Shown here: positions 1 through 64,000 of the stretch, in pieces | How positions within the stretch are numbered: the stretch's first letter is position 1 | Layout of the letters: each line of letters starts with the position of its first letter | Origin: an uncultured Sphingomonadaceae bacterium | GTDB taxonomy: Bacteria; Pseudomonadota; Alphaproteobacteria; Sphingomonadales; Sphingomonadaceae | Assembly (NCBI GenBank): GCA_947493215.1 | Contig: CANLQE010000003.1 | Span: 124,001-188,000 of the forward strand | Direction: 5' to 3' | DNA length: 64,000 bases | The notes under the pieces: model-generated | Seen by the model: only the letters and a program-made list of their open reading frames with translations | Database searches by the model: none | Told to the model about the DNA's origin: nothing | Program-made: the position numbers and the translations under genes

Positions 1-981
1 TGCGAACATGATGCGGGCCAGAGATTGGCTGGAGCCGTTTTGAAATTCGTCCCAAACAAACTTTCCGAGACCCGGGTTTTGCGCCAGCATTTCGGCGGCG
101 ATCAAGACCATCCAACCCACGCCGAGCGACAGACGCATGCCGGTAAAAATATAGGGAAGCGCCGAAGGAAGCACCAACCGGGTTAGTTTGGCGAACCAGC
201 CAAGCCGCAGCACACGGCCAACATTAAGCAGATCCTTATCAATCGACGCTGTTCCAACAGCCGTGTTTATCAATGTGGTCCATAGCGAGCAAAGCATCAC
301 CACAATGGCTGAAATTACGAAGCTCTTGGGCAGGCTAGGATCAGGGTCGGTCATAGTGGCAGAAATGACCATCGTAACGATAGGTAACCAAGCCAGTGGG
401 CTTACCGGTTTCATGATCTGGATAAGCGGATTGATGGCAGCATTGATTGTCTTTGAAAGACCACAGATCAGACCAATGGGAACCGCCACAATGGTCGCCA
501 GAAAGAAACCTAGCGCCACCGTCATGAGTGATGTCCAGATTTGATCAAGAAATGTCGGTGATCCGCTATACTCAAAATTCTGTACCGGGTTTCCAGCAGC
601 TATCGCTGCGGCATTTCTTGTCTCTTGAGCCGCGTAAAAGGCTGCTTTGTCGACTTGGGTGGCGGACCATTCGTTATAAAGAGCGATGCCCTGGGTACCA
701 ACTTCAACTGGTCCGGGCAGACTACCAAGCGACGTATCCACTTGCGGTGCAAGCAATGCCCAAAGTCCCAAAAAAGCGATGATGCCGATCATAGGGATAG
801 TGATAAACTTGACCATTTTGATCAGCTTTGGGTTCGCTAGAACCGCCTTGCGATTTTGCGCGTCACTTTGCTCTTGGCTCTCACTTGCATGAGAATTCAG
901 CGGTGAACTATTGCTCGTTTCGCTCACAGCAGATGACGAATTGCTATCCAAAAGCTCAGAATTTTCAACAACGGTTGCCAT
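1..981 (-). CDS. ntrB: Nitrate ABC transporter permease (partial, 3' end outside window)
   Basis: Inner-membrane permease of a nitrate/nitrite/cyanate-type ABC importer, passing substrate delivered by the NrtA-like protein encoded just upstream. Translating the minus strand from the ATG at 981 gives an open frame to the window edge (327 codons). A Ser/Asn/Gln-rich cytoplasmic N-terminus is followed by a first membrane helix near residues 50-70, a periplasmic stretch, then the binding-protein-dependent transport domain. The EAA-type loop that contacts the ATPase is readable as AAEMLAQNPGLG. The gap from nrtA is 26 bases, so the two are cotranscribed. The ATPase (nrtC/D) is expected beyond base 1. 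NtrB/NrtB is the best family match; SsuC or TauC-type permeases are less likely because of the nrtA neighbour. Confidence 0.9.
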   Translation of the reverse strand, partial: MATVVENSELLDSNSSSAVSETSNSSPLNSHASESQEQSDAQNRKAVLANPKLIKMVKFITIPMIGIIAFLGLWALLAPQVDTSLGSLPGPVEVGTQGIALYNEWSATQVDKAAFYAAQETRNAAAIAAGNPVQNFEYSGSPTFLDQIWTSLMTVALGFFLATIVAVPIGLICGLSKTINAAINPLIQIMKPVSPLAWLPIVTMVISATMTDPDPSLPKSFVISAIVVMLCSLWTTLINTAVGTASIDKDLLNVGRVLRLGWFAKLTRLVLPSALPYIFTGMRLSLGVGWMVLIAAEMLAQNPGLGKFVWDEFQNGSSQSLARIMFA

Positions 982-1007
982 TTTCGCTAATTCCCTTTTT
1001 ACGATCG

Positions 1008-2417
1008 CTATTTCACACCTGCGGCGGTGACCGTTTGGCCCATTTTCAAACCAATGTTGAACTTGGCGAGATAGGCATTAGGTGCTTTGCCATCATAGGT
1101 AATGCCGTCGATGAACCCTGATTGTTCAGCCTTGAAGCCATCTGTCTCGGGCAGGCTATCGGCTGGAATGACGCCATCGGCAGCTAGTTTTGTGGCAGCC
1201 GCCAAATAAAGGTCTGGGCGATAGACTGCCTTGGCTGTGTCAAAATACCAATCGTCTGATTTATCTTCCGCTATCTGACCCCAGCGGCGCATCTGGGTCA
1301 AATACCAGATAGCATCGGAGTAAAATGGATAGCCCGCATAATCACGGAAGAAGATGTTAAAGTCAGGCGCGTCTCTTGTATCCCCGGCTTCAAAGGTGAA
1401 TTTCCCGGTCATGGACGCGCCAATCACTGCTTCGTCCGCGCCAACATAATTGGGTCTAGAGAGGATTTTTACCGCTTCTGCCCGGTTTGCGCCATTGTCC
1501 ACATCCAGCCATTGCTGGGCCTTGATAACGGCCCGAAGCATCGCGGCTGTTGTCGCCGGATATTTTTCGGCAAAGTCTTTGCGCAGGCCCAGGACTTTCT
1601 CGGGGTTTTTACTCCAAATTTCTTCGTCAGTAATGACCGGAACACCGATTTTCTTTTGCACCGCCGCCTGATTCCAAGGCTCACCAACGCAATAACCATC
1701 AATGGTACCTGCCTCTAACGTTGCCGGCATTTGTGGCGGCGGCGTAACGGAAAGATTGGCTTCAGCAGATATCATGCTCGACACATCACCGGGCGAATAA
1801 TAACCAGGATTTACCCCGCCGGCGGCCAACCAATAACGCAGCTCATAATTATGCGTCGAGACAGGGAAGACCATTCCCATGTTAAAAGGCTTTCCCTGCT
1901 CATTATATTTAGCAATGACAGGTTTCAAAGCAGATGCGCTGATCGGGTGCTTTGGCTTACCATCCGCATTTTTTGGCAAATCCGGTTCGATCATGTCCCA
2001 AACTTTGTTGGACAGCGTGATCGCATTGCCATTGAGATCAAGGGACAAGGGTGCAATCAAATCAGCTTTGGTTCCATAACCAATGGTCGCTGCCAGTGGC
2101 TGTCCAGCCAACATATGTGCGCCATCAAGCTGCCCGCCAATCACGCCATCAAGCAAAACTTTCCAGTTAGCCTGTGGTTCCAAAGTAACGTTCAATCCTT
2201 CTTCCTGAAAGAAGCCTTTCTCTTTCGCAATTGCGAGAGGAGCCATATCGGTCAGTTTAATAAAGCCCAATTTGAGCACTGGTTTCTCAATTGCCCCATC
2301 GACAGTTGCTGGCTGGACGGCGCCGTCTTGTGCCGTTTCGCTTGGCGAACCACATGCCGTCAGCAATGCACTTGCAGCGATAGATAAAAGAAGGTTACGG
2401 CGACTGGTCTTGTACAT
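1008..2417 (-). CDS. nrtA: NrtA/CmpA-family nitrate-binding lipoprotein
   Basis: Solute-binding component of a nitrate ABC importer. The 469-residue product starts with a signal that contains SRRNLLLS (Tat-like twin arginine) and ends in the lipobox LTAC, so it should be a lipid-anchored, possibly Tat-exported, periplasmic protein. The mature part has the typical NrtA pattern: LKLGFIKLTDMAPLAIAKEKG near residues 48-68, LDGVIGGQLDGAHMLAGQP, and DGYCVGEPWNQ near the second-lobe contact. The length fits NrtA rather than the shorter cytoplasmic NasS encoded upstream. It is followed 26 bases later by the permease gene. Expression is probably set by the leader terminator at 2470-2514. CmpA (bicarbonate) is a relative but does not fit the nasS-nasT context. 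Confidence 0.9.
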   Translation of the reverse strand: MYKTSRRNLLLSIAASALLTACGSPSETAQDGAVQPATVDGAIEKPVLKLGFIKLTDMAPLAIAKEKGFFQEEGLNVTLEPQANWKVLLDGVIGGQLDGAHMLAGQPLAATIGYGTKADLIAPLSLDLNGNAITLSNKVWDMIEPDLPKNADGKPKHPISASALKPVIAKYNEQGKPFNMGMVFPVSTHNYELRYWLAAGGVNPGYYSPGDVSSMISAEANLSVTPPPQMPATLEAGTIDGYCVGEPWNQAAVQKKIGVPVITDEEIWSKNPEKVLGLRKDFAEKYPATTAAMLRAVIKAQQWLDVDNGANRAEAVKILSRPNYVGADEAVIGASMTGKFTFEAGDTRDAPDFNIFFRDYAGYPFYSDAIWYLTQMRRWGQIAEDKSDDWYFDTAKAVYRPDLYLAAATKLAADGVIPADSLPETDGFKAEQSGFIDGITYDGKAPNAYLAKFNIGLKMGQTVTAAGVK

Positions 2418-2469
2418 ATCTTTGTTCCCTGTTTCTTCAAAAGCTTCAGAACCAGCTGAAAAATAACAT

Positions 2470-2514
2470 AAAAAAACCGCCTCAACTGCTGACTGATATG
2501 GTCAGGTTGGGCGG
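2470..2514 (-). terminator. Leader intrinsic terminator of nrtA, candidate NasT antitermination target
   Basis: Read on the minus strand, CCGCC-CAAC-CTGAC / CATATCA / GTCAG-CA-GTTG-A-GGCGG is followed at once by seven T residues. This is a textbook intrinsic terminator with a long stem broken by small bulges. It sits after nasS and only about 50 bases before the nrtA start codon, so it would stop nitrate-transport transcription unless bypassed. An ANTAR protein (NasT) is encoded directly upstream, and ANTAR proteins of this class bind leader hairpins and block terminator folding. Confidence 0.85.
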
Positions 2515-2525
2515 CATCATTACCG
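2512..2525 (-). promoter_or_regulatory. Hexaloop hairpin overlapping the terminator arm (candidate ANTAR P2 hairpin)
   Basis: On the transcript this reads CGGU-AAUGAU-GCCG: a four-pair stem (one G-U pair) closing a six-base loop with A at position 1 and G at position 4. That is the known signature of ANTAR-binding hexaloops. The 3' arm shares three bases (2512-2514) with the 5' arm of the terminator, so the two structures exclude each other. A second hairpin, CGAU-CUUAAA-AUCG (2529-2542), lies three bases upstream in the P1 position, but its loop lacks A1/G4. GGGC-AAAGCU-GCCC (2591-2604) has the A1/G4 signature but is about 65 bases away. Confidence 0.65.
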
Positions 2526-2676
2526 GTTCGATTTTAAGATCGTTTCGCTCACCAAGCCCGTCATTGGACAGTGTCGCGATAAATATTGCGGGGCAGCTTT
2601 GCCCTACACACTTATATATTCATGATTCTCGATTCCGTGCAAGTAGTTTTTTGCAGCGCAACATAATTAGAGGGTC

Positions 2677-3888
2677 TTACGGCAAATTTGTTAGATATTC
2701 CGGTAACTTGTCTGGATCGAAAATGCGATCATCAAAGAAAGGATCAGAACTCAAAGTTAACTGTCCTTGAGTCGTTCCTACGGCCAATGGCCCTTCTATC
2801 CCGCCTTCAATCTTTGAATTTGCAGATGGCATAGGAGTATCAATGCCATCAAGGGCGCAGCGATAAACGTTAGACCGGAATATCGCCTCCACCTTCAATT
2901 GATCTTCATGGCTATAGGTCATATCGTCCCAGCGAAGCATCTGTGAATAAAGCCAACTCGCCTGACTTTTCCAAGGAAAATTTGCAGCCTCATGATATTG
3001 AAACATGAAATCGGGAATATGGCTGGTTTCACTGTTCTTGCTGAGCAAAATCCGGTCGGAGATTGCCCTGCGTATCATTTCGACCGACCCGTCGAGATAT
3101 TCCGGCCGCGCCAAAATTGCACTGTTCGTTTCCCAGTTTTCCGGTTCGACAAAACGAGCAGCCGTTTCATGGAGCGCCCGGATTAGTCGTTCGACAATAT
3201 CGCGCTTTTCGTCCAAATTCTCGGCGAGCATGGCGAGGACTTTTTCCACACCGCGCTGCCAGATTTGCGCGGTCACCAGCACAATCCGTCCGCTGCCGCG
3301 CTCAACCGCAACACTATTCCACGGTTCGCCGACACAGATTGCATCAATCTCACCATTATCGAGCGCATCTGCCGCAAATGGTGGAGAAATGGTCACGATA
3401 TCGATGTCTTTATCTGGATCAATCCCGCACCCGGCAAGCCAATAGCGCAGCATATAATTATGACTGGAATAGCGATGGACGACACCAAATTTTAGGCGTC
3501 GCCCTGTTTTTTTATGAGATGAAATGACTTCAGTAAGTCGTGCGCCAGCATCAACGGGTGCGGCAAGTTTGCCATCCGGTACAATCTCGTCAGCCAGCTC
3601 ATTTGACATGGTAAGGGCGTTCCCATTGAGGCCCAGAACGAAAGGAACCGCCATCGCTTTGGCAGGACGTCCGCGACCTAAGGTATTGGCGATCGTTAAT
3701 GGGGCCAGCATATGGGCTACATCCGTCTGGCCATAGAGCAGCCGGTCATTAACCGCCGCCCAGCTAATATCTTTTGTGAACCGTAAATCTAGACCGTGCT
3801 CTTCAGCGATGCCGAGTTCTTGAGCCAGAATCGGTAGCGCAGCATCAACGAGAGGGAGAAAGCCGACCGAGAGGAGGTCCTTGGTCAT
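2677..3888 (-). CDS. nasS: NasS-like cytoplasmic nitrate sensor (NrtA-fold, no signal peptide)
   Basis: A 403-residue protein of the NrtA/CmpA substrate-binding family with no signal peptide or lipobox: it begins MTKDLLSVGFLPLVDAALPI. It keeps the ligand-binding signatures DVAHMLAPLTIANTLG and DAICVGEPWNSVAVERG. A cytoplasmic NrtA-like protein next to an ANTAR protein is the NasS arrangement, in which nitrate-free NasS holds NasT inactive and nitrate binding releases it. The start codon overlaps the nasT stop by four bases (ATGA at 3885-3888), so the two are translationally coupled. The function is inferred from family and context; the nitrate-binding residues were not individually checked. 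Confidence 0.87.
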   Translation of the reverse strand: MTKDLLSVGFLPLVDAALPILAQELGIAEEHGLDLRFTKDISWAAVNDRLLYGQTDVAHMLAPLTIANTLGRGRPAKAMAVPFVLGLNGNALTMSNELADEIVPDGKLAAPVDAGARLTEVISSHKKTGRRLKFGVVHRYSSHNYMLRYWLAGCGIDPDKDIDIVTISPPFAADALDNGEIDAICVGEPWNSVAVERGSGRIVLVTAQIWQRGVEKVLAMLAENLDEKRDIVERLIRALHETAARFVEPENWETNSAILARPEYLDGSVEMIRRAISDRILLSKNSETSHIPDFMFQYHEAANFPWKSQASWLYSQMLRWDDMTYSHEDQLKVEAIFRSNVYRCALDGIDTPMPSANSKIEGGIEGPLAVGTTQGQLTLSSDPFFDDRIFDPDKLPEYLTNLP

Positions 3889-4466
3889 TTCACATCTCCC
3901 ATAAGCTGGTCTGCCGTCACAATTGCTTCTGCAATTTCGGTGATCCGCTTGTTATTGTTCATCGCATGACTTCGTAACAATTTATGTGCTTCGGGCTCGG
4001 TCATGTTTCGTTTCTCAACTAATATGAGCTTGGCTTTGTCGATGATCGAACGGTCCGCTAGGGCATCACGCGCCTGCTGCAGCTCAGCCTGCAAATGAGA
4101 AAAAGCATTGAAACGCCGGACGGCGAGATCAAGGATGGGCTTCAGCCGATGTTGCGACATACCATCAACAATATAGGCGGACACACCGGCATCCACAGCA
4201 GCGGCTATCGAATCTTCATCCGACTGATCGACAAACATCGCCACCGGTTTCGCAACCGCTCGGCTGACGGCAAAATATTCCTCCAGCATATCACGCGACG
4301 GATTGCCGAGATCGACCAGAACGACATCCGGTTCGATTTTTGCAATGGCTTGAACCATTCCCTTACGTTCGGAAATAATGAAAACGTCACGCTCGCCGAC
4401 CTCGGCAAGGCCTTGCTCAATTATAGCCGCGCGTGCGGCGTTTTCATCGATAACGGCTATGCGCAC
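3885..4466 (-). CDS. nasT: NasT-like ANTAR-domain antitermination regulator
   Basis: A 193-residue RNA-binding antiterminator. Residues 1-120 form a receiver-like domain (MRIAVIDENAARAAIIEQGL; VVLVDLGNPSRDMLEEYF, with Asp in the acceptor region). The C-terminal ANTAR domain follows at about 128-185, with AKLILVEKRNMTEPEAHKLL and RSHAMNNNKRITEIAEAI. In NasT-NasS systems this protein binds tandem hairpins in nitrate-assimilation leaders and prevents termination. Here it is first in the operon nasT-nasS-(leader)-nrtA-ntrB, and the leader contains a matching terminator. An exact 25-base sequence 123-147 bases upstream of its start recurs upstream of cphB. Confidence 0.9.
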   Translation of the reverse strand: MRIAVIDENAARAAIIEQGLAEVGERDVFIISERKGMVQAIAKIEPDVVLVDLGNPSRDMLEEYFAVSRAVAKPVAMFVDQSDEDSIAAAVDAGVSAYIVDGMSQHRLKPILDLAVRRFNAFSHLQAELQQARDALADRSIIDKAKLILVEKRNMTEPEAHKLLRSHAMNNNKRITEIAEAIVTADQLMGDVK

Positions 4467-5124
4467 AAAAAACTCCGCGGATGGGACTACACCCGTGCCT
4501 AGACCATTTTTGTTCGCAGGTGCAACATTAACGTTGATTGTGCTGGTTCGATTATCTTACAGCGCTTCCCGCACCCGATATAACCACTATCTGTCTATCG
4601 ATCGCTGACGGGGGAAAAGGTTTAGTTTGGTGGCTGTTTTTTGCATATTCAAGGTTCGTCAGAAAATATTGCATGACGCTGAACAATCCTGATACAATTA
4701 TTATAGAAATCCAACGAATTGGATCATCTCTGATGTACTCGATCAAAGGTGAATAAAAAGCCAAGGCCAAAAGCGTTAAGGTTGCCCGCCACCTAAGTTT
4801 AGTAGACAGCTCGTTTTGACATGAATGGCATTTGATCTTGCCTCAAAGCATTGTGAACGTAATTTTGTAGAATCGCTGTTTTGCGGAACATTTGGGACAT
4901 ATCGGTACAGAGAAGCTGATCAAATCTTTTCTCCTTACGGTACTTTGATGAGACCAAAATACTCATGCACCAGTTAATAAACACTTGTCCATTCAATGCC
5001 GACAAGAAACACATTCAACTTAATATCCGCTTTTGCACCCAAAGAGGATATTAGGCCGAGGTTGATAATTACTCTTATGTTGATGGGCGAGGGGCTAATG
5101 TCTGCTTTATCCCGAAAGCGGACA
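4467..5124. other. Intergenic region upstream of nasT
   Basis: No convincing gene. Contents are the nasT promoter region, one copy of a 25-base inverted repeat (4589-4613), and a composite palindromic repeat (5021-5128). A minus-strand TTG-started frame at 4552-4770 encodes a possible hydrophobic segment, but I do not consider it supported. The stretch from about 4620 to 5015 shows no recognisable feature. Confidence 0.5.
4589..4613 (-). repeat. 25-bp exact repeat, copy upstream of nasT
   Basis: This sequence is the exact reverse complement of 12084-12108, which lies upstream of cphB. It includes the GATCGATAGACAG core. It sits 123-147 bases before the nasT start. Weak similarity continues on both sides, so it may be part of a longer degenerate element or duplicated promoter region. 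Confidence 0.75.
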
Positions 5125-5128
5125 TTAG
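5021..5128. repeat. Composite intergenic palindromic repeat (A + B modules)
   Basis: Module A (5021-5054) is a degenerate copy of the inverted repeat GTGTCCGC-N13-GCGGACAC. Module B (5095-5128) is a near-perfect hairpin, CTAATGTCTGCTTT-ATCCCG-AAAGCGGACATTAG in pieces, with a 14-bp stem and a 6-base loop. The same A+B pair occurs at 54323-54390 and, inverted, at 27099-27164. The stop codon of the small gene at 5125-5376 lies inside module B. Confidence 0.8.
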
Positions 5129-5376
5129 AGATACGCCCGCGCTCGCTCGACAATTTCCATGCATCTCTCGAACAAGGGCGACGACCAATCCATGTGCTCA
5201 ACACAATAACGGCCAAGCGCATCCATAGAACCGCGTTGAGGGCGTCCCTCCTCTTCAAGGGTACGGAAAAATCGCTGTAGAGAACCTATCAAACCTTCTT
5301 CGACACTATCAGGTGAAGGGTTCAGTTTTCGCAGTTCATCGGCGAAACGCCGCACATCCACAATGAGATCATCCAT
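5125..5376 (-). CDS. Small hypothetical protein
   Basis: An 83-residue, charged, mostly helical-looking product (MDDLIVDVRRFADELRKL ... ERCMEIVERARAYL). I do not recognise a family. Coding is suggested by a balanced amino-acid composition with amphipathic segments and by an ATG preceded by a weak GACGGA ribosome site. It stands alone between two palindromic repeats, and its last codon and stop fall in a repeat hairpin, which may mean the original end was replaced by the repeat. It could be a chance frame. Confidence 0.5.
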   Translation of the reverse strand: MDDLIVDVRRFADELRKLNPSPDSVEEGLIGSLQRFFRTLEEEGRPQRGSMDALGRYCVEHMDWSSPLFERCMEIVERARAYL

Positions 5377-5445
5377 TCCGTCTTAATAGCAACTAACCGT
5401 TCGTCCGCAATGAGAAGAAAGCAAATCACCGACTAGCTGCCCTCA

Positions 5446-5478
5446 AACGTCCGCTTTTGCGCCCATAGCGGACACGAA
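5446..5478. repeat. Intergenic palindromic repeat, module A
   Basis: A nearly canonical module A: CGTCCGC, the loop TTTTGCGCCCATA, then GCGGACAC. It lies about 90 bases before the isoaspartyl peptidase gene. Confidence 0.8.
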
Positions 5479-5564
5479 GTACCGTTATAGAAAGGCCCTT
5501 TATTGTCGACAACATACAACAACATGACCATAGCTGCTCAACATATTTTTAGGCTCACGGCAAA

Positions 5565-6464
5565 ATGATGAATGGATCAAATCAATACGCATTAGCACTC
5601 CATGGAGGAGCTGGAGCAAAATTGGGCGAAGACTATACGATAGTTGAGGCGCACCTTTCCAAACTAACCGCTATCGGCGAGGATATGCTGCGCGAAGGCG
5701 TATCGGCCGTTAATGTCGTTGAAAAAATGGTTTCCGAACTGGAATTGTCGGGGCTCTATGTCGCCGGAAAAGGGTCTGCGCCAAACAGGGCCGGGCAAGT
5801 CGAGTTAGATGCAAGCATTATGGACGGAGCCACGCGGCAGGCGGGAGCCGTCGCGGTGATCAAGGATGTCCAGAGTCCGATTTCGGTTGCGCGTGCTGTC
5901 ATGGACCATTCTCCCAGTGTCATGCTCGCAGGCGATGGAGCCAATGCTTTCGCCGCCGAGCAGGGATTGGCCGCTGTCGACGATCCGGCGAGTTATTATG
6001 TCTTGCCACTCGGCGTGAGCAAAGATGATGTCTCGGTCCGCGACATGTATCATGGCACGGTAGGAGCGGTCGCTCTCGACATAGATGGTAACCTCGCTGC
6101 GGCGACCTCAACCGGCGGTGTTTTTGGCAAGCCGGAAGGCCGTGTGGGCGATACGCCGATCATCGGTGTGGGCACTTGGGCGGATCAGGACATTGCAATT
6201 TCGTGCACGGGGACCGGAGAATATTTCATCCGGAGCGGAGGCGCGCTGATGATTGCCAATCGCTTCAAACTTGCTGGCGACACACTGGAAGAGGCTGTCT
6301 GGAACATGCTGGAAGACGTTGGCGCCCTTGGTGGCGATGGTGGTGCCATTGCGGTGTCGAAAACGGGGGAAATCGCTATGCTGTTCAATTCCGATGGCAT
6401 GAAACGTGCGTCCATATCCAGTGCATCTCCGGCGGTGAGCACCACGTTCACGCCCTGCCGTTAA
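5565..6464 (+). CDS. iaaA: Isoaspartyl peptidase / L-asparaginase (plant-type, Ntn hydrolase)
   Basis: A 299-residue N-terminal-nucleophile hydrolase that would cleave beta-aspartyl dipeptides, here most likely the beta-Asp-Arg released from cyanophycin by cyanophycinase. Family landmarks are ALALHGGAGA near residue 10, YVAGKGSAPN near 65, ELDASIMDG near 80, and the autoproteolysis site HGTVGAVALD with Thr165 as the predicted nucleophile. GTGEYFIR and GGDGGAIAV follow in the beta subunit. The precursor should split before Thr165 into alpha and beta chains. The gene runs convergent to the cphB-cphA operon, only 17 bases from the end of its last gene, completing a cyanophycin degradation route. 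Two adjacent ATG codons (5565, 5568) are possible starts. Confidence 0.9.
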   Translation: MMNGSNQYALALHGGAGAKLGEDYTIVEAHLSKLTAIGEDMLREGVSAVNVVEKMVSELELSGLYVAGKGSAPNRAGQVELDASIMDGATRQAGAVAVIKDVQSPISVARAVMDHSPSVMLAGDGANAFAAEQGLAAVDDPASYYVLPLGVSKDDVSVRDMYHGTVGAVALDIDGNLAAATSTGGVFGKPEGRVGDTPIIGVGTWADQDIAISCTGTGEYFIRSGGALMIANRFKLAGDTLEEAVWNMLEDVGALGGDGGAIAVSKTGEIAMLFNSDGMKRASISSASPAVSTTFTPCR

Positions 6465-6481
6465 TCTGGTTCGCCGTCGAT

Positions 6482-8245
6482 CTAGTCCGTCGCCTTTTTA
6501 ATCAGTTCGAAAACCTTGTCCCGATCGGATAGCGCGAGAACCAGGGCGATATCGCCTGGCCCAGCCTGTTCAAGAATATGCTGAACGCCCAAGCTCGGCG
6601 ATGCCACATGGACAATGGACGTCTGCGCGGGATTGTCTGTGAGACATTCTTGCTCGATCAGGGCTGGAACTTCACCTAAGTCTCTCCCTCTCAAATAATC
6701 TGCCAGCTCGGCGATCACCACCGTATCAGGCGCAAAGCCGAGGGCACCTCTGGTAAGGCCTTTAATCTCCTCGTCGGAGCGGTCTCCGGCATGACTGATC
6801 AGCAGAAATTTGCGCCGAGCAGGCAAGTTTTCAAGCAGCCCGGACATGGCTGCGATGGCATGCGGATTATGCGCAAAATCAACGAATATGCGGGCACCGT
6901 TGACGTTAAACTCGTTGCATCGTCCGGGATTGTCATCGGGCGAAGCCGTGAATCGGGTGAGACCATTTATGATCGCCATATTGTCCAGCTTCATGGCTTT
7001 GGCCAAACCAATTGCGCCCATGGCGTTTTGAATGTTGAACTTTGCGGCTCCGCCCATGGCCACCGGAATTTGATTGACATCCAAGTTTAGCGCGATGTTC
7101 GTACCATCAAAATACTGGATGATGTTTTCATCGAGCCAGCAACAGGGCGCTCCGGCGGTGCGAGCGCGAACGATATTTTCATTGCGGGGAGATAACGCAA
7201 ACCAGCACTTCGTCTTGTCAAAGCCATTACCATTGGCAACAACAAGCGGATCATCTGCATTCAGAACAAGCACGCCATCTTGTGCAACAGCTCGCGCCAC
7301 GGCAAATTTTGCTTCCGCTAGCGCTTCAATGGTGTTCACGCCATATTGTCCCAAATGATCGGCAGCAATGTTGGTCACCAGGGCAGCGCGCGCTTGAAAC
7401 AACGGAAGGCCCCGCCGAAGTATGCCGCCTCTGGCGCATTCCAGGAAAGCGATCTCCAGTCGTTGGTCACGCAGCAACATCCGCGCACCACCGGGACCGG
7501 AATAGTCACCATAGTCGAGTATTTCATCTCCCAGTTTGACGAAATCGGTAGAGGTCGAACCGCTCATCAATCCGGCGGCTTCGCCAATCGCCGTTGCGAG
7601 TCTCACGCTCGTCGATTTGCCATTGGTGCCGGTAATAAGGGCAACCGGCAGATTATGCAGCTGGTCCCATCTTACACCAGCAACAGCTGGAATTTCATTG
7701 ATGTTCCAAAGGGCTGAGCCTCCACCATGACCAAGCGACACGAAATCATCGTCTGACAATATATCTATGCCGCGACTGTCCGCAGCCTTTTGCAGTTCGA
7801 TTAACGCCGGGTTCCGCTCAAGCGCGATCACTTCGTTGAGATTGGCAATCAAATGATCAAAATCATCCGCAGGTTGTTTGAGCAATTTTGATGCGGTGAG
7901 ATGCCAACTGGTTTCGATCGCAAAAACAGCGGAATAGAGCAAATCAACCGGTGCGGAAATCGCGAGGGTCACACCATTTTCAAAAATTCTCGATGTTGTT
8001 TCGCTGTCCGTCCAGTCCAGCGCCGTCAAAACGCGTTTTATTTCTGTCAGCCAAGCGGAAACGGCCTCTGTTTTGTCAAACCCATCAACCAATATATCGA
8101 CCAATGCGCCGCGCTTATCCCAGAGCATCCCAGGCCCAGTAATCCGTCGACTGTCATCAAACACCAACTGGTCCGATGGGGGCATGGGTATCGTGAGATA
8201 ATTTTCGATCTTCTCGATATCTATCGGCCCGCGATCATTGGTCAT
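6482..8245 (-). CDS. CphA-like Mur ligase lacking the ATP-grasp domain
   Basis: A paralogue of the cyanophycin synthetase Mur-ligase module. From the ATG at 8245 (good AAAGGGA ribosome site; a TTG at 8260 overlapping cphA is less likely) the product is 587 residues. P-loop GTNGKST is at 206-212. ARGGILRRGL, NIAADHLGQYG, FVDFAHNPHA and HAGDRSDEE follow, all matching the Mur half of the neighbouring CphA. The segment LGHGGG at 171-176 aligns with FGHGKH (201-206) of CphA, but the roughly 260-residue ATP-grasp domain that should come next is absent. In CphA the Mur domain adds arginine to the aspartate side chain and ATP-grasp extends the aspartate backbone. This protein could therefore only do the Mur-type step. 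Third gene of cphB-cphA-this. Confidence 0.85.
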   Translation of the reverse strand: MTNDRGPIDIEKIENYLTIPMPPSDQLVFDDSRRITGPGMLWDKRGALVDILVDGFDKTEAVSAWLTEIKRVLTALDWTDSETTSRIFENGVTLAISAPVDLLYSAVFAIETSWHLTASKLLKQPADDFDHLIANLNEVIALERNPALIELQKAADSRGIDILSDDDFVSLGHGGGSALWNINEIPAVAGVRWDQLHNLPVALITGTNGKSTSVRLATAIGEAAGLMSGSTSTDFVKLGDEILDYGDYSGPGGARMLLRDQRLEIAFLECARGGILRRGLPLFQARAALVTNIAADHLGQYGVNTIEALAEAKFAVARAVAQDGVLVLNADDPLVVANGNGFDKTKCWFALSPRNENIVRARTAGAPCCWLDENIIQYFDGTNIALNLDVNQIPVAMGGAAKFNIQNAMGAIGLAKAMKLDNMAIINGLTRFTASPDDNPGRCNEFNVNGARIFVDFAHNPHAIAAMSGLLENLPARRKFLLISHAGDRSDEEIKGLTRGALGFAPDTVVIAELADYLRGRDLGEVPALIEQECLTDNPAQTSIVHVASPSLGVQHILEQAGPGDIALVLALSDRDKVFELIKKATD

Positions 8246-8256
8246 GACGATCCCTT

Positions 8257-11055
8257 TCAATCGCCATCCTCTTCGACTTCTTTTGCCAGCCTGACCCCGC
8301 GTTCATCACTGATCAGGGATTGGTCTTCATCAATCAGGTCTTCATAGTTCATTGCAATGGCTGGCGTTTCAGTCTTGGCTGCCGATGCTTTCAATTCTTG
8401 ATCGCCGAAGTGGACAATTTGTTTCCACGACCGCGTGACATTGTCACCGATCACCACGACTAGATCTTTTTCCTGACCCATCTCGAGGGCTTTTTGAATC
8501 GCTTCTTGCTCATCGGCAATCACAGAAATGGCCTCTTCGCTCACGCCCTGCGCCATCAGCCCTTCTTTCATCAGTTGCGGAATTTCGTCGTCACCTCGCC
8601 CACGCCGGTTGTCGTCGGCCTTGAGGATGTAATGATCATAGTGACCCGCTAGAATAGCGGTAGCATCGCGTACATCTTCATCGCGCCGGTCGCCGGGGCA
8701 GGACACCGCGATTATCTTGCGTTCATGGGCATCAAGCTTGTCGACAAGATTGGTCAGGCTTTCAAAAGCCGCCGGATTATGGGCATAGTCAAGAATGACC
8801 CGGAAGGGAAGCTCGTCATAGACGTTCATGCGGCCGGGCGCTTGCGAAAATGTGGTATTGAAAGTCTTCAGACCAAGACGAATTTGGTCAATATCCTGCC
8901 CAAAACTATAAGCTATCGCTGCGGCGAACATCGCGTTCTGGACATTATGAGTTGCCTTGCCTTCGATGGTAGCTGGAATCAGGTGCGTCCAGATCAGTGA
9001 AATGTGGGTGCAATTGTCATAGATGGTAATCATGTCGCCATTCATGGCTTTTTCCAGAACGGCCGCTTTCCCGCCAGCATCAATATGTTGCTTCACCAGT
9101 GCATGATCATGATTCATGGTCACGTAGAAAATATGCTTGGCATCGCTATGGTCGGCCATCAGCAAGCAATTTTTATCGTCAGCATTCAGTATCACAGTGT
9201 CCGTGGCGGCTTCGATAACAATCCTTTTGATCGCTGCCAGTTGTTCTAATGTCTCTACGCCGCCAAGTCCGAGATGGTCAGATGCCACGTTCAGACAAGC
9301 GGAAACATTGGTGCTGTCATATCCCAAACCGCTACGCACCAGCCCGCCTCGCGCGGTTTCCATGACCGCAAAATCTACAACAGGATCCCGCAGGACCATC
9401 TGCGCTGATTTTGGACCGGTGGTATCGCCTTTGACGGTTTGCTTGCCATCAACATAAATGCCGTCGCTGGTGGTCAAACCGACAGTATTTCCGCAGGTTT
9501 TCAAAATATGGGCCAGCATGCGCGACGTGGTTGTTTTGCCATTGGTACCGGTAATCGCCGCAATGGGAATACGGCTGGGGCGGCCAGGCGGGAAGAGCAT
9601 GTCGATCACTTTTCCCGCGACATCACGCGGTTCGCCTTCGCTCGGCGCAACATGCATGCGAAAGCCAGGAGCAGCGTTAACCTCGACAATTGCACCGCCT
9701 ATATCTTTATAGGACTGCGAGATATCATCCGTCAGAAAATCAACACCACCGACATCAAGCCCGACGGCCTGAACCGCCCGCACAGCCATTTCCCGATTAT
9801 CCGGATGAACGACATCGGTCAGGTCGATTGCGGTGCCTCCTGTTGAAAGGTTCGCAGTATCGCGCAGATAGAAAATCTCTCCAGCGGGCAAGACCGTTTC
9901 GGAGCTATGACCGGCATTGGCCATTAACCGGAGCGCTTGATCGTCCAATTCCAGCCTGGTAAGGACTTTTTCATGGCCCACACCGCGACGGGGGTCAGCG
10001 TTCACCACATCGATCAACTGTTCAATCGTCAGTTTGCCGTCTCCAACAACATGACCGGGAACTCGTTTTGCAACGGCAACCAGCTCATTGCCTACAACCA
10101 GCATCCGGTGATCAAATCCCGTAATGAAGCTCTCGACCAGCACGGCTTTGCTTGTCCCTTGTTCGCGCGCGAAACCAAAGGCCGTCCGCACCTCTTCCTC
10201 GGTTGAAAGGTTGATCGAAACCCCGCGGCCATGATTGGCGTTGAGCGGCTTGAGTACCACAGGATAGCCCATTTTTTGAGCGCCCCGGACGGCTTCGCGC
10301 TCGCTATAGACCATATATTGATGCGGTACCGGAAGGCCGAGATCATTGAGAAGATTGTGGGTGTCTTCCTTGTCGCAGCTGACTTCCACCGCGATATGGC
10401 GAGTTTCGCTGGTAATCGTGGCCTGAATGCGTTGCTGATGCTTGCCATGTCCAAATTGCACCAGGCTATATTTGTTGAGCCGGAGCCAGGGTACATCCCG
10501 CTCCTCTGCTGCGGCGACTAAGGACGCGGTGCTGGGACCAAAAGCATGACGTTGGGCACGCCGGATAAAGCCGTGTAGCTCATCATCCCAATCCCAATCT
10601 TCATCCAATGCATAGCCGGTTTGTTCTTGCACCTCTGCCGGCAGTAAATGCATCAGCAGCTTGATCGCAAGCTCGCAGGCCGCAAGCCCGACATCGCGGT
10701 GAATATAGGCATAGACCATATTATATTGGCCAAGCTCACCCGTGGATCGGGTCCGACCAAAGCTGACTTCATTGCCCGCAACGCATTGCAATTCTAGTGC
10801 AACATGTTCGGTAATATGGGCCATCCATGTGCCATCGTCTTCGCGCAGGCGCCGGACGAAGCCCCCAGGCTTCCGATAAGAGCAGCCATGCTCATCCAGA
10901 CCGGGCAGAGCAGCTATCAGGCCATCAATAAACGCAGGACCAAGCTTGGCTGACGGCCAATTCTCCAACACACCGATATCCAGCACATGGCGGATAACCC
11001 GAAATTTCGCATATTGATTAGGGCCAAGATACAGGTTTGTGTTGAGTATTCTCAT
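8257..11055 (-). CDS. cphA: Cyanophycin synthetase
   Basis: A 932-residue enzyme making the storage polymer multi-L-arginyl-poly-aspartate from Asp, Arg and ATP in the cytoplasm. Three domains are visible: an N-terminal domain (1-200, RILNTNLYLGPNQYAKF), an ATP-grasp domain (about 220-480, VVLKPLNANHGRGVSINL and GGAIVEVNAAPGFRMH), and a Mur ligase with P-loop GTNGKTT at 503-509 followed by ARGGLVRSGLG, ASDHLG and LDYAHNPAAFE. The length is slightly above the usual 870-900 because of an acidic C-terminal tail. A ribosome site AAGGGG precedes the ATG. cphB lies 29 bases upstream and the Mur-ligase paralogue 11 bases downstream, so this is one operon. Confidence 0.96.
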   Translation of the reverse strand: MRILNTNLYLGPNQYAKFRVIRHVLDIGVLENWPSAKLGPAFIDGLIAALPGLDEHGCSYRKPGGFVRRLREDDGTWMAHITEHVALELQCVAGNEVSFGRTRSTGELGQYNMVYAYIHRDVGLAACELAIKLLMHLLPAEVQEQTGYALDEDWDWDDELHGFIRRAQRHAFGPSTASLVAAAEERDVPWLRLNKYSLVQFGHGKHQQRIQATITSETRHIAVEVSCDKEDTHNLLNDLGLPVPHQYMVYSEREAVRGAQKMGYPVVLKPLNANHGRGVSINLSTEEEVRTAFGFAREQGTSKAVLVESFITGFDHRMLVVGNELVAVAKRVPGHVVGDGKLTIEQLIDVVNADPRRGVGHEKVLTRLELDDQALRLMANAGHSSETVLPAGEIFYLRDTANLSTGGTAIDLTDVVHPDNREMAVRAVQAVGLDVGGVDFLTDDISQSYKDIGGAIVEVNAAPGFRMHVAPSEGEPRDVAGKVIDMLFPPGRPSRIPIAAITGTNGKTTTSRMLAHILKTCGNTVGLTTSDGIYVDGKQTVKGDTTGPKSAQMVLRDPVVDFAVMETARGGLVRSGLGYDSTNVSACLNVASDHLGLGGVETLEQLAAIKRIVIEAATDTVILNADDKNCLLMADHSDAKHIFYVTMNHDHALVKQHIDAGGKAAVLEKAMNGDMITIYDNCTHISLIWTHLIPATIEGKATHNVQNAMFAAAIAYSFGQDIDQIRLGLKTFNTTFSQAPGRMNVYDELPFRVILDYAHNPAAFESLTNLVDKLDAHERKIIAVSCPGDRRDEDVRDATAILAGHYDHYILKADDNRRGRGDDEIPQLMKEGLMAQGVSEEAISVIADEQEAIQKALEMGQEKDLVVVIGDNVTRSWKQIVHFGDQELKASAAKTETPAIAMNYEDLIDEDQSLISDERGVRLAKEVEEDGD

Positions 11056-11084
11056 TGGCGGCCCCTTTTATGATTCTTGCGAAA

Positions 11085-11936
11085 CTAGAGGTTACAGAGA
11101 TTATTGTCCTCTACAAGAGGCGGAAAGGCCTCCCGCGAATTCAGGTCATAGCTGCAGCCTTCGTGCAATATGTCCAATTTGAGCCCCAGCATACCGATAC
11201 CTTCGCTGCGACTGGCCGAATGGGCCGACGAATAAGACATTTCCTTGCCGTCTGCGATGGTAACGGTGCCTGATCCGACAATCTCGATCATGTTGTCCGG
11301 ACCGATAAATGCAGCCGTGTCCTCATCAATGCCCATGCCGAGCAAAAAAGGATTGAGCGCAATGGCCGATAATAGCCGTCCGAGCCGATTGCGTTCGGAG
11401 AAATGCTGATCGATAACCGCAGCATTGGTTAGGCCCAAACCGGGCGCCAACACGGCTCCCCCTTCAGTTGGACCCTGATCTGCATCTCCGCCAGCCATCA
11501 TATGTTCCGACATAATAGATGCACCGGCAGATGTTCCCGCTATCGGAACGCCTCTTGCATTAATCTTGCGGATGACTTGGGCAACATCGGTGCCGCCCAA
11601 AATAGTGCTGAGCCGCAGTTGATTGCCACCAGTGATAAATATTCCGGTCGCTTCTTCGCATCGTTCGGCAAATTCCGGGTTGTTACAGTCTTCCCGTCCT
11701 GAAATCGGTATCGAACTGACCTGTCCAGCATCCAGTTCCGTAAAAATCGCTTCGTAACGCGATCCTGTATCTTCCAGCCGCGAAGCGGTCGGAAGCACAA
11801 TGATATTGGCGCTCTCGCCTCCTGAGAGGTTCACAAAACGTTTGAGAATGGTTGGATTGGCTTCCTTGTCTTCGCCGCCGCCAATGGGGATAAGATATCC
11901 CCTTTGACCTCCTTCACCTACTGCCGCAGGGCACAT
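11085..11936 (-). CDS. cphB: Cyanophycinase
   Basis: A 283-residue serine exopeptidase of family S51 that shortens cyanophycin into beta-Asp-Arg dipeptides. The motif ITGGNQ (101-106) and the nucleophile elbow GTSAGAS (134-140, Ser136) are both present, with DQHFSERNRLGRL in the region of the catalytic His. There is no signal peptide, so it acts on intracellular granules rather than external polymer. A ribosome site AGGAAG precedes the ATG. It is first gene of the operon cphB-cphA-Mur paralogue. A 25-base sequence shared with the nasT upstream region lies 148-172 bases before the start. Confidence 0.95.
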   Translation of the reverse strand: MCPAAVGEGGQRGYLIPIGGGEDKEANPTILKRFVNLSGGESANIIVLPTASRLEDTGSRYEAIFTELDAGQVSSIPISGREDCNNPEFAERCEEATGIFITGGNQLRLSTILGGTDVAQVIRKINARGVPIAGTSAGASIMSEHMMAGGDADQGPTEGGAVLAPGLGLTNAAVIDQHFSERNRLGRLLSAIALNPFLLGMGIDEDTAAFIGPDNMIEIVGSGTVTIADGKEMSYSSAHSASRSEGIGMLGLKLDILHEGCSYDLNSREAFPPLVEDNNLCNL

Positions 11937-12083
11937 TAGAACTTCCTAGCCTCAATAAATCTGGCGGATGCACAAAACGATCCCCCAATCGCCGCTCACA
12001 AAGCGTCTGATTCTGATGAAGTCAATAAAAAAGGATATTTGCGGCAGCTATGGAGGACTATGGCAACCACAGCTAAAATTGTT

Positions 12084-12108
12084 CCCCGTCAGCGATCGAT
12101 AGACAGAT
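12084..12108 (+). repeat. 25-bp exact repeat, copy upstream of cphB
   Basis: The exact inverted partner of 4589-4613. It lies in the 216-base gap between the MarR gene and cphB, upstream of the cyanophycin operon. No other copy was noticed in the window. Confidence 0.75.
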
Positions 12109-12152
12109 TGCAGTTAATTGGTATGTGAATGCTTAGGTATGACCGATATCAT

Positions 12153-12584
12153 TCAGCTCTTTGACGGCACCGCAATAGATTTCATGATTTTCGTGCCAAG
12201 AGCAATTTCCTCAACACTAAATTCCGCTAGCGAAGACGCAATAATTTCCGAGAAAATCGGGTGCAGGAGCCTGTGGAGGTTATTCCCTTGATTTGTAAGC
12301 CGTACGATATTTGTCCGGCGATCTATTGCTTCGCGCTCGACATAACCATCTTCTTCTAGTGACCGTACTAGCCGCGTTATCGCGGGGGCATCGCGTCCCG
12401 TACGCTCTGCTATTAGACTTTGTTGGCTATCTTCATACTGCCACAGATCAGCTAAAACCGACCATTGCTCAGCGGTAATAGAATATCCTGCGCGTTTGAA
12501 TTCCCTTGTAATTCTCAGCCGCATTCCATGGTGCGCCTGATGCAACCAAAAGAGAATAGCACTTGATTTTTCTGGCTCAGTCAT
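12153..12584 (-). CDS. MarR-family transcriptional regulator
   Basis: A 143-residue winged-helix regulator. The recognition core is visible as LIAERTGRDAPAITRLVRSL (about residues 56-75), followed by the wing with DRRTNIVRLT near 87-96. The gene is transcribed divergently from an acyl-CoA dehydrogenase and thioesterase pair, so it most likely represses that operon and itself in response to an acyl-CoA or free acid. A perfect palindrome AACAAC-A-GTTGTT (12599-12611) lies immediately in front of the gene and is the obvious operator candidate. Ligand unknown. Confidence 0.88.
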   Translation of the reverse strand: MTEPEKSSAILFWLHQAHHGMRLRITREFKRAGYSITAEQWSVLADLWQYEDSQQSLIAERTGRDAPAITRLVRSLEEDGYVEREAIDRRTNIVRLTNQGNNLHRLLHPIFSEIIASSLAEFSVEEIALGTKIMKSIAVPSKS

Positions 12585-12598
12585 ATTTATGTTGTCTA

Positions 12599-12611
12599 AA
12601 CAACAGTTGTT
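12599..12611. promoter_or_regulatory. Candidate MarR operator palindrome
   Basis: Perfect 6+1+6 inverted repeat AACAAC-A-GTTGTT in the 81-base gap between the divergent MarR and acyl-CoA dehydrogenase genes. The size and placement suit a MarR dimer controlling both promoters. Confidence 0.6.
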
Positions 12612-12665
12612 GTATTAATAGTTTCATATAAGCGGAACCTAAATCGAAAAGCGGAGTATTGCACG

Positions 12666-13796
12666 ATGAATTTTGAACCTACTGCTGCCCAGGCTTTAGT
12701 CCTTGAGCAAGTTGATAATATCTGCCTGCAACATTGCACCGCAGAGCAGGAACGTCAAAGAGAAGTGTCCCCTACGTTCCCGAAAATGTTGCTGGAAGCA
12801 TTAGGCCGAGCAGGATTACTAACACTTTGGGTAAATCCTACGGAGAAAGCAGGCTTTATGAACGCGTGTCTGGTTCAGGAAAAACTCGCAAGCTTTAGCG
12901 CGACCGCTGCTAGCCTATTATTTGTGAACAATGCTGCAACTTCCATTATGAAAAAAGGCGGTCTTCATGCTGATTGCCAGAATATCTTCAACGAAGCGGC
13001 ATCGGGTCAATCCAGTTTTTCGTTCGCCATGACAGAAGCAAATGCAGGATCTGACGTTTCTGGCCTGACTACATCCGCCGTTTCGAACGAAAATGATTAC
13101 ATCATTAACGGGGTGAAATCTTATGCTACAGGATCATGGGATGCTGACTATATTCTTGTTGTTGCGCGAACGAAAGAAGAGGGTCCGGCAAAGTCAGGTT
13201 CCAGCATCATTCTGGTGCCGGGTGATGCAAAGGGGCTTTCAAAGCGCAAACTGCCAAAACCTGCCGGCAACGCTCATGCCACTTGCGAACTGACGTTTGA
13301 AAATGTGACCGTCCCGAAGACGCATCTTATTGGAGAAGAAAATGCTGGCTGGCGCCTCTTGTATTTTGGAGGATTAGTTGAACGCCTTCTGGTGGCGGCT
13401 GTATCTGTTGGTCTTACACAAAGAGCCCTGACTGAGATCACGCAATATTTAAATCAAAGAGAGCAATTTGGTCAGCCAATTAGCCGGTTCCAAGCGATTC
13501 AGCACTGTCTGGCTGACTTTGCAACTGAACTTGAAGCTATGCGCTGGCTGACGCGCCATGCTGCATGGCGGGCAGATGAAGACCAGAATTCATCACTCTA
13601 TATTAATATGGCAAAGCTTCATTGTTCGGAAACTGGTCAGCGACTGATTACGGAGGCCATGCGGTTATCAGGTGGCCGTGGATATTTTTTGGACGACAAG
13701 TTTAATCAACTCTGGCGAGAAGCCAGTTTACCACTTTTTGCAGGAGGAACCAGCGAAGTGCAGCGAAACGGCATCGCTCGCGGGCTAGGTTTATAG
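12666..13796 (+). CDS. Acyl-CoA dehydrogenase family protein
   Basis: A 376-residue flavoprotein of the acyl-CoA dehydrogenase family, the usual length. Visible landmarks are FAMTEANAGSDVSG (about 119-132; FAD and substrate contact), GVKSYATGSWDADYI, REQFGQPISRFQAIQH (about 261-276) and the C-terminal LFAGGTSEVQRNGIARGLGL. At the place where short- and medium-chain enzymes have the catalytic Glu (YEGTS), this protein has Gly (AGGTS). The base must be elsewhere, or the enzyme may act on an unusual substrate, as in other GGTSE-type relatives. It is first in a two-gene operon with an FlK-like thioesterase, divergent from MarR. The substrate is unknown. Confidence 0.88.
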   Translation: MNFEPTAAQALVLEQVDNICLQHCTAEQERQREVSPTFPKMLLEALGRAGLLTLWVNPTEKAGFMNACLVQEKLASFSATAASLLFVNNAATSIMKKGGLHADCQNIFNEAASGQSSFSFAMTEANAGSDVSGLTTSAVSNENDYIINGVKSYATGSWDADYILVVARTKEEGPAKSGSSIILVPGDAKGLSKRKLPKPAGNAHATCELTFENVTVPKTHLIGEENAGWRLLYFGGLVERLLVAAVSVGLTQRALTEITQYLNQREQFGQPISRFQAIQHCLADFATELEAMRWLTRHAAWRADEDQNSSLYINMAKLHCSETGQRLITEAMRLSGGRGYFLDDKFNQLWREASLPLFAGGTSEVQRNGIARGLGL

Positions 13797-13805
13797 GTGG
13801 GTTTT

Positions 13806-14237
13806 ATGAAAACGGGTTTGACCAAAGGTGACAGCTATAGATTTAGTTATCGGATCCCTGATAATAAAACCGTTCCTCATATCTATCCAGAAGCGGAGGA
13901 ATTTTCCGATTTTCCTGAGATATTTGCAACAGGGTTTCTGGTCGCTTTGATGGAGTGGACCTGCGTACAGGCACTTGAGCCCTATCTTGAAGATCATGAA
14001 GGCAGCCTAGGTATTCATATTGATATGTCACATGAGGCAGCCACACCGCCCGGTTTCGACGTAGAAGTTAACGTTACTTTGTTGGAATTAGCCGGACGCA
14101 TTTTGCGATGGCAGGTCACAGCTCATGATGGAGTCGATATAATCGGGAAAGGAACGCATAAACGTGCAATCATCGACCGCCGCCGATTTAACGAGCGGAC
14201 TGCTGCGAAAGCCGATGCTGCACTGCAGGCTCCCTAA
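13806..14237 (+). CDS. FlK-like hotdog thioesterase
   Basis: A 143-residue hotdog-fold thioesterase resembling the fluoroacetyl-CoA thioesterase group. The motif FPEIFATGFLVALMEWTCVQAL is followed by GIHIDMSHEAATPPG and AHDGVDIIGKGTHKRAIID, which together are typical of this family. I place the start at the ATG 13806, preceded by AGGTGG, rather than the GTG at 13797. It begins nine bases after the acyl-CoA dehydrogenase stop. It would release the free acid or protect against a toxic acyl-CoA made by the neighbour. Fluoroacetate itself is not implied. Confidence 0.8.
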   Translation: MKTGLTKGDSYRFSYRIPDNKTVPHIYPEAEEFSDFPEIFATGFLVALMEWTCVQALEPYLEDHEGSLGIHIDMSHEAATPPGFDVEVNVTLLELAGRILRWQVTAHDGVDIIGKGTHKRAIIDRRRFNERTAAKADAALQAP

Positions 14238-14396
14238 AGTCTGCCTTCAAGGGGTCGCGTACGCCGACAGATGGAGGATAATGAGAGCTTCGGATGCGGC
14301 CGACATCGTAAATGGCACCAAATAAATCATCCCGCTTTAAAATAAATGCGTATAATGATTTTAATCGAGCGGTCTGCAAGACTAGGATGCTGATGT

Positions 14397-14576
14397 ATGA
14401 ATTCAGTTTACGACAAATGGCTCAATAGAGATCCAGAGAATCTAGTACGTCAACTTGAGACGGTTTTATCAGAATTAGATAGATTAGATTTAAAGTTGTC
14501 GGCGATCCATATTGCCGGAGCGATCGAGTTTTTGAAAGTTCAAGAGCATTCATCTCAGAATGAAAATAGCGAATGA
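14397..14576 (+). CDS. Small hypothetical protein (59 aa)
   Basis: A 59-residue, acidic, helical-looking product: MNSVYDKWLNRDPENLVRQL, then a leucine-rich stretch LSELDRLDLKLSAIHIAGAIEFL. An ATG is preceded by AGGA at suitable spacing. The leucine spacing suggests a short coiled coil. No family recognised. It lies between the thioesterase gene and the convergent AraC gene. A chance frame cannot be excluded, but composition favours a real gene. Confidence 0.5.
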   Translation: MNSVYDKWLNRDPENLVRQLETVLSELDRLDLKLSAIHIAGAIEFLKVQEHSSQNENSE

Positions 14577-14610
14577 AGCGCTGCCCCTAGATTTGTATTA
14601 CTGCGGAATA

Positions 14611-15663
14611 TTATAGCGAGTGTTTACATTCCTGCATGAAAGCGCGAGGTCCACGACCAGTCCACCTCTTAAACGCTCGGAAAAATGGGCTGGGCTCAGC
14701 ATATCCCAGTAAAAAAGCAACTTCGGCGGCAGAAACCTTACCTGCTCTTAAGTACCGCAAGGCAAGTTGCTTGCGCAAGCCATCATGTAGCTCCCTAAAG
14801 GTTGTTTTTTCCGACTTAAGCTTGCGATAAATGGACTGCCGGGATGTCTTTAATTGATTTGCTACCCAATCAATTGAGACTTCGCCGGTATGAAGCGAAG
14901 CGAGAATCATCGTCTGAAGTTCAGCGGCAAATGAATCACAGTTATTCATCTGCTCAAGCAATTGATCTGCATGATGCGTCAGAATTCCAAAAGCATAAGA
15001 CGGCTGTAAGTTTAATGCTTGATCCGCAACCCATTTTGGCAAACGTATCGCGTTAACCGGAGCGTTGAAGTGGACAGGACAATTCCAAACTTCGTCATAG
15101 GCGTTGCGATGCTCTGGCTCGTCGTGAGTAACCTGGACTTCGATAACGTGAGGCTCAGGCAGAAATCTGCGCGGCCCGGTGATCAGATAGGTGAACGTAA
15201 TCTCTGTGAGTTCTGGAAAAGGATTTGGTAGAGCCCGTCGCTCGACAATCCAATCTGCCACTTCGGTTCGTTCAAAAGACAGCGGGTGCTTACCTGCAAC
15301 CGGAGTATCGAATGCTAGACGGCTATAGCGATTTAACTGCACAAGTGCATCCAGCATGGTGCGCGATGAATTCGCGATTAGGCCGGCGATTGACACTTCG
15401 GAAAAGTCCGCATTACTTGCGAACAAGATTGGCAAAGAAGCCGTTCTTGTGAGCGCTTTGGAAATACGAACGACACTTTCAAAAAGCTCTAATGGCAATC
15501 GGTCGTCATCTATTTCAAGATCTTTTTCGATAAGGCCGGCCAACTCCAAAAGTGCTCGATGATTTGCACCGTTTATGACAGCAAAGTCGATGAACGAGCG
15601 GACCACCGCTACCGACACAGTTCCAACAGCGAAGGCTTGTTCGTTTGCGTTACGAACAGTCAT
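14611..15663 (-). CDS. AraC-family transcriptional regulator (arabinose-binding-like N-terminal domain)
   Basis: A one-component regulator of about 350 residues. The N-terminal part matches the AraC-type sensor domain found in OruR and ArgR-like proteins (AVVRSFIDFAVINGANHRALLELAGL; DDRLPLELFESVVRISKAL). The C-terminal 100 residues carry two helix-turn-helices, seen in VSIDWVANQLKTSRQSIYRKL and AEVAFLLGYAEPSPFFRAFKRW. I prefer the ATG at 15663; upstream ATGs at 15684 and 15690 would add nine residues. Divergent from a DUF2306 membrane protein gene, which is its likely target. Inducer unknown. Confidence 0.87.
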   Translation of the reverse strand: MTVRNANEQAFAVGTVSVAVVRSFIDFAVINGANHRALLELAGLIEKDLEIDDDRLPLELFESVVRISKALTRTASLPILFASNADFSEVSIAGLIANSSRTMLDALVQLNRYSRLAFDTPVAGKHPLSFERTEVADWIVERRALPNPFPELTEITFTYLITGPRRFLPEPHVIEVQVTHDEPEHRNAYDEVWNCPVHFNAPVNAIRLPKWVADQALNLQPSYAFGILTHHADQLLEQMNNCDSFAAELQTMILASLHTGEVSIDWVANQLKTSRQSIYRKLKSEKTTFRELHDGLRKQLALRYLRAGKVSAAEVAFLLGYAEPSPFFRAFKRWTGRGPRAFMQECKHSL

Positions 15664-15751
15664 GTTTGGGGAACGAAGGGTCATAGACACAAATCAATAA
15701 TCAGAAATATGGATGAACTTGAAATTCAATTATCTCCTAGGAAAAATTCAG

Positions 15752-16591
15752 ATGAGCAATTCAAACGCATCCTATGTTCTGAAGCAAAAAACAAAATCAA
15801 ATATCGTTGATATCGCGGCTGGCATATGGCTCTTCACCGCTATTTTGGGTCAAGTGGCATTCTTTGGATATATCGCCGCATTTTACGGCTTGCCAGCAAT
15901 AAATGGCGAAATTGAAGCCTGGAACAGCAATACACTCTTGAACCAACCACCGGTAGTGAAGGGCCATTTCTTAGACACGGCAGCGTTCGGGACCCACGCA
16001 ATTGGAGCCGGTATTGTGGCTTTAATGGGTGGCCTCCAGCTTGTTCCTTTCATTAGAAATCGTTTTAGAACATTTCACCGGTGGAACGGACGATTATTTG
16101 TAATGACTGTCGTGGCGCTATGCTTATCGGGTTACTATATTGTTTGGGTACGCGGTCCGGTGCCCACCAGTTTCAGCGAATTGGGAACTAGCCTAAACGG
16201 AGCCTTGATATTGGGGTTTGCGTGGCTAGCAGTCACGGCGGCAATAGGTCGGCGGTTCGTGGAACATGAGCGTTGGGCAATTCGGCTATATTTAGTGTCC
16301 AATGCGCAGTGGTTTCTTAGGATTGGTGGTTTTGGTTACTTTTTCATTGCGCAGAATCTCGGTGCTGAAGTAGCTTTCGATGGCTGGTTTTTCAAATTCT
16401 GGATTTGGGGTTGCTTCCTCGTACCTTTGGCAATTTCAGAGGTTTACTTTCGGACGCGACGATCTGATCGAGTTTCTGTACGCAAAGCTAGTGCGACTTT
16501 TATTATCGGCTGCGCCCTTCTGACGATCGTCGGAAGCCTTGTTTTTTCGATATTCTCAATACAGCTTATACAAGGTATTGTTCCGGCCTAA
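15752..16591 (+). CDS. DUF2306 family membrane protein
   Basis: A 279-residue integral membrane protein. About seven hydrophobic segments are visible, with the family-typical FHRWNGRLFVMTVVALCLSGYYIVW and RRFVEHERWAIRLYLVSNAQW. The conserved His/Arg pairs (FHRW, HERWAIR) recur across DUF2306 and suggest cofactor or proton handling, but the function is not known. Start at ATG 15752, downstream of AGGA; an earlier ATG at 15713 would add 13 polar residues. Divergent from the AraC regulator. A shorter relative lies at 20946-21629. Confidence 0.75.
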   Translation: MSNSNASYVLKQKTKSNIVDIAAGIWLFTAILGQVAFFGYIAAFYGLPAINGEIEAWNSNTLLNQPPVVKGHFLDTAAFGTHAIGAGIVALMGGLQLVPFIRNRFRTFHRWNGRLFVMTVVALCLSGYYIVWVRGPVPTSFSELGTSLNGALILGFAWLAVTAAIGRRFVEHERWAIRLYLVSNAQWFLRIGGFGYFFIAQNLGAEVAFDGWFFKFWIWGCFLVPLAISEVYFRTRRSDRVSVRKASATFIIGCALLTIVGSLVFSIFSIQLIQGIVPA

Positions 16592-16852
16592 TAAAGTCCC
16601 TCTTTCCAGCAATACACCGTTCAGCTCAGATAAGGAGAACAAACCTAACTCGCTGCCTTGGGCTTGGAGGTGTACTGAAACCGGCTTTGCAATTCGAATT
16701 TTCAGAAACGTTCTTTATAATGCCTTAGCTCCATTTCCTATGTCCAAGCGCTGCGATCTGGAACAAATTATTTATTCCAACCGTGGTCCGTTCCCAGTCA
16801 TCTAACACTTTAATCTGCATGAATTCCGCAAACCGGTCTCGATCAGGTTCCA

Positions 16853-17146
16853 TCATTCCGCAGCAGTATATGTGGTCATGATTTGGTGGGATCCAGCTTC
16901 TCGCAAGGGGACAAGAGCTTCATATTCGGGCGAATGAAACCATTTTTTAAGTGCCTCAGCATCAGGAAATCGAGCTACAACCACGAGGGAATGGTCCACG
17001 GCATCTCCATTCAAGACCGAATCAAGCTTGCCTCGGAATATCATTTCTGCGCCGAAAGAACTCGCCACTATTTGGGTTTTTTCTAAATATTGCTGAAATG
17101 CTTCGCGATCGGTAACCGTAATTTGAGATATCATAAGAGCGGACAT
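16853..17146 (-). CDS. DUF1330 family protein
   Basis: A 97-residue small protein with the ferredoxin-like dimeric barrel pattern of DUF1330: ISQITVTDREAFQQYLEKTQ, then SLVVVARFPDAEALKKWFHSPEYEALVPLR. Start at 17146 (MSALMISQ), one base after the NmrA-like stop; longer upstream frames overlap that gene and are not credible. Last gene of a three-gene operon with the NmrA-like protein and a small coiled-coil protein. Biochemical function unknown; relatives include stress-associated and monooxygenase-like barrels. Confidence 0.8.
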   Translation of the reverse strand: MSALMISQITVTDREAFQQYLEKTQIVASSFGAEMIFRGKLDSVLNGDAVDHSLVVVARFPDAEALKKWFHSPEYEALVPLREAGSHQIMTTYTAAE

Positions 17147-17147
17147 A

Positions 17148-18251
17148 TTATGCTGCCTTTCGGTTTGATCGTGGTTCGGATTTTCGAGAATGGCTTTCAA
17201 GCCAGTGCGGGTCATCAAGACAAAGCTGAGGAGCAGCGAGCTGAACGAAATCCTTTTTGTCCGCAATCGCCTTTATGTCTGGCGCTGGCGTGTAGAGAAT
17301 TTTCATGAAGTCACCGAAAGAGTTTATTTTCTTCCAAAAGCTGGGTGTCAGATCCGGCCGTTCGGCGACAGTGCGCTGTACAATGCTTTCAAAGCTCTCT
17401 GGTGTTTTTCCTCCAACGATCTCTACATCGCTTGTGGGCGCATTGACTGCAAAAGTTCCCCGGCGATATTCGTCGGCATAAATTTTCAACTGCGTCACAG
17501 CCGCTTCTGAATAGTTAGAAGGAGGCAGTGCTTTGAGTGCCTTCAGCATCATGTTCGTTGAGATGTCTTGATATTTTATCTTGCGTCCCAGCGCGTTGCC
17601 CATTGCGGCTGCGATTTCATTGGGTGACAGGAGCTGTGGACCAGTGGGTCGATATGTTTTCCCCGCATGGGTAGCGGGATCAATCAGCGCTCCAACGACC
17701 ACGGCCGCTATATCTTCGTTTGACGGGGGCGCATTTTTCTTAACGTCTCCATCACCTAACGGCATTGTGAAAAGCCCCAGATGGGCGGCCATGTCCAGCA
17801 CCATGAGATAGTTGTCCGCAAACCATCCGACATTAATGGTTGTAACGGTCATTTCCGGCCGCATCTTGATCAAAATGTCGCTTAAAAATACCTCGCGCGT
17901 AAAAAGTGAAGGGTGATCTGGACTCGATAACCATTGGCTGATCGTAACGACATGTTCAATTTTTGCTTCATATGCTGCGGCCGTAAAAACCGCGTTGAAA
18001 TGTAATCCATTGGGAGCGGTGGGCGCGCATTGATAGGCGCGTCGAACGCCCTGCATTGCAGCGCGCATATCCGTCAGGGAATATTGATTACCAACATAAA
18101 TCTCGGCGCCGGAAAGTTTCAGTTTTTCTGATCGATGATCCAATTGTCTTACAAAGGCCCGGACCGGAAACCCTTTGGCCAAAAGTTGTAATGTAGCTGG
18201 AAAACCGGTCTTTCCAGCCGCGCTAGTCACGAGAATCTTAGGTAACGTCAT
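17148..18251 (-). CDS. NmrA-like NAD(P)-binding protein
   Basis: A 367-residue atypical short-chain dehydrogenase of the NmrA / NAD(P)H-quinone-sensor type. The N-terminus ILVTSAAGKTGFPATLQLLAKGFPVRAFVR is a Rossmann strand-turn-helix followed by the Arg that prefers NADP. It lacks the Tyr-x3-Lys pair of classical SDRs. The C-terminal 80 residues, with FWKKINSFGDFMKILYTP, are extra relative to short NmrA proteins. Its start overlaps the upstream small gene by four bases (ATGA). The operon is divergent from a TetR regulator with strong palindromes between them. Confidence 0.8.
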   Translation of the reverse strand: MTLPKILVTSAAGKTGFPATLQLLAKGFPVRAFVRQLDHRSEKLKLSGAEIYVGNQYSLTDMRAAMQGVRRAYQCAPTAPNGLHFNAVFTAAAYEAKIEHVVTISQWLSSPDHPSLFTREVFLSDILIKMRPEMTVTTINVGWFADNYLMVLDMAAHLGLFTMPLGDGDVKKNAPPSNEDIAAVVVGALIDPATHAGKTYRPTGPQLLSPNEIAAAMGNALGRKIKYQDISTNMMLKALKALPPSNYSEAAVTQLKIYADEYRRGTFAVNAPTSDVEIVGGKTPESFESIVQRTVAERPDLTPSFWKKINSFGDFMKILYTPAPDIKAIADKKDFVQLAAPQLCLDDPHWLESHSRKSEPRSNRKAA

Positions 18252-18463
18252 CGATCAGCACCTCTCTCAATTTCGTCGCTATTTCTGATGTTGGACAATG
18301 AAGCTACGGATGTTTCGATTTCAGTAATTCGTTTCTCAAGACTGGTGACTTTCCTTTGGAGAATTTCCTCAGAACTCGAATCCAATGCCTTTGCGACATT
18401 CGTCAGATGAAACTTGAATCGTTGCCATTGAGATGGCAGCTGCGGCGTTTGGGCTGGATTCAT
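18248..18463 (-). CDS. Small coiled-coil protein
   Basis: A 71-residue hydrophilic protein (MNPAQTPQLPSQWQRFKFHL ...). A central heptad-like stretch LQRKVTSLEKRITEIETSVASL predicts a coiled coil. No family recognised. Translational coupling with the NmrA-like gene (ATGA overlap at 18248-18251) supports a real gene. First gene of the operon regulated from 18488-18537. Confidence 0.65.
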   Translation of the reverse strand: MNPAQTPQLPSQWQRFKFHLTNVAKALDSSSEEILQRKVTSLEKRITEIETSVASLSNIRNSDEIERGADR

Positions 18464-18487
18464 TCTATTGTTTCCTAATTCTATTAT

Positions 18488-18537
18488 TTTAGATGATCAT
18501 CATCATCTTGTTGTATGGATGACATATATCATCTAAA
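18488..18537. promoter_or_regulatory. TetR operator region with nested inverted repeats
   Basis: Outer arms TTTAGATGAT (18488-18497) and ATCATCTAAA (18528-18537) are perfect complements separated by 30 bases. Inside are the palindrome GATGATCATC (18492-18501) and GATGA-CATATA-TCATC (18518-18533). Two TetR dimers on adjacent sites between the divergent TetR gene and the small-protein/NmrA operon would explain the layout. Confidence 0.6.
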
Positions 18538-19145
18538 TGAGTCAACTAGAAAAATTGGAAGGGAGTTTTATGCGACAATCTGCCGAGGTGAAGGCCGAAA
18601 CCCATGAATTAATAGTGAAACAAGCAGCACAGCTGTTTCGAGAGCGCGGAATTGAAAGAACAAGCGTGGCTGATGTTATGAAGGCATCCAATCGGACGCA
18701 CGGCGGTTTTTATAGGCATTTTAAAAACAAGGACGACCTGCTGGTAACAGCGCTTCGATCAGCTTTCACTGCAATGACCGATTTGATGAGGGATCGTTTC
18801 GGCAAAACTGCAACAGCATCCGAACGCGTATCTGGGTTCAAAGAATATTATCTATCTTCCAAACATTTTTTTTCGACTGGCAGTGGTTGCCCGGTGGCCG
18901 CTCTAAGCGGCGATATGGCCAGGGGGTCTGACGATTTGAAGTCCGAGTTTGGGAAAGGCATCAGATCAATAATTGCGACACTCTCTGACGCAATGGAGGA
19001 AACGGATAAAGCAGATCGCGATCTTGCCATCCGCATTTATGCACAGCAACTTGGCGCATTGATGATGGCTCGCGCATCGGATCCGGAAACGGCGGAGCTC
19101 GTGCTGGCCGCCTGTCGGGATGCAGGGAATATCGATAAACCCTAG
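18537..19145 (+). CDS. TetR-family transcriptional regulator
   Basis: A 202-residue TetR regulator (191 if started at the ATG 18570, MRQSAEVKAETH). The helix-turn-helix reads LFRERGIERTSVADVMKASNRTHGGFYRHF; the NRTHGGFYRHFKNKDDL form is typical of the NemR/YxaF-like subgroup that often senses electrophiles. The putative GSGCPVAALSGDMAR loop contains a cysteine that could be a sensor, which is an inference. Divergent from the coiled-coil/NmrA/DUF1330 operon, its likely target. Confidence 0.88.
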   Translation: MSQLEKLEGSFMRQSAEVKAETHELIVKQAAQLFRERGIERTSVADVMKASNRTHGGFYRHFKNKDDLLVTALRSAFTAMTDLMRDRFGKTATASERVSGFKEYYLSSKHFFSTGSGCPVAALSGDMARGSDDLKSEFGKGIRSIIATLSDAMEETDKADRDLAIRIYAQQLGALMMARASDPETAELVLAACRDAGNIDKP

Positions 19146-19371
19146 GATTCCCATTTGCGGAAGGCGGTTCTAGAGGAAGGCGATGATTTGTTGGTTTGTG
19201 GTTGGAGACAATAGTCGCGCAGCTATTGCGTTTGGTCGGCAACGATACCGCAAGAAGTTACCACTTTTGTTATCAGACCAGCGAATAAACTTGTCGCCTG
19301 GATCAAACAGGAGCTGCGGACTCGACGCGAGGTGTGTATCAGGCATGGAAATTTGGCGGGCGCACAAGGCA

Positions 19372-19570
19372 ATGACAGCAGATAGACCGGCTCCAACTTC
19401 GATCGCAATCGGCCTTTTTTGGATGACCGGCTGTCTCGCTTCATTCATTGGAATGGCCGTCGCCTCCCGCGAACTTTCTGAGACATTGTCGATTTTCCAG
19501 ATTTTTGTTTTTCAGATCATTGATCGGGCTGCTTCGGATTGAATTATCGAAATATGTCCCACTCTGTATA
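19372..19570 (+). pseudogene. EamA/DMT transporter remnant (frameshifted and truncated)
   Basis: From the ATG at 19372 the frame reads like an EamA-type drug/metabolite transporter N-terminus (SIAIGLFWMTGCLASFIGMAVASRE, then LSETLSIFQI). It then shifts. Removing one T from the T-run near 19500-19510 restores FQILFFRSLIGLL, a pattern very typical of the second helix of this family. After about 65 residues the similarity ends and no further transporter sequence is present before the convergent SDR gene. This is a 5' fragment carrying a single-base frameshift. Confidence depends on pattern recognition alone. Confidence 0.6.
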
Positions 19571-19634
19571 TCAACGGGCGTCAAACGAGCATTCAGCGGA
19601 ATGTCTCTGTCAAGGTTATGCTCAGGGTATGATG

Positions 19635-20390
19635 TCAGAGCAACCGAACCGACATGCCACCGTCAACAGATATTGGAGTGCCGGTTACGAATGCTGACCT
19701 GCCTGACAATAAAAACATAGCTGCCTGGGCAATCTCTTCCGGTGCCGCCATGCGCTTCAATGGATGCAGGCCTGCAATGAAGTCCTTCGTTTCAGGATCA
19801 TCACCCGCCATTGCCGTTTTCGTCCCACCCGGCAACACGGCGTTAATACGGATTCCCTCTGCAGCATGATCCGAGGCCAAGGATTGCACTAAACCAATCA
19901 ATCCTGCCTTGGATGCGGCATAGGCCCCCATTCCCGGCATGCCACCATTACTATAGCCGACAAAGGAACTAGTATAAACGATTGCACCGCTACCTTGTCT
20001 TTTCATAGCGGGGATCTGCGCCTTAGCCGCAAAAAATGCGCTTGTTAGGTTGGTATCAATGACAGCACGCCAGTTCGCAATTTCCATTTCTGAGATTGGC
20101 GTCATATCGCCTGTTATTCCTGCGTTATTGAAAGCGCCGTCAAGTCCGCCAAACCTCTCTTCGGCTAAATCAACCAGCGCATTGGCATAGGCTTCATCGG
20201 TTACGTCCCCTGCTAAAAAAACTGCATTCCCGTTGCCTTGGGTGATCTGTGCAACAAGTTTGTTGAGTTCCTGTTCACGGCGCGCGCCGAGAACCACATT
20301 GGCCCCTTCGGCTGCAAACAGCAATCCGGCCGCTGCTCCGATTCCACTGCTAGCGCCTGTAACGATTATAGTTTTGCTCTTCATTTCCAT
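19635..20390 (-). CDS. SDR family oxidoreductase
   Basis: A 251-residue classical short-chain dehydrogenase. The cofactor motif TGASSGIG is followed by GARR (NADP-type), NNAG near residue 90, and the catalytic triad region SSFVGYSNGGMPGMGAYAASKAG (Ser, Tyr-x3-Lys). The C-terminus with GRSAFVTGTPISVDGGMS is standard. Start at ATG 20390 (MEMKSKTII) after AGGACC; longer frames run into non-conserved sequence. It stands alone, with the DUF2306 gene 555 bases away on the other strand. The substrate is unknown. Confidence 0.88.
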   Translation of the reverse strand: MEMKSKTIIVTGASSGIGAAAGLLFAAEGANVVLGARREQELNKLVAQITQGNGNAVFLAGDVTDEAYANALVDLAEERFGGLDGAFNNAGITGDMTPISEMEIANWRAVIDTNLTSAFFAAKAQIPAMKRQGSGAIVYTSSFVGYSNGGMPGMGAYAASKAGLIGLVQSLASDHAAEGIRINAVLPGGTKTAMAGDDPETKDFIAGLHPLKRMAAPEEIAQAAMFLLSGRSAFVTGTPISVDGGMSVRLL

Positions 20391-20945
20391 GGTCCTGCCT
20401 TTCGTAGATTGCATGACGCACGGATAGCGTTTGTGACTTTGTTCTGGCTTCCCGTTTCTTGCTATCAAATCAAAAAACGAACGGGCCTATAGTGATCGCG
20501 AACCGCTGGGTCCGGCGGTTGTACGATTTGTTTTGAAAGCACACAAAGTAGAAAAATGGCTGATCGCAAGATACGAGAGGCGTGATCTGTCTGGCGCCCT
20601 ATCGGGGTGGCTGTTGACGCATTGTTTAGCGCAGCGAAGAACGACTGATTTCTTGTTAGGCGATGGATCATCAAGATCCTTTGATTTACGCAATTTACCT
20701 GCATTTTAATTTCATCAATTTCGAGATGCCGGTTAGAGGACCAGGAAGCTAGCATTTGACAACAGTGTATTAGATAGATAGTACACACTTGCTTCTGCGG
20801 TTGCGGGCTAAGGAAAATCCAACAAAACACTCTTAACGAAGACTGCTCTGGGGTCGAGTAAACAGGGCAGGCGTGCAGTTCAGCAGACAAATGGGCCCTG
20901 TTTCTTGGGCAGCTATTTAAGTTCAATATATTTGGAGTTCGGAAG
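20391..20945. other. Intergenic region between SDR and DUF2306 genes
   Basis: No supported gene. The region includes GTGTA (20765-20769) and TACAC (20782-20786) flanking a TAGATAGATAG tract, a possible regulator site. Both flanking genes read outward, so two promoters are expected here. No longer repeat or RNA gene was recognised. Confidence 0.4.
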
Positions 20946-21629
20946 ATGACTATTGGCCTATTTTTGCACGTGCTGGCTGGGGCAATCGGTTTGTTGTCTG
21001 GCGCCGTGGCATTGTTCACCCGCAAGGGTGAGGGGCCGCACCGTTTTGCTGGTAACATCTACTTTATATCAATGATTGCGATGGCTGTATCGGGGTTTTA
21101 TTTGGCTGCATTGGTGCCGGTATATGTGACTATGCTAGCAGCTTCGCTGACGATGTACCTCGTCGTGACCAGTTGGTTGACCGTTCGACCAAATCAGAAA
21201 TCTCTTAGTTTGCTGAATGGTGCCGCTTCGTTATTTGGCGCCGCAGTTCTCATTTTTGGATTATTCCTCAGTTGGAGAGCATCAAATGGCATTCAAGACT
21301 CACTGGGCACGTTTACAGTGCCTGCACCCGTATATTATACCTTTTCGTTTATTGTTATGATCGCGGTTGCGGGAGATCTAAAGGCCATAATTTGGGGTAA
21401 GTTTATTGGTAAGTTTCGTATCATGCGGCATCTTTGGCGAATGTGCATTCCCCTTTACATAGCAGCGAGTTCCTTCTTTGTGGGTCAGGAACAAGTCTTT
21501 CCCGAACCACTCCAAGGAAGTTTTTACCTAACCGTTCCGCAATATGTTGTTATTGTTCTGATGTTGTTCTGGCTTGTTCGCTCAGCAATTAGTAAACCCT
21601 CAAGGCGAGCACCATCTAGCCCAGGCTGA
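20946..21629 (+). CDS. DUF2306-like membrane protein (short form)
   Basis: A 227-residue polytopic membrane protein with seven or so hydrophobic segments. It starts MTIGLFLHVLAGAIGLLSGA, and GEGPHRFAGNIYFISMIAMAVSG carries the conserved His-Arg between helices, as FHRWNGR does in the larger paralogue at 15752. KFRIMRHLWRMCIPLYIAASSFFVGQ is the second conserved segment. Function unknown. Possibly a two-gene relationship with the SDR transcribed divergently. Confidence 0.72.
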   Translation: MTIGLFLHVLAGAIGLLSGAVALFTRKGEGPHRFAGNIYFISMIAMAVSGFYLAALVPVYVTMLAASLTMYLVVTSWLTVRPNQKSLSLLNGAASLFGAAVLIFGLFLSWRASNGIQDSLGTFTVPAPVYYTFSFIVMIAVAGDLKAIIWGKFIGKFRIMRHLWRMCIPLYIAASSFFVGQEQVFPEPLQGSFYLTVPQYVVIVLMLFWLVRSAISKPSRRAPSSPG

Positions 21630-22052
21630 ATTCAATATCGCTTTCGACCAATGTCAGGCAAAAAATTAAAAGCTCGTGCTATCCCGCCGCAAACTTTTAC
21701 GGCCATATCAGGTCGATATATTCATTCGACTAAAGCAGCCTATCTTGCGATTTGAGACCCTCCGCTCAGTCAAATTTTTGACCCAATCGTTTAAGATTAA
21801 CGTGGCCGGATGTATGGAGCGGAGTTTTTCGATGTCGGCATTCCATCCACCAATTGGGCCGCGGTTGTTCCATCGGAACTGATTGATTAATGACGGCCCA
21901 GCTTTGAGGCGGGCGTGACGTTTGGTAATGGCGATAAACGCACGGCAAAGAGAAACTGCGCAGGGGTCACGAGCCTATATCCCCCTGTTTCAAAAAGATG
22001 GGATGCGCGGCCACAAGCATCCCACCGAGGAGAGAATTATTACACTTAGACT
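21630..22052. other. Intergenic region downstream of DUF2306 and urcA-like genes
   Basis: Two convergent genes end here. Apart from the terminator at 21999-22024 there is no supported feature. Frames around 21766-21948 on both strands look like decayed sequence, but I could not assign them to any family. Confidence 0.4.
21999..22024 (-). terminator. Intrinsic terminator of the UrcA gene
   Basis: On the minus strand TGGGATGC-N10-GCATCCCA forms an 8-bp perfect stem, followed by ATCTTTTTG. It lies 29 bases after the UrcA stop codon. Confidence 0.75.
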
Positions 22053-22373
22053 CTAGCGTTTGGTTAGGACTGTCGTTTGCTGGCTTTCGCCAATCATCTG
22101 ATCATGATATGCGATCATCGGACGTTGTTTTGTGGCCGCAACGGCTTGGTCCATAAGGTCCCGACGGCATTCCTTTCTGACTCTAAAAGTATCAAGACTT
22201 GACACATGAGCGCAGGCACGGCGCGCCGTTCTTTCGAATACCGCGTAGTTGCTTTCGGTTGTAATGGTCTTGTCGTAGCGGAAGTTAGTGATCTGCATTT
22301 CTTGAGCAGATGTTGCGGTTGTTGAAACGGCTGCGGTGAGCCCGACGATGATTGTTTTTGATAGAATTGACAT
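22053..22373 (-). CDS. UrcA family protein
   Basis: A 106-residue exported protein. A signal peptide ends near TSAQ at residue 24. The mature part keeps the UrcA pattern: a short strand region, then a helix with two cysteines spaced as in FERTARRACAHVSSLDTFRVRKECRRDLMDQAVAA, which could form a disulfide. UrcA proteins are common in sphingomonads and caulobacters; function unknown. The gene is divergent from the CadC-like regulator at 22614 and ends in its own terminator. Confidence 0.75.
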   Translation of the reverse strand: MSILSKTIIVGLTAAVSTTATSAQEMQITNFRYDKTITTESNYAVFERTARRACAHVSSLDTFRVRKECRRDLMDQAVAATKQRPMIAYHDQMIGESQQTTVLTKR

Positions 22374-22613
22374 TTTTGATCTCCGAAATGTATTCGCGCC
22401 GACGCTGGCTATGAATCGCTTTTGGGTGATCGCACTTGTAAACTCCTGTGGTCATGATGATTGTTGTATGATGAAAAGATGAGGTCTCTGAAAAACTGCA
22501 GTAATATTTGAATGGAACCTATTGAATCTCGGTTGGGCGCGATTGAAATTTGTAAAACTTGTAAGCCTGTGTCACTCAAATTGAGAAGGGCATGATATTG
22601 TTGGGGAAGCATA

Positions 22614-24284
22614 TTGGAACGTGCGAAAGTAAATCTGTCTGAAGGTTTTCGCCTTGGCGAGGCAACCGTTATCCCGGCTCGTAACATCGTTCTTACAGGT
22701 GACCAGGAAATTCATCTGGAACCCAAGATCATGGACGTCTGCCTATTTTTTGCAGAACGGTGCGGCGAGGTCGTTTCTCGTGACGAGCTGATAGAAACAA
22801 TCTGGAACGTCAAATTTGGTTCAGATGAAAGTCTGACGCGCGCTATATATATTTTGCGCAAGGCATTTTCTCATTCCCGGTCAAATAATATTATCATCGA
22901 GACTATCCCGAAAAAAGGCTATCGTCTTGCCGTCTCTATTGCACCATTGCTGCCGCACTTGGAGGCTCCGACCCAGATGGTTTCTCGAGAACCGAAGTCC
23001 GGTGCGCCTGAAACAACGTCAACTGATTCTCCCGGGCTTCAGCCGATGCCCAAATCAGAAAAATCCGATCAGCGCGGTTCTATACCTTCGCTTGCTATTT
23101 TACCCTTTACCAACCGATCACAGATCGAGGATGATGAGATTTTTGCCGAAGGTATGGTCGAAGACATTGTCGCCGCACTCTCTCAGAGCGCCGAATTACG
23201 GGTCCTCGGAAGTATTTCTACCGCACATCTAAAAAAGGGTACTTTTAAAGATCTTGCAACTATCGGCGAGCAGTTGGGTGTCAGATATTTGCTTGAAGGC
23301 AATGTTCGGCGGACAGGAACGGATTTTCGAGTCGCAACCCAGCTCGTTGCCGCAGCGACCGGCGATCTAGTCTGGTCAGGTCAGTTTGACAAACCGCTAG
23401 ATGCGTTGCAAGAATTGCAGGAAGGATTGGTTACCGAAGTGGCGGTAGCGCTCGGTGTCAAAATACAGGCTCTTGATATGGAACGAGCCCTTCGCAAGCC
23501 CAAAGACCTGACCGCCTGGGACGCGGTTCAACGTTGTATTCTCGCTATGCGCCGCTTTAGCGCTGAAGGTTTGCAAACTGCCATTGAAGAAGCAAAACGC
23601 GCCGTCGATCTTGCTCCGGATTTTGCTCTTGCTCATGCGATTTTGGCAAATGCATCCGCGACTTTGTATATGATTTCCAGTCCGGATGATCCCGCAAAAA
23701 TTTCCCAAATCCGGGATCATGCCAAAAAAGCGCTCCAGATTGACCCTGATTCAGCAGGGGTTTTGTCGTCCGTAGCCTCAGCCTACGCGAATACCGGAGC
23801 CCCCGAGGAAGGCCTGCGTTGGGCAACCAAAGCCTATAGCATCGCACCAAATAACGGCCTTGTGGCACAAAGCCTTGGCAGTTGTCATACCCTGTTGGAT
23901 CAGACCGGAGAGGCGATGAAATATCTCGAGATATCCTATTCCGTGATGCCAGGTTCCTATATGCGCGTCTGGTCCAGGACGCGGCAAGCTAACGTAATGG
24001 TCCGAGAACGCCGCTTGGTGGAAGCAGAGGCTTATTTGGATGAATGCCATACCATCGATCCGGATTTTCGGGTTCCCTATGCACTCAAAACATGGTTGTG
24101 CTGGCATGACGGGCGACGTGATCAGGCAACCCGAATATTGTCAACATTGCAAAAAGCAGGGTTGGATCGTGCTACCACCGAACGAATGGTGGGCCGTAAC
24201 TTTATCAATAGTTCTGTTGGTGATGAAATTCTGGCCGAAACCCAGGAAATGTGGGCTGCCGTTGAAGCGCAGGCAAGCGGATGA
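22614..24284 (+). CDS. CadC-like winged-helix regulator with TolB-like and TPR domains
   Basis: A 556-residue protein. Residues 10-105 form an OmpR/CadC-type winged helix (LEPKIMDVCLFFAERCGEVVSRDELIETIW; SLTRAIYILRKAF; IIETIPKKGYRLAV). A proline-rich linker leads to the TolB/FlgO-like domain (SLAILPFTNRSQ; FAEGMVEDIVAALSQSAELRVL; YLLEGNVRRTGTDFRVATQL) at about 155-290, then TPR helices to the end. No membrane helix is apparent. The only in-frame start near the domain is the TTG at 22614, preceded by GGGGAAG; the ATG at 22592 is out of frame. Divergent from the UrcA gene. Signal and targets unknown. Confidence 0.83.
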   Translation: MERAKVNLSEGFRLGEATVIPARNIVLTGDQEIHLEPKIMDVCLFFAERCGEVVSRDELIETIWNVKFGSDESLTRAIYILRKAFSHSRSNNIIIETIPKKGYRLAVSIAPLLPHLEAPTQMVSREPKSGAPETTSTDSPGLQPMPKSEKSDQRGSIPSLAILPFTNRSQIEDDEIFAEGMVEDIVAALSQSAELRVLGSISTAHLKKGTFKDLATIGEQLGVRYLLEGNVRRTGTDFRVATQLVAAATGDLVWSGQFDKPLDALQELQEGLVTEVAVALGVKIQALDMERALRKPKDLTAWDAVQRCILAMRRFSAEGLQTAIEEAKRAVDLAPDFALAHAILANASATLYMISSPDDPAKISQIRDHAKKALQIDPDSAGVLSSVASAYANTGAPEEGLRWATKAYSIAPNNGLVAQSLGSCHTLLDQTGEAMKYLEISYSVMPGSYMRVWSRTRQANVMVRERRLVEAEAYLDECHTIDPDFRVPYALKTWLCWHDGRRDQATRILSTLQKAGLDRATTERMVGRNFINSSVGDEILAETQEMWAAVEAQASG

Positions 24285-24327
24285 ACGAAACTAAGTATAT
24301 GCTGGAACCAGCGTTTAATTGTTGCTG

Positions 24328-24363
24328 CTAGCGTCCGCTTTGGCCGCAAACGCGGACATTGGA
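24328..24363. repeat. Intergenic palindromic repeat, divergent module A
   Basis: GCGTCCGC and GCGGACATT flank a shortened loop (TTTGGCCGCAAAC). It lies 44 bases after the regulator stop in the 316-base gap before the TetR gene. The rest of the gap holds only the TetR operator at 24560. Confidence 0.65.
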
Positions 24364-24559
24364 GGGAGCCTCAGTGTGACAAAATAAGGTTCTGTCGCAA
24401 AGCAAATTCCAAGTACTAACTGGACTAGCTTTCCTTAGGCTTCCGCAACTAGGTTCAAGTGCTCGCCCATAAATTTTGTATTCAGGCTGATGTGTGATCA
24501 CCAGATGGTCAGTTATTTTTAGTAGTGCTGTTTAGACAAAAAAGGCCGCATTGCTTTAA

Positions 24560-24573
24560 AGATCGAACGATCT
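24560..24573. promoter_or_regulatory. TetR operator, copy 1 (autoregulatory)
   Basis: Perfect palindrome AGATCGAACGATCT, 28 bases before the TetR start codon. It matches the two sites in front of the dehalogenase gene (AGATC-N4-GATCT). Confidence 0.75.
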
Positions 24574-24600
24574 ATAGCAGCCGCTGGTGAAAGGATTTTT

Positions 24601-25182
24601 ATGGCGCGCAAACGAGAATTTGATCCGGACGAGTTGCTTGGGAAGGCAGTTCAAGTTTTCTGGAAAAGAGGATACGCGGACACTTCGATGCGCGATATCG
24701 TTGAAGCTACTGGTGTTGCACACGCCGGGATTTATAACGCATTTGGCAGCAAGAATGATCTCTATTTCAAGTGTTTGCAGCGCTATTATCAACGTTTCGG
24801 AGACATTGCATTTAAGCAACTTGAGGCCGAAAATTCTGACATCTCAAACGTCCAAAGATTCTTTTCCGTCGTTTTTCAGGAAATTGAAGGAGGCCGGTTT
24901 GCTTCGGGTTGTCTGATCGGGAATACGGTGATTGAATTCGATAGGGAGGCGGAAGAAGTAATTGGTTTTTCGCGTAAGTTTATGAACCGTCTTTCCGAGG
25001 CATTCGGCGTAGCGCTGGATCATGCAAAGACCAAGAACCAGATTAGTCAGGACGAAGACACTGAGGCATTGGCGGAGTATCTGACTACTTTCTTTTATGG
25101 CCTGATGACCATGGTTCGCGCCGGAATGCCGATGGAAAAAATCCGTTCCAGTATTGATTGCGCGCTCAGCAGGCTCGTCTAA
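24601..25182 (+). CDS. TetR-family regulator of the dehalogenase gene
   Basis: A 193-residue TetR protein. The DNA-binding domain reads VFWKRGYADTSMRDIVEATGVAHAGIYNAFGSKNDLYFKCL (about 19-59). GGRFASGCLIGNTVIEF is typical of the TetR subgroup with a conserved Gly-Cys-Leu loop. One AGATC-N4-GATCT palindrome precedes this gene and two precede the next gene, so it most likely represses both itself and the haloalkane dehalogenase. The inducer may be a halogenated compound or a hydrolysis product, which is an inference. Confidence 0.9.
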   Translation: MARKREFDPDELLGKAVQVFWKRGYADTSMRDIVEATGVAHAGIYNAFGSKNDLYFKCLQRYYQRFGDIAFKQLEAENSDISNVQRFFSVVFQEIEGGRFASGCLIGNTVIEFDREAEEVIGFSRKFMNRLSEAFGVALDHAKTKNQISQDEDTEALAEYLTTFFYGLMTMVRAGMPMEKIRSSIDCALSRLV

Positions 25183-25203
25183 ATCAGATTCCCCCTTGCA
25201 ATA

Positions 25204-25217
25204 AGATCGAATGATCT
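25204..25217. promoter_or_regulatory. TetR operator, copy 2
   Basis: AGATC-GAAT-GATCT, upstream of the dehalogenase. Centre-to-centre distance to copy 3 is 32 bases, close to three helical turns, so two dimers could bind the same face. Confidence 0.75.
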
Positions 25218-25235
25218 TTAATCGATGATTTTAGT

Positions 25236-25249
25236 AGATCACATGATCT
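25236..25249. promoter_or_regulatory. TetR operator, copy 3
   Basis: AGATC-ACAT-GATCT, 28 bases before the dehalogenase ATG. Only the central four bases differ from copies 1 and 2. Confidence 0.75.
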
Positions 25250-25276
25250 TCTTAGTAATCAACGAAGGGGACGGAC

Positions 25277-26266
25277 ATGCCATCGACAAGAATTTTCAAG
25301 ACACTCGCGCTCGTAACAGCGTTGCTCTTCACGAGTCCTGCACTTGCGCAAAACACAATCACAGATGGGTCAAAACAGATATCTGCTGAGTTTCCTTTTG
25401 CGCTTCAAACCGTATCAATCCTTGGTAGTGAAATGGCATATGTGGATACCGGTACTGGGCAGCCAGTATTATTCCTGCACGGTAATCCGACGTCTTCCTA
25501 TCTCTGGCGCAACATCATCCCATATGTATCGGGCACCCACCGAGCGATTGCTCCTGATCTGATCGGTATGGGCGATTCAGCAAAGCCTAATATCGACTAC
25601 ACATATGAGGACCACGCTCGATATCTGAATGCCTTGATTGAAAAGTTGGAGCTTGAGAACATCATCCTTGTTGTCCACGACTGGGGCAGCGTTCTTGGTA
25701 TGGAATATGCGCGCCTGAATCCGGACAACGTCGCTGGAATTGTATTTATGGAAGCTTTGGTCCCGCCGGTCTTCCCAGCCAAGGATCTGTCTTCGTTTGG
25801 ACGCTTGGCAGAGCTTTTGGGAGGCATTCGAACACCTGGCATCGGTGAAAAGATGGTACTTCAGGGAAATATGTTCCTTGAGAACATATTGCTTGGTCCA
25901 GGTGTTGTGCGGAAGTTGAGCGATGAAGAAAAAACGGCTTATCGCGCTCCGTTCCTTACCGAAGCATCGCGGCGACCACAGTTGCAATGGCCCAGAGAGT
26001 TGCCAATCGACGGTACCCCAGTGGAAACTAGTGAAATCATTGCCGCCAATGGAGCTTGGCTTGCCAATTCGGATATTCCAAAACTCTATTTCTTTGCCAC
26101 TCCAGGAGCCCTCAATCCCGCACCTGTAGTTGAGTATATCACTAAAACTGCGCGAAATTTAGAGACGCGACTTGTTGGCGCAGGCACACATTACTTCCAA
26201 GAAGATCATCCCGATGTCATCGGGCAAGGCATCGCCGATTGGCTACGTCGTCTTCCAGAAAATTGA
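25277..26266 (+). CDS. Haloalkane dehalogenase (HLD-II type) with signal peptide
   Basis: A 329-residue alpha/beta hydrolase that should hydrolyse carbon-halogen bonds of haloalkanes. The full HLD-II pentad can be placed: Asn70 in HGNPTSSYLWRNIIPY, nucleophile Asp135 and Trp136 in VVHDWGSVLG, Glu159 in VFMEALVPP, and His305 in GTHYFQED. DLIGMGDSAKP, RAPFLTEASRRP and LYFFATPG also match the DhaA/LinB group. Unlike DhaA or LinB it starts with a cleavable signal peptide (LALVTALLFTSPALAQ), predicting a periplasmic enzyme. An upstream TetR gene and two operators control it. The substrate cannot be read from sequence. Confidence 0.87.
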   Translation: MPSTRIFKTLALVTALLFTSPALAQNTITDGSKQISAEFPFALQTVSILGSEMAYVDTGTGQPVLFLHGNPTSSYLWRNIIPYVSGTHRAIAPDLIGMGDSAKPNIDYTYEDHARYLNALIEKLELENIILVVHDWGSVLGMEYARLNPDNVAGIVFMEALVPPVFPAKDLSSFGRLAELLGGIRTPGIGEKMVLQGNMFLENILLGPGVVRKLSDEEKTAYRAPFLTEASRRPQLQWPRELPIDGTPVETSEIIAANGAWLANSDIPKLYFFATPGALNPAPVVEYITKTARNLETRLVGAGTHYFQEDHPDVIGQGIADWLRRLPEN

Positions 26267-26494
26267 TCTACCCCCGCTATGGTGAAGGAATATAAAATAC
26301 GCACCAAATCCGAAATGGTTTGCAACGCAGATTGTATGCTTGAACGCATCGACCAGGCGCTTAATGCAGAGCACGATTACATCACTTTGCACGCGGAACA
26401 TAGTGGACAGGATAGAAAATCGTGGCGACGCCACCATGCCCCTTCCTTCAGCTAATCAACAATACTCTCCTTAAACAATGCAAAAGGAAAATTT

Positions 26495-26896
26495 ATGCCC
26501 GCAGAACTTTACTGGCTCACCTTGACCGCCGTGATGACATCCATGTTTTGGCTACCTTATCTGATCGACCGGGTGAATGTTCGCGGTGTCATGGGCGCTT
26601 TTGGCAACCCCGGGCCGGATGCTCCACGGCATTCTGACTGGGCAGAACGCACCATGGCAGCGCATCGCAATGCCAACGAGAACCTTATCTTGTTTGCAAT
26701 CGCCGTTCTGGCTCTGCACCTCACGTCCACTGGTACTGGCCTAACCGCGATGGCGGCAATGGTAATGTTTTTTGCTAGAGCTGCTCATTTTATACTGCAA
26801 GCACTAGGAATACCGGTGCTTCGGACGATGGCATTTTTGATCGGTTGGGTTTGCTTTCTGATTATGGTTTCAACTGCACTTGGATTTCTTTCATAA
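26495..26896 (+). CDS. MAPEG family membrane protein
   Basis: A 133-residue, four-helix membrane protein of the MAPEG family (glutathione-linked eicosanoid metabolism; bacterial members often of unknown role). Landmarks are WLPYLIDR, then RTMAAHRNANENLILFAIAVLAL with the conserved Asn/Glu, AARAAHFILQALGIPVLRTMAFLIGW near the third helix, in shortened form FFARAAHFIL. AAGGA precedes the ATG. It stands alone downstream of the dehalogenase. A glutathione-dependent detoxification role beside a dehalogenase is possible but unproven. Confidence 0.82.
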   Translation: MPAELYWLTLTAVMTSMFWLPYLIDRVNVRGVMGAFGNPGPDAPRHSDWAERTMAAHRNANENLILFAIAVLALHLTSTGTGLTAMAAMVMFFARAAHFILQALGIPVLRTMAFLIGWVCFLIMVSTALGFLS

Positions 26897-27273
26897 AATC
26901 AACCGAGAGCAATGGGTATGCCAAAATCAAAAATCGGCAAATCAATATTTCCATTCGAATCGCGTACTTTGGAGATGCGAGATTGATCTTCCCCACTGAA
27001 TCAGTCTGCCCCTATAGTTAGGAAGCGGAAGATCAAAGATGGGAATCAAACAACACAAACCGGGAGAGATAGTTACAAAGTTACGGCAGCTTTGCTAAAG
27101 TCAGCTTTCGGGATAAAGTAGCTACCACGCTAGTGTCCGCTATGGGCGCAAAAGCGGACACTAGGAAAGCCACTCTATTCCTTGCCTATCGCGCCTTTGG
27201 GCTAAGCTATTGACCATGCTCGCAGCTTTGGCCCTTAGGGTTTTAGAAACCATCTCATGATAGTTGGTACCCA
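26897..27273. other. Intergenic region with inverted composite repeat
   Basis: Apart from the palindromic repeat at 27099-27164 and the upstream region of the GGDEF gene I see no feature. No gene-like frame is supported. Confidence 0.45.
27099..27164. repeat. Composite palindromic repeat in inverted orientation (B + A)
   Basis: Module B (27099-27123, TCAGCTTTCGGGATAAAG core) is followed by a perfect module A (27130-27163): CTAGTGTCCGC and GCGGACACTAG flank a 13-base loop TATGGGCGCAAAA. The order is reversed compared with 5021-5128 and 54323-54390. Confidence 0.85.
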
Positions 27274-28452
27274 ATGTCAGGTAGTAGCGCTTTCTTCATA
27301 TTGATCCCCGCGATGTATGTCCTTTTGACGGTCGCACTTGCAATCATTGCTTTGGTAGATCGCCGGCTGATTGCGGCACGTTGGGCAGCGCTTGGCTTCG
27401 CTATTGCGTGCGTATCAATTATCGTGGACGGATACCGAGATCCCGGTGGTGATCGCTGGATATCTTGGTTTACTGTTGCGACACATTTTCTACCTTTGCT
27501 AGTGATGATACAGGCCTTTCTGTCGAGACATGGACGCAACGCGCCAAGATTTGTCGTTATTCTTACTTTGGTAGCGTGTATCTTCGTCATGCCTAATATG
27601 GTTTGGGCCCCTCCCTATTGGCTCCGCGGCGTTTTGGTTCAAGTCACCTGTGCCACCATCATTGCCGCCGGTTTGCCGACACTTTGGTCTCTCCGCAAGA
27701 AATCTACCGTGGATCTCATAGCATTCTGTGTCGTTCTTGGTGCGGCCCTGTCATATGCGGGCCGTTCCATCGTCATGTTTCTAAATCCCATCGGTGACAC
27801 CCCGCAGGATGTAGTGGCCTTTTATGAGGGGCTAAACATAATCTTTCACTCCGCCAGTGCGCTGATGGGAATGTCAGTGGGCATCGTCCTGATGATGACC
27901 ATCGGATATGATATGGTGCGCGGACGCGCAGAGGAAAGCGAGATCGATCCACTGACCCTGCTTGGCAATCGCAGAGGTTTAGATCGGCAGATATCTGACG
28001 ACGATGCAGGCAAATGTTCGGTCGGCGGCGCGCTAGTTATTGACCTTGATCATTTCAAAAGGGTCAATGATCAGTTCGGCCATGATGCTGGCGATCAAGT
28101 TCTAAGAGCAGTAGGAAATCGATTGCGTAGCTTATTCGAAGAAATCGGCTGCGTTTATCGAACCGGTGGCGAAGAATTTGTCGTTCTCATTGATGAACAA
28201 CAAGCGGAGGGCATTGCTGCGCTGGCATCTTCTGCCCGAGAGGGAATTTCGGATCTGACCTTTGATGGCGTGCTGTCACGGATGAACGTAACCGCAAGCG
28301 TAGGCTTTCACCGCCGTGAGGCAAGCGAGATTGTGCACGAAGCTATCCAACGCGCCGACCAGGCGGTTTACTGCGCGAAGACCGATGGACGAGATCGGGT
28401 TGTTGGTGCCGTCAAAGAAACAGGTTTTCAGGTTCTCAAGGCAGTCGCGTAG
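27274..28452 (+). CDS. Membrane GGDEF-domain diguanylate cyclase
   Basis: A 392-residue protein that should make cyclic di-GMP. Residues 1-215 carry about seven hydrophobic segments of no recognised sensor family. The GGDEF domain follows at about 222-385, with DPLTLLGNRRGLDRQI, VIDLDHFKRVNDQFGHDAGDQVL and the active site GGEEF at 298-302, a functional variant of GGDEF. No RxxD inhibitory site is seen five residues upstream (sequence EIGCVYRTGGEEF), so product inhibition is unlikely. No EAL domain. The start is chosen as the first ATG; a ribosome site is not obvious. Confidence 0.88.
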   Translation: MSGSSAFFILIPAMYVLLTVALAIIALVDRRLIAARWAALGFAIACVSIIVDGYRDPGGDRWISWFTVATHFLPLLVMIQAFLSRHGRNAPRFVVILTLVACIFVMPNMVWAPPYWLRGVLVQVTCATIIAAGLPTLWSLRKKSTVDLIAFCVVLGAALSYAGRSIVMFLNPIGDTPQDVVAFYEGLNIIFHSASALMGMSVGIVLMMTIGYDMVRGRAEESEIDPLTLLGNRRGLDRQISDDDAGKCSVGGALVIDLDHFKRVNDQFGHDAGDQVLRAVGNRLRSLFEEIGCVYRTGGEEFVVLIDEQQAEGIAALASSAREGISDLTFDGVLSRMNVTASVGFHRREASEIVHEAIQRADQAVYCAKTDGRDRVVGAVKETGFQVLKAVA

Positions 28453-28477
28453 GCGATGCTCAAGCTCGTACATTGGC

Positions 28478-28511
28478 AATGTCTGCTTTCGGGACAAAGC
28501 TGCAATGTGAG
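28478..28511. repeat. Intergenic palindromic repeat, module B
   Basis: AATGTCTGCTTTCGGGACAAAGCTGCAATGT (given in pieces here: AATGTCTGCTTT, loop CGGGAC, AAAGC...ATGT), lying between the GGDEF gene and the glpV-like gene. Confidence 0.65.
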
Positions 28512-28605
28512 CATTGAACCAAAATTAAATTCGGTCGTCCGTGCCAACTGCAACTTAAGGGAATCCATTTCGGAAATTGCTCTTCGTCATTGGATTGAGC
28601 TCATC

Positions 28606-28620
28606 ATACTCTGAGAGTAT
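28606..28620. other. Perfect palindrome between convergent genes
   Basis: ATACTCT-G-AGAGTAT, a 7+1+7 inverted repeat, 31 bases beyond the stop of the glycerol-binding-protein gene. There is no T-run, so it is not a typical terminator; role unknown. Confidence 0.45.
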
Positions 28621-28650
28621 CGACCTTGATCCATCATAGTGCAAACATCG

Positions 28651-30402
28651 CTACTGCCAGGTGGCGATCAATTTATCATATTCGATGGTAACCGGCTTAG
28701 GCTTTTCGTTGGCAATCTTGGCTTTGGGTGAGCCGGATTGGTTGAGCCAATAAGCATCATCTCGTTCTTCATTGAGTTTCGGGCCCAGATCGCCTTGTAA
28801 TCCTGATCGCTCCAGCCGACTGAGCACGCGTTCCTGTTGCTCACATAGAGCGTTTAGCGCTTCCTGTGGCGATTTTGCGCCGGACGAAGCATCGCCAATA
28901 TTCTGCCACCAAAGCTGCGCCAGGCGTGGATAGTCGGGGACATTGGTTCCGGTTGGAGACCATTGGGTGCGTGCCGGAGAGCGATAAAACTCAACCAGCC
29001 CGCCTAGTTTCGGTGCGCGCGCGCTGAAGGAATCATGCTGAATGGTCGATTCCCGAATGAAGGTCAGTCCGACATGGGCTTTTTTCACATCCACGGTTTT
29101 TGAGGTCACAAATTGTGCATAGAGCCAAGCCGCTTTTGCGCGGTTGGCTGGCGTTGACTTCATCAATGTCCATGAGCCTGCATCCTGATATCCCACTTTC
29201 ATGCCTTCTTCCCAATAGGCCCCATGTGGGCTGGGTGCCATCCGCCATTTCGGCGTTCCGTCTTCATTGAGAACAGCGGACGCTTCTTCACCGACCATAT
29301 TGGCGGTGAACGTCGTGTACCAGAATATTTGCTGGGCAATATTGCCTTGCGCCGGAACAGGGCCCGCTTCTGAAAAGGTCATTCCAGCAGCCGATGGCGG
29401 AGAGAAGTCAGCAAGCCATTTGGAGTATTTTGCCAAGGCATAGACGGCGGCTGGTGAATTGGTGGCTCCGCCCCGCGCCATGCAGGAACCGACGGGCTGT
29501 GACTTTTCGTTTACGCGGATACCCCATTCGTCAACCGGTAATCCATTGGGCTCACCAACCGATCCCATCCCGGCCATCGACATCCATGCATCGGTAAACC
29601 GCCATCCGAGCGAGGGGTCCTTCTTGCCATAGTCCATGTTGCCAAAGACTTTCTTGCCATCAATTTCCCTGCCGGTGAAAAACTCCGCAATATCTTCATA
29701 GGCCGACCAATTGACGGGGACGCCAAGATCATATCCGTATTGTGCTTTGAAATCGGCTTTGATCTTCGGGTCCGTAAACCAGTCATACCGGAACCAGTAA
29801 AGGTTGGCGAATTGCTGATCGGGAAGTTGATATAATTTCTTATCTGGACCTGTCGTGAAGTCGGTTCCGATGAAATCCGGCAGGTCGAGATTGGGATTGG
29901 TCACATCCTTGCCTTCGCCCGCCATCCAGTCGGTAAGATTGCGTACCTGCTGATAGCGCCAATGCGTTCCGATCAGGTCGGAGTCATTCACATAGGCATC
30001 ATAGATGTTTTCATTCGACTGCATTTGGGTTTGCAGCTTTTCAACCACATCGCCTTCACCGATGAGGTCATGGGTGACCTTGATTCCGGTGATGGCTGAA
30101 AAGACCGGAGCGAGAACCTTCGATTCATATTCATGGGTAGCGATGGTTTCCGACACGACGGATATTTCCATTCCCTGGAATGGTTTCGCTGCATCCATGA
30201 ACCAGGCCAGTTCGGCTTCCTGTTCTTCGCGGCTGAGGCTGGAAAGTTCACCAATTTCTTCATCAAGAAAATTGGTCGCTGTGCCCTGCGGATCGGACAT
30301 GTCTACTTGATTTTGTGAGTCATTCTCAGTTTCTGTGGTGCCAGAGCAGGACACTGCCACTAGGCTCAAGCCCAGGATTATAGCTGTTCGAACAGTTTTC
30401 AT
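28651..30402 (-). CDS. glpV: GlpV-like ABC solute-binding lipoprotein
   Basis: A 583-residue family-1 solute-binding protein. The chosen ATG at 30402 gives a clean lipoprotein signal ending in VAVSC; an upstream in-frame start would put 58 unrelated residues first. The mature protein has the long two-lobe form (DLPDFIGTDFTTGPDKKLYQLP; WTLMKSTPANRAKAAWLYAQFV). Last gene of a six-gene operon whose order (two ATPases, two permeases, small DUF2160 protein, binding protein) is that of the Rhizobium leguminosarum glycerol importer GlpSTPQUV. Glycerol or a similar small polyol is the expected substrate. An unrelated sugar cannot be excluded. Confidence 0.82.
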   Translation of the reverse strand: MKTVRTAIILGLSLVAVSCSGTTETENDSQNQVDMSDPQGTATNFLDEEIGELSSLSREEQEAELAWFMDAAKPFQGMEISVVSETIATHEYESKVLAPVFSAITGIKVTHDLIGEGDVVEKLQTQMQSNENIYDAYVNDSDLIGTHWRYQQVRNLTDWMAGEGKDVTNPNLDLPDFIGTDFTTGPDKKLYQLPDQQFANLYWFRYDWFTDPKIKADFKAQYGYDLGVPVNWSAYEDIAEFFTGREIDGKKVFGNMDYGKKDPSLGWRFTDAWMSMAGMGSVGEPNGLPVDEWGIRVNEKSQPVGSCMARGGATNSPAAVYALAKYSKWLADFSPPSAAGMTFSEAGPVPAQGNIAQQIFWYTTFTANMVGEEASAVLNEDGTPKWRMAPSPHGAYWEEGMKVGYQDAGSWTLMKSTPANRAKAAWLYAQFVTSKTVDVKKAHVGLTFIRESTIQHDSFSARAPKLGGLVEFYRSPARTQWSPTGTNVPDYPRLAQLWWQNIGDASSGAKSPQEALNALCEQQERVLSRLERSGLQGDLGPKLNEERDDAYWLNQSGSPKAKIANEKPKPVTIEYDKLIATWQ

Positions 30403-30427
30403 TATTTTGATCCGATCTTTTCCAAAT

Positions 30428-30700
30428 CTATACCCAGCGAAACACACAAAATGCAAATAGTCCGCAAATGATGAGCGCTCCATATTGAGGCGCGTCCAGC
30501 AAGCCAATCCATGCAAGGTTGATGAAAGCAGAGCCGAGGAGCGAGATGAACAGGCGATCGCCGCGCATCGTTTCAATACCCAGTACGCCTACTCGCGGAG
30601 TGCTTGGATATTTTCTATGCAGCAATCCCATGCCAACCAAAGTGACGGCGATGGTCACGAAAAATAGTGCAGTCGGTAAGGTCCAGGCCATCCATTCCAT
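30428..30700 (-). CDS. glpU: GlpU-like DUF2160 small membrane protein
   Basis: A 90-residue membrane protein with three hydrophobic segments: MEWMAWTLPTALFFVTIAVT, a middle segment after GDRLFISLLGSAFINLAWIGL, and GALIICGLFAFCVF. The family DUF2160 is found almost only inside glycerol ABC operons. Start at ATG 30700, preceded by GGGAAGAG; the longer frame overlaps glpQ. The gene lies 17 bases after glpQ and 25 before glpV. It may be an accessory transport subunit; biochemical role unknown. Confidence 0.8.
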   Translation of the reverse strand: MEWMAWTLPTALFFVTIAVTLVGMGLLHRKYPSTPRVGVLGIETMRGDRLFISLLGSAFINLAWIGLLDAPQYGALIICGLFAFCVFRWV

Positions 30701-30717
30701 TGCTTGCTCTTCCCTAT

Positions 30718-31557
30718 CTAAACCCGCCCAAGGGCGAAACCCTTGGCGATGTGATTGCGGACGAAATAAATAACGATTGCGCCCGGGATTATGGTCAGGA
30801 CACCGGCCGCCGCGAGCACGCCCCAATCCAGGCCGGATGCAGAAACGGTCCGGGTCATGATCGCCGTGATTGGTTTCGCTTCGACACTGGTGAGCGTGCG
30901 GCTCAATAATAACTCCACCCAGCTAAACATGAAACAGAAGAACGCTGTCACACCTATGCCAGGCGCGATCATCGGGATGAATATTTTCGTGAAGAAGCGC
31001 GTAAATCCATAACCATCTATGAAAGCCGTCTCGTCAATCTCTCGCGGAACACCGCGCATGAAGCCTTCCAATATCCAAACCGCGAGAGGAACGTTGAACA
31101 GGCAATGAGCCAAGGCCACGGCAATATGCGTATCGAAAAGCGACACGCTGGAATAGAGCTGGAAAAATGGTAGGGCGAACACAGCGGGCGGCGCCATGCG
31201 GTTGGTCAGCAACCAGAAGAACAGATGATTGTCGCCAAAGAACCGATAGCGGCTGAACGCGTATGCCGCTGGCAATGCGACGGACAGTGAAATCACCGTG
31301 TTTAGCGACACGTAAATGAAGCTGTTTACATAGCCCATATACCATGACGGGTCGGAGAGAATTGTCTGGTAATTTTTCAGCGTAAAGTCGGCAGGAAAAA
31401 GTGTAAACATCCCCAATATTTCAGAGTTTGACTTGAAGCTCATGATGACCAGCCAGTAGATTGGTACCAGCAAGAACAACAAATAAACGATCATCACCAC
31501 GACGGACAACCGCACTTTTGGTTTGCGTGCAGAAGCATTTTTCTTTGCCGCGCTCAT
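30718..31557 (-). CDS. glpQ: GlpQ-like ABC permease
   Basis: A 279-residue inner-membrane permease of the MalG type with six helices: VVVMIVYLLFLLVPIYWLVIMSF at the N-terminus, and the EAA loop EIDETAFIDGYGFTRFFTKIFIPMIAPG near residue 190, which docks to the ATPases. Its start overlaps the glpP stop by four bases (31554-31557). Pairs with GlpP to form the channel of the putative glycerol importer. Note that the name glpQ is also used for an unrelated phosphodiesterase. Confidence 0.85.
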   Translation of the reverse strand: MSAAKKNASARKPKVRLSVVVMIVYLLFLLVPIYWLVIMSFKSNSEILGMFTLFPADFTLKNYQTILSDPSWYMGYVNSFIYVSLNTVISLSVALPAAYAFSRYRFFGDNHLFFWLLTNRMAPPAVFALPFFQLYSSVSLFDTHIAVALAHCLFNVPLAVWILEGFMRGVPREIDETAFIDGYGFTRFFTKIFIPMIAPGIGVTAFFCFMFSWVELLLSRTLTSVEAKPITAIMTRTVSASGLDWGVLAAAGVLTIIPGAIVIYFVRNHIAKGFALGRV

Positions 31558-32429
31558 GACTGCGCCTCGTCTTTGTCGGCGGTTATCATGACGGTATAAA
31601 ACACATAGGATATGAGTAGAATGACAAGAAAGTACATCAGCGAAAACGCAGCTGCTGGTCCCAAGTCAAATTGCCCCAGAGCCATTTTGACCAAGTCTAT
31701 GGATAAGAATGTAGTGGTGTTTCCGGGACCACCGCCTGTGAGTACAAACGGCTCGGTATAAATCATGAAGCTGTCCATGAAGCGCAGCAAGATGGCAATC
31801 ATCAACACGCCCCTCATTTTGGGCAATTCAATAAACCGAAAGACGCTCCACCGGCTTGCCTGATCGATCATCGCGGCCTGATAATAGGCGTTCGGGATCG
31901 AGCGTAATCCGGCATAGCAGAGCAGCGCAACCAGCGAGGTCCAGTGCCAGACGTCCATAGCTATCACTGTGGCCCAGGCATCAAATGCGTTCTGCGAATA
32001 ATTGTAGGAAATGCCCAAATCGGACAAGGTGCGACCCAGCAATCCGATATCTGCGCGCCCGAATACTTGCCAGATCGTTCCAACAACATTGTAGGGAATG
32101 AGCAGTGGCAACGACATCAGCACCAGACAGATTGAGGCTGATATTCCCTTTTTCGGCATGCTCAGCGCCACTAAAATACCCAGCGGGACTTCAATCAGGA
32201 GAATGATGGAAGAGAAGAGCAGTTGCCGGCCGAACGCGTCCCATAGCCTCTCGGAGCGGAGCAGTTCCCGGTACCATTCTAGGCCGACCCAGAAAAAATT
32301 ATTCCCGCCAAATGTATCCTGGAACGAATAATTGACCACCGTCATCATCGGAATGATCGATGAAAATGCGACTAGGATTAAAACCGGAATTACAAGAAAC
32401 CAGGCGCGTTGGTTGACGGTCTTTTCCAT
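31554..32429 (-). CDS. glpP: GlpP-like ABC permease
   Basis: A 291-residue permease of the MalF/UgpA type. It starts at ATG 32429 (MEKTVNQRAWFLVIPVLILV), where the start overlaps the glpT stop by one base (TAATG). Six membrane helices are visible; the EAA loop reads PNAYYQAAMIDQASRWSVFRFIELPKM. A conserved periplasmic loop with FVLTGGGPGNTTTFLSIDLV is also typical. Expected to import glycerol together with GlpQ, GlpS and GlpT. Confidence 0.85.
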   Translation of the reverse strand: MEKTVNQRAWFLVIPVLILVAFSSIIPMMTVVNYSFQDTFGGNNFFWVGLEWYRELLRSERLWDAFGRQLLFSSIILLIEVPLGILVALSMPKKGISASICLVLMSLPLLIPYNVVGTIWQVFGRADIGLLGRTLSDLGISYNYSQNAFDAWATVIAMDVWHWTSLVALLCYAGLRSIPNAYYQAAMIDQASRWSVFRFIELPKMRGVLMIAILLRFMDSFMIYTEPFVLTGGGPGNTTTFLSIDLVKMALGQFDLGPAAAFSLMYFLVILLISYVFYTVMITADKDEAQS

Positions 32430-33529
32430 TAGGTAGCGCCTCCATCCATCTTGCCCGCAGATTGAGCATCGATGCGCCAATCGTCACAGAATATGCTGAC
32501 TTTATCAGGATCGAGGATCACATTTTTCATGTCGGTTTCAATTTCAAAACCCTCGTCGACGGTGATGTTGATTTCGGTATCGAACAATGCGGCATTGATG
32601 AATTTATGCCTACCGACATCCTGAACACGGTTGATGCGTACCGGCAATCCAACGCCCTTTGTCAGGCTTATGAACTCAGGCCGGATTCCCAATTTCAGGT
32701 CTCCGTTCGGATTGCCGTAATCGTGAGTCAGTTTAAATGTTTCGTCGCCTAATCGGGCTTTGTTGCCAGCAACTGAAACTGGAACAAAATTCATCCCGGG
32801 AGAACCAATGAAATAGCCGACAAAACTGTGCGCAGGCGTTTCGAATAGCTCTTTCGGGGTCCCGATTTGCACCACCCGCCCTTCGTGCATCACCACAACT
32901 TTTTCTGCAAAGGTGAGTGCTTCGGTTTGATCATGGGTCACATAGATCATCGTATGATTAAACTCGCGGTGTAATGACTTTAGCTGCGTCCGCAGCTCCC
33001 ATTTCATATGCGGGTCGATCACCGTTAATGGCTCATCAAAAAGGATGGCATTGACATCATCGCGAACCATCCCACGCCCCAGGGAAATTTTTTGCTTTAA
33101 GTCTGACGTAAGCCCGCGCGCCTTTTTCTTAAGATCAGCTTGCAGTCCGATCATCTCGGCTATGCGCCCGACACGCTCGGCAACATAGCTCGCCTCCATC
33201 CGGCGATTGCGCAGCGGGAAAGCCAGGTTTTGCTCGACCGTCATAGTGTCATAGACAACCGGAAACTGGAAAACTTGCGCAATATTGCGCGCAGCAGTCG
33301 ATGATGCGGTCACGTCCTCATCGGCGAACAGAACCCGTCCATGAGTCGGTGTGAGCAGGCCGGAAATTATGTTGAGCAAAGTCGTTTTGCCGCACCCGCT
33401 TGGTCCAAGCAGCGCATAAGCGCGCCCGTCTTCCCAAGTGTAATTAACGTCCTTGAGTGCGAAATCATCGTCGCCGTCCGGATTCGGATGATAGCTGTGC
33501 GCCAGATTCTCGAGGGTTATCGATGCCAA
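32429..33529 (-). CDS. glpT: GlpT-like ABC transporter ATPase
   Basis: A 366-residue ATPase. Walker A GPSGCGKTT is near residues 40-48 and Walker B is ILFDEPLTVID. The signature motif is altered: LTSDLKQKISLGRGMV instead of LSGGQ-x-QR, an atypical form also common in this glycerol-importer subunit family. The C-terminal 120 residues form the TOBE/OB regulatory region. A companion ATPase (GlpS) with a normal signature is encoded just upstream, so the pair may be a heterodimer with one degenerate site. The gap to glpS is two bases. Not the unrelated GlpT antiporter. Confidence 0.83.
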   Translation of the reverse strand: MASITLENLAHSYHPNPDGDDDFALKDVNYTWEDGRAYALLGPSGCGKTTLLNIISGLLTPTHGRVLFADEDVTASSTAARNIAQVFQFPVVYDTMTVEQNLAFPLRNRRMEASYVAERVGRIAEMIGLQADLKKKARGLTSDLKQKISLGRGMVRDDVNAILFDEPLTVIDPHMKWELRTQLKSLHREFNHTMIYVTHDQTEALTFAEKVVVMHEGRVVQIGTPKELFETPAHSFVGYFIGSPGMNFVPVSVAGNKARLGDETFKLTHDYGNPNGDLKLGIRPEFISLTKGVGLPVRINRVQDVGRHKFINAALFDTEINITVDEGFEIETDMKNVILDPDKVSIFCDDWRIDAQSAGKMDGGAT

Positions 33530-33531
33530 GT

Positions 33532-34629
33532 CTATATCCCCAATTTTTCAGGTTCTGGATGGGGCGATGCGACGAGTTTTCCCCCACTATCGAAATAGAA
33601 TATATTTTCAGGGCTGAGACAGACTTTGAGCGCTTGTCCCACCTCAAAAGCCTGAAGCCCGGAAACCAAACCAATCCATCTCTCATCCATCGTATCGAGG
33701 TGAACAAAAGTGTCCGATCCGGTAAGTTCCGTGACAATCAGCTTTGCGTCAAACTCGATAGCGCCGGACAGGCTTTCGCCGATCGCAAGATGATGCGCCC
33801 GAAACCCAGCCCGATATTCACCATCGGGCAAGTTAGCTAAACCATCATTGACCTTTGCCGATTGTTTGTTCGGGAAGTGAACAATCGCGCCTTCTTTTTG
33901 AACCGACACAAAATTCATAGGCGGATCAGAATAAACCCGCGCGGTCGTCTCATCCAGCGGATTGCGATAGACGTCCATCGCGGGTGCAAATTGCGTGACC
34001 TTGCCTTCCCACAATGTCGCGGTATTCCCGCCCAGCAACAACGCCTCTTCGGGCTCGGTTGTGGCATAGACGAAGATACTCCCGGATACCTCAAACAGTC
34101 GTGGGATTTCTATGCGCAATTCCTCACGCAATTTATAATCGAGATTTGCCAAAGGTTCGTCCATCAAAACCAAGCCCACGTCTTTCGCCAAAGCCCGCGC
34201 CATGGCGCATCTTTGTTGCTGCCCCCCTGATATCTCGCTCGGCTTGCGATCCAAGATAGATACCAGCTGCAGTAATTCGGCCATTTCCTGTACTTTTGCA
34301 TCAATCTCTGCAGCAGATTTTTTCTGTAGCTTTAGCGGAGAGGCAATATTGTCATATACCGTCATCGCAGGATAATTGACGAACTGCTGATACACCATCG
34401 CGATATTACGGTCCTGCACCCGCTTTTTGGTAACGTCTTCGCCCTCCCAATAGATTTTGCCGCTGTCGGGTTTGTCCAGCCCCGCCATGAGCCGCATCAG
34501 GGAAGTCTTCCCCGCCGATGTCGGTCCGAGAAGGACGTTCATCGTTCCTTTCTGCAATTCCATATCGGTGGGATAAATATGCGTCTTGCTACCGGATATT
34601 TTGGAGACGCCTTCAAGCTTCAAACTCAT
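33532..34629 (-). CDS. glpS: GlpS-like ABC transporter ATPase
   Basis: A 365-residue ATPase, first gene of the operon. Walker A GPTSAGKTSL is near residues 35-44, the Q-loop follows in MVYQQFVNYPAMTVYDNIASP, the signature is ISGGQQQRCAMARAL and Walker B is LVLMDEPLANLDYKL. Where MalK-type proteins have His at the switch, the sequence reads YATTEPEEALLLG (THDQ replaced by TTEP), so the catalytic His is missing here. The neighbouring GlpT has YVTHDQTEAL. The two ATPases are therefore complementary: one keeps the signature, the other the switch His. Confidence 0.84.
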   Translation of the reverse strand: MSLKLEGVSKISGSKTHIYPTDMELQKGTMNVLLGPTSAGKTSLMRLMAGLDKPDSGKIYWEGEDVTKKRVQDRNIAMVYQQFVNYPAMTVYDNIASPLKLQKKSAAEIDAKVQEMAELLQLVSILDRKPSEISGGQQQRCAMARALAKDVGLVLMDEPLANLDYKLREELRIEIPRLFEVSGSIFVYATTEPEEALLLGGNTATLWEGKVTQFAPAMDVYRNPLDETTARVYSDPPMNFVSVQKEGAIVHFPNKQSAKVNDGLANLPDGEYRAGFRAHHLAIGESLSGAIEFDAKLIVTELTGSDTFVHLDTMDERWIGLVSGLQAFEVGQALKVCLSPENIFYFDSGGKLVASPHPEPEKLGI

Positions 34630-34744
34630 CGCCTATTCTCACCCAGCGTGCCATCCAACCGGCCTGTTTCGGCAATTGCAAAATGAGTCATGAATTTGAG
34701 CATCTTGTCTCCCGAAAACACCAAGCGCATCATCTTAAATGAGC

Positions 34745-34764
34745 AGTGCCCAGACTATGGCACT
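34745..34764. promoter_or_regulatory. Possible operator of the glpS operon
   Basis: Inverted repeat AGTGCC-CAGACTAT-GGCACT upstream of the glpSTPQUV-like operon. Only position and symmetry support it. Confidence 0.4.
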
Positions 34765-34907
34765 AAATGATACCGAAGGCATTCAGAAAATGCGCTGAAA
34801 TTGTGGAGCACGTCTTACTCAGATCGCCGGGCCAGCATTGATCAGAACAGCAGGCCAATAGGTTCCATTCCAAAGGTTTCATCATTCAATAGAAAAGTTA
34901 TAATGTT

Positions 34908-34944
34908 CCAATATCTGCTTTGGGCATAAAAGCGGACATTGGGA
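34908..34944. repeat. Intergenic palindromic repeat, module A (inverted)
   Basis: CCAATATCTGCTT, loop TGGGCATAA, AAGCGGACATTGG; a degenerate copy of module A in inverted orientation, 54 bases before the GNAT gene. Confidence 0.7.
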
Positions 34945-34997
34945 TTTGCTTTGAGGCATCAAGGTACATACTGATCAAGGCAGCGAGGTAAGTCACT

Positions 34998-35588
34998 ATG
35001 ATCAGCTTTGAGATTGTTTGTGCGGGCGAGGAAGATCGTGAACGAGCAATGCACTCGGTCGTGCTGAGTTTCGCCGCTGACCCGATGATGCGTTGGATGG
35101 TTCCTGATACGGCTGACTATCTTGTCACAATGCCGGAAGTCTTTGAGGCTTTTGCTAGCAGTTCATTTGCTGCCAAGACTGCATATATTGCCGACAGCGC
35201 AAAAGCTGTTGCGCTTTGGTTGCCTCCCGGCGTCGAGCCCGACAACGACAGGATGACGGCTGCACTACGCAAAGTTGTTGCGCATGAACTCTATGAAGAT
35301 ATTGCCAATGTATTCGGCGAAATGGGGCGATACCATCCTCATGAAGAGTCTTGTTGGTATTTGCCACTGATCGGCGTTGATCCAGCCGTTGCTGGCCACG
35401 GTCTCGGCTCGAGACTCATGAAGAAGGCGCTCGCCCACTGTGACGAAGCCGGATTATCTGCTTATCTTGATTCATCAAACCCGCGCAATATCGCATTTTA
35501 TGAACGTCACGGATTTAAGGTTATGGGTGAAATCCAACATGGGAGCTCGCCTGTGGTTTATCCCATGCTTCGAAAATACAACGGATAA
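34998..35588 (+). CDS. GNAT family N-acetyltransferase
   Basis: A 196-residue acetyltransferase. The acetyl-CoA binding segment reads LIGVDPAVAGHGLGSRLMKKALAHCDEAG (about 121-149; G-x-G-x-G/A form), followed by YLDSSNPRNIAFYERHGFKVMGE, the strand-5/helix-4 part of the fold. The opening with MMRWMVPDTADYL and the motif AVALWLPPGVEPD are typical of a common bacterial GNAT subgroup of unknown substrate. GAGGTAAG precedes the ATG. Single gene. Confidence 0.88.
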   Translation: MISFEIVCAGEEDRERAMHSVVLSFAADPMMRWMVPDTADYLVTMPEVFEAFASSSFAAKTAYIADSAKAVALWLPPGVEPDNDRMTAALRKVVAHELYEDIANVFGEMGRYHPHEESCWYLPLIGVDPAVAGHGLGSRLMKKALAHCDEAGLSAYLDSSNPRNIAFYERHGFKVMGEIQHGSSPVVYPMLRKYNG

Positions 35589-35644
35589 GATCCTGTCTTA
35601 TCTCATTTCTTTACACAATCAGACGCCATAATTATTTGCAAGCC

Positions 35645-35678
35645 AGTGTCTCCACTGTGGGTGTAAAAAGCGGACCTC
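35645..35678. repeat. Degenerate intergenic palindromic repeat
   Basis: Remnant of inverted module A: AGTGTCTCCACTGTGGG, then TGTAAAAAGCGGAC. It follows the GNAT gene and precedes the thioesterase operator. Confidence 0.5.
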
Positions 35679-35736
35679 TCGGTAAGCCTGATAAAACTGA
35701 GTATCCGATTGACAATTTGAGTACAGATGGCGATAA

Positions 35737-35755
35737 ATATATCCATTGGATATAT
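35737..35755. promoter_or_regulatory. Candidate TetR operator, copy 1 (TATCC-N3-GGATA)
   Basis: Perfect inverted repeat ATATATCC-ATT-GGATATAT, ten bases before the thioesterase start. The core TATCC-N3-GGATA recurs at 39177-39191, upstream of the Tat-exported protein gene. Confidence 0.65.
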
Positions 35756-35765
35756 AAGGGCCACT

Positions 35766-36218
35766 ATGACACCATATGATATGATACGGGAACGCATTTC
35801 TCAAACTGTTCCATTTGCCAGCCATACGGGCATTGAACTTATTTCTATAGAAAACGGCATAGGCGAAGCTTTGTTGCCTGCTCAGGATGTTACGCTCAAT
35901 CATATCGGTAGCCAACATGCCGGCGCATTGTTTACGCTCGGCGAGGCGGCCTCCGGCGCGGCAATGGCGGGGGGCTTTATTTCGGTTTTAATGGCAGTGA
36001 GACCCGTGGCTGCAAATGCCTCTGTCAAGTATCTGAAGGTTGCGAAGGGGCCAATTCGCGCTTCTGCAAAGCTGTCCCAGCCCGCAGAAGATCTTCTGGG
36101 TGAGTTGAATCAGTCTGGCAAAGTGCAGTTCACCGTAGAGGTTTCCATGCACGATGAAGCCGAGGTTGAGGTTGCGACGATGCAGGTCGACTGGCATGTT
36201 TCGAAGGCGGCGGCGTGA
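35766..36218 (+). CDS. Hotdog-fold thioesterase-like protein (DUF4442/PaaI-like)
   Basis: A 150-residue hotdog protein. NHIGSQHAGALFTLGEAASGAAM is the substrate-helix motif of this family, with VKYLKVAKGPIRASAKL as the central strand pair. It should hydrolyse or bind an acyl-CoA. Start at ATG 35766 (MTPYDMIRERIS), directly after the operator palindrome; an upstream in-frame ATG at 35727 would place the operator inside the gene. The stop overlaps the GTG start of the TetR gene by four bases (GTGA), so the two are coupled. Confidence 0.78.
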   Translation: MTPYDMIRERISQTVPFASHTGIELISIENGIGEALLPAQDVTLNHIGSQHAGALFTLGEAASGAAMAGGFISVLMAVRPVAANASVKYLKVAKGPIRASAKLSQPAEDLLGELNQSGKVQFTVEVSMHDEAEVEVATMQVDWHVSKAAA

Positions 36219-36826
36219 CCAAAAAGGCGCGCGAGAATTATCATCATGGTGACCTGCGTCAGACTGTGCTCGATCTTGCGCGCGAGCGTATTGAAGAGGA
36301 GGGGGCCGATAAGATTAGCATGCGTTCTCTGGCAAAAGAGATTGGCGTTGCGCACCGCGCAATTTACAATCACTTTGCCGACAAGGAGACATTGCTAGCG
36401 GCCGTTGCCGCGGTTGGTTATCACGAGCTTGCGGCACTTCTCGGCAAATCTAAAGATGAGGCGGAATTTGTGCGCACCTATGCCACTTTCGCACTGGACC
36501 ACCGCAATCTCTATACAATCATGATGAACCGCAACTATGCGCAGTTTGAAAATATCCCAACATTACGTGCCGGCGCTGATGCGATGATCACTACATCGAT
36601 AGCTGCGCTCGCGCCCGAGCAAGGCAGCGACGACGATAAGCGCAGAGCCGTGATGCGCTATTGGATGCTCGTTCATGGCGGCATCGGCCTGCATAGCGCA
36701 AGTGTACTGAAAACACGGCCGGACGAAGACTTCATCAATGAATTGCTTGCGGTTGCTGGTCTTGGTCCTGAGCCAGATGAAGCGCCTCAGCCCCTTTGGT
36801 CTAATCGCGCGGGAACTCCCCAATAA
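36215..36826 (+). CDS. TetR-family regulator (translationally coupled to the thioesterase)
   Basis: A 203-residue TetR protein. It opens YHHGDLRQTVLDLARERIEEEGADKISMRSLAKEIGVAHRAIYNHFADKETLLAAV, the YHHGNLR-type TetR subgroup, with a TetR_C_13-like ligand domain. A GTG start overlaps the thioesterase stop. The inverted repeat TATCC-N3-GGATA occurs before its own operon and before the convergent 39142-36885 operon, so it is the prime candidate regulator of both. Confidence 0.88.
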   Translation: MTKKARENYHHGDLRQTVLDLARERIEEEGADKISMRSLAKEIGVAHRAIYNHFADKETLLAAVAAVGYHELAALLGKSKDEAEFVRTYATFALDHRNLYTIMMNRNYAQFENIPTLRAGADAMITTSIAALAPEQGSDDDKRRAVMRYWMLVHGGIGLHSASVLKTRPDEDFINELLAVAGLGPEPDEAPQPLWSNRAGTPQ

Positions 36827-36884
36827 TTAGCTGCACGTCAGACAGAGCATCTTGTTGTTGCACGCAGCCCACCTGTAAATACGG

Positions 36885-37649
36885 TCAGGGTTTGCGCGCC
36901 AGAACAGCTTGATCACGCCGCGCTTTAGTGAATGGCACAAAAGTTGGCACGCGATCACGATAGTCGCGATAGGGCTCTCCAATTTCATCAATCAAGTCGG
37001 CTTCTTCAAACGGTGTCGCCAGCATAATGTATGCAAAAGTGGCGCCCGCAAACACAAGATGTCCCACGGTGAAGTGCGGCATGATCAATGGTGCCGTCAT
37101 CCAGCCGAGGCTGATCGGGTGACGTACAAGCGCATAAAGATAGCGCGCGGTCATACTTGATGGTTTCGGAGGCGCTTCGCGAAAGTTTTGCCAAGCTTGG
37201 GCGAGGCCGAAAAATCCGAAATGCCCGAAGTGAAATGTTGCCGCCGACATCATAGTCCATATTCCGATATAGGCCGCATAGATGAGGCCAACCGCGAAAC
37301 CGGATTTAACATGCCATATCGTGATGGGGATAGGTTGCCAGAACAACACCAGCAACGCCGTCATGATAGCGGTCATATAGAGATAGGTTGCTCGTTCTAT
37401 CGGAGCGGGAACTATTTTTGTCCACCAGCGCTTGAAGGACGTGCGGGCGGTAATCGAATGGTGTAAGCCGAAGGCCCCGATCAACCCCGCATTGATCAAA
37501 ATAGAGGGCCATAGAGCGCCGACCTCGCCATCGCTAATCCCTTTGGGCACGCCGATATCGGCAAGAAATCCCATGACATAGAGAAGCGTTGCCGTCGCCA
37601 ATATATAGGCGCTCAGAGCATAGAGTAGCATTAGACTTTTGCGTATCAT
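36885..37649 (-). CDS. MddA-like membrane methyltransferase (isoprenylcysteine methyltransferase/NnrU superfamily)
   Basis: A 254-residue, six-helix membrane protein. FGLHHSITARTSFKRWWTKIVPAPIERATYL near residues 60-90 and LVRHPISLGWM, then FEEADLIDEIGEPYRDYRDRVPTFVPF at the C-terminus, match the SAM-binding and closing motifs of MddA, which methylates methanethiol to dimethyl sulfide, and of related thiol methyltransferases. The assignment to the MddA branch is by pattern only; other membrane methyltransferases of the superfamily are possible. It is second in an operon after the Tat-exported protein, 65 bases downstream. Confidence 0.68.
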   Translation of the reverse strand: MIRKSLMLLYALSAYILATATLLYVMGFLADIGVPKGISDGEVGALWPSILINAGLIGAFGLHHSITARTSFKRWWTKIVPAPIERATYLYMTAIMTALLVLFWQPIPITIWHVKSGFAVGLIYAAYIGIWTMMSAATFHFGHFGFFGLAQAWQNFREAPPKPSSMTARYLYALVRHPISLGWMTAPLIMPHFTVGHLVFAGATFAYIMLATPFEEADLIDEIGEPYRDYRDRVPTFVPFTKARRDQAVLARKP

Positions 37650-37714
37650 TGTAACATTCCTTGTAAATGCGCGATTGTCGCAGGACGCCTTGAAACTGGC
37701 GACCTGTGTCAGAC

Positions 37715-39142
37715 CTAGCCCCAGTTTTTCTGATGATTGGCGTGGGTTTTCAGATAAGCTCCCGGCGTGAAATATGTGTCATAGAAGCCGGTATCGAGCT
37801 TATGGGCCTGCAGGTACATCAGCGTCAGGATCGCCGGTACTTTCGCTGGAAACCGGCCGAACGTATCCTGAACATATTGTGCCATCGTCGCCACACAGTC
37901 GATAAACTCATCATCCATTGGTGCAGCGCTGCGGCGCACTGCATCTGTTTCTTTGTAGGGCCCTTCTGTTTTGGCGTTAAACGGACCGCCGTTGCCGAAC
38001 TTACGTTTGACAACAGACTCAACGGCCGCACGCATATCCTTGAAATGGGGCTGGCAATGGCCTTCAAGTATTCCCTCCAGTCCGGTGACATGCGGTAAGG
38101 GTTGATCGGGTATCATGTCGAAACGGAAACCCAGCCCAGGGACTTCGGGGTCTCCGCTCGCGCCAAGAACGCTAAACGGATTGAGGCCATCATACATCCA
38201 GCCGCCCAAACCCATGGCCTGCAGCATTAGTGCTCCTGCATAACAGGAACAGGACAATTCCACCGTAACTTCTGTCGCACTGACCTGTTCGACATAAGTC
38301 AGCGGGTAGGGATTCTCCAAGTCGACGAGATGCTTGAATTTTTCAAGACCCGGAATAGGGCGATTGTTCACATCATCATAGATGCACACACCGCCCTGAA
38401 CGAAATAGCACAGAGCCATGATGATATGCTGTGCCAGGTCGGCCACCGGAAAAATCAACGTGCTGCCCGGCACGTTCGCGCACCATTCATTGTGCATTTC
38501 CATGTGCTGCGGTTGAGGAGGCGTTTTCAGACGTCCATCCGCAATCTTGACGATCCGTGATTTATGCACGTCCAGATAGGCCTTGAGGTCCGTCTCTCCA
38601 TTGGCGTTTGTCGCATTTGTCGCCGGCATGTCGCGCGTGGGGAGAAAATAGACGCCTTTATCGTCCGTGTAGAAAAATTCCGTGATCTGGAAACCGGCGC
38701 ATGATGGGAATGTTCTCCCTCCCGCTGCTCCAGCATAATTGGGTATGTTCGGCAAATAGTTGGGATTATGCGGAATGAGGTTGGACCAACCGGTATTACC
38801 AGCGACAGTCGTTAGCAGCAGCATTTGCTCAAGCTCCGACAATGGCTCAGGCTTATGCTTGGAGGTATAAGCCAGCGGCCCATCGGAAATTGACGCGCCG
38901 CGAGCAAAGCGTCGTGACCGTCGGCCTTGGATTGCCTCAATCAGCGGGAAGTTAACGGCGTCGATAAGCCCATTGGGCAGGCTGGGGACTCTGTCCAACA
39001 GGATGTTACCTTTTGATTTGAGGGTGGCACCAGAGGCCTTAGCGCCAATGCCGGCAAGCATTGTTCCGGCACCAAGCATTGAGGCACCAAGGACCTTGCG
39101 CCGTGATGTTCCAAGACGTGTTTTTACTTCATGTGGGGGCAT
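37715..39142 (-). CDS. Tat-exported protein of unknown function
   Basis: A 475-residue protein with a twin-arginine signal (TSRRKVLGASMLGAGTMLAG), so it is exported folded, possibly with a cofactor. The segment PLIEAIQGRRSRRFARG followed by PLSELEQMLLLTTVAG recalls the start of nitroreductase-family flavoproteins. HMEMHNEWCANVPG and VELSCSCYAGALMLQAMGLGGWMYDG contain conserved-looking Cys and His residues. I cannot assign a family with confidence. First gene of an operon with the MddA-like methyltransferase, preceded by the TATCC-N3-GGATA operator, which puts it in the regulon of the TetR at 36215. Confidence 0.7.
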   Translation of the reverse strand: MPPHEVKTRLGTSRRKVLGASMLGAGTMLAGIGAKASGATLKSKGNILLDRVPSLPNGLIDAVNFPLIEAIQGRRSRRFARGASISDGPLAYTSKHKPEPLSELEQMLLLTTVAGNTGWSNLIPHNPNYLPNIPNYAGAAGGRTFPSCAGFQITEFFYTDDKGVYFLPTRDMPATNATNANGETDLKAYLDVHKSRIVKIADGRLKTPPQPQHMEMHNEWCANVPGSTLIFPVADLAQHIIMALCYFVQGGVCIYDDVNNRPIPGLEKFKHLVDLENPYPLTYVEQVSATEVTVELSCSCYAGALMLQAMGLGGWMYDGLNPFSVLGASGDPEVPGLGFRFDMIPDQPLPHVTGLEGILEGHCQPHFKDMRAAVESVVKRKFGNGGPFNAKTEGPYKETDAVRRSAAPMDDEFIDCVATMAQYVQDTFGRFPAKVPAILTLMYLQAHKLDTGFYDTYFTPGAYLKTHANHQKNWG

Positions 39143-39176
39143 GATTTTTCTTTCCTATTCTCAGTCAATTTATTAT

Positions 39177-39191
39177 GTATCCGGTGGATAC
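39177..39191. promoter_or_regulatory. Candidate TetR operator, copy 2 (TATCC-N3-GGATA)
   Basis: Perfect inverted repeat GTATCC-GGT-GGATAC, 35 bases upstream of the Tat-exported protein start. It shares its core with 35737-35755. Confidence 0.62.
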
Positions 39192-39382
39192 TTAATACCC
39201 GCTATTTCACGCGTTTGTCAACATCGGCGATTACTAGGGAATTTTACCAACTGAATTTCAAGCGCGTGCCCAAGCCCTGTAACCATGGTACGGTCACCTT
39301 AAACAAGCTCGGTTTTTAATGGTCATATGTGGGCGGTAATTGTGATATTTGCAGAGCGCCCGCGATGAGATAGGGGTTACAA

Positions 39383-39412
39383 CCTAGCGTTCGCTTTCAG
39401 GATAACGTCGCC
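39383..39412. repeat. Degenerate intergenic palindromic repeat, module B
   Basis: CTAGCGTTCGCTTTCAGGATAACG is a decayed module B, next to the end of the TetR gene. The remainder of the 279-base gap 39143-39421 shows nothing else besides the operator. Confidence 0.45.
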
Positions 39413-39421
39413 ACCGCGCTT

Positions 39422-40006
39422 TCAACTGATTCGTAACGCCCGGATCATGCGTTTCACCGTCACTTGAGCGCGCGCAAGCGCTGTCTTTTGATCATTTGCA
39501 ATTGCGACAGCATGGGCCGCCTGAATGATGGCGCCCAAAACAATTTGTGTTGTGATATCCGCGTCAGGCTCGTTGATCACACCGGTTGCAGATAGCTCGC
39601 CGATGGCAGCGCGCATGACACCAAAGGCATATTGGACTTCAGTTTCTCTCCACTCAGCAAGGCCAACCGCAGCTGGCGCTTCCTGGAATACTATTCTTTG
39701 AATATCGGGGCGGGCACAAATCTCCAGCGTTGCAGAAATGCCGGACTCGAACGCCTCCCAAGGATCGCTCTTCGGTGGCACCTTTCCAACCTCGTCCAGA
39801 ATCTCCTGTTCCAGAGATTCGGCTACCGCCTTAAACAGACCCCTCTTGTCGCCATAGTGATGATAAATCGCTCCGGTAGTGACGCTGGCTTTCTTGACGA
39901 TTTCGGCAAGCGAGGCTCCGGCAAATCCCTCACGTGCAAAAATATCGCGCGCAACAGCAATGATGCGCTCTTGCGTTGCTTCACTGCGGCTTATTTTCTC
40001 TGCCAT
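39422..40006 (-). CDS. TetR-family transcriptional regulator
   Basis: A 194-residue TetR protein with the DNA-binding domain ARDIFAREGFAGASLAEIVKKASVTTGAIYHHYGDKRGLFKAV (about 19-61). The ligand domain with FQEAPAAVGLAEWRE is seen in a common alphaproteobacterial subgroup. Divergent from the hydrolase operon at 40120. Two strong palindromes in the 113-base gap are probable operators. Ligand unknown. Confidence 0.88.
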   Translation of the reverse strand: MAEKISRSEATQERIIAVARDIFAREGFAGASLAEIVKKASVTTGAIYHHYGDKRGLFKAVAESLEQEILDEVGKVPPKSDPWEAFESGISATLEICARPDIQRIVFQEAPAAVGLAEWRETEVQYAFGVMRAAIGELSATGVINEPDADITTQIVLGAIIQAAHAVAIANDQKTALARAQVTVKRMIRALRIS

Positions 40007-40056
40007 TTATCCCCCAATCAGGTTGGTATCGCAATCCATCTGTCAGCATAATCTCA

Positions 40057-40074
40057 TTATGTCTATTGACATAA
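40057..40074. promoter_or_regulatory. TetR operator candidate, site 1
   Basis: TTATGTC-TATT-GACATAA, a perfect 7-bp inverted repeat between divergent genes. Confidence 0.6.
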
Positions 40075-40077
40075 CAT

Positions 40078-40094
40078 AATTACATTATGTAATT
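40078..40094. promoter_or_regulatory. TetR operator candidate, site 2
   Basis: AATTACAT-T-ATGTAATT, a perfect 8-bp inverted repeat next to site 1. Both contain a TTATGT half-site or a close form of it. Confidence 0.6.
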
Positions 40095-40119
40095 GAAATG
40101 TGAGATAAGGAGACAGGCC

Positions 40120-40989
40120 ATGACGACCGAAGTAGATTTTTCCGCCCAAGCGCGGAAACGCATCACAACTTCATTTGGTTCGACGACATTGGTCGATGTT
40201 GGATCTGGATTTCCGGCTGTGTTTATCCACGGCGTTGGCCAGAGTGCCTATTTTTGGCGGCATCAACTTCAGGCGTTCCAAGGCCAGCGTCGTTGCATTG
40301 CAGTCGATCTTATGGCGCATGGATATACAGAAGCCCTTCCCGATGCAGATGTCAGCTTCAGGGAACAAGCGAAAATGATTCTTGCTGTGCTGGACGAAAT
40401 GGACGTGGAACGTTTTGATCTCGTCCTTAACGATAGTGGCGGCGCTGTTGGACAAATCATGGCGGTCAGCGCTCCGGACCGGGTTCGCTCAATGGCATTT
40501 TCCAACTGCGATGTTCATGATAATTGGCCGCCGACTACTCTCAATGAGATCCGAAAGGCAGCGCAAGAAGGAAAATTCGCTGACCAAATCGGAGGCTTCC
40601 TTAACAATATCGAACAGTTTCATACAACGACAGCGCCGCTTCTTTACAACGATCCCACTTTCCCTACGCCGGAAGCCGTTCAAGCCCATGTTGTTCCTAT
40701 TGTAAGCTCACCAGAGCGCAAAGCAGCATTTAACCGCTATGTCGGCATGCAGGATCATTTGCAGCTTGTTGAAATAGAGGATAAATTGCGTCGGCTGCAG
40801 ATTCCGGCATGCATAGTCTGGGGGAATGCCGACCCATTCTTTCCGATTGAGTGGGCGCACTGGCTCCACGATGCGCTCCCGCTCGCACAAGATGTTATCG
40901 AACTGGAAGGTTCAATGCTCTTCCACCCAGAAGAACATCCGAGTGTTTTCAACAGTCACATAGAGCAGTTTTGGAGTGGCCTGGAATGA
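40120..40989 (+). CDS. Alpha/beta hydrolase (Asp-nucleophile type)
   Basis: A 289-residue alpha/beta-hydrolase. HGVGQSAYFWRHQL gives the oxyanion loop, and LVLNDSGGAVGQ the nucleophile elbow. Asp105 aligns with the nucleophile of haloalkane dehalogenases and epoxide hydrolases (NDSGG in place of HDWG), although Ser106 is adjacent. PACIVWGNADPFFP and FHPEEHPSVF give the likely acid and His regions. Strong AAGGAG site seven bases before the ATG; longer starts run into the operators. The stop overlaps the next start (ATGA). The reaction is undetermined: dehalogenation, epoxide or ester hydrolysis. Confidence 0.82.
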   Translation: MTTEVDFSAQARKRITTSFGSTTLVDVGSGFPAVFIHGVGQSAYFWRHQLQAFQGQRRCIAVDLMAHGYTEALPDADVSFREQAKMILAVLDEMDVERFDLVLNDSGGAVGQIMAVSAPDRVRSMAFSNCDVHDNWPPTTLNEIRKAAQEGKFADQIGGFLNNIEQFHTTTAPLLYNDPTFPTPEAVQAHVVPIVSSPERKAAFNRYVGMQDHLQLVEIEDKLRRLQIPACIVWGNADPFFPIEWAHWLHDALPLAQDVIELEGSMLFHPEEHPSVFNSHIEQFWSGLE

Positions 40990-41384
40990 TCGTCATCACC
41001 ACAAACATCATATTGGTGATATTCGGACTGTTCTTTCTTTACACTGGTATCATCAGTTTTCGCAATCCCGTTGGTTTTGCACGTTCTTTGTCACTCGAGA
41101 CCGTTGGTTGGTCCGGCCAAGTAGAGATGAAAGCGCAATATGGCGGCTTCTTTATTGCTGCAGCGTTGAGCCAGTTCGCGCCACTAGTCGGAATGCTGAA
41201 CCCGGAGACAGCTTTGGTTGTTTCATTGGTCATCTTCGGCGGCTTAATCGCGGGGCGTCTTGGTGCTCTGACTGTGTCGGGACAGGATGAACCGCTGACA
41301 TCGATGATCAAACGGCTTTTCTATATTGATGGCGCAGGAGCGGCTGCATCTCTGGCGCTATTATTTGCGAATGGAGCCTTCTGA
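40986..41384 (+). CDS. DUF4345-like small membrane protein
   Basis: A 132-residue membrane protein with four hydrophobic helices, starting MIVITTNIILVIFGLFFLYTG at the ATG that overlaps the hydrolase stop. EMKAQYGGFFIAAALSQFAPL and GGLIAGRLGALTVSGQ are typical of DUF4345. Function unknown. Second gene of the TetR-controlled hydrolase operon, followed 8 bases later by a PaaI-type thioesterase. Confidence 0.75.
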   Translation: MIVITTNIILVIFGLFFLYTGIISFRNPVGFARSLSLETVGWSGQVEMKAQYGGFFIAAALSQFAPLVGMLNPETALVVSLVIFGGLIAGRLGALTVSGQDEPLTSMIKRLFYIDGAGAAASLALLFANGAF

Positions 41385-41392
41385 TAACAAAC

Positions 41393-41770
41393 TTGGACAA
41401 CACTATGCCGTTTTCCAAGTTGATGGGTGTTGAAATCGTGGCAGCAACAAAAGAATATGTAACCGGAACGTTATTGGTTTGCCCTGATCTCTGCACATCG
41501 GGGGGCATCATACATGGCGGCGCAATTATGACGTTCGCCGACGCCCTAGGCGCCATTGGTGCATATTTGACGCTGCCTGAAGGCGCAAAAGGCACCACGA
41601 CAGTAGAGAGCAAAACGAACTTTCTCCGCGCAGCGACCGAAGGATTTATTGTTACTGCCGAAACCACGCCGATTAACGTCGGACGCCGTTTATCAATCTG
41701 GCAGACTACAATCACGCGAGAAGACGGCAAACTTGTGGCGCTTGTAACCCAAACACAAATGGTACTGTAA
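41393..41770 (+). CDS. PaaI-family hotdog thioesterase
   Basis: A 125-residue hotdog thioesterase. SGGIIHGGAIMTFADALGAIGAYL is the family motif (HGG followed by AD), with the central strands in TTTVESKTNFLRAATEGFIVTAE. It should hydrolyse an acyl- or aroyl-CoA. The start is either the TTG at 41393 or the ATG at 41405, four residues later. Third gene of the TetR-controlled operon. With a hydrolase and a membrane protein, it suggests degradation of an ester or a related compound via a CoA thioester, which is an inference. Confidence 0.82.
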   Translation: MDNTMPFSKLMGVEIVAATKEYVTGTLLVCPDLCTSGGIIHGGAIMTFADALGAIGAYLTLPEGAKGTTTVESKTNFLRAATEGFIVTAETTPINVGRRLSIWQTTITREDGKLVALVTQTQMVL

Positions 41771-41805
41771 TGCCCGCTTTCAGCATATTGCCGCTATAAC
41801 CGTTA

Positions 41806-41839
41806 GTTTCCTCCTTGGGCGCAAAAGCCGACATTGGGT
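41806..41839. repeat. Degenerate intergenic palindromic repeat, module A (inverted)
   Basis: TTTCCTCCTTGGGCGCAAAAGCCGACATTGG in decayed form (key core GGGCGCAAAAGC-CGACATT). It follows the thioesterase gene. Confidence 0.5.
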
Positions 41840-41903
41840 GCTGGGTCAAAAATTTGTCTTATGTTGAAGGGCCGGGCGCAATTCCTGGTCGGACAAATAG
41901 ATT

Positions 41904-42153
41904 TTGCGGAGCGTGTTTGAGAGGGCTACGTCGATGAATCCGGATTATCCATATTTTTGGCTAGCAAAAACGATAATTTGTATGATTCAAATGCGATCGA
42001 CCGAGGCACAAGCGGCCGCAGAAGGCCTGAAGTTGCTTGATGGATCAGATTCTCTGAATTTACAATTGGCACGGATTGCCCATGGCGACCCCCGATCCCA
42101 ACATTAGCCACATACTCCAGGAAGCTCTTAAAAGCGCATGGGCTTTAGAATAA
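41904..42153 (+). pseudogene. C-terminal remnant of a TPR-containing CadC/adenylate-cyclase-like regulator
   Basis: The frame from 41904 reads FERATSMNPDYPYFWLAKTI, then TEAQAAAEGLKLLDGSDSL, which resembles the last TPR repeats of large winged-helix/TPR regulators. It breaks at about 42100. In the next frame 42100-42153 reads NISHILQEALKSAWALE and stops, resembling the usual closing helix of such proteins (HxLEALRKAGL-type). There is no N-terminal part. I call it a truncated, frameshifted relic. The gap 42154-42473 holds nothing I can support. Confidence 0.5.
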
Positions 42154-42473
42154 AATTGAAAGTCAGTTCTGCGTGTCATTCAGAATGTTTCGTTGGTGTT
42201 GATTGTCGCTGAGTTTTTGCGCAAAGTTGGTATGATCGCTTCACCCCGAAGGCGAACGAAGTAAGGGCTGATAGTGTGCAGTCGTCTTCATCACTACATT
42301 GTCTTCACTGAAGCTCGGTACCAATTCTCTCAGTTTGAAAGATTGTCATGTTCGGCACGCCTAAACTGGCGTATATTCGTTTAACGATCAATTCCGTGTT
42401 GAGCTGCTGATTGCGACGCGATGCAAGGCACAATAAAATTGATCGGACCAAAATAGCTGCGGGAAAATAACTG

Positions 42474-42668
42474 CTAGCCTAGGTTCGAAAACATCAAAGC
42501 CACTAGAATCAGGTACATCACCAACAGGGTGTTAGTTATCCGCCGGTTTCGCAACTTCTGCAAATGGCCATGCAAAGATAAGGAATACTGCCTAGTGGGC
42601 CTCCTTTTCGGGTAAAATTTTAATGGAGATGATCCATATAATATTTTCAAACTTGGTCGGAGTCTCAT
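42474..42668 (-). CDS. Small basic protein with C-terminal membrane helix
   Basis: A 64-residue product with many Arg/Lys residues in the first 45 positions (PKRRPTRQYS; KLRNRRITN) and a hydrophobic end TLLVMYLILVALMFSNLG, so it may be tail-anchored. Coding is supported by a strong ribosome site AGAGGA before the ATG and by its position 20 bases after the stop of the helical-repeat protein, on the same strand. No family recognised. Confidence 0.45.
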   Translation of the reverse strand: MRLRPSLKILYGSSPLKFYPKRRPTRQYSLSLHGHLQKLRNRRITNTLLVMYLILVALMFSNLG

Positions 42669-42687
42669 ATTGTTTTCCTCTGGTCCG

Positions 42688-44544
42688 TTATGCCGCCAGA
42701 GACCGCCGAAGCAGGGATAGCAGCAGCTCGTGCTCGATCTTCATCCGTTCTGCCGGATCGGAGATATTCACAATCACAGCCATTGCGTTGTCGAACTGTC
42801 GCAAGTGGCGGAACATTAAGCTGTTCGAGAAGCTTAGCTCATCACGAGTAGCCGGGTCCGGTTCTTGTTGGATTATGGCTAGAGCATCCTTGGCTTTTCT
42901 ATGCATGGTTAGCATCGCCGTAAGATGCCGGATTAGGCTCGTGCGAACCACAGGCTGTTCAACCCTCTTGATCGCCGCGCGTGCGGCGGCGAGACAGTTT
43001 CTGTATTCCTCATCGCTACCATGCTCGGTGGCATAGCGCGCAATCATGATCCGCGTTCGAGCTTGCAGACCAAAATCTTTCACAAACTGCATCCGCATTT
43101 CGGCAGTTTTGAGATTGCCGGTGCGGGCCTCCCAGACCGCCAGCGAACGGTATGTCTCGTCGCTGAGCTCGACTTCCCCGTCGCGCCCTTCCACTAGCCC
43201 CGTCACGACGTTCATCGCTTCTTGTTTTATGGCTTCGTTACCAGCTTCAGAAGCCGCCTGCGCAACTGTCAGGAAAGCTTGCGCCTGCAGGTCCTTATCG
43301 AACTGTCGCGGCAACAATTCCATTGCGGCCTCAAGCTGCCCTGCATATGCCAAACTGGTAACCAGGACGTGCAATTCCTGTTTGCGGCGTTGTTCACCGG
43401 TTATCTTTTCGATCAAATCGGCCGCCCATTCCGGTTCACCGGCTGCGGCCGCGATCGAGATGATTTGCATCCAGCTATTGTTGAGAATGTCTTCGGTATC
43501 AGCGCCCTGTGTTAAACCATTGGTCAATACTTTAATCGCCTCATTGATCACTGGCCGCCATTTCGCGTCTTTATTGATGGCAGCCGAAACTCGCGCCACC
43601 GTGAGCAGCGAAGCGGCGTAGTCGAAACGATGGCTGCTGACATCGCGGGCGGCCGCCACGGCAACATCAATCTCGTCTGCGCTAACCGCGACCTGAGTGA
43701 AAGTGCTGAAGATTTTGAATCGCGTTTCGGCATCTTTGATGTCAGCAAGCAATCGGCGTGCTTGGGCAAAGCTATCTTGTGCTTGTTCGGTTTGACCGGA
43801 CCGGGTCAAGGCGGCTGCCAATCGTGCTGTCGAGATGACTCGCCAAGGGGACCGTTTCATCCGTGAAATGGTTGCCCGTGCCTCGTCATAATGCCCGGCT
43901 GCCAAACGATTTTCCATGATGCCGTCCAATACGGACCACCGTGAAGAATCGTCGGCATTTTCTTCTACGATTCTCCATGCGGTTTCGAGTTGGTCGTTCT
44001 GAAGAAGTGCCTCCGAAAGATGGTGCAAAGCGAATTCCTCCAATGGCTGGTCTGCACGGTTGGTCGTTGCCACTTCGGCAACCGCTGCATCCACATCGCC
44101 GGACTGCGCCAAGTTGGCGATATGACTGGCACGGGCTCTTTCGTAATGGTTGGGCTCCACAATCTGGTCCAGAAGAGCACGGTTATATGCTCTGGAATTT
44201 TCACCCAGAGCCTGGATGAGGCTAACGATTGCCATATCTTTTACGACGGGGCGAGAGGGCGGCGGGGCGATGTTGTCGATGATAGCCTCGGCCGCGCCGA
44301 ACCGCCCGCTCTGTGCGAGCACCTGCACCAACTTCATCTGAGATAAAGCGACATCCTCAGTATTTTTCATCTCGCCTTGCAGGGCGCTGATCCGATTGGT
44401 CAGCACATCGGAGCAGACCGCTTTCGGTTCCACAATGCACTGCGCAAGTAATGGCTGCGCCGCCGCCTCGCCGGTGAGGACGGTCACGAGCCCGGCAGCG
44501 AAGAGCGGGATGGGCCGCAGATGGGCTTGAATGAAATTCAACAT
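42688..44544 (-). CDS. Exported TPR/helical-repeat protein
   Basis: A 618-residue protein with a signal peptide (LFAAGLVTVLTGEAAAQ) followed by helical repeats throughout: pairs such as QVLAQSGRFGAAEAIIDNI, IANLAQSGDVDAAVAEVA and RLAAALTRSGQTEQAQDSF, which are TPR or SEL1-like in spacing. No catalytic domain is visible. It should sit in the periplasm as a scaffold or adaptor. Start at ATG 44544, preceded by AGGAG; the upstream ATG at 44589 would add 15 polar residues in front of the signal. A small basic membrane protein follows. The first mature segment has Cys residues (QCIVEPKAVCSD) that could form a disulfide. Confidence 0.75.
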   Translation of the reverse strand: MLNFIQAHLRPIPLFAAGLVTVLTGEAAAQPLLAQCIVEPKAVCSDVLTNRISALQGEMKNTEDVALSQMKLVQVLAQSGRFGAAEAIIDNIAPPPSRPVVKDMAIVSLIQALGENSRAYNRALLDQIVEPNHYERARASHIANLAQSGDVDAAVAEVATTNRADQPLEEFALHHLSEALLQNDQLETAWRIVEENADDSSRWSVLDGIMENRLAAGHYDEARATISRMKRSPWRVISTARLAAALTRSGQTEQAQDSFAQARRLLADIKDAETRFKIFSTFTQVAVSADEIDVAVAAARDVSSHRFDYAASLLTVARVSAAINKDAKWRPVINEAIKVLTNGLTQGADTEDILNNSWMQIISIAAAAGEPEWAADLIEKITGEQRRKQELHVLVTSLAYAGQLEAAMELLPRQFDKDLQAQAFLTVAQAASEAGNEAIKQEAMNVVTGLVEGRDGEVELSDETYRSLAVWEARTGNLKTAEMRMQFVKDFGLQARTRIMIARYATEHGSDEEYRNCLAAARAAIKRVEQPVVRTSLIRHLTAMLTMHRKAKDALAIIQQEPDPATRDELSFSNSLMFRHLRQFDNAMAVIVNISDPAERMKIEHELLLSLLRRSLAA

Positions 44545-44589
44545 CTTAACTCCTGTCACATTCACGTCGCGCCACTGAGAGTTCGACAT

Positions 44590-44952
44590 TAATGAGGTCC
44601 TCCAAAGTCAAATTCGAAAGTCCTGAAATGGCAAAGTCGATATCTCGGAATTTCGTGATTATTTTAGCCGTGCCGGCGTCACGCAGGAACCGGCATCGGC
44701 ACAATGCCTTCATGCGCGGATGCCTATTGGTGGCTTACGAGCCGGATGTTTTGAGGTGACCGGCATGGCTACACTGAGCGTTTTGCAAGTCGATCATGCA
44801 CGCCAAGCAGCGCGTCATTTATTGTTCTTATGCAACAGGGTTCCCCAGTTTAACTGGATTAAGACCCCTGATTTTTTGTCGATGCAATACAGAAATAGCG
44901 GCATGAAACAGCAAAAACCATTGCCGATTCAAACCGGTATAGGGACATGCAC
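44590..44952. other. Intergenic region, no feature seen
   Basis: The gap between the helical-repeat protein promoter and the end of the LysR gene. No convincing frame, repeat or RNA gene was found; it probably holds only the promoter of the minus-strand gene at 44544. Confidence 0.4.
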
Positions 44953-45882
44953 CTAACTGGGTTTAGGTGACGATATGGTCCGGTTATTTTGGTTTGCTGG
45001 CGCAAAACGTTTGTCACCGTGAGGCCGGGAGAATGTTTGCGCGAACTTGTCCCTTAGAGTCTTCATTACAACCTGAGTGCGATGTGCTTGGACCGTATCG
45101 GGATGGGCATGCAATTTCAGAATTCTAATCAGTTCAAACGGTTTTTCACCGCAAGGGACTACCATGTCCGATTGTTCAGCGATACAAATTGGCAACACCG
45201 CTTTGCCAATACCTGCTTCCACCGCTTTCAGTACGCCGCTGGCATTTGTCGACGTCAGTCTGGGCCGCCGGCCCCGGGCCCCTCGCATTTTTTCCCACAA
45301 TCGGACAGGTGCAGTACGCGGCGTATCTTCGTCAAAAAATGACACCCACTCCAATTCAGCGGGATCACTATCCTTGGGAGCGTAAACGCCATAATGTACT
45401 TCGCCAAGGTTTACAGCGAACTCGCTGGGACGAGGGAGATTTTCGAACCAGAGAGAAAGGGTCGCGTCGCCACTAATCGGTGTACTGGGAATGAGGCCGA
45501 TCATTCGAATATCTAGATGGCGATTTGTTTTGAGCAATTCCGGCAGCGCCGTTCGCGTCAGTTCTTCCAAAATCCATGGGTTGGAAATCAATCTAACAAG
45601 TCCGACCGGTGTACCATCACCGACAGCGATCTCGTCAGCCATGTTTGACATTCGAACCTCGACCTCTTCGGCCCGCTCGATCACAATCTTGCCAATCTCT
45701 GTCGGCACCAATCCGGATTTTGTTCGAGCGAATAACGACGTTCCGATGTCCGCTTCTAGCGAGGTTAAGCGCCTCCCCGTCGTCGATTGATCAAGGTCCA
45801 ATAGATGCGCTGCACGTGCAAGCGAGCCAGCACGTGAGGCGGCCAATACGATTTTGAGATTGTTCCAATCAAAAGACATCAT
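44953..45882 (-). CDS. LysR-family transcriptional regulator
   Basis: A 309-residue LysR regulator. Helix-turn-helix at about 5-64: WNNLKIVLAASRAGSLARAAHLLDLDQSTTGRRLTSLEADIG, then LFARTKSGLVPTEIG. The C-terminal effector domain spans 90-300, with a tail rich in Arg, Asn and Pro. It is divergent from a globin gene with a 186-base gap, so it may regulate it. The STTGRRL form is typical of the subgroup near PhcA/LysR regulators of unknown ligands. Confidence 0.88.
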   Translation of the reverse strand: MMSFDWNNLKIVLAASRAGSLARAAHLLDLDQSTTGRRLTSLEADIGTSLFARTKSGLVPTEIGKIVIERAEEVEVRMSNMADEIAVGDGTPVGLVRLISNPWILEELTRTALPELLKTNRHLDIRMIGLIPSTPISGDATLSLWFENLPRPSEFAVNLGEVHYGVYAPKDSDPAELEWVSFFDEDTPRTAPVRLWEKMRGARGRRPRLTSTNASGVLKAVEAGIGKAVLPICIAEQSDMVVPCGEKPFELIRILKLHAHPDTVQAHRTQVVMKTLRDKFAQTFSRPHGDKRFAPANQNNRTISSPKPS

Positions 45883-46068
45883 AAATCAAGCCTATGTTTT
45901 TGCAGGGAGAGGTTGTGGTTTCTCGGGTTCAATGTCAGCAATTGTTCAGGCAAAGATTACCAAAACGTGTAAAGGAGTGTAAATATACCCTTTTGCGCTA
46001 TTGTCTATATAGCAGTTCGTGACCCCGATGTTGATAGGCAACCATGACATGCCGGAGAGTTTAACCTT

Positions 46069-46545
46069 ATGGACCATTTATCGCAGACCGAAACATTTCT
46101 TACAGTTCCAGAGATTGATATCGTCCGGAGAAGTTTTCTTAACTTGGGCGTTGAGAACGCAAGGGCGGGGGAAATATTCTATCAGCATCTTTTCAACGTA
46201 AAGCCTGAGCTACAAGAATTATTCGTGGGCGATATTTCTGTCCAGTCTGAAAAACTGACCAATATGCTGGGAATGATCGTATCTCAGATTCATAATATGC
46301 CGGAATTGTTGCCCATGCTGGCGGACCTTGCACAGCGTCACATCGTCTATGGAGTCAAAGCGGAGCATTATAAATATGTTGGAGATGCACTGATCAGTAT
46401 GATTCGAGATATGCTGGGCTCTGATTTTAATCCAGAGGTTGAGGCGGTCTGGGCCAAGGCATATAATGGCATCGCATTGACGATGATCCATAGCTGCTTT
46501 GGAAAAGCCGGTATCTTAAAATATCGCGCGGCATCAAACGCCTGA
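46069..46545 (+). CDS. Single-domain globin
   Basis: A 158-residue heme protein of the myoglobin-like (flavohemoglobin globin domain) family. Helix A begins VPEIDIVRRSFLNLGVENAR. ELQELFVGDISVQSEKLTNMLGMIVSQIHN spans the CD/E region. LADLAQRHIVYGVKAEHYKYVGDALISMIRDMLG is the F-G segment, with the His of RHIVYGV the predicted proximal ligand. No reductase domain follows, so it is not a complete Hmp. Possible roles are NO detoxification or oxygen sensing. It is divergent from the LysR gene. Confidence 0.85.
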   Translation: MDHLSQTETFLTVPEIDIVRRSFLNLGVENARAGEIFYQHLFNVKPELQELFVGDISVQSEKLTNMLGMIVSQIHNMPELLPMLADLAQRHIVYGVKAEHYKYVGDALISMIRDMLGSDFNPEVEAVWAKAYNGIALTMIHSCFGKAGILKYRAASNA

Positions 46546-46977
46546 TTCCTCGTTCCAGCTTAATAGCAGATCGCGCATTTGCGCTATCAGGCCGTTTATG
46601 AAATGACGTGACCCCACCCACGGATAAGCCGGCTCTCAAAGCTCCCAATACTCACCATTGAACCAAAATCACTGCGCCAGATGGAACGCTTAATATATTG
46701 GGCGGCACTGGAAACCAGACGGTTCACTCCTGCTTGCTCCATGGACGCAGTCTTTTGCGACAGCATTGCTGCTGATCGCCAGATTTCCGGCCCGCCGACA
46801 GAACATGCTCCAATATGCATGTCCTATCAATCTATTGATAATAAAAGGTTTTCTGACACTACAGGATTGATGTTGCAAAACTGCAAGATAGGCCTGCGCT
46901 CCTGTCGATGGACGCTGATCAAAAGCGGGTGGTAGGCGCAACTCCTGAAATGATTTTACGAATTGAGGGATGACAAG
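46546..46977. other. Intergenic region after the globin gene
   Basis: Overlapping frames on both strands (for example 46596-46941) have low-complexity translations, and I do not accept them as genes. No repeat or terminator was recognised. Confidence 0.4.
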
Positions 46978-47154
46978 ATGGTGAAGACTATTGTGCCTGA
47001 GGGTGCTCGTGAGAAAGCCAAATGGGCTCCAGTCAAAACCGATGACAGATTACAAAATATATTCCGTGAGCTTGAAGCAATGCCAAATTTTACCGTGAAG
47101 GTCGCCGCACAGACTGGCGCTGAATTTTCACAACCTCCGCTCCCCAAATCCTGA
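46978..47154 (+). CDS. Small hypothetical protein upstream of the autotransporter
   Basis: A 58-residue product starting MVKTIVPEGAREKAKWAPVK, with LQNIFRELEAMPNF in the middle. GAGGGATG precedes the ATG. There is no signal peptide or membrane helix. I do not recognise the family. It lies 88 bases before the autotransporter, with a triple 14-bp repeat between them, and may be cotranscribed. Confidence 0.5.
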   Translation: MVKTIVPEGAREKAKWAPVKTDDRLQNIFRELEAMPNFTVKVAAQTGAEFSQPPLPKS

Positions 47155-47157
47155 TCG

Positions 47158-47198
47158 CCAAGCTCTGACCCCCAAGCTCTGGCCTCCAAGCTCTGACC
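47158..47198. repeat. Three tandem copies of a 14-bp unit
   Basis: CCAAGCTCTG occurs at 47158, 47172 and 47186, each followed by ACC or GCC; the period is 14 bases. It lies in the leader between the small gene and the autotransporter ATG. Confidence 0.7.
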
Positions 47199-47242
47199 AT
47201 TGCGCAGATTGCAGATGACAAACATTCAACAAGGAAACCCCA

Positions 47243-50200
47243 ATGTCCCGTTATGACCTGAAATCCGATCGTTCGCTTCAAAATTCGCTCTACCGCGGAG
47301 GCCGTATCGTTAAATGGAAGGGCCGCACCGCCAGCATGGTTCCGCAAATCGCGGAACTGCGTTTGACAGTATCGGCCGCTGCCGTTGGCGCGGCGCTGAT
47401 GTTCGGTACCGGTATGATCGGAACGGCGCCTGCGTTGGCAGGCTTTTGCACGGAATCAGCTCCTGGTTCGGGTGTTTTCATCTGTTCTGGTCCTGCGAAC
47501 GCGGACCCTTCTCAGGTGCTGAACGGCGCGCCAGTTACCGTCACTACAGAGGCCGGCTTTGAATTGTCCGCGGGTCCTAATGCAATGGAAATTACGGGTA
47601 CCGATGGTGCGTTTTTCGAGGACGTAGAAGCCTCCACGATCTTCGGACAGGAAAATGGAATTGTCATAACCAATATAAATTCGGGCTCTCTGTCATTGAC
47701 CTCGAACGGAACGATAACCGGTTCCGACAACAGCGGAATCTATGCTCTCAATCAGCCCGGCACCCTTGACCTGACAATCTCCAGTAATGTCGCGGACGGC
47801 GGCTATTACGGCATTTACGCGTTAAATAACGGCACCGGCGCGCTGACCATCACCTCGACAGGCATGGCTAGCGGAACTGAGTTTGCTGGTATTGAAGCGG
47901 AAAACTTTGGCACTGACCTCTCAATTGATGCGGTCGAGACCTATGGCGGCGCGCACGGTATTCGCGGTCGCAACAATGGTAGCGGCGCTTTGACGATCAT
48001 TTCGACCGCCATGGCGATGGGGTATGAATCCAACGGTATCACTGCTCGTAACAACGCTGGCACTTACCTTATGGTGGACGCCGTCGATACCAGCGGCGGT
48101 CAAAGCGGTATTTTCGCGTACAACCAGGGCAACGGTGCTCTGACGATCACTTCGACCGGCACTGCGACTGGCGATACTTTTAATGGTATTACCGCCAGGA
48201 ACGAAATGTCTGCCACCGACCTGACGATCACTGCTGCGGATACTACTGGCCTTCAAAATGGCATTTACGCAGTAAATCTGGGTACCGACGGCGAGCTAAC
48301 CATAACTTCAACCGGCACCGCGACTGGCAATACAGTTGATGGTATTTTTGCATTAAACTATGCCAGCGGTACCAATTTGACCGTCAATGCGGCCGATACT
48401 AGCGGTGACCAACATGGTATTCTCGCGTTCAACTTTGGCGAGGGCGCGCTCACCATCACTTCGACAGGGACAGCCAGCGGGGCCGATGCGCAAGGTATCG
48501 GCGCGACTAACTCCGTCAATGGTACTGACCTCACGGTCAATGCAGTAGATACTAATGGTGAGGAAAATGGCATTCTCGCGTTCAACTTTGGCGAGGGCGA
48601 GCTGAGTATCACCTCGACCGGTACGGCCACCGGAGACACTGCCGACGGCATTGCCGCGGCTAACTCTGTTGAGGGGACCGATCTGATCGTCAATGCGGCT
48701 GATAGCAGCGGCTACAACAATGGTATTCTCGCGGTAAACCAAGGTGAGGGCGCGCTGGCCATCACCTCGACCGGCACCGCGACGGGGACCAATGCCAACG
48801 GTATTGATGCGCTTAACTCTGCCGATAGTACATCTCTGTCGATTACGGCAGCCGATGTCACAGGCGGGATATCCGGAATACGCGCCCTGAATTACGGCGA
48901 AGCTGGTCTGACCATCACCACCACCGGTGATATTACGGGCCTAACCGCGGCGGGTGTCTTTGCCTATAACAGTGCCAATGATGTCTCTGCCTCGATGGAT
49001 TTTGATCAGCTTGAAGGAACCATCATCACCGGCGCAGCCGATGGCATTTACATCGAGAATCAGGCGGGATCGCTAACGATCAATGCACTGGGTACGGTTA
49101 TCGGCCTCGCCGATGATGGTATTGATGCCAGAAACCGTGCAGGCACGACCGACCTGACCATCATCAGCAATGTAGCGACCGGCGATAATATCGGTATTTA
49201 CGCGATTAACGAAGGTAGCGAAGCGCTGACCATCACTTCGACCGGCTCGGCAACCGGGAATACTTCATATGGTATCTACGCGATCAACCAGGGTACCGCT
49301 CTAACTATCAACGCCGTCAATACCGACGGCAGCTCAAACGGAATCTTCGCAATCAATGAGGGTAGCGAAGCGTTGACCATCAACTCAACGGGTACCGCCA
49401 TCGGGAATAATTTCAGTGCCATTGACGCGTTCAACTCCAACACAGGTACAAACCTTACAGTGAATGCAACCGATACAGACGGTGGCCAAAACGGCATCGA
49501 TGCATTCAACGAAGGTAACGGTGCGCTGACCATCGCTTCGACCGGCACCGCTATGGGAACCGCTAATGATGGCATTAATGCATTCAACTCCGGCAATGGC
49601 ACGGGCCTGACGGTCTCTGCTGTGGATACCAGTGGTGGCCAAAGAGGCATCGATGCTCTTAACGAGGGTACAGGTGCTTTGACGATCACCTCCACCGGCT
49701 CGGCCGACGGAACCACTAACGATGGCATTAATGCGATCAACTCCGCCAGTGGCACGGATATGACAGTGAGTGCCGCGGATTCCAGCGGTGGCAGCACCGG
49801 TATCAATGCGAGCAATAATGGCGGTGGCGCAATGGCCGTTACCTCTACAGGTATTGCCAACGGAACTTCGGCATATGGTATCAACGCGTTCAACTCCGGC
49901 ACAGGTATGACCATAGACGCGTTCAATAGCAGCGGCGGTGCAACGGGTATTCGCGCGATCAACAATGGCACTGGAGCACTGACCATCAGCTCTACCGGCG
50001 CGGCGACCGGAACTAATTTGAACGGTATTTCCGCCGGTAACGCAATTGGTACAGACCTTACAATCAACGCGGCCGACACAAGTGGCGGTCAGAACGGCAT
50101 TGAAGCCAGCAACTATGGTAGCGGGGCGCTCACCATCACCTCCACCGGCACCGCAACCGGAGCGACTGGCCAAGGCATAAGCGCGCTTAACGCTTTAGGT

Positions 50201-52372
50201 ACCACATCCCTGTCGATCACGGCAGCCAATGTTACGGGCGGGGAAACCGGAATACGGGCCCTCAACTATGGCACGGCTGGCCTGACCATCAGCATCGCTG
50301 GCGATATTACCGGTGAAACCGCAGAGGGTGTCTTTGCCTATAACAGCGCCAATGATGTTTCTGCCTCAATGGATTTTGATCAGGAAGCTGGAACGACCAT
50401 CACCGGCGCAACCGATGGCATTTACATCGAGAATCTGGCGGGATCGTTAACGATCAATGCACTGGGTACGGTTATCGGCCTCGCCGATGATGGTATTGAT
50501 GCCAGAAACCGTGCGGGCACGACCGACCTTACAATCACCAGCAATGTGGCGAACGGGGCTGTCAATGGTATTGATGCGTTAAACGTTGGCAGCGGCGCGC
50601 TTGCAATAACCTCTACTGGAACAGCGACCGGGACTAATCTTGATGGTATTTATGCATTTAACTCGGCTGCGGGCACGTCCCTGTCGGTCACGGCGGCGAA
50701 TGCCACAGGCGGCGTGGATGGCATTAATGTGCTGCAGGAAGGCACCGAGGCTGCGTCCGTTACCACCACTGGCACTGTATCGGGCGGAACGGGCAATGCG
50801 ATTACCGCACAAACGACCGGCTCTGCCATCATCGTCAACAATAGCGGTACGCTAGAAAGCGGCGTCGGCTTTGCTCTGGAAGCCATAGGCGGTGTGACAC
50901 AGCTGACCAATAGCGGCACGATTAACGGCCGGGTGCTATTAAGCGCGTTTGATGATGTGACCGTCAATAATGGCTTGTTCAATGCAACGCTGGATAGTGA
51001 CTTTGGAGCAGGCAATGACCTGTTCACCAATGAAGGCACGGTTCTGGTGGGCGGCAATATTGCTTTCAATAGCCTTGAGCAGTTTGTGAATGACGGCCTG
51101 ATCGACATGCGCAACGGCGTCATTGGCAACAGCCTGACCCTGCCGGGCGACTATGTCGGCAGCGGTGACGGCAGCTTCGCGTTCGATGTCACTTTCGATG
51201 GTGCGGGTTCCGCCGATACATTGGTCATCGCCGGCGCAGCGACGGGTAATACCGTGTTCGAAATTGACGACATCAGCACCAGTCCAAACTTTGGCAATAT
51301 GGTTCTGGTTGTGGATGCCGGTGCCGGTACGAACGAGGATGCTTTCGCGCTTGGAACAGAAAGTCAAACCGTCGGTTTCTTTGCCTATTCCGTATTTTTC
51401 GATGCACCGGATAATGACTTTTTCCTGACCAACACCATTGGCACGCCTGTTTTCCAGACGCTCAAGTTTGTCGAAGGGTCGCAATCACTCTGGTATCGCT
51501 CTGCCGATGCATGGGCTGCCCATATGGCTACGCCGACTGATAGTTCGGCTTCTCCCGCATGGATGCAGATATATGGCACCGTGACTAATCAGGATGACAG
51601 TTTTGAATTCGGTGCAGGAGGGCTGACGGAACCGATCCCGGTTAATTACGAGCAAGATTACTTCGGGCTTCAACTCGGCTATGAACTGGGTTCAGGGGTT
51701 ACCGGCGATGGCATATTATTCGGTCTCACGGGCGGCTATCTTAACTCCAACCTGGGCTTTGACGGAACAGCTGACAATGTACGTTATGACGCCTTCAACC
51801 TCGGCGCTTATGCCGGTTTGAAAAGCGGCCGCTTCTTTGCCAACGCACTGGCTAAATATGACTTTATCACAGCCGATGTCAGGGCGCGTACCGCAGGCTA
51901 TAGCGCGGACCTTGACGGTTACGCTTATGGCGTCAGACTGGAAGCTGGATACCGCCTTGGCGATGAGAAGTTTTTTGTGCAACCGCTCACCAGCTTCGAA
52001 TATCAACGCGCTAATCTGGATAATTTCTCTGCCCTTGGCGCCGACATCGACTTTGACAATTTCGATGGTCTGCGCGGGATGGCCGGGGTCAGGCTGGGCG
52101 GAGAGGCCAAGGTCAATGGCAGCAATAACCTGACTTACTATCTTGGCGGACAGGCGGTGCATCAGTCGCAAACCGGTGATGGGTTAACATTTGCCAGTGG
52201 CGACACATCCATCGAGATTGAAAACCGGTTATCCAAGACATTCGGCAGGTTTGAAATGGGTCTCAGCATCGCCACCCGGGGCGGTGTCACTGGGTTCATC
52301 GAAGGCAATGCCGATATCAGCAGCGATTATACAGGTTACGGCGGCCGCGGGGGACTGAAAATCCAGTTCTAA
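47243..52372 (+). CDS. Large repeat-containing autotransporter
   Basis: A 1709-residue type Va secreted protein. An unusually long N-terminal region (about 65 residues, basic, then a hydrophobic segment ending APALAG) acts as signal. The passenger consists of some 17 units of about 50 residues with the pattern ALTITSTGTATG, NGI-A-N, SGTDLTVNAADTSGG, NGI-A-N-G-G. This is a probable beta-solenoid in which each unit contributes several strands. Residues from about 1430 to the end form the outer-membrane beta barrel (MQIYGTVTNQDDSFEFG ... GRGGLKIQF, terminal Phe). Units 7-9 and 15-17 are near duplicates. AAGGAAA precedes the ATG. Likely an adhesin or surface-layer factor; no protease motif was noticed. 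Confidence 0.9.
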   Translation: MSRYDLKSDRSLQNSLYRGGRIVKWKGRTASMVPQIAELRLTVSAAAVGAALMFGTGMIGTAPALAGFCTESAPGSGVFICSGPANADPSQVLNGAPVTVTTEAGFELSAGPNAMEITGTDGAFFEDVEASTIFGQENGIVITNINSGSLSLTSNGTITGSDNSGIYALNQPGTLDLTISSNVADGGYYGIYALNNGTGALTITSTGMASGTEFAGIEAENFGTDLSIDAVETYGGAHGIRGRNNGSGALTIISTAMAMGYESNGITARNNAGTYLMVDAVDTSGGQSGIFAYNQGNGALTITSTGTATGDTFNGITARNEMSATDLTITAADTTGLQNGIYAVNLGTDGELTITSTGTATGNTVDGIFALNYASGTNLTVNAADTSGDQHGILAFNFGEGALTITSTGTASGADAQGIGATNSVNGTDLTVNAVDTNGEENGILAFNFGEGELSITSTGTATGDTADGIAAANSVEGTDLIVNAADSSGYNNGILAVNQGEGALAITSTGTATGTNANGIDALNSADSTSLSITAADVTGGISGIRALNYGEAGLTITTTGDITGLTAAGVFAYNSANDVSASMDFDQLEGTIITGAADGIYIENQAGSLTINALGTVIGLADDGIDARNRAGTTDLTIISNVATGDNIGIYAINEGSEALTITSTGSATGNTSYGIYAINQGTALTINAVNTDGSSNGIFAINEGSEALTINSTGTAIGNNFSAIDAFNSNTGTNLTVNATDTDGGQNGIDAFNEGNGALTIASTGTAMGTANDGINAFNSGNGTGLTVSAVDTSGGQRGIDALNEGTGALTITSTGSADGTTNDGINAINSASGTDMTVSAADSSGGSTGINASNNGGGAMAVTSTGIANGTSAYGINAFNSGTGMTIDAFNSSGGATGIRAINNGTGALTISSTGAATGTNLNGISAGNAIGTDLTINAADTSGGQNGIEASNYGSGALTITSTGTATGATGQGISALNALGTTSLSITAANVTGGETGIRALNYGTAGLTISIAGDITGETAEGVFAYNSANDVSASMDFDQEAGTTITGATDGIYIENLAGSLTINALGTVIGLADDGIDARNRAGTTDLTITSNVANGAVNGIDALNVGSGALAITSTGTATGTNLDGIYAFNSAAGTSLSVTAANATGGVDGINVLQEGTEAASVTTTGTVSGGTGNAITAQTTGSAIIVNNSGTLESGVGFALEAIGGVTQLTNSGTINGRVLLSAFDDVTVNNGLFNATLDSDFGAGNDLFTNEGTVLVGGNIAFNSLEQFVNDGLIDMRNGVIGNSLTLPGDYVGSGDGSFAFDVTFDGAGSADTLVIAGAATGNTVFEIDDISTSPNFGNMVLVVDAGAGTNEDAFALGTESQTVGFFAYSVFFDAPDNDFFLTNTIGTPVFQTLKFVEGSQSLWYRSADAWAAHMATPTDSSASPAWMQIYGTVTNQDDSFEFGAGGLTEPIPVNYEQDYFGLQLGYELGSGVTGDGILFGLTGGYLNSNLGFDGTADNVRYDAFNLGAYAGLKSGRFFANALAKYDFITADVRARTAGYSADLDGYAYGVRLEAGYRLGDEKFFVQPLTSFEYQRANLDNFSALGADIDFDNFDGLRGMAGVRLGGEAKVNGSNNLTYYLGGQAVHQSQTGDGLTFASGDTSIEIENRLSKTFGRFEMGLSIATRGGVTGFIEGNADISSDYTGYGGRGGLKIQF
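48940..49190 (+). repeat. Segmental duplication in autotransporter, copy 1
   Basis: This stretch, encoding VFAYNSANDVSASMDFDQ through DARNRAGTTDLTI, is almost identical at DNA level to 50320-50560, about 1.38 kb downstream. Confidence 0.8.
50320..50560 (+). repeat. Segmental duplication in autotransporter, copy 2
   Basis: Partner of 48940-49190. The part from the NALGTVIGLADDGIDARN codons onward is nearly base-for-base the same, much closer than the other repeat units are to each other. Confidence 0.8.
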
Positions 52373-52825
52373 CCCCGTCCCCAACAGCCTCAATATTTCT
52401 GAGAAAGCAAATTCCCGTAGGGTCGCAGGCTTCTCAGAATAGGCCGGGACCGGAGTCTCGAAGCACTCCGGTCCCCGCTGATTAGCTGCTCATGCGCAAA
52501 ATGTCGCAGACTTACCGTATCATGAAGATGTCCAGCCACTGGAGGTCATGCCTATTGATGGCATTTGGCGCCTCTGGGAGCTGGGCAAACAGGTGGCCAT
52601 CGACCAGGGGCGGGTAATCGCCTTGGAGGGTTGGATGCACATGTTCTTGTGGTCGGTGAAAACCGGTATGGTGACCAGCTCCGACCTTCGCGCAGATGGT
52701 CCTGGGCGCTGTACAGCCTATGACAATTTGCTGAAAAGCCGGATCAAATGGCACTCTGGGCCATCATCACAAGCACCGGTGAAAATGATGCCCGCCATCA
52801 AGCGATTATTCCGGAAGCTGATGTC
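52373..52825. other. Intergenic region after the autotransporter
   Basis: It contains two inverted repeats that may end the autotransporter message: CTGAGAA/TTCTCAG (52399-52437) and an 11-bp stem at 52446-52475. Frames on both strands at 52512-52829 look unlike known proteins; possibly decayed sequence. Confidence 0.45.
52446..52475 (+). terminator. Strong hairpin downstream of the autotransporter
   Basis: GGGACCGGAGT-CTCGAAGC-ACTCCGGTCCC forms an 11-bp perfect stem about 75 bases after the stop. There is no T-run, so it may stabilise the 3' end rather than terminate by itself. Confidence 0.5.
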
Positions 52826-54187
52826 TTAGACGGCCCTATCCCATGGACCGGTGATGGCAAATGTTGTGGACGGCGAATATAGATTTACGAACATCGTTGT
52901 TCCGTCTGGCGAGAAACATGCCCCTGCAAATTCGGTCTGAATACGCGTCCTGCCGAATATATAGGTTTGGCCGTCGGGTGTAACGCCCCGCAGGTGATTG
53001 TTGGTAATATCGGTATATTGATCTTCCGAAACCATGAGATGCCCGGTTGGCATTACGCAGATATTGTCACCCAGATTGTAGATGGCCGCATCTTGGCTTT
53101 CGAGGAAAAGTTCGAGCTTACCCTGTTTGCCTTTGCGGCCTTCTTGCATGCTTGGCTTGTAGCGAAAAATCTGACCAAATTTTTTCGCTCCGCCGCTTGT
53201 GGAGGTAAAGAAAAGTTGCTGCTCCTTGTCATCCCAGAATATACCTTCCCCTCGTGCAAATAACGTTGCGCCTAGCTTGGCGCCACGCTCTCGCAATTCG
53301 CCCGCGCTTCTTTCCGGGTTATCTAAGGTTATCCATTCTGCAAGGTGACTAGTGCCGAGCCCAATCTGCTCGTTTTCCCAGTTGCGGGTATCAGCAATAT
53401 TTTTCAGCGCCAGAGCCTGAAGCGTGCCGCCTTCGGACAGTTTGCCGTTCACCTTCGGGATGAAGCGGTAGAAGAGGCTGTCGCCGCGATCTTCCGTCAT
53501 ATAAGCTATGCCGGTGCGCGGGTCTATACAAACGGCTTCATGCACAAAGCAGCCCATGGCCGTCAACGGTACGGGATCCACAAGCCCCTTATGGTTGGCA
53601 GGCACTTCAAAAATATAACCGTGATTCTTGTCGACGCCTTCGCCAATCTCCAACGCACTTTCTTCGCAGCTGAGCCAGCTACCCCAAGGTGTAATCCCAC
53701 CTGAACAGTTGCGCACAGTGCCGACAAGGCTCAAATATTCATCAACAACCTTGCCCTCTTGCATGTCATATACCAGCGTCGTCGTACCGCCGGGAATGGG
53801 CATTTTCGATTTGTCACTGAGCCGGTCATAGGCCTTGAAATCACTGCCTACCGCGCTGCGAAATGGACCGTCGCGCAATTGCCGATGATCCAGTTCATGG
53901 TTGCGCACCAAGGCGACTTTGCCATCACCAATGTCAATGCAACCCATGCCGTCGGCGGAATCTGGCACGACCATACCATCACTCATCAGATTCCCCCGCC
54001 GCGAGATTACCTTATAGGAAAACCCCTCTGGCAGATCGAGCAACCGCGCTGGATCAGGAAGTAATTCCCCGTAACCCGTCACTTCGTTCTTGCCCGTGAA
54101 GGGAAGGTTCGCATAAGCGCGCGTGGCAAGGCCAGCAAAAGCGGTTCCGAGCATCGTGGCGCCGAACTGGCGGCGGGTGAAAATCAT
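52826..54187 (-). CDS. DUF839 / PhoX-like secreted protein
   Basis: A 453-residue protein with a Tat signal (MIFTRRQFGATMLGTAFAGL), so it is exported folded. The family (DUF839) includes PhoX alkaline phosphatases, beta-propellers using calcium and iron. PEGFSYKVISRRG, ALVRNHELDHR, GGTTTLVYD, SWLSCEESAL and GYIFEVPANHKG are characteristic; the Cys-Glu-Glu of SCEES matches the PhoX metal-ligand motif. FHEAVC-type sequence appears as CFVHEAVCIDPRTGIAYMTEDRGDSLFYRF. It is shorter than the 600-residue PhoX of Pseudomonas, so phosphatase activity is uncertain. Single gene. Confidence 0.8.
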   Translation of the reverse strand: MIFTRRQFGATMLGTAFAGLATRAYANLPFTGKNEVTGYGELLPDPARLLDLPEGFSYKVISRRGNLMSDGMVVPDSADGMGCIDIGDGKVALVRNHELDHRQLRDGPFRSAVGSDFKAYDRLSDKSKMPIPGGTTTLVYDMQEGKVVDEYLSLVGTVRNCSGGITPWGSWLSCEESALEIGEGVDKNHGYIFEVPANHKGLVDPVPLTAMGCFVHEAVCIDPRTGIAYMTEDRGDSLFYRFIPKVNGKLSEGGTLQALALKNIADTRNWENEQIGLGTSHLAEWITLDNPERSAGELRERGAKLGATLFARGEGIFWDDKEQQLFFTSTSGGAKKFGQIFRYKPSMQEGRKGKQGKLELFLESQDAAIYNLGDNICVMPTGHLMVSEDQYTDITNNHLRGVTPDGQTYIFGRTRIQTEFAGACFSPDGTTMFVNLYSPSTTFAITGPWDRAV

Positions 54188-54322
54188 ATCGACGGAACTC
54201 CTCAGAATAGTTGCTCTTCATCGCGTGCTGCTGCCACAGGAAATCAGAATGCTTTGGACCGATGGGCAATCACAGGTTCGCTTGCTTAAGCGATAGAAGC
54301 TAAGGAATATGCTTGCAAATGC

Positions 54323-54390
54323 AATGTCCGCTTTTGCGCCCATAGTGGACACTAGCCCAGCGACTGCTTTATCCCGAAAGCGGACATTAG
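54323..54390. repeat. Composite palindromic repeat (A + B)
   Basis: Module A (54323-54355, AATGTCCGC with loop TTTTGCGCCCATA and GTGGACACTAG), then six bases, then module B (54362-54390, ACTGCTTTATCCCGAAAGCGG core). Same order as 5021-5128. It lies between the PhoX-like gene and the PQQ dehydrogenase 3' end. Confidence 0.85.
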
Positions 54391-54420
54391 GGTTTGCCGA
54401 AACCGGGCCGGGTTTCAGAT

Positions 54421-56889
54421 TCAATCATTCTCCAATGCGTAAGCAATCACGTAGCCGCCTTTGCCGTCTCGAACATCCTGTGAATCGAGATATTGGTTTG
54501 TCGCAGGGTCTCGTGGGTATCGCCAGGTCGGGTTGGGGACCGTGACAATCAGATATTGCTTGCCGTCTTTCTCGGAACGGTAAGACATCGGTGTAGATTG
54601 TCCGTTGCCGGGCAGGTCCGCTTTCCATTTTTCTTCTCCGGTACGGATATCAAAAGCCCGGACCTTGCTGTCCATGGTTGAGCTCAGGAAAGTCAGGCCA
54701 CCGCGCGTTGTTAATGTGCCTGCGCGTATCGCTGTACCGACATCATAGGGAATGCCAGAGCGCAGATTGAATGGACCTGAATCGCTCATATCACCGGCAG
54801 GCCTGCTCCAGAGCAATTCCTTGGTGTTCAGATCCATGACCGCGATGCGTGACCATGGTGGTTCGAAACAGGGCACCTGCGTGCCAAGCCGCGACATGAA
54901 TGGCATGGGCAGGCCAAAAAATTTGATCCGTCGATGGTCAAACGGATTGTCCGCATCGGGTTCTCCCATTTTCGGCATCGGCCCTTCCGGGTCGAGGCGA
55001 ACAGCCGGATGGTTTTTGCCCAGCAGCAGGCCTCCGAGTGGACCGGCTTCCGCAACTTGTTCCGGTGTTACCAAAATCAAACGGTGGGCCAGCATCATGG
55101 GTGTTGCGATCAACAGGCCGTTATCCGCATCGACGGAGACACTGCCCCAGTTAAATCCACCAAAATTGCCGGGGTAAAGCATGGTGCCAGTATTGGTCAG
55201 TCCGGTAGGCTGTGTTGGCGGGGTGTACATGCCTTCATAGCGCATGGTGCGATATTCGATCCGGCACACCAGCTGATCAATCGGCGTCAGGCCCCACATG
55301 TCTTTTTCATAGCGATAGGGATGAAAATTGGGGAGCGGGGAGGCAGGTTGGGTCGGAGAGAGATATTCTCCATCAACCGCGCCTTGTGGGGCCGGTCTTT
55401 CAGCTATGGGATGCACTGGCTCGCCATTGCGCCGGTCGAGCAGGAAGATGTCGCCCATTTTGGTTGGTACCGCGACCGCTGGCACTTTCTTACCACCCTT
55501 GGTTACATCCACCAGCACAGGCTGTGCGGGGACATCATAGTCCCAGACATCGTGATGCACGGTTTGATATTTCCAGCGCGGTTCACCGCTCGCTGCATCA
55601 ATTGCCACCACGGCCGAGGACCATTCATCATCAAATTCACGGCGCGCCCCGCCAAAATAATCGGGCGCCGCGTTGCCGGTGGGGGCAAATATCAGGTTCA
55701 GTTCGGCATCGTAGCTCATGATCGACCAGACATTCGGGGTTCCGAGCGTGTAGGTTTCGCCTTCCGCCGGTTCCCCGCGCTGGCCGGAATTGCCCATATC
55801 CCATGCCCAGGCAAAATCACCTGTAATCGCGTCATAGGCCCTGACCACACCAGATGGCAGGCCAAGATTCTGGGAATCATTTACCAGGCCACCAACGATC
55901 AGATTGTCGCCAGCAACTAGCGGCGGCGATGTATGATAATAGTCGTCAACTGGATGGTCGCCCATGCCCTGACGCAGGTCGACAATGCCATTTTCACCAA
56001 AATCACTGCAAGGCTTTCCGGTCGTCGCATCCACGGCAATCAGGCTGGCATTGACAGTCGCCGTGACGATCCGTTTCGGGCATTGGCCTTTATATTCTTC
56101 GCTCGCTTCATAATAGCCAAGTCCACGGCAGGTTTTGGCATACTGGTGCGTGGCAGGCGGCTCCAGGCCGGGTTCATAGCGCCAGATCTCCTCGCCGGTG
56201 TTATCGTCTATCGCGATGACAACATTGAGCGCAGCGCAGATATACAGCATGCCGTTGACATTGAGCGGCGTGGCTTTGAAATCCTCCTCCACTCCGGTGC
56301 GGTAACGCCATGCTTCTTTCAGCCCGCTGACGTTTTGGGTATTGATATCGGTCAATTGCGCAAAGCGAGTGCCGCCTGCATCATTGCCATAATGGCGCCA
56401 ATCAGAAACAGCATCGGTTGTGTTGGCTTCACGAGCGGTTCCTGTGCCATTTTGGATATAGCCCTGCATCGAGGCCACAAGCAGAGCGGCAAGCGCTGCC
56501 AGGCTGGGGCCGCCAATCCACCAGCGATTTGCCGGTGCTGGCTTGTCATCCTCCGCACCAACCAAAAGTGAGCGACGATACCAAGGGGTCAGGAACCACA
56601 GGCCGAGGACCAGCCAAGCCGCGAGGCGAGGCAAAAGAGCCAAGAAGTGCAGCTCTGCTTCAAGGAGTGACCAGATGAGCGTGACGCCCAATAGGGCGGC
56701 ATATATTTTTGGGGCCTTGTTGCTGCGCTTTTGCGCAAATATGGCAACCGCAATCGTGGCGATACCAGCTAGGACATAATAGAAACTGCCCCCCAAATAG
56801 ACGAGAAAACCACCCAATAAGGTGAGGGTCAGGCCAATCAACCAAAGCAGAACAATAAAAATCCAATGTATGATTTTAGAGAAGTTCAT
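54421..56889 (-). CDS. Membrane-bound PQQ-dependent dehydrogenase (glucose/quinate/shikimate family)
   Basis: An 822-residue quinoprotein. The first 140 residues carry five membrane helices (IIHWIFIVLLWLIGLTLTLL onward), which anchor it and bind quinone. The periplasmic eight-blade propeller follows: DWRHYGNDAGGTRFAQL, EEIWRYEPGLEPP, CPKRIVTATVNASLIAVDATTGKPC, HHDVWDYDVPAQPVLVDV, FGGFNWGSVSVD and GDMSDSGPFNLRSG. The domain order and length match membrane glucose and quinate dehydrogenases. Start at ATG 56889 after AGGA. Last gene of the operon VOC-SDR-this. The true substrate could be a cyclic polyol, sugar or alcohol rather than glucose. Confidence 0.9.
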   Translation of the reverse strand: MNFSKIIHWIFIVLLWLIGLTLTLLGGFLVYLGGSFYYVLAGIATIAVAIFAQKRSNKAPKIYAALLGVTLIWSLLEAELHFLALLPRLAAWLVLGLWFLTPWYRRSLLVGAEDDKPAPANRWWIGGPSLAALAALLVASMQGYIQNGTGTAREANTTDAVSDWRHYGNDAGGTRFAQLTDINTQNVSGLKEAWRYRTGVEEDFKATPLNVNGMLYICAALNVVIAIDDNTGEEIWRYEPGLEPPATHQYAKTCRGLGYYEASEEYKGQCPKRIVTATVNASLIAVDATTGKPCSDFGENGIVDLRQGMGDHPVDDYYHTSPPLVAGDNLIVGGLVNDSQNLGLPSGVVRAYDAITGDFAWAWDMGNSGQRGEPAEGETYTLGTPNVWSIMSYDAELNLIFAPTGNAAPDYFGGARREFDDEWSSAVVAIDAASGEPRWKYQTVHHDVWDYDVPAQPVLVDVTKGGKKVPAVAVPTKMGDIFLLDRRNGEPVHPIAERPAPQGAVDGEYLSPTQPASPLPNFHPYRYEKDMWGLTPIDQLVCRIEYRTMRYEGMYTPPTQPTGLTNTGTMLYPGNFGGFNWGSVSVDADNGLLIATPMMLAHRLILVTPEQVAEAGPLGGLLLGKNHPAVRLDPEGPMPKMGEPDADNPFDHRRIKFFGLPMPFMSRLGTQVPCFEPPWSRIAVMDLNTKELLWSRPAGDMSDSGPFNLRSGIPYDVGTAIRAGTLTTRGGLTFLSSTMDSKVRAFDIRTGEEKWKADLPGNGQSTPMSYRSEKDGKQYLIVTVPNPTWRYPRDPATNQYLDSQDVRDGKGGYVIAYALEND

Positions 56890-56933
56890 TTGAGATTTCC
56901 TGTTGGTTCTGCTGTTCGATGTGTGTTTGGCCA

Positions 56934-57692
56934 CTATAGGGGGAAGATTGAATGTCCTCCATCCAGGACAATATTTTGACCCGTCATAAAATCACTTTCC
57001 CGGGAAGCCAGGAAAGCGGCGACACCTTCCATATCTTCGAGCTTGCCGATCCGGCCAATTGCAGCACGCCTGCGCGCCCCGTCCTTGAAAGCTTGCGGCG
57101 TATCAAGCGACATTTCCGTTTCGATATAGCCAGGCAGGATCGCATTCACCCTTATGCCCGCTTGACCGAGTTCAACAGCCAGTGCGCGCACTAGCCCCAA
57201 AACTGCGGCTTTGGTTGTTGAATATCCGGCAGCACCACCCGTGCCGACAAGACCGGCAACCGAGGATGTGACGATCAGCCGGCCTGGTGCCTTGCGCTCC
57301 ATGAGATGCGCCGTAACGGGCTTCCAGGTCTGGATCACGCTCATCAAATTCAAGTCTATCGTGTCAAGCCAGACTTGCCGGTCCGTCATGTGGGAAGGGC
57401 CACGAAATCCGCCACCACCGGCATTGGCAAAACAGCTGTCGACTTTTTCAAATCGCTCCAGCGTTTGACCAAAGGCTGCGTCGATCTGGCTTTCATTCGT
57501 CACATCACAAGCGAAGGCTTCGACATCGCCTCCCATGGCTCGTAATTCGGCGACCGCAGCGGCATTTTTTTCTTCATTTCTGCCCCATATTGCGACCTTG
57601 GAGCCTTGTTTTACAAGACCGCGACAAAAAGCAAGGCCAAGACCACCATTGCCGCCGGTTACGACAGCAACGTCGCCTGATAAATCGAACAT
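56934..57692 (-). CDS. SDR family oxidoreductase
   Basis: A 252-residue classical short-chain dehydrogenase. Cofactor loop TGGNGGLGLAFCRGL, NADP-type WGRNEEKN, NAGGGGF, and the active site TSSVAGLVGTGGAAGYSTTKAAVLG with Ser and Tyr-x3-Lys. The C-terminus ends FMTGQNIVLDGGHSIFPL. It lies 8 bases after the VOC gene and 44 bases before the PQQ dehydrogenase start. In a three-gene operon with a PQQ dehydrogenase, it probably oxidises or reduces a related alcohol or ketone in the cytoplasm. Confidence 0.9.
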   Translation of the reverse strand: MFDLSGDVAVVTGGNGGLGLAFCRGLVKQGSKVAIWGRNEEKNAAAVAELRAMGGDVEAFACDVTNESQIDAAFGQTLERFEKVDSCFANAGGGGFRGPSHMTDRQVWLDTIDLNLMSVIQTWKPVTAHLMERKAPGRLIVTSSVAGLVGTGGAAGYSTTKAAVLGLVRALAVELGQAGIRVNAILPGYIETEMSLDTPQAFKDGARRRAAIGRIGKLEDMEGVAAFLASRESDFMTGQNIVLDGGHSIFPL

Positions 57693-57700
57693 AATTACTC

Positions 57701-58750
57701 CTAAGTTCCGTTATTTTTGAAATTCTGGGAAGAAAAGACACTGTCCTTGGCTACGGCCTGTAGTCCAAGAAGGTTGCCGTCAGGATCCCGGCCAAACATG
57801 ATCTGCCCACCGTCCATCGGAGCAGGTTCCGATACGATGGTACCGCCAGCATCAACCAAACGTTTGCGTGCCGCATCCATGTCGGAGACATCAAATACAA
57901 TCATATTATAGCCAAGCGCATCAACTGGACGCGGCTCTTTCAAATCTTTCGTTGGATGACTGTGATATTGGAACATTTCCAGTTCGAGATTGCGGATCTG
58001 GAACCATGCCATTTCCAACTCGCTGCCAGGCAAACCGGATACTTTATCTACCTTCTCTCCAGATACAGTCATCCACCGTCCAACCCGGCGCGGGCCCGGT
58101 TGATTCAGAAACGTAGTGTAAAAATCAACCAACCGGTCGATATCAGGTGTAGCGAGCGATACATGCCGCATGCGATATTGATGTTTGGGCAGCGTCGGCA
58201 GTTCCAGCTTTGCAATATCAACATGCTCAATCTCGGAAATCAACCCATCGAAATCGCGCGCATAGGCATAATGGACCGGGTTTTGCGGATTGAGATGGAC
58301 CATGTCTTTGGCACCGATATGTTTGGCACCACCGGCCAGAAACTTCTGATAGGCCTGCGTTTTCTCATCAACCTGATAGCAGACATGGGCAATGCCCGGG
58401 CCTTGTACGTCCATCTGCTGTGTCGCCTGTGCTTCAGCAGATGGATTGGCGAATTGCATGAAGCGAACTTGTGCATTTACGCTGCGCATCATCTGTGTCT
58501 GTGCCGAAATACCGGTTCGGCCCGCCAATATATCAAAGACAGGATTGTCAGCGATTTCGGATTGATCGGCAGGCTGCAGATCGACCGCGCTGCTATATAG
58601 TTCAGCTGTCTGTCCAAGATCGCTCACGGATGCACCAACATAGTTTACGCCGGTGATGATCGAATCGGGAGGCACTGGCTCGCCAGCTGACCGGCCGCCA
58701 CATGCTGCGAGCAAAAATACCGCGCCCAGACCTATTAGATTTCTATTCAT
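57701..58750 (-). CDS. VOC (glyoxalase/dioxygenase-fold) lipoprotein
   Basis: A 349-residue protein with two tandem VOC domains. A lipoprotein signal ends LLAACGG, so the protein is anchored in the cell envelope, unusual for VOC enzymes. Metal-ligand candidates are His in GIAHVCYQV and Glu in SEIEHVD in the first half, and His in MRHVSLAT and Glu in ELEMFQYHSHP in the second. The ending GGQIMFGRDPDGNLLGLQ is typical of the glyoxalase fold. First gene of the operon with SDR and PQQ dehydrogenase, divergent from a TonB receptor. The activity (isomerase, dioxygenase or binding protein) cannot be told from sequence. Confidence 0.82.
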   Translation of the reverse strand: MNRNLIGLGAVFLLAACGGRSAGEPVPPDSIITGVNYVGASVSDLGQTAELYSSAVDLQPADQSEIADNPVFDILAGRTGISAQTQMMRSVNAQVRFMQFANPSAEAQATQQMDVQGPGIAHVCYQVDEKTQAYQKFLAGGAKHIGAKDMVHLNPQNPVHYAYARDFDGLISEIEHVDIAKLELPTLPKHQYRMRHVSLATPDIDRLVDFYTTFLNQPGPRRVGRWMTVSGEKVDKVSGLPGSELEMAWFQIRNLELEMFQYHSHPTKDLKEPRPVDALGYNMIVFDVSDMDAARKRLVDAGGTIVSEPAPMDGGQIMFGRDPDGNLLGLQAVAKDSVFSSQNFKNNGT

Positions 58751-58870
58751 GTCAACCCTCTCGCTGTGGCTGCATCTGGACAGCCAGTTCAGCCATATAA
58801 CCTCAGTATTTCAGCATTCTAACGCACTGCGGACCGTAGGTGTGATGCCTGATTCTCGCATTCTTCTAAA

Positions 58871-58899
58871 CATTAATTATATGAAAAGTCAAATTAATG
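58871..58899. promoter_or_regulatory. Inverted repeat in divergent promoter region (VOC operon / TonB receptor)
   Basis: CATTAAT (58871-58877) and ATTAATG (58893-58899) flank a 15-base spacer. GGAC-ATAAA-GTCC (58940-58952) is another small palindrome nearby. Either could be the site of the TetR at 62566. Confidence 0.4.
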
Positions 58900-58983
58900 G
58901 TTTTCAAAACACCTATTTAGGCTATATGAGAAGAATAAATGGACATAAAGTCCAGCTAAAAATAGATATTGAGGGAGGATAAA

Positions 58984-61401
58984 ATGCCGAAAGCCCGTTG
59001 CAACGCGCCCATCCAAAGCAGGCTCGCAGCATCTGTTGCTGCAATCGCGCTTGCCAGTACGGGCAGCGCCGCCTTTGCACAGGAACAGGATTCACAGGGT
59101 GGGGACGACAATGTCATCATCGTGACCGCACAGAAAAAATCTCAAAACATTCAAAATGTTCCGATCGCCATTTCTGCTTTCGATAGCGGGACACTTGAAA
59201 ATAAGGTCGTGGACGATGCGGTCGATCTCAGTTTTTCCGTCCCTAATCTAACGATCGACATATTCGGTGCCTCTTTGCGCGGCGTTGGTGATCTTGCAAT
59301 TTCGGCGACTTCAGAATCCGGCCTCGGCTATCATGTGAATGGAGTATATCTCGGATCTGCTGCCACCGAGGCGGAATATTATGATCTAGAGCGGATCGAA
59401 GTGCTGCGTGGTCCACAAGGCACGCTCTATGGTCGCAACACGACCGCTGGGGTGCTCAACGTCATTACGCAAAAGGCCACCGACGAGTTTGAAGGCTATG
59501 TCACCGCTGGCTACGGCAATTTCAATTCGATCAAATTGCGCGGCGCCATCAACCTGCCGATCACGGACGGGCTATCGACCCGCGTCGCAGGCTTTTTTCT
59601 CGACCGGGATGGCTATGCCACCAACCTCTTTACCGGCAACGACGTTGATGATCGCGAGATGTTTGGACTGCGCAGCAGCACCAAGCTTGAATTTGGCGAC
59701 ACACGCGCAGACTTGGTTGTTTCCTATTTCAAAGAAGACGACCGGCGCCAGGCCCGGACCAAGGTCTTGTGCGAAAAAGATGCAGTGCTTGGCTGTTCCC
59801 CTCTCCAGGTTGGCTTTGGAACGCCAGACTCACGCGGTACACTCTTCAATACATTGGGCGCTGTAACCGGGGTTATTGCAACCGGCTTCGGGCCAGCGGC
59901 GGTCGACTATTACGCGAACAGCGTCAATCCTGCGGACACCCGGCTGGTCAACGAGGACGTCGACCCTACCTATTTTGTTGAAGAATGGAGCGCTTCACTC
60001 GAAATCACACATGATTTCGGTGACCTTAGCCTGACGTCGCTCAGCGGCTATCAGGAAATCGAACGCGGTTTGTTCAAGGATTTTGATCGCTTTGTTCCAT
60101 CGCAAGGTCTGACGCGTCCGATAACCTTCGACTTCTTTGCGAATGGCAATCCGATCACCACGGAGATGATTCTGGCCGGTCGCCGCGATCAAAGCGAAGC
60201 ACGCGAATATTATCAAGAGTTGCGACTCGCATCCGATTTTGCGGGGCCGATTAACTTCATTGTCGGTGGCAACTATTACAATCGCCGCAGTTCCGGTTCA
60301 GCCAATTTCACTCATGTTACGATCGCAGCCCGTCAACAACAGCTTGGTTTTCCGGATGCGTTCGCTTCATTGATAACCGAATCTAATCCCGTGAAAACGA
60401 AAAGTTTCGGTATTTTTGGTGAGGTCTATTTCGACCTGTCTGATGACACCCGCCTGACCGGTGGCCTGCGCTATTCGCATGATGACAAAACCATCCAGAC
60501 CCGCCAGATATTCCTGAACCCGCAAGCCGATGGCAGCCTGCCAGACTTTACCTTTGGCGAGTTTGAAAAGGGTGTAGTGACCGGACGTATTGTTCTGGAT
60601 CATCAAATCACACCGGATCTGCTCGGCTATGTCAGTGCCTCGCGTGGTTATAAAGCTGGCGGCATCAACCCCGGTGAAGTCGGTGTCGAGACACAGGGCT
60701 TTGATCCAGAATTCCTGAATGCCATTGAAGTTGGCCTGAAGGGTTCGTCAACAGATGGCAGTTTCACCGCGAATGTCTCCGCCTTCTATTATGATTACAA
60801 AGACCTGCAAATTGGTCAGACGACCGCAACTGCGTCTTTGACAATCAATACGGATGCTACGATCTGGGGTGTCGAAGCAGAATTCGGTCTTCGGCCCAGC
60901 AGCCGTTTCCAGATTGATGGCAGCTTCTCCTATCTCAACACCAAGGTAAATGACTTCGCCTCCATTGATGAGACCGATCCTTTTGGTATTGCGCCAGGCA
61001 CTGTGGTTTCAGAAATAACGGCTGCGGGCGTAGTGAAGGATGTTGATGGCAATCCTCTGCCTTTCTCACCCGACATCAAGATCGCAATTGGCGCTCAATA
61101 TGAAATTCCGATGGGCGATTGGACGTTAACGCCACGGATTGACCATTATCTTCAAAGCGAGTTTGCGAGTTCCATCTTCAGCAAGCCGATTGATATTTTT
61201 GATGGCTATAGCCAGACCGATCTCAAGCTGCTGCTTGCACCCGATGGCGGTGATTGGGAAATCCGCGGCTATGTGAAAAACCTGTTCAACAATGACGATA
61301 TCACGCGCGTTTTGCCTGCTGGTCGCCTTGTTGGGCGGTTCAGAGAAGTCGTGATTTTGGAACCACGCACATATGGGGTTGAAGCTACTATCCGCTTTTG
61401 A
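58984..61401 (+). CDS. TonB-dependent receptor
   Basis: An 805-residue outer-membrane receptor. Signal peptide ends near FAQEQ. The TonB box region DDNVIIVTAQKK is followed by the plug (NVPIAISAFDSGTLENKVVDDA; YDLERIEVLRGPQGTLYGRNTTAGVLNVITQKA), then the 22-strand barrel to the C-terminal RTYGVEATIRF. Start at ATG 58984, right after GAGGGAGGATAAA. The length and plug sequence match sphingomonad catabolic TonB receptors rather than siderophore receptors. It is followed by a membrane-anchored hydrolase, with a terminator between. The substrate is unknown. Confidence 0.92.
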   Translation: MPKARCNAPIQSRLAASVAAIALASTGSAAFAQEQDSQGGDDNVIIVTAQKKSQNIQNVPIAISAFDSGTLENKVVDDAVDLSFSVPNLTIDIFGASLRGVGDLAISATSESGLGYHVNGVYLGSAATEAEYYDLERIEVLRGPQGTLYGRNTTAGVLNVITQKATDEFEGYVTAGYGNFNSIKLRGAINLPITDGLSTRVAGFFLDRDGYATNLFTGNDVDDREMFGLRSSTKLEFGDTRADLVVSYFKEDDRRQARTKVLCEKDAVLGCSPLQVGFGTPDSRGTLFNTLGAVTGVIATGFGPAAVDYYANSVNPADTRLVNEDVDPTYFVEEWSASLEITHDFGDLSLTSLSGYQEIERGLFKDFDRFVPSQGLTRPITFDFFANGNPITTEMILAGRRDQSEAREYYQELRLASDFAGPINFIVGGNYYNRRSSGSANFTHVTIAARQQQLGFPDAFASLITESNPVKTKSFGIFGEVYFDLSDDTRLTGGLRYSHDDKTIQTRQIFLNPQADGSLPDFTFGEFEKGVVTGRIVLDHQITPDLLGYVSASRGYKAGGINPGEVGVETQGFDPEFLNAIEVGLKGSSTDGSFTANVSAFYYDYKDLQIGQTTATASLTINTDATIWGVEAEFGLRPSSRFQIDGSFSYLNTKVNDFASIDETDPFGIAPGTVVSEITAAGVVKDVDGNPLPFSPDIKIAIGAQYEIPMGDWTLTPRIDHYLQSEFASSIFSKPIDIFDGYSQTDLKLLLAPDGGDWEIRGYVKNLFNNDDITRVLPAGRLVGRFREVVILEPRTYGVEATIRF

Positions 61402-61430
61402 TGACTAGAAACAGCTTCACTCCCAGGATA

Positions 61431-61462
61431 GCCCGGCGCTCAACGCGCCGGGCTTTTTTTTT
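61431..61462 (+). terminator. Intrinsic terminator after the TonB receptor gene
   Basis: GCCCGGCGC-TCAAC-GCGCCGGGC followed by nine T residues; 9-bp perfect stem, 30 bases after the receptor stop codon. Confidence 0.92.
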
Positions 61463-61521
61463 AACGTTGCAGAATAGTTAGCGACAATAGAATTTTCGGA
61501 AATATGACGATAGGAAGCCTG

Positions 61522-62562
61522 ATGAAAAAGCTTAAACAGATTGGCCTGGCCCTGATTGTTAGCCTCATGGTCTTGGCCCTCGTTGCGGTAATATGGATGA
61601 AGATACCTATATCTGCAGATGTTTCTGAGCCGGACCCGGCGGTTGTTCATGCAAATATAGCTGGTGCTGGAGCGCCCTATGCGAGCTCCTATTTTGAGCA
61701 TGATGGAAACACATTGCATTATGTTGAAGCCGGAGAAGGGGAACTCATCATCTTCTTGCACGGATTTCCATCCTACTGGTTTTCATTCATTCGGCAGATG
61801 GATTCATTAAAGGACGATTATCGCGTTGTCGCTATTGATGGGTTGGGTGCCGGCAAATCGGATGCGCCATTGGATGTTGACGCATATAAGTTGGAAAATA
61901 TGTCAGCCCATTTGAATGCGCTGATCGATCATCTGGGTGCCGACAAGATACATATTGTCGGCCATGACTGGGGCTCTGCTTTTGCGTTTGGCTTTGCCCA
62001 GCGCTATCCGGACCGGGTGGCCAGTGTGACGGGCCTGAGCGCACCGCCGCAAAATGTACTGCTACAACTGATCCAGTCCAATAGCGCGCTGAGGAACACG
62101 TCAACCTATATCGAGCGCCTGAAACAGGCCAACCCAGTGTTCATTATGGCGATGGGCGCTGACAAAAGGATTTGGACGGGAGCTTATGAGCCCTTGGTAA
62201 AAAAGGGCCTTCTCACCCAAGAAGAGGGCAATTTTTTTCGTGAATCTACCGGTAATCCGAAACGGATAGATGCCAATATCAACTGGTATCGCGCCAATAT
62301 TCCGCCATTCAATGCCATCAAGAACGTCGATTTCTGGCCAAATCGAAAAGCGCGCTTGATCATGCCAGCGCAAATTATCTGGGGTCAGGATGACCGTGTA
62401 TTCAGCAAGGAACATGCTGAGGCGACAAAGGCATATTCCGATGATATACGATTTTTGATGCTTAAGGGCATCGGGCATTGGCCGCATGTGGAAAGGCCTG
62501 AAACGGTTACGCAGGCAATCGAGAATCTGATTTCTGAACAAGCAACAGCTGAGCGACCGTAG
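61522..62562 (+). CDS. Membrane-anchored alpha/beta hydrolase (epoxide hydrolase/dehalogenase type)
   Basis: A 346-residue hydrolase with an N-terminal membrane segment (IGLALIVSLMVLALVAVIWM), which should anchor it on the periplasmic side. Catalytic landmarks: oxyanion loop LHGFPSYWFSFIRQM, nucleophile Asp149 in IVGHDWGSAFAFGFA, and His in KGIGHWPHVERP. NWYRANIPPFNAI is the cap segment common in epoxide hydrolases and fluoroacetate dehalogenases. IIWGQDDRVFSKE has the likely acid residue. AGGA precedes ATG 61522; ATG 61504 would add six residues. It lies after the TonB receptor, suggesting action on an imported compound. Confidence 0.83.
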   Translation: MKKLKQIGLALIVSLMVLALVAVIWMKIPISADVSEPDPAVVHANIAGAGAPYASSYFEHDGNTLHYVEAGEGELIIFLHGFPSYWFSFIRQMDSLKDDYRVVAIDGLGAGKSDAPLDVDAYKLENMSAHLNALIDHLGADKIHIVGHDWGSAFAFGFAQRYPDRVASVTGLSAPPQNVLLQLIQSNSALRNTSTYIERLKQANPVFIMAMGADKRIWTGAYEPLVKKGLLTQEEGNFFRESTGNPKRIDANINWYRANIPPFNAIKNVDFWPNRKARLIMPAQIIWGQDDRVFSKEHAEATKAYSDDIRFLMLKGIGHWPHVERPETVTQAIENLISEQATAERP

Positions 62563-62565
62563 AGC

Positions 62566-63195
62566 CTATCTCTTGAGTTTTTTCTTCCGCGTGAAATAGT
62601 CGAGGCGGGCCATGGTGTAGGTGCCGATCATCATGGAAACCGTTATGTCTTCCAATTCCTGTAAGTCCATTTCACCTCGCAGCAGAAATTCTCCGGCTGA
62701 TGCAGGTATGCCGAGCGATATGTCTGTCACCGCTCGAGCAATTTCCGGCGGCATATCGAAATTTTTGACTACAATGTTAGTAAAATATTTTACAGCCACT
62801 TCACGATTATAGCGCGCCGGGTGATATAGTTTCGCAATCGAAGGGTCAGCGAGCAGAGGTTCAATGATTAGGCCGCGTTCGGCGATAAAGCTGAGATAAA
62901 CATGCGTTGTGCCGCGAACCAGTTCTTCAAAAGTGGTTGCTTTTTCAGCAATGGCAACCTGTCGCTTCCATCTTATGGTCAGCTCGCGTTCCAGCAACTC
63001 TTTCAGTAGTTCTGAAAGGCTATCAAAATATTTATACATCAGAGACTTACTGACATCCGCCTTATGCCCAATGGCTTCCATCGATAGCTTGGACATGCCA
63101 TCTGTCGCGATCAGCTGTGCTGCGCTGTCGAGGATCATAGACCGACGAATTTCCGGACTGAATCTTTTTTTGGCTTTTGATACAGCTTGATCCAT
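62566..63195 (-). CDS. TetR-family transcriptional regulator
   Basis: A 209-residue TetR protein. The DNA-binding domain reads ILDSAAQLIATDGMSKLSMEAIGHKADVSKSLMYKYFDSLSELLKELL (about 17-64). The C-terminal domain MPPEIARAVTDISLGIPASAGEFLL is typical of TetR ligand domains. It is convergent with the hydrolase, three bases between stops, and probably controls the TonB/hydrolase and VOC/SDR/PQQ operons; no operator repeat directly before its own gene was recognised. Confidence 0.86.
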   Translation of the reverse strand: MDQAVSKAKKRFSPEIRRSMILDSAAQLIATDGMSKLSMEAIGHKADVSKSLMYKYFDSLSELLKELLERELTIRWKRQVAIAEKATTFEELVRGTTHVYLSFIAERGLIIEPLLADPSIAKLYHPARYNREVAVKYFTNIVVKNFDMPPEIARAVTDISLGIPASAGEFLLRGEMDLQELEDITVSMMIGTYTMARLDYFTRKKKLKR

Positions 63196-63579
63196 CTCGA
63201 TGATAATTCCCTATAAACTCTGGTCACAGCGATATCACATCAGCACACCCTGCACAGCATTGTTTCTAATAGCACCTTCAAATTTCTGTTAGACGGCTTG
63301 AACATGCTAGCGTCCGCTTTTGCGCCCATAGCGGACACTAGCATTATGTCCGTTTTACCTCGGATGGGGTGTTCTCTTCGTTTTTCCGGAGGTGAGACCA
63401 GCGCCTCTTTTGCAAAAGAGCTAGCTCGGGACAATCTACCAGCTTAATTAATCGCATCACAATCAATCTTGTCTTATCCATCTGGACTGTTCTACGCTAA
63501 CCTTCGGCCAGTCCAGATGTACGGCTTTGTCCGCCGGGCTCTGCTTTATTGATGGGACCACCAATTTTGGGGCAGTGTA
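63196..63579. other. Intergenic region with palindromic repeat
   Basis: Holds the TetR promoter, the palindrome at 63306-63342, and the upstream region of the beta-lactamase-like gene. No other feature seen. Confidence 0.5.
63306..63342. repeat. Intergenic palindromic repeat, module A
   Basis: GCTAGCGTCCGC, loop TTTTGCGCCCATA, GCGGACACTAGC: the most complete plus-orientation copy of module A, with a 12-bp stem (one mismatch). Confidence 0.85.
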
Positions 63580-64000
63580 ATGACGAAATATCTGACGCCC
63601 TTTTTTGGACTTGCGGCCCTACTGCTCGTTAGCTGGTATGGTTATCGCGCCTTCGTTCAGGAACAGGCTGGACTGCCGCTCACTGAAATAGCCGAAGCTG
63701 CGACGGAAGATCGATTGCCCACGGAACCCGATGACTGGCTGGGCAAGATTGATTATCTGAGCCTTGATCGCCGTATTGCGGAACTCGCGGCACGTCCTGA
63801 AATGGCTGGGTTAGCTGTCGCAATTTTAGAGGATGGTGAAATTCGGTTTGTGCGCACCTATGGCGTGACCGATAAACGCAGCGGGGAGCAGGTAACGCCG
63901 CAGACGGTTTTTCGCTGGGCCTCAGTATCGAAGGGAGTGGCGGGTTCACTCGCGGCAAAACTGTCGGAGGAAGGTGAGATTGATCTCGACGCCACATTGA
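63580..64000 (+). CDS. Class-C beta-lactamase-like serine hydrolase (partial)
   Basis: The open frame from ATG 63580 (GGGG eight bases upstream) runs to the window edge, 140 codons. An N-terminal hydrophobic segment (FFGLAALLLVSWYGYRAFV) serves as membrane anchor or signal. The domain then starts with a helix DRRIAELAARPEMAGLAVAIL and the nucleophile motif S-x-x-K at Ser115-Lys118 (FRWASVSKGVAG), as in AmpC, esterase EstB and D-alanyl-D-alanine-type enzymes. The Tyr and Lys-Thr-Gly motifs lie beyond the window, so penicillinase activity cannot be judged. Confidence 0.82.
   Translation, partial: MTKYLTPFFGLAALLLVSWYGYRAFVQEQAGLPLTEIAEAATEDRLPTEPDDWLGKIDYLSLDRRIAELAARPEMAGLAVAILEDGEIRFVRTYGVTDKRSGEQVTPQTVFRWASVSKGVAGSLAAKLSEEGEIDLDATL

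Follow-up and report, generated by a model that had tools for sequence, protein, structure and literature searches.

The nitrate transport genes of this sphingomonad lie just downstream of genes for a nitrate sensor, NasS, and a putative RNA-binding regulator, NasT, with a leader in between. A preliminary description of the window (the whole stretch of 64,000 nucleotides (nt) analyzed here) proposed a NasT antitermination switch and saw its novelty in an odd partner for hairpin P2. The switch itself is well supported by the adjacent NasS and NasT genes, the overlap of P2 with a terminator, covariation and a covariance-model match. It is very likely a NasT switch, with predicted NasT binding and a predicted response to nitrate, and we put the probability that the region is an ANTAR-type leader controlled by NasT through transcription antitermination at about 0.88. 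The odd partner was a misreading, since two covariance models (R2 and R3) both place an ordinary P1. The departure from the known ANTAR layout is the long spacing between P1 and P2, together with a third hexaloop hairpin, P0.

Genes and RNA elements of the locus

All features described here are on the minus strand. The nasT gene (3885..4466) encodes a receiver-like and ANTAR RNA-binding protein of 193 amino acids, whose ANTAR domain scores 69.1 bits in Pfam (cut-off 27.3) and whose receiver part scores 24.6 bits against Response_reg, under the cut-off of 30.2 for that family. Its phmmer matches among solved structures are Rv1626 (1s8n), EutV (6wsh), NasR (4akk) and AmiR (1qo0). The start of nasS (2677..3888) overlaps the end of nasT; it encodes an NrtA-like nitrate sensor of 403 amino acids (Pfam NMT1_2, E = 1.1e-60) with no evident signal peptide as judged by eye. 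The locus thus has the NasS-NasT two-component gene arrangement, in which a receiver-like ANTAR protein is encoded next to an NrtA-like one that, by eye, lacks a signal peptide. After a gap of 259 nt comes nrtA (1008..2417), which encodes a nitrate-binding protein (Pfam NMT1_2, E = 3.6e-95) with a lipoprotein-like start (by eye) and is the first gene 3' of the switch. Further downstream, translations read by eye point to ABC transporter, porin, nitrite reductase, nitrate reductase and uroporphyrinogen methyltransferase-like genes, the usual nitrate assimilation cluster. The genome yielded a single ANTAR gene, which lies close upstream of the leader.

At the 5' end of the leader region, a TTGC-N3-GCAA palindrome (2651..2661) stands just 5' of a putative promoter. 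Such a palindrome occurs just upstream of the putative -35 element in 72 of 74 nonredundant leaders, compared with 169 of 1,480 mononucleotide-shuffled segments; it is taken to be a conserved operator, possibly serving nitrogen control. The putative sigma-70-type promoter (2613..2643) was recognized by eye (-35 CTTGCA at 2643-2638, -10 near 2619-2613) and is absent from the output of a simple consensus scanner; transcription would start near 2608. TGGCAC-N-TGC-like sequences were seen by eye downstream of nasS in other alphaproteobacteria (loci L116-L121, L124, L131 and L134), and we take them to resemble sigma-54 promoters. Sphingomonad leaders seem to be of the sigma-70 type and these other leaders sigma-54-like, perhaps reflecting a promoter switch.

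The transcribed leader contains, from its 5' end, P0 (2591..2604; GGGC-AAAGCU-GCCC, loop 2600-2595), P1 (2556..2569; GUCC-AAUGAC-GGGC), a linker hairpin (2529..2542; CGAU-CUUAAA-AUCG) and the P2 antiterminator hairpin (2512..2525; CGGU-AAUGAU-GCCG), followed by an intrinsic terminator (2470..2514) with its stem at 2514-2477 and a 7-U tract at 2476-2470. P0, P1 and P2 have hexaloops with A at the first and G at the fourth position (A1/G4), closed by C:G pairs in P0 and P1 and by U:G in P2; a C:G closing pair is what NasR preferred in SELEX, according to the accessible part of that study (PMC7496416). The linker hairpin has no A1/G4 loop and a U:A closing pair. Positions 2514-2512 belong both to P2 and to the 5' arm of the terminator, so that the two structures are mutually exclusive. 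The terminator fold is strong (-20.6 kcal/mol, z = -5.6, equaled by 0 of 200 shuffles), and it is not among the results of the same consensus scanner. The preliminary description was right about both this terminator and the AAUGAU hairpin overlapping its 5' arm.

The leader as a whole folds moderately better than its shuffles (z = -2.15), and the fold of the 99-nt stretch from P0 to P2 is not special (z = -1.05). The hexaloops stand out: with stems of at least 4 bp including at least 3 G-C pairs and loops within 85 nt, the nasS-nrtA leader is the sole cluster of three A1/G4 hexaloop hairpins on either strand of the window. When the 99-nt stretch was shuffled 20,000 times with dinucleotides preserved, no shuffle had three A1/G4 hexaloops and nine had two. 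In Rfam, the window had no match at the gathering score, and region 2418-2690 had none at E values up to 10.

Conservation and covariation in related leaders

NasS matches were found in 9 of 32 genomes of the genus (own included), in 41 of 119 of the family at E values up to 0.001, of which the best 30 loci were used, and in 40 of 289 of the class at E values up to 1e-60; the match set includes NrtA-like paralogues and one weak hit. A sample of 110 leaders was assembled from the 30 loci of the family, the window's own among them, and from the best 80 of 346 named loci. In 97 of the 110, nasS is followed by a P2 that overlaps a terminator, and 74 remain once near-identical leaders are removed; the 13 leaders without a detected P2, which include the truncated contig L110 and may include P2 hairpins with other letters, were dropped, biasing the remaining rows toward the motif. 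The rows of alignments A2 and A3 were likewise picked for the presence of hairpins, so that the motif is favored there.

Within about 100 nt 5' of P2 in the 74 loci, 67 of 105 hexaloop hairpins are of the A1/G4 type, compared with 23 of 493 in nasS 3' ends. Picking the strongest hexaloop within 60 nt, with no condition on its sequence, gave an A1/G4 loop in 60 of 74 leaders; 65 had R1/G4. With P2 included, the number of R1/G4 hexaloops that lie within 110 nt and have a C:G or U:G closing pair is at least three in 16 of the 74 leaders and two in 54, with P2 alone in 4; of 592 segments of nasS coding sequence, each 110 nt long, 5 reach three or more.

The covariance search of the leader and its relatives that had been suggested bears out the switch. 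Model R2 was built from 46 leaders with two hairpins, all of them from genera other than that of the window. It has a single match in the 64-kb window, at 2469-2597, with an E value of 4.7e-9 that is rough owing to short calibration, as are all R2 and R3 values, and it places P1 at 2569-2556. Applied to relatives, R2 found 22 of 22 loci (18 distinct, 4 repeats), the best E value per locus ranging from 8.1e-13 to 1.6e-4. Model R1, which includes the window itself, matched the leader in its own genome at E = 4.4e-14 (next match 0.42) and yielded no convincing second element there. Across the order, 48 of 296 genomes have an R1 match at E values up to 0.01, with filters losing weak ones. Two or more such leaders occur in 17 of these 48 genomes (G111, G098, G607 and others), compared with one in the genome of the window; the paired leaders are mostly about 4-10 kb apart, with 1.6 kb in G607 and a position on two contigs in G652.

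Covariation was assessed in a three-hairpin alignment of 17 leaders, window included, that were chosen for having P0. Paired cells amount to 97.4%, and to at most 49.0% after sliding by 1-3 columns; 31 cells show two-sided changes, compared with a shuffled mean of 7.8. Two-sided changes occur in three of seven pairs of P0, three of six of P1 and four of 11 of the terminator, in which 96.8% of cells are paired. No two-sided covariation was found in P2 among the 17 leaders; its three pairs hardly vary, and its arm doubles as a terminator arm. The P2 closing pair is U:G in the window and C:G in the other 16 of the 17. Unaided, RNAalifold recovered P1 and the terminator from the 46 two-hairpin leaders (two-sided changes in 8 of 16 pairs) and P0, P1 and the terminator from the 17 (10 of 27 pairs). 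The covariation expected of such a switch is therefore present in P0, P1 and the terminator and absent from the P2 stem. One definition of ANTAR-target RNAs asks for two hairpins of at least 3 bp with A1/G4 hexaloops and a variable linker, in the accessible part of its source (PMC3369931). The leader has these in P1 (AAUGAC) and P2 (AAUGAU), and also in P0 (AAAGCU), along with the P2/terminator overlap; covariation comes from P0, P1 and the terminator, with none from P2 alone.

The third hairpin and the partner of P2

The A1/G4 loop at 2595-2600 was previously taken for a possible misplaced P1. The loop is real (P0 folds with -8.0 kcal/mol, and 3 of 200 shuffles do as well), and it belongs to the additional hairpin P0. 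Among 25 named loci of Sphingomonas, Sphingopyxis and Sphingosinicella (from the best 80 of 346), P2 was detected in 23, and P0 accompanies it in 22, with A1 in 21 and G1 in one (L061); L106 is the locus without it. Leaders of Novosphingobium and Croceicoccus mostly consist of P1 and P2 with no P0.

It is quite conceivable, if not the account we favor, that P0 is a mere 5'-end hairpin whose A1/G4 letters are a coincidence of this genome, and that P1-P2 does the work. P0 is absent from most Novosphingobium-type leaders, and in eight relatives from the same genus, two of which share an identical sequence here, the hairpin at the P0 place has, by eye, a loop of another size or no G4. Against this, the window hairpin combines A1, G4 and a C:G closing pair, and P0 covaries in relatives. 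Furthermore, model R3, which represents the P0-P1 part and was trained on 16 leaders other than that of the window, matches the window at 2552-2609 with 29.2 bits and a rough E value of 2.6e-6 (next match 2.4), whereas the congeners score 19.3 (L003), 16.7 (L151), 16.1 (L034) and 13.6 bits (L148), and L032, L033, L147 and L152 score under 13.6 bits or have nothing at the leader. Given these lower scores and the P0-place hairpins without A1/G4, it seems that a P0 has survived in the window and been lost or altered in other members of the genus.

A second alternative, which we regard as very improbable, follows the preliminary description in having P2 partnered by the CUUAAA hairpin (2542-2529) or by loop 2600-2595, a proper P1 being missing. 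The CUUAAA hairpin exists, 3 nt from P2, a spacing that by eye also occurs in some other alphaproteobacteria, and the crude pick of the strongest hexaloop of any letters selects it in the window. Against this, it is weak (-1.8 kcal/mol, z = 0.4, with 37 of 200 shuffles as good), has neither A1 nor G4, and is closed by U:A. Moreover, a normal P1 had been overlooked at 2569-2556, where both R2 and R3 place it, and it is kept in relatives with compensatory changes. Finally, an ordinary nasS/nrtA boundary terminator free of NasT control and with chance hexaloops is scarcely credible, common as strong intergenic terminators are, in view of the three A1/G4 hexaloops seen in none of the 20,000 shuffles, the covariation and the P2/terminator that follows nasS in 97 of the 110 sampled leaders.

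The CUUAAA hairpin is probably linker structure and no NasT site. In other alphaproteobacteria (L116, L117, L118, L123, L124 and L127), a hairpin about 2-9 nt before P2 frequently has A1 or G1 and G4, as read mostly by eye; statements on these bacteria rest on such reading because the P2 finder detected 3 of 26 class-level loci. Since the CUUAAA hairpin sits at this proximal place without the A1/G4 letters, it may, as a conjecture, be a decayed proximal hairpin. In L120 and L121, at least four A1/G4 hexaloops were marked per leader downstream of nasS, which suggests still longer hexaloop arrays.

The spacing between P1 and P2 is 30 nt in the window. Of 63 leaders with an A1/G4 P1, 61 have a spacing of 25-43 nt and the other two have 9 and 19 nt; an A1/G4 P1 was not found in 11 of 74 leaders. 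This count took the best-scoring A1/G4 hairpin and passed over nearer, weaker ones such as GUAG-AACGAU-CUAC. In congeners L003, L034, L148 and L151, a G:C-closed A1/G4 hairpin, GUAG-AACGAW-CUAC, lies 9 nt before P2; GUAG-AACGAU-CUAC was set aside as a NasT site, having a G:C closure and being broken in three leaders (by eye).

Folding of the linker so as to bring P1 and P2 close was also considered. The unpaired external linker in minimum-free-energy folds averages 6.2 nt, and 6.1 nt with shuffled flanks, a measure that is uninformative because the two means are nearly the same. The flanks themselves form more stable folds than their shuffled versions do (mean z = -1.08, below 0 in 53 of 61). 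In Sphingomonas-type leaders, the linker hairpin has z below -1.5 in 7 of 14 and often leaves 13 nt unpaired; a further leader lacked an A1/G4 P1. A folded linker between P1 and P2 is offered as a suggestion only.

Proposed mechanism and relation to known systems

In the NasT switch as proposed, NasT would be held by NasS without nitrate, and the leader transcript would stop at 2476-2470. Nitrate would free NasT, as reported for Paracoccus (PMC3795266, accessible part), and the freed protein would be recruited co-transcriptionally to the A1/G4 hexaloops of P0 and P1. NasT would then stabilize P2, the 3' arm of which forms the base of the 5' arm of the terminator, and the polymerase would read into nrtA and the nitrate assimilation genes. 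P2 alone would switch; P0, possibly a second recruitment hairpin, and P1 could remain folded in both states.

The closest parallel is the nasA leader of Paracoccus denitrificans, also an alphaproteobacterium, with the same order of nasT, nasS, leader and transport gene and with a NasT-binding leader that has hairpins and termination, binding being predicted here (PMC3795266, PMC5424462). In the accessible parts of these reports, nitrate dissociates NasS-NasT, and NasT, which is oligomeric once released, binds the nasA leader (PMC3795266), in which hairpin I is required for induction (PMC5424462). Two hairpins, HI and HII, are described there and no arrangement with three hexaloops; the comparison made here is by description. 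The Klebsiella nasF leader likewise serves a nitrate assimilation operon and has A1/G4 P1 and P2 hairpins with C:G below the loop, but NasR is a one-component NIT-ANTAR protein and the excerpts available describe two hairpins (PMC7496416, PMC3369936).

The Enterococcus faecalis eut leaders share the A1/G4 hexaloops, the P2-terminator overlap and a REC-ANTAR protein, EutV (PMC3369931, PMC8934654, both seen in part). Their linkers are 5-12 nt, linkers of 3 or 14 nt drastically cut induction (PMC3369931), and 20 added linker nt abolished EutV antitermination in vitro (PMC8934654); here the linker is 30 nt and P0 is added. Because this linker falls outside about 5-12 nt, the leader is not filed as EutV-type. 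An actinobacterial survey, in the text available, kept linkers of 2-25 nt (PMC8164766). EutV dimerizes on phosphorylation according to the excerpts available, whereas NasT here has a receiver-like domain that by eye lacks the KP-motif lysine, and a binding protein as its sensor.

According to the accessible text, the structure of EutV with RNA suggests that a dimer engages its hexaloops singly, with P1 serving for recruitment and P2 for antitermination (PMC8934654). The sphingomonad leaders would suit such one-at-a-time reading more easily than simultaneous clamping. The 30-nt P1-P2 spacing in the window, above the range tolerated by EutV, counts against the NasT switch as a whole. A more tentative and rather doubtful extension is that NasT reads P0, P1 and P2 as a hexaloop array, and not as a close pair, and that the released leader is perhaps a NasT decoy. 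If so, oligomeric NasT, as in Paracoccus, would load first at P0 at the 5' end, and the EutV spacing limits would therefore not apply. The terminated transcript can retain folded P0 and P1, so the leader, about 135-140 nt long once released, could also serve as an EutX-like decoy and exert negative feedback. The EutX/Rli55 small RNA is similar in having an extra single hexaloop besides the dual motif, but is a trans-acting decoy RNA in the part of its description available (PMC8934654). Among the matches listed in the open PMC literature, no paper described a sphingomonad NasT leader or a three-hexaloop ANTAR leader; three of them (PMC3596284, PMC9281055 and PMC8636895) mention sphingomonads together with NasT or with the same letters.

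The nitrate leaders of the sphingomonad type break the short-linker rule, and searches that assume short linkers may therefore have overlooked such ANTAR targets. Whether ANTAR loops are read as a pair or one after another would be testable in these naturally spaced leaders, which in one branch have a third loop.
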